Shown here piece by piece: positions 1-15,327 of a DNA stretch of 15,327 nt (position 1 is its first letter; each line of letters starts with the position of its first letter). The notes beneath the pieces are model-generated. The model was given only the letters and a program-made list of their open reading frames with translations. It was not told where the DNA came from and did no database searches. Source of the DNA: Thermoplasmata archaeon. GTDB taxonomy: Archaea > Thermoplasmatota > E2 > UBA202 > JdFR-43. The stretch spans positions 1 through 15,327 of the forward strand of contig JAGGYX010000063.1 in the NCBI GenBank assembly GCA_021162305.1, read 5' to 3'. The position numbers and the translations under genes were made by a program.

Positions 1-180
1 ACCATAAATTCGTATTTTTATTCCCGTATCTATGTTTCAGGCAGAGCTGGAAATATTGTGAGGATGGAATATTATGGAAATGTGGATGGAAATGAAACAC
101 TGGTCGGATATATGGAATTAGTATCTTATCATAAAAATAATGCATGGGACAAACAGAAAACCATTTGCATTCATGAATAA
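1..180 (+). CDS. 3' end of an unidentified protein (partial)
   Basis: The frame beginning at base 1 stays open for 59 codons and ends at TAA (178-180); the start lies outside the window. The visible peptide is rich in Tyr, Gly, Asn and beta-prone residues (for example SGRAGNIVRMEYYGNVDGNE) and ends in ICIHE. It shows no membrane segment and no motif I recognise. The composition would fit the end of a beta-rich domain, possibly extracellular, but that is a guess. It converges on the UDG gene with a 15-base gap. Coding is supported by the uninterrupted frame up to a sharp boundary with the neighbouring gene; function is unknown. Confidence 0.6.
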   Translation, partial: TINSYFYSRIYVSGRAGNIVRMEYYGNVDGNETLVGYMELVSYHKNNAWDKQKTICIHE

Positions 181-195
181 AAAACCTTGAGCTTT

Positions 196-729
196 TTATA
201 TTCCATTTTTATATTCCAAAATCATTTTTTCTCTCAGCTCCTCATGATAAAGCAATGAAGCTGGATGATGAACTGGATATATTTTTTTCTCACCCAAAAA
301 CAATTTTCCATAAAATTCTTCTGGTAGCTTTATTCCATATTTATCCATAATGTATTTTGTAGCATAATAGCCGAGTGGGACAATTATTTCTGGATTTATT
401 ATTTCTATCTCTCTATCCAAAAATTTACTGCATGCTTCTATTTCTTTTTTCTTTGGTTTTCTGTATTTAGGAAGCATGCATTTTATCAAATTTGTCATGT
501 AAAACTGCTCTCTTCTCACCCCTGCCTTTTCAAACAACTCATCCAAAACCTTGCCAGATGGACCCAGAAACATTTTTCCTTCTTCATTTTCAATTTTCCC
601 TGGAGCCTGAACAACTATCATTACACGAGCGTTTAAATCTCCTTCTCCAAAAACTTTATGCAAGGCTGTCTTCCATAACTCACAATTCTTGCATTTTCTT
701 ATTTCTTCATTTAATGAATCAATTTTCAC
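196..729 (-). CDS. udg: Family-4-type uracil-DNA glycosylase (Fe-S)
   Basis: Predicted to remove uracil arising from cytosine deamination in DNA, starting base excision repair. Four cysteines (C13, C16, C84, C100) have the CxxC...C-x15-C spacing that binds the 4Fe-4S cluster in family 4. Motif A is at residues 41-48 (QAPGKIEN) followed by GKMFLGPSGK; the TN of the central motif is at 79-80; the C-terminal motif HHPASLL is at 154-160. Length (177 aa) is slightly below the usual 190-220. The start is GTG (727-729); no ATG precedes C13, and the N-terminal MKIDSLNEEIRKCKNC fits the family. Oddity: the usual GE of motif A (GEAPG) is VQ here, with E47 kept. The gene is divergent from mobB, 32 bases apart. 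Family assignment is firm; exact substrate preference is open because of the motif change. Confidence 0.9.
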   Translation of the reverse strand: MKIDSLNEEIRKCKNCELWKTALHKVFGEGDLNARVMIVVQAPGKIENEEGKMFLGPSGKVLDELFEKAGVRREQFYMTNLIKCMLPKYRKPKKKEIEACSKFLDREIEIINPEIIVPLGYYATKYIMDKYGIKLPEEFYGKLFLGEKKIYPVHHPASLLYHEELREKMILEYKNGI

Positions 730-761
730 AATAGTAATATAGGCATCATAATTTCTTTTTT

Positions 762-1262
762 ATGATTCTTGGAATAAAAGGAGAGAAAAATTCTGGGAAA
801 ACAAGCCTTATAGAAAAATTGATTCCTGCTATAGATGGAAAAGTGGTGGTAATAAAAAGCAGCAGCCACGAAAGTTTCGATGAAGAAGGCAAAGACACAT
901 GGCGTTATCGTAAGGCTGGAGCTAAAGTGGCGATAATAGTTGGAAGCAAAGAAGGAGCCTGCTTTTCTTCAATGAACATTGATGAAGCAATCATCATGGC
1001 AAAAAAGATGCATCCTGACTTGATTATAATTGAAGGATTTGAAAAGGTCAAAGGAGATATTATAATAACGGCAGATGAAAATGTTGATGAAATTTTGAAA
1101 ATGATTTCTTTAAAGAGAAAGAAGATTGAAATTTTTGTAGATGGCAAAAAATTGCCATTAAATGAATTTATTTCTGAGCTATTCTATAAAACAATAATGG
1201 CGATGCTCTCAACACTTAAAAATGGGAAAGGAAAGGAAATTGATATTATAATAAATGGTTAG
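762..1262 (+). CDS. mobB: MobB, molybdopterin-guanine dinucleotide cofactor adapter GTP-binding protein
   Basis: MobB is a P-loop GTP-binding protein that assists late steps of molybdenum or tungsten cofactor nucleotide attachment and delivery. Walker A is at residues 7-14 (GEKNSGKT). The family block around 36-54 (HESFDEEGKDTWRYRKAGA) matches the MobB pattern H...GKDSW+...AGA. The DLIIIEGFE strand at 86-94 is also characteristic. The C-terminal 126-166, with PLNEF and a TIMAMLSTLK segment, resembles the tail of archaeal MobB proteins. No other molybdopterin gene is in the window. The start ATG at 762 gives the P-loop directly after the first beta strand, as expected. The 3' end overlaps the convergent permease gene by 17 bases. 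Confidence 0.88.
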   Translation: MILGIKGEKNSGKTSLIEKLIPAIDGKVVVIKSSSHESFDEEGKDTWRYRKAGAKVAIIVGSKEGACFSSMNIDEAIIMAKKMHPDLIIIEGFEKVKGDIIITADENVDEILKMISLKRKKIEIFVDGKKLPLNEFISELFYKTIMAMLSTLKNGKGKEIDIIING

Positions 1263-1983
1263 CCTTCAAAATCATTGAAATTGCAAGAAATACTAAAACC
1301 ACAGAAAAAGCTTCCTTCAGCTTTTTTGCTCTCATCCTTTTTGCAAATTTTGCACCTGCTTGGGCGCCTATTATAACACCCGGAGCAAATAATACAATCC
1401 ATATTGGTTCAATATTTCCAAGCATGTAATGTTTGGTTGCGGATGCAATGGATGTAAAGAATATTGAAAAACTTGAAGTGGCAACTGCAGAATGCATTGG
1501 CAAGCCAAGATAAGCAAAGAAAGGAACATTTATTATTCCTCCACCCACTCCAAGTAAACCTGAAACCAAGCCTGCAAAAAATCCACCAAATGGAATTACC
1601 CATTCTTTCAATTTTTTCTCATTATTGACATCATGCTTTATCATTCTTATTGCAACAATTACAAGAGCGATGCCAAAAATGATTTTTAAAATGCTTGCAT
1701 TTATGAGCATTGTTGCCCATGCACCAATGTATGCCCCCACAACAGAAGGCAAAGCAATCAACAAACCAGCTTTATAATTGATGTGACCGTGTTTCCTATA
1801 TTCAATTATTGCAGACAGAGAGGAAAAAATTATGATAGCAGAAGATGTTCCCACAGCGTGATGAATTGGCACACCAAGAAAAGTAAGGCATGGCACAATC
1901 AGGAAGCCGCCGCCCAACCCAAGCAGGGCGGCTAAAAAGCCAATTAATATGGCAAGAGTAAAGTACAATACATATATGACCAT
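1246..1983 (-). CDS. TauE/SafE (TSUP) family membrane permease
   Basis: A polytopic inner-membrane protein of the TSUP family, whose studied members export or import sulfite, sulfonates or related organosulfur anions; the substrate here cannot be told from sequence. The two family half-repeats are visible: GLGGGFLIVP at about 22-31 and GVGGGIINVP at about 145-154, each followed by a conserved small-residue helix (GTSSAIIIFSSL and ATSSFSIFFTS). About eight hydrophobic segments span the 245 residues, a normal length. The ATG (1981-1983) gives a hydrophobic first helix at once. It is divergent from the RHH operon, and the 105-base gap holds candidate TATA elements for both directions. Confidence 0.88.
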   Translation of the reverse strand: MVIYVLYFTLAILIGFLAALLGLGGGFLIVPCLTFLGVPIHHAVGTSSAIIIFSSLSAIIEYRKHGHINYKAGLLIALPSVVGAYIGAWATMLINASILKIIFGIALVIVAIRMIKHDVNNEKKLKEWVIPFGGFFAGLVSGLLGVGGGIINVPFFAYLGLPMHSAVATSSFSIFFTSIASATKHYMLGNIEPIWIVLFAPGVIIGAQAGAKFAKRMRAKKLKEAFSVVLVFLAISMILKANHLL

Positions 1984-2043
1984 GGCATAATGGTAGCAGG
2001 ATTAATATTTATTTCTGCTCGCTTAAATAAAAATCCCAAATTT

Positions 2044-2053
2044 TTTATATAAA
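2044..2053 (+). promoter_or_regulatory. TATA-box promoter of the RHH/NAD-kinase-like operon
   Basis: The AT-rich element TTTATATAAA lies 36-45 bases before the ATG at 2089, which would give a short leader of roughly 10-15 bases. TGATGAT just before the start resembles the archaeal Shine-Dalgarno GGTGAT. The element is palindromic, so it could also contribute to the divergent permease gene. Confidence 0.55.
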
Positions 2054-2088
2054 GTTTGCATTTAAATTGTTAGCAAATTGATGATAAA

Positions 2089-2484
2089 ATGAGTAAACCA
2101 ATTGGAGTTAGGATAGATAGCAGGCAAGAAGAAATATGGTTGCAATTCAAGGAATTTGTAGAAGAAAAATATGGGAAAAAGCATACAGTTTTGGGAAATG
2201 AACTCGTCAGGGCATTGCAACTTTATCTTGATTTATATCAAAAAGCATCAAAAAACAATTTTGAAACCCATCTCATAAAAAAGAAGGCTGGAGAAATAGA
2301 AATAAAAAGTTTAAAAGAAATTTCATATGATTTGCTTAACACACTCATTGCAATAGCGGGATATGCAGAAAGTTTGGAAGAAGAAGTTAAAGGAAAAGAG
2401 GCACAGGAAAAAATAAAGGTTATAAAAGATCTTGCAACAAAATCACTTAAAATGTTGCAAGAGAGAATAGAAGGCATGGAATGA
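2089..2484 (+). CDS. RHH-like regulator with a degenerate histidine-kinase DHp domain
   Basis: 131 aa in two parts. Residues 1-50 look like an RHH fold: a short beta strand (PIGVRID, 4-10) then two helices (about 11-28 and 33-50), so DNA binding as a dimer is likely. Residues 75-129 match a HisKA (DHp) helical hairpin: LKEISYDLLNTLIAIAGYAE follows the pattern of F..SHDLRNPLTAI.GYAELL, then a second helix EKIKVIKDLATKSLKMLQE. The phospho-accepting His is replaced by Tyr80 and the conserved Pro by Thr, and there is no ATPase domain. The most economical reading is that the DHp hairpin serves dimerization or docking rather than phosphotransfer. The ATG of the next gene overlaps its stop codon (ATGA, 2481-2484), so translational coupling is likely. 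The RHH and DHp calls are my own pattern matches; no described family is known to me. Confidence 0.65.
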   Translation: MSKPIGVRIDSRQEEIWLQFKEFVEEKYGKKHTVLGNELVRALQLYLDLYQKASKNNFETHLIKKKAGEIEIKSLKEISYDLLNTLIAIAGYAESLEEEVKGKEAQEKIKVIKDLATKSLKMLQERIEGME

Positions 2485-3548
2485 TGAAGCTCGGCTTTTT
2501 GGTGAATCCAATAGCAGGAATGGGAGGAAGAGTTGGACTAAAAGGAACAGATGGAATGCTGCAGGAAGCAATAAAGAGAGGAGCAGAGCCTGTAGCTCCA
2601 GAGAAAGCAATTCAATTTTTAAAGACATTGAAAGAAAGGAAAATTGATTTGCAAATTTTTACAGTATCTGGAGAAATGGGACATAATGAATGCAGAAAGG
2701 CTGGGTTGGAAGCGAGAGTGATATATAAATGCAATGAACCTTCTTCTTACATCGACACTATCAATGCATGCAAAGAATTTTTAAAAATTGGTGTTGATGC
2801 AATAATTTTTGTTGGAGGTGATGGAACAGCTCGAGATATATATTCTGTGGTGAAAGATAGCATAGTCATGCTTGGCATTCCAGCTGGCGTGAAAATGTAT
2901 TCTGGTGTCTTTGCATTTACACCTGAGCAAGCAGCGGAGGTCATTGAAGATTTTGATGGATTTGAGGAAAGGGAAATCATGGATATTGATGAAGAAGCTT
3001 TTCGTAAGGGAATTTTCAGGGTTAAACTGATTGGCTATGCTGTAACATTTTCCCATAAAAAAGTGCAGCATGGAAAGGATATTGTTGAAAATGAAGGAAA
3101 GGAGGAGATTGCTGAATGGATAATTGAGAATATGGAAAAAGACGTTGTTTATATCATCGGCAGCGGCTCAACAACATGGGCAATTAAAAAAGCTCTGGGA
3201 ATAGATGGAAGTTTTTTGGGAATAGATGTCATAAAGAATGGAAAGCTTTTGTGCAGGGATGCTGATGAAAAAAGCATTTTGAAAAATTTGAATGGAAGAG
3301 CTAAAATAATAGTTAGCCCCTTGGGGGGGCATGGTTTCATATTCGGACGGGGAAATCAACAGATTAGCAGCAAGGTCATAAAAAAAGTTGGCAAAGATGG
3401 CATCATAGTTGTGGCAACAAAAGGTAAGCTGAGCAAACTTGACAGCCTGAAAATTGATACCGGAGATGAAAATTTAAATAAAGCTATTAGAGGATATATT
3501 AAAGTTATTACTGGATACAATGAGAGCAAAATTATGAAGGTTATTTAA
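2481..3548 (+). CDS. ATP-NAD kinase-like protein (COG3199/AcoX-like)
   Basis: 355 aa. Related to NAD kinases and the diacylglycerol-kinase fold: N-terminal strand with glycine loop (LGFLVNPIAGMGGRVGLKG, 4-22) and the nucleotide-binding GGDGT at 112-116 followed by ARDIY. The following VMLGIPAGVKMYSGVFAFTP (129-148) and the C-terminal region VSPLGGHGFIFGRGNQQIS are typical of the archaeal long NAD-kinase-like group rather than canonical NadK. Expected activity is ATP- or polyphosphate-dependent phosphorylation of NAD or a related small molecule; the true substrate of this group is not established as far as I know. It starts at ATG 2481 (or 2484), overlapping the regulator gene, so both are one operon. 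It overlaps the convergent aminotransferase by 8 bases. Confidence 0.85.
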   Translation: MMKLGFLVNPIAGMGGRVGLKGTDGMLQEAIKRGAEPVAPEKAIQFLKTLKERKIDLQIFTVSGEMGHNECRKAGLEARVIYKCNEPSSYIDTINACKEFLKIGVDAIIFVGGDGTARDIYSVVKDSIVMLGIPAGVKMYSGVFAFTPEQAAEVIEDFDGFEEREIMDIDEEAFRKGIFRVKLIGYAVTFSHKKVQHGKDIVENEGKEEIAEWIIENMEKDVVYIIGSGSTTWAIKKALGIDGSFLGIDVIKNGKLLCRDADEKSILKNLNGRAKIIVSPLGGHGFIFGRGNQQISSKVIKKVGKDGIIVVATKGKLSKLDSLKIDTGDENLNKAIRGYIKVITGYNESKIMKVI

Positions 3549-4743
3549 TTCTCTTTTTAATGACTTCAGCAAGTCTCTTTATTCCTTCTCTTATGTCATC
3601 ATCATCAGCATTTGTAAAATTGAGGCGCATTGTGTTAAGTCCGTTGCCATTGACAAAGAATGACTTGCCTGTAACATATGCAACTTTCTTTTCTATGGCT
3701 TCCTGAAACATTTCAACAGTATTTATATATTCTGGCAGTTCAACCCATAAAAACATGCCCCCGCGGGGATGCGTCCACCTGCAGCCTGGCGGGAAATATT
3801 CCTCTAATGACTGCAACATGATATCTCGTTTCCTCTTATACATATCTATTATTTTTGGGAGATGATTTTTCATATAGCCATCCCGGATATAATGATAGGC
3901 TATTGTCTGTGTGAATGTGGAAGTGCATAAATCCATTGATTGCTTTGCAACAACCATTTTCTTTGCTATTTCAAGAGGGGCAACAACATAAGCTAAACGA
4001 AATCCAGGCGATAAAATTTTTGAAAAAGTCGCCATATAAATAACATGCCCCTCATCATCAAATGCTTTAATTGGAGGTATGGCATCGCCTTCAAACCTCA
4101 ATTTTCCATAAGGGTCATCTTCTAAAATGAGTAAATCATACTCTTTTGCTATTTCAAGCATCCTTTTTCTTCTTTCTAATGATAGCTCGACACCTGCAGG
4201 ATTCTGGAAAGTTGGAATGGTATAAATCAACTTTACATTCTCTCCCTTGCTTTTCAGCTCCTTTATTTTTTCTTCAAGCAAATCAACTTTCATTCCATTA
4301 TCATCCAATGGCACGCCAACAAGCTTTGCTCCATAAGCAAGGAATGCATTTATTCCGCCAAGATATGTTGGCAAACCAACGAGCACAACATCATTTTCAT
4401 TGAGGAAAATTCTTCCAACAATATCGAGAGCCTGCTGAGAGCCAACAGTTGTTAGAATATTATCCACGCTTGTTTTTATTCCATCATCTTTCACAAAATC
4501 AGCAAGCAATTCTCTAAATTCTTTCAAACCAGCTGTTGAGCCATATTGGAGAGCTTTCGAGCTTTCCCCATCCAGTATTTTATTCACAATTTCTTTTATT
4601 TCTTGAGCAGGAAATGCTTTTGGATTTGGCAAGCCGCCACCAAATGAAATAACGCCAGGTTGCTGCGAGATTTCGAGCAATCTTCTTATCTCTGATGAAC
4701 GCATCTTCTTGGCATTATTCGAATATAGCTTTTCATAATCCAT
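3541..4743 (-). CDS. PLP-dependent class I/II aminotransferase
   Basis: 400 aa, fold-type I aminotransferase resembling the archaeal aromatic/2-aminoadipate (LysN, KAT-like) group. Features in order: GGGLPNPKAFP (35-45, substrate loop), LQYGSTAGLKEFRELLA (66-81), VGSQQALD (100-107, phosphate-side helix), PTFQNPAGV (177-185, Asn ring contact), EDDPYG (208-213, Asp to pyridine nitrogen and Tyr), FSKILSPGFRLAY (240-252) with K242 as the Schiff-base lysine and R249 as a phosphate contact, and RLNFT near the C-terminus with the substrate-carboxylate Arg. It probably transfers amino groups between 2-oxoglutarate/glutamate and an aromatic, branched or 2-aminoadipate-type acid. The start ATG is preceded by a purine-rich GAGGAT. 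The substrate cannot be fixed from sequence. Confidence 0.92.
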   Translation of the reverse strand: MDYEKLYSNNAKKMRSSEIRRLLEISQQPGVISFGGGLPNPKAFPAQEIKEIVNKILDGESSKALQYGSTAGLKEFRELLADFVKDDGIKTSVDNILTTVGSQQALDIVGRIFLNENDVVLVGLPTYLGGINAFLAYGAKLVGVPLDDNGMKVDLLEEKIKELKSKGENVKLIYTIPTFQNPAGVELSLERRKRMLEIAKEYDLLILEDDPYGKLRFEGDAIPPIKAFDDEGHVIYMATFSKILSPGFRLAYVVAPLEIAKKMVVAKQSMDLCTSTFTQTIAYHYIRDGYMKNHLPKIIDMYKRKRDIMLQSLEEYFPPGCRWTHPRGGMFLWVELPEYINTVEMFQEAIEKKVAYVTGKSFFVNGNGLNTMRLNFTNADDDDIREGIKRLAEVIKKRIK

Positions 4744-4819
4744 GTAAGCATATCCTCAGGTGGTTAATATTCATTTTCTGAGAAATGCTATCATGTATCA
4801 AGAATATTAATAAATGAAT

Positions 4820-4829
4820 TTTATATAAC
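4820..4829. promoter_or_regulatory. TATA-like element in the divergent aminotransferase/sulfotransferase gap
   Basis: TTTATATAAC lies only a few bases before the sulfotransferase ATG (4833), too close to serve it as a normal TATA box. On the - strand it reads GTTATATAAA about 77 bases before the aminotransferase start, which would give a leader of about 50 bases that includes the GAGGAT ribosome-binding site. The sulfotransferase may instead use the AT-rich TTAATAAAT at about 4807-4815. Confidence 0.35.
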
Positions 4830-4832
4830 CCC

Positions 4833-5480
4833 ATGAAAAACGAAGCTCTAACAATAGACAAGCAGCCTTTAGCGGGAGGGAAGCTTTCAACATGGATTAA
4901 ATTGCTCATCGAAAATAGATTTAAAATTTCTTTGCCCTATCTTCCTCGTGCTATTTATATAAGCATGCTGTCTGGCATTACCGCTCCATTTAGGTTCATA
5001 GAAGAAAGAAAATACAAAGAAGAGATAGCAGAGCAGGAGCCTGAACCAGTTTTTATAATAGGACATTTCAGGAGCGGAACAACATATTTACATTATTTAA
5101 TGGGTCATGATATAAATATGAGCTATGTTTCAACATTTGAAACAATGGTTCCTTGCAATTTTCTTTTTTTCAGCAATTTTTTTAAAAATTTACTTTCTTC
5201 AAGCCTTCCAGAAACACGTCCAATGGATGATGTCAGAATGGCAGCAGACTACCCTTATGAAGAAGAATATGGAATTGCTAATTTGAGTCCATATTCATTT
5301 TATCACGACTGGTATTTTCCAAGAAGAATGAGAGAATATTTTAATAAATATGTTTTATTTAAAGATAAAAGTCTTGCAGAAAAATGGAAAAGAGTTTATT
5401 CATATCTGCTAAAAAAGTTGTTTATAAAGAAGGCAAGAGAAGAATTTTACTTAAAAATCCCCCAAATACAGCAAGGATAA
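4833..5480 (+). CDS. Sulfotransferase-like protein, N-terminal part (frame 0)
   Basis: Holds the first half of a PAPS-dependent sulfotransferase-like enzyme. The 5'-phosphosulfate-binding loop is at about 73-90 (VFIIGHFRSGTTYLHYLM), preceded by an IEERKYKEEI segment and followed by YPYEEEYGIANLSPYSFYHD (140-159), a pattern of the sulfotransferase family that acts on lipids, glycans or other small molecules. The frame stays family-like up to residue 195 (YLLKK) and then runs as unrelated sequence to a TAA at 5478-5480. The second half, including the 3'-phosphate-binding motif, continues in the -1 frame from 5417. Joined there, the product would be 363 aa, a usual length. The unit is either a gene with programmed -1 frameshifting, a fresh pseudogene, or a one-base homopolymer error. 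Confidence 0.75.
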   Translation: MKNEALTIDKQPLAGGKLSTWIKLLIENRFKISLPYLPRAIYISMLSGITAPFRFIEERKYKEEIAEQEPEPVFIIGHFRSGTTYLHYLMGHDINMSYVSTFETMVPCNFLFFSNFFKNLLSSSLPETRPMDDVRMAADYPYEEEYGIANLSPYSFYHDWYFPRRMREYFNKYVLFKDKSLAEKWKRVYSYLLKKLFIKKAREEFYLKIPQIQQG

Positions 5481-5923
5481 AAGAATTGCTGGATATATAT
5501 CCAGAAGCAAAATTTATCCATATATATAGAAATCCATATGAAGTGTTTTTTTCAACAAAAAAATTATATGAAGGAATAATGCCATTATTTACTCTGCAGA
5601 ATTATGACATGAAAGAAATTGAGGAAAACATATTTTATTTTTACAAGGCAATGTATGAGAAATTTTTTAGAGAGCAACATTTGATAAAAGATGAAAATTA
5701 TGTTGAAATAAGATATGAAAATTTCATTAAGGAGCCATTCAAAACTTTAAAAGAGATTTATGAGGCATTGAAACTCCCAGATTTTGAAAAGTCAAAAAAT
5801 CGCTTCAAGAAATATATTGCACAACAAAAAAATTATAACTCGAGGCGATACAAAATAACAAAGGAAGATAAGGAAAGGATATACGAGCATTGGAAATTCA
5901 CAATTAATAAATGGGATTATTAG
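5384..5923 (+). CDS. Sulfotransferase-like protein, C-terminal part (-1 frame)
   Basis: Second half of the same sulfotransferase. The real family-like sequence begins at 5417 (VVYKEGKRRILLKNPPNTARI): LLKNPPNTARI is the conserved block usually seen as LLKSPPHTGRI, and KFIHIYRNPYEVFFST provides the 3'-phosphate-binding Arg and Ser. The rest (KPFKTLKEIYEAL, YKITKEDKERIYEHW) follows the normal C-terminal pattern. The ATG at 5384 opens the frame but has no good ribosome-binding site, and the codons 5384-5416 are out of frame relative to the N-terminal half, so independent translation would give an inactive fragment. It overlaps the convergent SDR gene by 20 bases. Both halves look undamaged apart from the frame change. 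Confidence 0.7.
   Translation: MEKSLFISAKKVVYKEGKRRILLKNPPNTARIKELLDIYPEAKFIHIYRNPYEVFFSTKKLYEGIMPLFTLQNYDMKEIEENIFYFYKAMYEKFFREQHLIKDENYVEIRYENFIKEPFKTLKEIYEALKLPDFEKSKNRFKKYIAQQKNYNSRRYKITKEDKERIYEHWKFTINKWDY
5411..5417 (+). other. Candidate -1 ribosomal frameshift heptamer A AAA AAG
   Basis: In the frame of the first half the codons are CTA AAA AAG TTG, so the heptamer is in the exact phase required for tandem -1 slippage. Slipping back one base makes the next codon GTT at 5417, which opens the conserved C-terminal half. No strong stem-loop is evident downstream, so stimulation, if any, is not explained. A missing A (six instead of seven) would look identical. Confidence 0.5.
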
Positions 5924-6842
5924 TATACCATTCCACCATTTCTTTAATCGTTTTTTCAAGATTATATGATGGAGTGTATCCAAGCAACTTTCTCGCTTTT
6001 TCATAGCTAATTATTCTATTTGTTCCCATTGATTTAACTCTAAACCTTGTGATTTTTAGTTCTTTTTTAAACAACGCCCCATATAGCTCGGAAAAAATGG
6101 CAACAGAATAAGCTATGAAATATGGAACATGCTTTTTTGGCTCCTCGACATTCATTAAATTTGCAATTCCCGAAACCATTTCTTTAATTTTACACGAAAA
6201 GCTCACAACATTGAAAACCTCGCCATTCTCATCTTTTTCTAAAGCCAGTCTCAAGCATTTTGCAACATCTTTTGGATGAACTATTGGAATATATGTTTCT
6301 CCATTTCCAATATAAGAAAAGCTGCCATTTTGTATTGACGAAAGCAAAATCTGCGCCGCCCTGGCGCCTGCGCCGAGCACAAGGGGTGGTCTTATTATGG
6401 AGGCATGCAAATCATGTTTTAAAATGATTTTTTCTCCAAGCAGCTTCGATTTTTGATAGGCATTTAGAGGTCGTTGAGGGCTCTCTTCAGTTATTGGTTG
6501 CATGCTGTTCGGAAATCCATATATGCCTGCTGAGCTCGTATATATTATTCTATCGATACCATTTTCAATGCATGCTTTTACAACATTTTCTGTGCCTTTA
6601 ACATTTGACTCATAAAAATCTTTTTTCCGCCCCCAGTCCATGGCATAGGCAGCATTATGGAAAACAGCATCTATTCCTTTCATAGCTTTTGAAATTTCAT
6701 CATATTTCCTTATGTCGCCATTTATAACGTTCTTGCCATTTCCGCTCCTGCAAAAAATTTTCACATCATAGCCGTGCTCTTCAAGCTCTTTTACTATATG
6801 CCTGCCTATGAATCCATTGCCCCCTGTAACCAGAATTTTCAT
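5904..6842 (-). CDS. NAD(P)-dependent epimerase/dehydratase (extended SDR, 3beta-HSD-like)
   Basis: 312 aa, extended short-chain dehydrogenase. Nucleotide-binding GGNGFIG is at 7-13, a DIR acid motif at 43-45, HNAA at 62-65, the catalytic YTSSAGIYG strand at 101-109, and YQKSK at 129-133 with Tyr129 and Lys133 as active-site residues. The IIRPPLVLG (148-156) and GNGETYIPIVHPKDVA (about 178-193) blocks resemble the 3beta-hydroxysteroid dehydrogenase/sterol-decarboxylase-like and sugar-epimerase relatives of the family. Likely reaction is oxidation or reduction, or epimerization, of a hydroxyl group on a sugar nucleotide or isoprenoid-type substrate. The ATG (6840-6842) is the first codon of the Rossmann strand, so the start is secure. 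It is divergent from the duplicated winged-helix regulator, 59 bases apart. Confidence 0.88.
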   Translation of the reverse strand: MKILVTGGNGFIGRHIVKELEEHGYDVKIFCRSGNGKNVINGDIRKYDEISKAMKGIDAVFHNAAYAMDWGRKKDFYESNVKGTENVVKACIENGIDRIIYTSSAGIYGFPNSMQPITEESPQRPLNAYQKSKLLGEKIILKHDLHASIIRPPLVLGAGARAAQILLSSIQNGSFSYIGNGETYIPIVHPKDVAKCLRLALEKDENGEVFNVVSFSCKIKEMVSGIANLMNVEEPKKHVPYFIAYSVAIFSELYGALFKKELKITRFRVKSMGTNRIISYEKARKLLGYTPSYNLEKTIKEMVEWYTNNPIY

Positions 6843-6901
6843 AATGAAAAATATTCATCGATTAAAAACATTTGTTGTGATAGGCACTATTCAATAATAA
6901 C

Positions 6902-7981
6902 ATGGCAAAAGATTTTAATTCATATTTTACATTCATATATGTGAGTCTAACAGAATATGAAAAAAAGGTACTTTATGCAATAATAAAATATCCAACAGCA
7001 AATGATAGAGAAATTGCAGAGAAAGCGGAAGTGAAACAATCAACGGTAGCTGCAATAAGAAAAAGATTGAGAAAGGAAGGATATTTTACGACAGTTGCAA
7101 TTCCAATGCTTCAAAATGTTGGGGCAGAGTTGCTTATTTTTACGCACGCAAGTTTTAATCCTGTGATACCACTTTCAAAAAGACTTGAAATAACAGAAAA
7201 GAAGATAGAGGCTTTTGAAGAAATTGTTTTTTCTCTTGGAGAAGAGGATAAAGGTTTTTCCATAGGCTTTTCAAAAAATTATACTGATATAGCAAGAATA
7301 AATGATATCAGAACAAAAACATTTGGAAAGCTTGGGCTGCTTGAAAAGGAATATCCAGATATAGCAGTTTTTCCATTTAAAATAAGTAAAACATATAGAT
7401 TTTTTGATTTTTCCCATCCTTTAAGAGAGACATTTGGCATTGATGATAATGATAACCAGATAGATAATTTTTTTAAAATAGATGAAAAAAATTTATCAAA
7501 AAATGAGAAAAAACTTTTATGCAGCATAGTCAAAAATCCTGAGTTGAATTCAAAACAGCTTTCTTCAATGCTTGGATTGACAAGGCATACTATTGGACGA
7601 TTAAAAAGAAAGTTTTTGAATGAAGGCTATCTTAAAATAATAAACATACCAGATTTCAAAAAATTGGGATTTTGTCTTCTCGCTTTCTATCACATTTTGT
7701 TTGACCCTCACAATCCACCAAATTTTGAAAAAGATGGAATAAAAGAAATAATAAATGACGAAACAATTTTGATGGCTGCAAGAGAATTTGAGAGCATTTT
7801 GATTTCCATACATTCAAGCTACGAGGCATACAAATCAAGCAATACTATCATACTCCAGAAATTAAAAGAAAATGGATGGATTGCAAAAAATCCCCTTGTA
7901 AAGATATATAGCCTAAACAAAACAGTTATAATAAAGAATCTCAATTTCTATCCAATAGTAAATAAGCTTCTATTTTGCTAA
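6902..7981 (+). CDS. Transcriptional regulator with a duplicated winged-helix unit
   Basis: 359 aa built from two copies of one unit. Copy 1 is at about 16-85 (LTEYEKKVLYAIIKYP...REIAEKAEVKQSTVAAIRKRLRKEGYF...IPMLQNVGAELLIF); copy 2 is at about 199-270 (LSKNEKKLLCSIVKNP...KQLSSMLGLTRHTIGRLKRKFLNEGYL...IPDFKKLGFCLLAF). Each is an Lrp/MarR-like helix-turn-helix with recognition helix and wing, followed by a mixed alpha/beta segment that may bind a ligand or mediate pairing. A single chain could thus bind two half-sites. I expect DNA binding in the cytoplasm; target genes are unknown, though the divergent SDR gene is the obvious candidate. The stop TAA (7979-7981) directly abuts tRNA-Leu, so any tRNA promoter must lie inside this coding region. 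The pattern is familiar from Thermoplasmata genomes, but I know no named gene. Confidence 0.8.
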   Translation: MAKDFNSYFTFIYVSLTEYEKKVLYAIIKYPTANDREIAEKAEVKQSTVAAIRKRLRKEGYFTTVAIPMLQNVGAELLIFTHASFNPVIPLSKRLEITEKKIEAFEEIVFSLGEEDKGFSIGFSKNYTDIARINDIRTKTFGKLGLLEKEYPDIAVFPFKISKTYRFFDFSHPLRETFGIDDNDNQIDNFFKIDEKNLSKNEKKLLCSIVKNPELNSKQLSSMLGLTRHTIGRLKRKFLNEGYLKIINIPDFKKLGFCLLAFYHILFDPHNPPNFEKDGIKEIINDETILMAAREFESILISIHSSYEAYKSSNTIILQKLKENGWIAKNPLVKIYSLNKTVIIKNLNFYPIVNKLLFC

Positions 7982-8063
7982 GCGGGGGTAGCCAAGCGGT
8001 AACGGCGCAGGGCTTAGGACCCTGTGGCGAAGGCCTTCGTGGGTTCGAATCCCACCCCCCGCA
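7982..8063 (+). tRNA. tRNA-Leu (anticodon TAG)
   Basis: Acceptor stem GCGGGGG (7982-7988) pairs with CCCCCGC (8056-8062), and the discriminator is A at 8063. The D arm closes with GCC/GGC; the anticodon stem CAGGG/CCCTG encloses loop CTTAGGA with TAG at 8015-8017, reading CUA and by wobble CUG codons. The extra-long variable region (8025-8038) is the class II arm expected for Leu. T arm GTGGG-TTCGAAT-CCCAC is at 8039-8055. CCA is not encoded, as is usual in archaea. No intron. GC content is about 68%. The gene has no spacer on either side: the upstream CDS stops at 7981 and the convergent tldE stop begins at 8064. Confidence 0.95.
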
Positions 8064-9332
8064 TCAAGGCGTGGTTATTGAAACATCTTTCACCATTGCA
8101 TATGGAGAAAATACTGGTGTTTCCACTTCCCACCAGAAAATTTGTTTTTGCTGTTTTGAAAGCATTTCTATGTTTTCGAGAATTCTCTGCATATTATCGC
8201 TTATCCTTATTCCTTTAACGGCATGCATGCCTTTTTTATCAACTCTAAATATTGCATCCCTTGCAACTGTTGAAAAATCCCCATTTCTATAATTTTGAAA
8301 TCTTGTATACCATACATTTGTTATTATAATTCCTTCAAATCCTTCCATCATTTGCTCTATACCAAAGCTTCCTTTCTCAACAAAAACATTCCATGGATGA
8401 GGAGCCACTATTCCAGCATTTCCTGTGGTAATGGTATTATACTTCGAGGCTGTTGTGCTATTATGGAGATAGCTTTTCAATATACCATTCTCAATTATGC
8501 ATGTTGCTTGAGTTGCATTTCCCTCATCATCAAATTTTTGTGAAGCAATTCCATCATATAGTGTGCCGTCATCATATATTGTTAAAGCATCACTTCCTAC
8601 CTTTTTATTCAATTTATCTGCAAGAAAAGAATAGCCTGCATCAACATAAAAGGCAGAAGCAAAGGAAGCAACGCTCGCCATTAAATTTGCAAATGCCATT
8701 GGATAAAAAATTACATCATATTTTCCTTCTTTTATTCTCCTTGCTTTTCCTGCTTTCTTTGCAGTTTCATATGCATTTTCAGCAATACTTGAATCTATTC
8801 CTTCTACGCTCCTTGAACAACTCACATCATGCATGGAAGAATTTCTGTAAAAAGCTCTTGCGGATAAATAAATCATGCTATTTCTATCTTTTTCCATGAC
8901 TCCGTTTGAATTTGCTATCTCTTTTTCATATATTGATGAAAAAACAATCCCAGCTTTTGCATTTTGTGAAATTGCATCCTCAGCTATTTCCACCATAGCA
9001 TTACTGTCTATAACCCTGCTATCAAATTTTTTTCTATTAACATAATTTCTTTTATCCTGTATTCCATGATATTCGGAAGGAGAAACTATATTGAGTATTT
9101 TCATGTTTCTTTCAATAGCTTCTCTTATCTTTGCCTTTGTTGGATTGTCAACATTGAAAAAAATTTTTTTGTTTTTTCTTGCCATGAAAATTTTTAGAAT
9201 GGTTTCATCCCATTCTTTTATTATCTCAACCTTTCCATTGTAAAACTTTACCTGCTTTTCTATGCTTTTTTCATTGCTCACAATTCCATCCATTCCATTT
9301 TTCATAATCAAATTCAGAGCATATTCAATCAT
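8064..9332 (-). CDS. tldE: TldE/PmbA, non-catalytic partner of the TldD protease
   Basis: 422 aa PmbA/TldE family protein. In studied bacteria TldE forms a heterodimer with TldD and helps it cleave unfolded or modified peptides, for example maturing microcin B17 and degrading CcdA. The sequence has the family's N-terminal domain (ISQNAKAGIVFSS, 128-140), no HExxxH, and the C-terminal GFEGIIITN and NYRNGDFSTVARDAIFRV blocks (the latter corresponding to the NxxxGxFS pattern of TldE). The start ATG overlaps the tldD stop as ATGA, with a perfect GGTGAT Shine-Dalgarno three bases before it, so translation is coupled. The stop TGA directly abuts tRNA-Leu. Confidence 0.9.
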   Translation of the reverse strand: MIEYALNLIMKNGMDGIVSNEKSIEKQVKFYNGKVEIIKEWDETILKIFMARKNKKIFFNVDNPTKAKIREAIERNMKILNIVSPSEYHGIQDKRNYVNRKKFDSRVIDSNAMVEIAEDAISQNAKAGIVFSSIYEKEIANSNGVMEKDRNSMIYLSARAFYRNSSMHDVSCSRSVEGIDSSIAENAYETAKKAGKARRIKEGKYDVIFYPMAFANLMASVASFASAFYVDAGYSFLADKLNKKVGSDALTIYDDGTLYDGIASQKFDDEGNATQATCIIENGILKSYLHNSTTASKYNTITTGNAGIVAPHPWNVFVEKGSFGIEQMMEGFEGIIITNVWYTRFQNYRNGDFSTVARDAIFRVDKKGMHAVKGIRISDNMQRILENIEMLSKQQKQIFWWEVETPVFSPYAMVKDVSITTP

Positions 9333-10684
9333 TTTATCACCATGTTATCTATCCTAATATCAACTCCACCTGTTGTAACAGGCACACCCTGCATAGGGTC
9401 ACCTTTTCCACATGTAGCAGCGTAGAATTCAAGGTTTTTTCCAACGGCAGCAACATTTCTGTAAAAGAAAGGCGTTGTAAACTCAATGGCTGGATGATAT
9501 GCTATGCCTGCTATCTCACCATCCTTTATTATATATGCCTCCTCTCCAACATATTTCTGATTGTATCTCATATCATCTATGTTCCACTCCATATATGTTT
9601 TAATATAAACGCCATTCTTCACCCCTTCAATCATCTCTTCAAAGCTATAATCGCCAGGCAAAAAATATGTATTTGCCATCCTCACTATTGGCTCTCGCCC
9701 ATAGGCGGCGCGGGCGGCGGCGTTGCTTTCGCTGCCCATCAAATGTGCTGTATGACGATTGTGCAAAAACTCATTTATGATGCCATTTTTGATTAGATAC
9801 CTTTTCCTTGCTTTTATCCCTTCATCATCATATTTATAGTATCCGTAGCTTCCTTTTATTGCAGGCTCATCAATCACGCTTATCATTTCATTTCCAAATT
9901 TTTTTCCCAGCATGCTTGGCTTAACAAAAGATTTTCCTGCCTGTGCAGCTTCTCTTCCCCAAATGCGGTCAGCTTCCCAAGGATGGCCGCAACTTTCATG
10001 AGCTATCAAGCCAGTTATATATGGCGAGAGAATAACGCTTCCTTTTCTTGATGCTTTTCTACCTTTTTTTATTAAATCGGAAAGAAATTTTGCATCATGT
10101 TCCAGCTTCTCCTCAACATTCCATTCCTTTATCTTTTCCCATCCTCCAGCATTTCCAAATTCTCTGCTCATTTGCTCAATTCTTCCATTTGATTTCGTTA
10201 CAAGATAATATAATGCCACCCTAGGAATTTTTGAATATATTTTTGCCCCTTCGCTATTCATATAAAATTTTTCCATTATCTCATCCTGATAGAAAAAGCT
10301 CTTTTGATTTTTTGATATGGAATCAAGCTCCCTTATATATTCTATCTTTTCATCAATGTCGGCATCTTTTCCTTTGACAATATCTTTTCCCTCTTCCATT
10401 TTTTCATTTCCAAATCTAACAAAATGCTTTTTTCTTGCCCTGTTTTTCATTGCTTTTTCAACTGCCTCTCTTATCTTTTTTCTGTTAACAATGTTTGAAA
10501 ATGAAAAGCCAAGGAGCCCATCTTTTATTATCCTTATGGAAAACCCACAATGATGAAAGCTTTCAACGCCTTTTAACTCGCCAACATAACTTATTTCATT
10601 TCCTTTTATTTCTTCTAACCTCACTTCAGTATAATCTGCCTTCGATATTTTCAATGCATATTCTGCCAAATCTTCATCAATCAT
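9329..10684 (-). CDS. tldD: TldD metalloprotease
   Basis: 451 aa catalytic subunit of the TldD/TldE zinc protease. The metal site is visible: H229, E230 and H234 in AHESCGHPWEADRIWG, with C425 of ATCGKGDPMQGVPVTTGG corresponding to the cysteine ligand near the C-terminus. DEGIKARKRYLIKNGIINEF and the NAAARAAYGREPIVRM block (about 287-336) are also characteristic. It threads unfolded peptides into the TldD/TldE cavity and cleaves them. The ATG at 10682-10684 gives the usual N-terminus (MIDEDLAEYALKI). The gene lies 31 bases after the secreted PKD protein gene on the same strand and overlaps tldE by 4 bases, suggesting a three-gene transcript. No small peptide gene that could be a substrate precursor is visible nearby. 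Confidence 0.94.
   Translation of the reverse strand: MIDEDLAEYALKISKADYTEVRLEEIKGNEISYVGELKGVESFHHCGFSIRIIKDGLLGFSFSNIVNRKKIREAVEKAMKNRARKKHFVRFGNEKMEEGKDIVKGKDADIDEKIEYIRELDSISKNQKSFFYQDEIMEKFYMNSEGAKIYSKIPRVALYYLVTKSNGRIEQMSREFGNAGGWEKIKEWNVEEKLEHDAKFLSDLIKKGRKASRKGSVILSPYITGLIAHESCGHPWEADRIWGREAAQAGKSFVKPSMLGKKFGNEMISVIDEPAIKGSYGYYKYDDEGIKARKRYLIKNGIINEFLHNRHTAHLMGSESNAAARAAYGREPIVRMANTYFLPGDYSFEEMIEGVKNGVYIKTYMEWNIDDMRYNQKYVGEEAYIIKDGEIAGIAYHPAIEFTTPFFYRNVAAVGKNLEFYAATCGKGDPMQGVPVTTGGVDIRIDNMVIK
9336..9341 (-). promoter_or_regulatory. Shine-Dalgarno GGTGAT for tldE
   Basis: GGTGAT on the - strand, three bases before the tldE ATG and inside the last codons of tldD. It matches the anti-SD end of archaeal 16S rRNA and fixes the tldE start within the ATGA overlap. 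Confidence 0.7.
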
Positions 10685-10715
10685 AATGATGAATGCCTGT
10701 TTGCAATTTAACTTT

Positions 10716-11621
10716 TCATATCGCTATTATTTTTGTTTCTGCTGTAGCAACATTCAATGAATAATCATATGCTTTCACGACAATATCATGGATTCCAAAG
10801 CTTTTATACTCGCATTCATATGGGTAGCTTGTATCATTGCATAGCATCTCTCCATCCACATAAAATGCAACACTTTTTATACCACTCTCATTGTCATATG
10901 CCTGAGCCTGAATTGTAATTTTTCCTATAACAATATTAACAAAGGAAGGCAGTATTTTCCTGTCAAAAATATATATTCCGTGATAAGGTTTTTGTATTAT
11001 AATGTGCGGCGGGCGCCCATCTGCTATTACGGCATATGTATAATTTACATCTTTATGTCCCTCGCTATCAATTACAATAAGTTTAACATGATATAAGCCA
11101 GCTTTTTCATATACATGCTCTGGATTTTGTTGATTGCTTGTGCTTCCATCTCCAAAATGCCATTCATAGGTATATGGTTCTGTTCCTCCATAGGCTGAGC
11201 CATGAAATTGTATTTCTTCTCCTTCTTTTCCCTGATATGGACCATTGGCATTTGCTACTGGCCCATAATAATATATGGTTATGGCATCGCTTCCATCTGT
11301 GCCCGAATAAGCCTTTACTGTAACATATATTTTATTCCATCCATAATGAAGGCTTATGTTTATTGAAAATGTGTATGTTGTTACACCATCCAAATCAATT
11401 GTTTCAGCATAACTTCCATTTTCCCATTCCCATCTCCAAGTAAATGTTTCAAGCTTATCATGACAGCAGGCGTGAGCCACGCCGACAATTGTAATATTTC
11501 TTGTATAAAATATGGAACCATCTCCTGGTTCTCTTATCTCGACATCAACAGCATTTGAAGCGTTGCTATAAAACAATGGAAAAATCAACAATATTGCGAT
11601 CATCATAGCATACTTTTTCAT
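10716..11621 (-). CDS. Secreted protein with a PKD domain and Ig-like domains
   Basis: 301 aa. A signal peptide occupies about 1-24 (MKKYAMMIAILLIFPLFYSN then ASNA). Residues 25-119 form an Ig-like beta domain; 121-201 are a PKD domain with the hallmark YEWHFGDGS (152-160) and PEHVYEKAGLYHVKL; 203-301 form a third Ig-like domain with SGIKSVAFYVDGEML...YPYE, a motif common in secreted proteins of Thermoplasmata. There is no C-terminal membrane anchor, so it is probably released or held by partners on the surface. The mature part contains four cysteines (C52, C53, C261, C270), with H50 and H54 flanking the first pair. Likely structural or adhesive; no enzyme motif is seen. Its gene is directly upstream of tldD in the same direction. 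Confidence 0.82.
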   Translation of the reverse strand: MKKYAMMIAILLIFPLFYSNASNAVDVEIREPGDGSIFYTRNITIVGVAHACCHDKLETFTWRWEWENGSYAETIDLDGVTTYTFSINISLHYGWNKIYVTVKAYSGTDGSDAITIYYYGPVANANGPYQGKEGEEIQFHGSAYGGTEPYTYEWHFGDGSTSNQQNPEHVYEKAGLYHVKLIVIDSEGHKDVNYTYAVIADGRPPHIIIQKPYHGIYIFDRKILPSFVNIVIGKITIQAQAYDNESGIKSVAFYVDGEMLCNDTSYPYECEYKSFGIHDIVVKAYDYSLNVATAETKIIAI

Positions 11622-11732
11622 GTTTTACCATGAAAATATTTTTTAAAAAATTTATGTGAGAAGTGAAATAAAATAGCACAACCAAAGTAAATTTTTCTTT
11701 TCATTATGCTGAAAAGTAAGCTCAATGATAAG

Positions 11733-11742
11733 AATTATATAA
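11733..11742 (+). promoter_or_regulatory. TATA-box promoter of the slipin gene
   Basis: ATTATATAAC is centred about 25 bases before the ATG at 11762, and no Shine-Dalgarno lies before that ATG. This geometry puts the transcription start at or next to the start codon, that is, a leaderless mRNA. It sits in the 140-base gap (11622-11761) shared with the divergent PKD protein gene; nothing else is evident in that gap. Confidence 0.6.
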
Positions 11743-11761
11743 CAATTATAGTTATTATCGC

Positions 11762-12514
11762 ATGATATGGGGAATAATTGTATTTGTGGTGTTTTTGATT
11801 TTGATAATTATAGCTGCATCGATAAAAATTGTTCGTGAATACGAGCGTGGAGTTATATTTAGACTTGGCAGACTTGTTGGAGCTAAAGGACCGGGCTTAT
11901 TTTTCATAATACCCATGTTTGATAAAATGGTTAAAATTGATTTGCGGGAGCATGTTCTCGACGTTCCTGTGCAGGAAGCGATAACGAGCGACAACGTCCC
12001 TGTTAAAGTAAATGCCGTCGTTTACTTCCGTGTAATGAATCCAGAGGATGCCGTCGTCAGAATAAAGAATTATATGATTGGAACGAGCCAGATGGCTCAG
12101 ACAACGCTACGTAGCATAATAGGGCAAGTTGAATTAGATGAATTGTTGAAAGAGCGTGATAAAATAAATCAACGTCTTCAGAGTATCCTTGATGAAGCAA
12201 CCGATGCCTGGGGAGTCAAAGTTACAGCAGTAGAAATAAAAGATGTTCAAATACCAGAAGGCATGCAACGCGCCATGGCGAAGGCAGCGGAGGCAGAACG
12301 AGAAAGAAGAAGCAGGATAATAGCGGCAGAGGGCGAGCTGCAGGCAGCAGAAAAATTAACCCATGCAGCTGAAATCATAGGAAGCCAGCCTGCTGCATTA
12401 CAAATAAGAACATTGCAGGCTTTAACGGACATAGCAAGTGAGGGGCGAACCATAATATTTTTCCCGTTCCCGATGGAAATGCTGAAGGCTTTCTTGAGTG
12501 AAAAGAAAAAATGA
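11762..12514 (+). CDS. Stomatin/slipin (SPFH/Band 7) membrane protein
   Basis: 250 aa. One N-terminal membrane segment (about 2-22, [20 protein letters not shown]) is followed by the SPFH domain (about 24-170) with [26 protein letters not shown], and the [20 protein letters not shown] core, then an Ala/Glu-rich coiled-coil segment (170-205) and a hydrophobic tail ending [13 protein letters not shown]. Stomatins oligomerize on the membrane, organise lipid domains and can regulate proteases or channels; archaeal ones are often cleaved by the NfeD-like protease encoded beside them. No NfeD gene is adjacent here. Arginine codons are unusual: 10 of 17 are CGN, against 0 of 11 in the neighbouring eS1 gene. 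Confidence 0.93.
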
Positions 12515-12522
12515 GTGACCAA

Positions 12523-12536
12523 TTTATTTAAATAAT
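12523..12536 (+). promoter_or_regulatory. TATA-box promoter of the eS1 gene
   Basis: TTTATTTAAATAAT lies centred about 26 bases before the ATG at 12555, with no Shine-Dalgarno before that ATG, consistent with a leaderless transcript. It follows directly on the slipin stop codon, so eS1 probably has its own promoter. Confidence 0.55.
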
Positions 12537-12554
12537 TGATAATATTTACAGTCG

Positions 12555-13355
12555 ATGGCTGACAGAAGAAAGAAGAAAGTAACGAAGGAATGGTATTCAT
12601 TGATAGCTCCTGCTATGTTTGGCAAAGTTAAGCTTGCAGAAACTCCAGCAAATGATCCAGCAAAAGTTCTTGGCAGAACTGTCGAGATTTCATTGCAGGA
12701 ATTGACAAATGATATTGCTAAGGCTCATATAAAATTGAAATTTAAAGTTGTTGATGTAAGTGGGCTTGAAGCCCATACTGCTTTTATAGGTCATTCTACA
12801 ACAAGCGATTATGTAAAAAGAATGGCAAGAAAGCATAAGTCAAAGATTGATGGAGTTTTTGATGTTCAAACAAAAGATGGAAAAAGGATAAGAGTTAAGC
12901 CTTCCGCCTATACTGCAAAAAGATTGCAGAGTTCTCAGAAAAGGGCTATAAGGGCTATAATGAAAGATGTTATAACGACCCTTGCCAGCAATAATACTTT
13001 TGATGAGTTTGTGAAGCACATGCTAAATGGTGAAATTGGAAAGCAAACATATAAGCTTGCCAAACCAATATATCCTGTTAAAAGAGTTGAAATACATAAA
13101 TCGGAGTTGCTCGAGATTCCGAAAGTGGAAGTGAAGAAAGGAGAGGAAACTGAGGAAATTGAAGAAGGGGCTGAAGAAAAGGTTGAGGAGACAGAAAGCG
13201 AGAAGAAAGAAGAATTAGCAGAAGGGACAAAAGAGGAGGAACCAGAGACAGAAGTAAAAGAAGAAAAGAAAGAAACAGAAGAGACAAAAGAAGAAGTTGA
13301 AGAAAAAGAACCCGAGGAAAGTGAAGAAAAGGAAGCAGGGAAAGAAGAAAGTTAG
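12555..13355 (+). CDS. rps3ae: 30S ribosomal protein eS1 (S3Ae) with an acidic C-terminal extension
   Basis: Small-subunit protein of archaea and eukaryotes that lies near the mRNA exit region. The core, residues 1-192, has the family signature: KEWYSLIAPAMF (11-22), GRTVEISLQELTND (40-53), FIGHSTTSDYVKRMARKHKSKID (77-99), RVKPSAYTAKRLQSSQ (113-128), and YPVKRVEIHKSELLE (173-187). Typical archaeal homologues end near 200-225 residues. Here a tail of about 74 residues (193-266) made mostly of Glu and Lys, with few hydrophobics, follows. The tail is in frame and ends at a TAG that overlaps the convergent Nog1 stop by 4 bases. All 11 Arg codons are AGA/AGG. Confidence 0.95.
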   Translation: MADRRKKKVTKEWYSLIAPAMFGKVKLAETPANDPAKVLGRTVEISLQELTNDIAKAHIKLKFKVVDVSGLEAHTAFIGHSTTSDYVKRMARKHKSKIDGVFDVQTKDGKRIRVKPSAYTAKRLQSSQKRAIRAIMKDVITTLASNNTFDEFVKHMLNGEIGKQTYKLAKPIYPVKRVEIHKSELLEIPKVEVKKGEETEEIEEGAEEKVEETESEKKEELAEGTKEEEPETEVKEEKKETEETKEEVEEKEPEESEEKEAGKEES

Positions 13356-14317
13356 CCAAGTTTTTCAATTACCTTTTTCCTCAATTCTTCTATTCCTGTT
13401 CCATCCTTGCACGATATTTTAATATAATTTGTTTTTCCCTTGCTTATATCCACTTTATTTTCAACAACAATGACGGCAACATTGAACTCTTTTTTTATTT
13501 CTTCCAGCAGTTTCAGTTGTTCCTCTATACTATATCCGCAATGCATGGAAGCATCTATTATGAAAATAACCAAATCAGGCAAATGACGTAATGCAATCAT
13601 TCCTTGTCTTTCAATCTCGTTTCTTTTTGCCATTGGTCTCTCGAGCAAACCTGGAGCTTCTACCACCTGTATCTTCTTTCTATCATATCTTTCTTCTACC
13701 CATATATGTCCGAGAATGAGACCTTTTGTGGTAAATGGATATGGAGCAATTTCTGGATTTGCTGATGAAAGAAGCTTTAGTAAAGATGACTTTCCAACAT
13801 TTGGATAGCCAGCTATTATTACAGTTTTGATGCTTGTATCAATTGATGGCACCTCTTTCAGTTTTTTTCTTGCCTCTTCCAGGAATTTAAGCGAGGCATC
13901 GATTTCATATATTATGGATGATACTCTTCCATAAACTTTTTTTATTATCTCTTTATAATTCTCTTTTTTCTTTGCCTCTCTTATTCCATAATTTGTTATT
14001 GAAGCTATTCTCTTCCTTGCCCATTCAACAGATGCCAACGCCATCTTTAGCTTGTCTATTCCAATAAGCAGATTGATGAGTTCATAATAAAAAGGGTGCA
14101 GGTCATCGAGAGTTGGAAAAGCCCGAACATATACTTTTAGAGTATTTCCAATTATGCTCTTTACCTTCTTTATTTTATTTATTGTCTTCTTTTTCTTATC
14201 TCTATGCGTGACCTTCTTCGCACTACCAAATGCCCTATCAAGCAGCTTGTCTGCGTTCATTATTGGAGGTATTTTAAACACAATTGTAAATGCAGGCACT
14301 ATTAAAAGCTCTTTCAA
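13352..14317 (-). CDS. Nog1-type GTPase (OBG/HflX-related)
   Basis: 321 aa. A helical N-terminal domain typical of Nog1 (about 1-160; LLDRAFGSAKKV, then FPTLDDLHPFYYELINLLIGIDKLK) precedes the G domain. G1 GYPNVGKSS is at 170-178, G2 YPFTTK at 193-198, G3 EAPGLLERP at 220-228, G4 NKVD at 287-290, and G5-like ISCKDGTG at 301-308. In eukaryotes Nog1 acts in 60S subunit biogenesis, and archaeal members are presumed to act on the large ribosomal subunit. Its location next to eS1 and a tRNA fits translation-related work. G3 departs from the usual DTPG (Asp to Glu, Thr to Ala). The ATG at 14315-14317 is favoured because PAFTIVFKIPPIMNADKLLD corresponds to the usual N-terminal segment; M20 is a possible alternative. 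Confidence 0.9.
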   Translation of the reverse strand: MKELLIVPAFTIVFKIPPIMNADKLLDRAFGSAKKVTHRDKKKKTINKIKKVKSIIGNTLKVYVRAFPTLDDLHPFYYELINLLIGIDKLKMALASVEWARKRIASITNYGIREAKKKENYKEIIKKVYGRVSSIIYEIDASLKFLEEARKKLKEVPSIDTSIKTVIIAGYPNVGKSSLLKLLSSANPEIAPYPFTTKGLILGHIWVEERYDRKKIQVVEAPGLLERPMAKRNEIERQGMIALRHLPDLVIFIIDASMHCGYSIEEQLKLLEEIKKEFNVAVIVVENKVDISKGKTNYIKISCKDGTGIEELRKKVIEKLG

Positions 14318-14324
14318 AACATTT

Positions 14325-14332
14325 TTTTATGC
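14325..14332 (+). promoter_or_regulatory. Likely TATA box of tRNA-Asn
   Basis: TTTTATGC-type element within 21-28 bases before the first base of tRNA-Asn (14353), in the 35-base gap shared with the divergent Nog1 start. Position matches archaeal stable-RNA promoters. Confidence 0.45.
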
Positions 14333-14352
14333 CTTTCACATATCAATTTGCC

Positions 14353-14424
14353 GCCGGCGTAGCTTAGTGGTGGAGCACCCGGCTGTTAACCGGGCGGTCG
14401 CCGGTTCGAATCCGGCCGCCGGCG
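14353..14424 (+). tRNA. tRNA-Asn (anticodon GTT)
   Basis: Acceptor GCCGGCG (14353-14359) pairs with CGCCGGC (14417-14423), discriminator G at 14424. D stem GCT/AGC; anticodon stem CCCGG/CCGGG (14378-14382 and 14390-14394) with loop CTGTTAA, anticodon GTT at 14385-14387; T arm GCCGG-TTCGAAT-CCGGC at 14400-14416. No CCA encoded, no intron. Nearly every stem pair is G-C (about 72% GC overall). The 3' half overlaps, on the opposite strand, the end of the methyltransferase-like gene. Confidence 0.96.
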
Positions 14425-14892
14425 CTTTCTATAAAATCCAAGCAACAGATTTATTCTTGGCACTCTCTTCATGTAATCTTTGTATGCTATTCCAAACTTT
14501 TCTATGTTTCTTTCCTCTTCTTCACACATTGCGAAATATAATAACAAAATCAATATCGCTCCTATCAAAATATTGAAAGGATGTTGTGATATAAGAACTA
14601 ATGATAAAATGATTAGTATATGTCCTAAAAATTCAGGATGGCGAATAAATGCATATAAACCATTTTCCACAAGAGATTCTTTGCTTATCCCATTTTTCAT
14701 TGCTTGCTTTCGTGATTGAACGGAGCTCAATAAAATAATGATTCCAGATAACAAAATTATGTATCCCAAATAAAGCAATATCATTAAATTAGCTGAATCA
14801 TATAAAAGAATGGAAAATGTAATTAGCAAGAGATATAAAATGATATATGCCATATGACCGATTAAATGGCTAATGTTTTTCCCATGTTTCAT
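14386..14892 (-). CDS. Isoprenylcysteine carboxyl methyltransferase-like membrane protein
   Basis: 168 aa integral membrane protein with about four hydrophobic segments. The ICMT/PEMT hallmark is present: LVENGLYAFIRHPEFLGHIL (74-93), then a last membrane span and EEEERNIEKFGIAYKDYMKRVPRI (124-147), where the acidic pair and the YKDYMKRVPR are characteristic of SAM binding in this family. It probably methylates a lipid, small amine or prenylated acceptor, but the substrate is unknown. The start is supported by GGTGG six bases before the ATG. No stop occurs before the coding frame enters tRNA-Asn, so the last 12 residues (157-168, RRRPDSNRRPPG) are encoded by the antisense of the tRNA and the TAA stop falls in its anticodon loop. 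The natural protein probably ends functionally near residue 155. Confidence 0.8.
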   Translation of the reverse strand: MKHGKNISHLIGHMAYIILYLLLITFSILLYDSANLMILLYLGYIILLSGIIILLSSVQSRKQAMKNGISKESLVENGLYAFIRHPEFLGHILIILSLVLISQHPFNILIGAILILLLYFAMCEEEERNIEKFGIAYKDYMKRVPRINLLLGFYRKRRRPDSNRRPPG

Positions 14893-14898
14893 ATTATT

Positions 14899-14903
14899 CC
14901 ACC
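14899..14903 (-). promoter_or_regulatory. Shine-Dalgarno GGTGG for the methyltransferase-like gene
   Basis: GGTGG on the - strand, six bases before the ATG at 14890-14892, supports that start rather than internal Met codons. It lies just beyond the remains of hicA. Confidence 0.5.
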
Positions 14904-14973
14904 AGCTTTTGGAATTCTGATAAACATTTTTTTAAGCACGATACCTATAATAACTCTTTCAATTCTTTATTGG

Positions 14974-15072
14974 TTATACCTGCTTGCTTCCTTTAATCCT
15001 ATCCAATACAAACCCTTTCCTTTTAAGGACTTTAATAACTTTTTCAGGAGTAAGTGATGGAAGCTTAGGCAT
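14974..15072 (-). pseudogene. hicA: Decayed hicA toxin gene
   Basis: A 32-codon frame starting at ATG 15070-15072 overlaps the end of hicB by 8 bases. It reads MPKLPSLTPEKVIKVLKRKG, then FVLDRIKGSKQV, the characteristic N-terminus of HicA mRNA interferases, then stops at TAA 14974-14976. HicA proteins are usually 60-90 residues. Further along the same strand (about 14934-14973) other frames read NKELKELL and IGIVLKK, which look like remains of the family's C-terminal KELK...L..I block, so the middle appears deleted and the frame broken. The position of the catalytic His (KGSH) is Lys here. It is therefore expected to be inactive. Confidence 0.7.
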
Positions 15073-15295
15073 GGGTCTCTACAGTCAAAGTGTATTCGAG
15101 AGTTTCTTCTTCTGTTGGTATCTCCTCACCATGTTCTTTTAGGCTCTCTATATACAGTTCTATAGCTTCTTTTGCCATTTTTATTGCTTCTTCTATTGTG
15201 TCTCCATTTGTTATGCATCCTGGGAGAGATGGAACTATTGCTGTGTAACCTCCTTCTGGTTCTTTCCTAAGCAAGATTCGATAATTTAACCTCAT
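15065..15295 (-). CDS. hicB: HicB-type antitoxin
   Basis: Small protein of the HicB/UPF0150 family, which neutralises HicA and often represses its own promoter. The partial RNase-H-like fold is clear: LNYRILLRKEPEGGYTAIVPSLPGC, then TIEEAIKMAKEAIELYIESL, then EYTLTVE at the end. No separate DNA-binding domain follows, so it is the short form. The frame extends to GTG at 15302-15304, but ATG at 15293-15295 is preferred because GTGAT (15300-15304) is then a good Shine-Dalgarno four bases upstream and the protein begins MRLNYRILLRKE as relatives do. An AT-rich TATA-like stretch lies at the window edge. Gene order is hicB then hicA, the reverse of the commonest arrangement. Confidence 0.85.
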   Translation of the reverse strand: MRLNYRILLRKEPEGGYTAIVPSLPGCITNGDTIEEAIKMAKEAIELYIESLKEHGEEIPTEEETLEYTLTVETHA

Positions 15296-15327
15296 GTTAA
15301 TCACTTTATTTATTAATTTATTAAAGT

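Follow-up and report, generated by a model that had tools for sequence, protein, structure and literature searches.

A 131-aa archaeal regulator and the NAD-kinase-like gene that overlaps its stop codon form a real and conserved pair, and the regulator carries a histidine kinase-type (HisKA/DHp) hairpin with a tyrosine in place of the phospho-accepting histidine. The protein appears to join an RHH-like DNA-binding half to a HisKA/DHp hairpin that would have been stripped of both its ATPase partner and its phospho-His. It probably controls its own two-gene operon together with surface-pilus genes, and perhaps reads a separate signalling protein. The explanation we favor, to which we would give an even chance, is that the protein regulates its own expression and a set of surface genes, with a hairpin that reads a free receiver and the kinase-like enzyme as a co-transcribed neighbour. 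Features are collected in Table 1 for the window, by which we mean the whole 15,327-nucleotide stretch of DNA analysed, taken from a 1.44-Mb archaeal genome assembled as 223 contigs.

Table 1. Features of the regulator locus in window coordinates, with the evidence for each
Feature	Position	Strand	Evidence
TATA-box-like stretch TTTTATATAAA	2043-2053	+	By eye
Candidate operator TTGTTAGCAAA, 11 bases before ATG	2067-2077	+	Core TGTTAGCAAA in 16/16 promoters
131-aa regulator gene	2089-2484	+	ORF call, homologues, ortholog alignment
RHH-like DNA-binding half, residues 1-54 (MSKPIGVRID...), helices 11-28 and 34-54	2089-2250	+	Alignment, model, weak RHH_1 profile match
Predicted beta-hairpin linker, residues 60-74	2266-2310	+	Model: strands 61-66 and 69-74, low confidence
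HisKA/DHp-like two-helix hairpin without ATPase, residues 75-131	2311-2481	+	Pfam, profile-profile, model
Tyr80 codon at phospho-His position	2326-2328	+	Tyr in 16/16 orthologues, 89/96 family rows, 82/88 full-length
D81-x-x-N84, equivalent of HisKA E/DxxT/N motif	2329-2340	+	Acid 94/96, Asn 94/96
NAD-kinase-like enzyme, 355 aa, PF01513 and PF20143, GGDGT motif	2481-3548	+	Pfam; adjoins regulator in 17/17 orthologues

The gene pair and its distribution

The NAD-kinase-like reading frame begins within the regulator's stop codon, in an ATGA overlap. Matches to the regulator were found in 18 of the 99 genomes searched, its own included; one of them (G077) covers the first 49 residues alone and has a different C-terminal half. 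Orthologues thus number 17, all within a single Thermoplasmata order (17 of the 22 genomes G000-G021), and named relatives of the protein are Thermoplasmata MAGs. At each of these 17 loci the NAD-kinase-like gene lies directly downstream, overlapping or a few bases apart, with the G017 gene reading as two pieces. Our ortholog alignment comprises 16 of the 18 matching genomes, leaving out G016, where the regulator is truncated by a contig end, and G077, where the match is N-terminal only. The original prediction had described a 131-aa protein with a HisKA-like segment, Tyr80, no ATPase domain and a stop overlapping an NAD-kinase-like gene, all of which is confirmed here, and the pairing with COG3199-type genes that it anticipated recurs in 17 of 17 orthologues. 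One relative, P0065 (52% identity across 99% of the query), is labelled Nitrospiraceae bacterium and probably represents an archaeal contig that was wrongly binned. Elsewhere in the window, two neighbouring genes on the minus strand (8064-10684) resemble by eye a TldD/TldE protease pair.

The neighbour, which we take to be a COG3199/AcoX-type NAD-kinase-like protein, matches PF01513 (E 3.2e-21, 76.4 bits) and PF20143 (E 3.3e-17, 62.8 bits), both over their cut-offs, and its translation contains the GGDGT motif shared by proteins of that type, along with both domains. None of the equivalog NCBIfam models reached its cut-off for this protein, and no related solved structure was found by sequence at E 0.1. 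The idea that it is the genome's sole NAD kinase was ruled out, as a stronger PF20143 match lies on contig C198. The kinase-like gene occurs in 85 of the 99 genomes and is older and wider than the regulator; in some members of the order another copy sits behind a TrpB2-like gene and lacks the regulator. Based on these two observations the enzyme is independent of the regulator. In five genomes (G001, G002, G004, G015 and G019; loci L247, L080, L081, L083 and L082) this second COG3199-type copy overlaps the TrpB2-like gene. Some TrpB2 enzymes act on O-phosphoserine, and a phosphorylated amino acid might therefore be the product of the TrpB2-linked kinase-like enzyme.

Putative DNA-binding half and HisKA-type hairpin

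The N-terminal half of the regulator (MSKPIGVRID...KYGKKHTVLGNEL) is its best-conserved part. Pfam gave no RHH match in the regulator, and an RHH_1 search of 59 genomes matched two other places of the window's genome and not the regulator gene. Profile-profile comparison with 30 RHH_1 domains gave a weak, co-linear match (13%, score 17.9 versus at most 16.2 in 100 shuffles), and comparison with a poorer set of five RHH domains gave 1.2%, equalled by 4 of 100 shuffles. Residues 1-60 have pLDDT values of 55-71 in an AlphaFold2 monomer, with the strand unassigned. The strand-helix-helix pattern fits an RHH domain, and on this modelled fold the RHH assignment of the N-terminal half is plausible. 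The RHH-like start proposed in the original prediction fits the modelled helices and has weak profile support, but no profile library recognises it as RHH. The same N-terminal half (KHGKxHTxLGEEL) is fused to other C-terminal halves in P0095 and at L025:1225-1641, so that this half looks like a mobile DNA-binding module.

The regulator ORF contains ISYDLLNTLIAIAGYAESL, with tyrosine at residue 80. Taken singly, sequences of the family stay under the curated cut-off of Pfam HisKA (PF00512; 26.9 bits): residues 76-121 of the regulator match at E 0.013 and 16 bits, while the distant relatives P0086 and P0088 reach 5.7e-5 and 1.3e-4 (best 23.5 bits). HisKA was matched by 5 of 16 orthologues at E up to 10 (best 0.0025), and chance families turn up about as often, RPW8 for instance in 7 of 16. 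No HATPase_c match was found by Pfam in the 131 residues. As profiles, residues 66-131 match a set of ATPase-less DHp domains with 96.2% probability and a set of ordinary HisKA domains with 94.4%, with Tyr80 facing the histidine in both. The scores are 47.1 and 40.4, respectively, whereas 100 column shuffles for each set reached no more than 23.2 and 16.0, and the reversed alignment gave no match; rotated alignments still score high, as expected with most of the residue order intact. A chance match was ruled out, column shuffles and reversal being far lower. These comparisons set 92 family rows against 19 DHp domains without ATPase and 23 ordinary HisKA domains, all drawn from the same genomes. 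Left out were four of the 96 family rows, one of the 20 ATPase-less frames, which is truncated ahead of the histidine, and seven of the 30 HisKA loci, which the motif filter missed; the 20 ATPase-less regions had been picked from listed HisKA matches, mainly for short frames.

The AlphaFold2 monomer, built from 16 sequences (mean pLDDT 73.9), places helices at residues 75-99 and 103-130, with a block of pLDDT 83-91 across residues 81-130 preceded by a weak beta-hairpin. The top Foldseek row was the GacS kinase at E 0.17, with no match at E ≤0.001; its DHp domain superposes on the hairpin with an rmsd of 1.0 over 55 columns (prob 0.98), and unrelated helix hairpins superpose equally well (VIA-align). 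In all, the recycled HisKA-type hairpin first suggested from the DNA alone is supported by profile-profile scores against shuffles, by the predicted two-helix hairpin and by the GacS DHp fit; the proposed check against HisKA profiles gave 94-96% in profile-profile mode, with single sequences under the Pfam cut-off.

The residue pattern was read from a family alignment of the window's protein and 95 homologues (96 rows), of which 88 rows of at least 129 aa count as full-length. The stretch S79-Y80-D81-x-L83-N84 is invariant in all 16 aligned orthologues, which answers for Tyr80 the question of conservation raised at the outset. Position 80 is Tyr in 89 rows, Phe in 2, His in 2, Gly in 1, Arg in 1 and a gap in 1, and among full-length rows Tyr in 82, with Phe, His, Gly and Arg in 2, 2, 1 and 1. 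At position 81 (H+1) there are 91 Asp and 3 Glu in the 96 rows and an acid in 87 of 88 full-length rows, and position 84 (H+4) is Asn in 94 of 96 rows and in every full-length one (88/88). The His-bearing relatives P0088 and P0090 read SHEIINPL, the textbook HisKA pattern, and relatives with His, Phe or Gly at this site would show the histidine being lost with the docking/phosphatase Asn staying. The best-kept residues of the hairpin (E77, S79, Y80, D81 and N84) gather around the former catalytic site.

In the kinase CrdS, passages of PMC3510030 state that the H+4 residue N375 is required exclusively for phosphatase activity and the H+1 acid for kinase activity, and that loss of the histidine merely lowers phosphatase activity. 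In Caulobacter DivL, as described in parts of PMC4211667, Tyr550 replaces the phospho-His, DivK~P is read, Y550H leaves binding unchanged, and kinase or phosphatase activity is neither present nor needed. Given these reports and the pattern at positions 80 and 84, the receiver-facing residues appear to be kept while the phospho-acceptor is free to change; going by its residues, the family thus looks like a receiver-docking/phosphatase-type surface minus the phospho-acceptor. Since the conserved face of the hairpin is the one that meets the receiver domain in kinases, a receiver is a likely input. The H+1 acid is kept without any ATPase, which a docking model leaves unexplained.

In the window's genome HATPase_c is matched six times, with at least four of these matches judged by eye to lie in histidine kinases. 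Receiver matches also number six; four are free-standing proteins of 131-147 aa, encoded on contigs C132, C120, C21 and C204, in which PF00072 alone was found. Free-standing receivers need a partner in order to act. Neither a receiver nor a kinase gene was found close to the regulator in eight loci or in the window, so a receiver partner is hypothetical. ATPase-less sensor proteins are numerous in the order and end in [AS]H[YH]FFNPxxIAKGY...IERIEKVVKNIV hairpins (L147-L166; 19 of 20 regions fetched). Copies in the window's genome are on contigs C203, C132, C204 and C165, and those on C132 and C204 are directly upstream of free-standing receiver genes. Adjacency of a receiver to an ATPase-less DHp gene was rejected as a general rule, being seen in only 2 of the 20 fetched regions, both from the window's genome.

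The hairpin could instead be a structural relic, an oligomerisation core that only joins RHH dimers so that they bind tandem units cooperatively, with neither receiver nor small-molecule input; the protein would then be a constitutive autoregulator, its abundance determining the response. That reading draws on the missing receiver neighbour, on the 89 rows with Tyr in place of His, on the fact that helix hairpins of such shape are common, and on the 11-bp tandem operators described below, which call for adjacent dimers. However, conservation of E77, S79, Y80, D81 and N84 clusters at the former catalytic site and not along the whole core, and the Asn is fixed while position 80 drifts among Tyr, Phe, His, Gly and Arg. 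We consider a pure relic unlikely.

Promoter element and putative regulon

Upstream regions of the regulator in 16 genomes are dissimilar, flanks included, apart from a block before the start codon: TGTTAGCAAA is found there in all 16 orthologous promoters and TTGTTAGCAAA in 14. Exact TTGTTAGCAAA occurs once in the 1.44-Mb genome, at 2067-2077 of the window. Archaeal transcription starts about 25 bases downstream of the TATA box, and by this spacing the expected start would fall inside the candidate operator. A second unit (at least 6 of 8 bases) lies exactly 11 bp upstream in 7 of the 16 own promoters, against at most 4 in shuffled flanks at any offset; the window's promoter has a single strong unit, with units 11 bp away matching 3 and 4 of 8 bases. 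A Shine-Dalgarno site was rejected by eye as an explanation of the block, and a +17 peak in 8 of the 16 own promoters is the gene's own start, ATGAGCAA, and not an operator unit.

Elsewhere, the candidate operator block leads to pilin-like genes carrying GTTAGCAAAAAGTTAGCAAA, and TTAGCAAA repeats as tandem pairs spaced 11 bp. When up to one mismatch was allowed, a search for the tandem pattern TTAGCAAANNNTTAGCAAA found 32 sites, spread over 20 of the 22 order genomes, compared with one hit for the reversed pattern used as control; in the 77 genomes outside the order there were 5 sites, versus 21 hits for the reversed pattern. Because the pattern was derived from four promoters that are themselves among the 32, this number is not wholly independent of it; the other target classes played no part in making the pattern. 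All but one of the sites (31/32) precede genes, the remaining one being inside an ORF. Pilin-like PKD genes of about 490 aa account for 13 sites (in G001, G002, G005-G010 and G012-G016), the start of a small zinc-ribbon gene, transcribed away from a neighbouring dCMP-deaminase-like gene, for 11, the regulator's own operon for 4 and other secreted-type genes for 2. One site precedes a T2SSE-type pilus ATPase gene in the window's genome, and two-mismatch sites precede the same gene in G002 and G004. By Pfam, one pilin-like protein has Pilin_N (2e-16) and PKD, and the ATPase has T2SSE (1.5e-37); Pilin_N was tested on two proteins, the remaining pilin-like genes being named by eye from their shared N terminus and the zinc-ribbon genes from a CPxCG pattern.

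At the zinc-ribbon start a candidate unit pair (12-16 of 16 bases) was present in 17 of 17 order genomes in which the neighbouring gene was found, with 12 of 16 bases in the window's genome and 10 of 16 in two outside genomes. The tiny zinc-ribbon gene begins within a TTAGCAAA array on G000:C84 (L238) and in 16 further order genomes. Secreted-type proteins starting VSNMK or VSKMR have TTAGCAAAATGTGAGCAA 10 bases upstream (L200, L276, L277 and L278, in G004, G012, G005 and G008), and their genes are perhaps another target class. A lone TTGTTAGCAAA stands 60 bases before a glutamate-dehydrogenase-like gene in one genome only (L116, G006).

That the TTAGCAAA element belongs to another regulator, with the 131-aa protein a mere target or the partner of a sensor protein, we regard as improbable. 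Such an arrangement would fit the weak support for an RHH fold and the tandem sites of G001, G002, G004 and G006, in which no regulator was found. None of those four assemblies, however, has an intact regulator locus: in G001, G002 and G004 a contig end truncates the 5′ side of the orthologous kinase-like gene, which was identified from the aminotransferase gene convergent with it, and in G006 the kinase-like gene is absent, and absence of the regulator may reflect assembly incompleteness. The sites are moreover confined to the same order and missing in the regulator-less G018 (71% complete), in which a different gene precedes the kinase-like gene and neither regulator nor tandem site was found, and the element is the sole conserved stretch of the regulator's own promoter.

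Proposed mechanism and relation to known systems

In the mechanism we favor, two or more regulator dimers would sit side by side on TTAGCAAA units close to or at the start site, with an 11-bp spacing that corresponds to one turn of the helix. Bound regulator would repress its own operon, including the NAD-kinase-like gene, as well as the archaeal-pilin-like PKD genes, the pilus-type ATPase gene (in the window's genus) and the small zinc-ribbon gene. The hairpin would be the dimer or tetramer core that ties RHH-like dimers together, and also the input surface, docking a free-standing phosphorylated receiver much as the Tyr-DHp of DivL reads DivK~P. Docking would alter DNA binding, and the conserved Asn may in addition remove the receiver's phosphate. 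Binding to the operator, repression and receiver input are what we infer from the patterns above.

The original prediction had instead seen a one-component switch coupling DNA binding to a nucleotide kinase or its product; a one-component mode is possible for the regulator, but the coupling was not supported, as the kinase gene is wider than the regulator, has a second copy without it, and the operator stands before pilin-like, zinc-ribbon and pilus-ATPase genes. Feedback of this kind, with the regulator sensing a nucleotide or NAD(P) product or the enzyme binding the hairpin, is most improbable, for although the overlapping frames in 17 of 17 orthologues and the shared operon under a conserved promoter element speak for it, the gene is found in 85 of 99 genomes and does not require the regulator, its paralogues in the order follow TrpB2-like genes and have no regulator of this type, contig C198 carries a canonical NAD kinase match and the candidate operator also precedes surface genes.

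RHH repressors of the Arc, CopG and MetJ type have a short N-terminal strand-helix-helix, autoregulation and tandem sites about one turn apart. The regulator resembles them in its N-terminal pattern, proposed autoregulation and tandem candidate sites; unlike them, it has no Pfam RHH recognition, a longer helix A and a HisKA-type hairpin. Arc-type RHH-HisKA-REC proteins have been reported in Lokiarchaeum sp. GC14_75 (Galperin et al. 2018, PMC5847659), and by the description in that paper they are likewise archaeal, with an RHH DNA-binding half and a HisKA hairpin without ATPase, but they have a C-terminal receiver, whereas the regulator ends at its hairpin. No relative with a receiver-length extension was found: a length-extended search gave one hit, P0086 (145 aa), among 152 candidates. 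One related protein, P0084, is labelled Lokiarchaeota. The suggestion that the module was undescribed is partly wrong, the RHH-HisKA-REC of Lokiarchaeum being in print (PMC5847659); of the Tyr form, the receiver-less form and the TTAGCAAA regulon we found no report in the open-licence literature searched.

PMC5847659 also records archaeal 'HisKA, no HATPase' proteins. These and the H[YH]FFNP sensors share the ATPase-less HisKA hairpin, which is the best profile match to that of the regulator, but they have an N-terminal PAS or other sensor, keep the histidine and have no DNA-binding half. DivL, as characterised in parts of PMC4211667, is alike in having Tyr for the phospho-His with the DHp surface kept, and some of its orthologues have another residue there. 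Its DHp surface reads a phosphorylated receiver, which for the regulator is only proposed; DivL is also a large bacterial PAS-DHp-CA membrane protein that keeps an ATPase-type domain and acts on a kinase, not on DNA. It is a tentative proposition that the regulator amounts to a DNA-bound DivL, a Tyr-DHp hairpin fused to a DNA-binding domain that reads the phosphorylation of free receivers, and so would supply the output for a two-component network with receivers devoid of output domains, and controls a surface/pilin regulon through 11-bp tandem TTAGCAAA arrays.

For archaea known from metagenomes only, the analysis predicts both an operator and the genes under its control (pilin-like, zinc-ribbon, pilus ATPase and NAD-kinase-like), which makes the idea testable with one purified protein and short DNA. 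If true, the dimerisation hairpin of a histidine kinase would have been converted from a phosphate donor into a DNA-bound reader, and archaeal receivers, many of which lack an output domain, would be wired directly to promoters.
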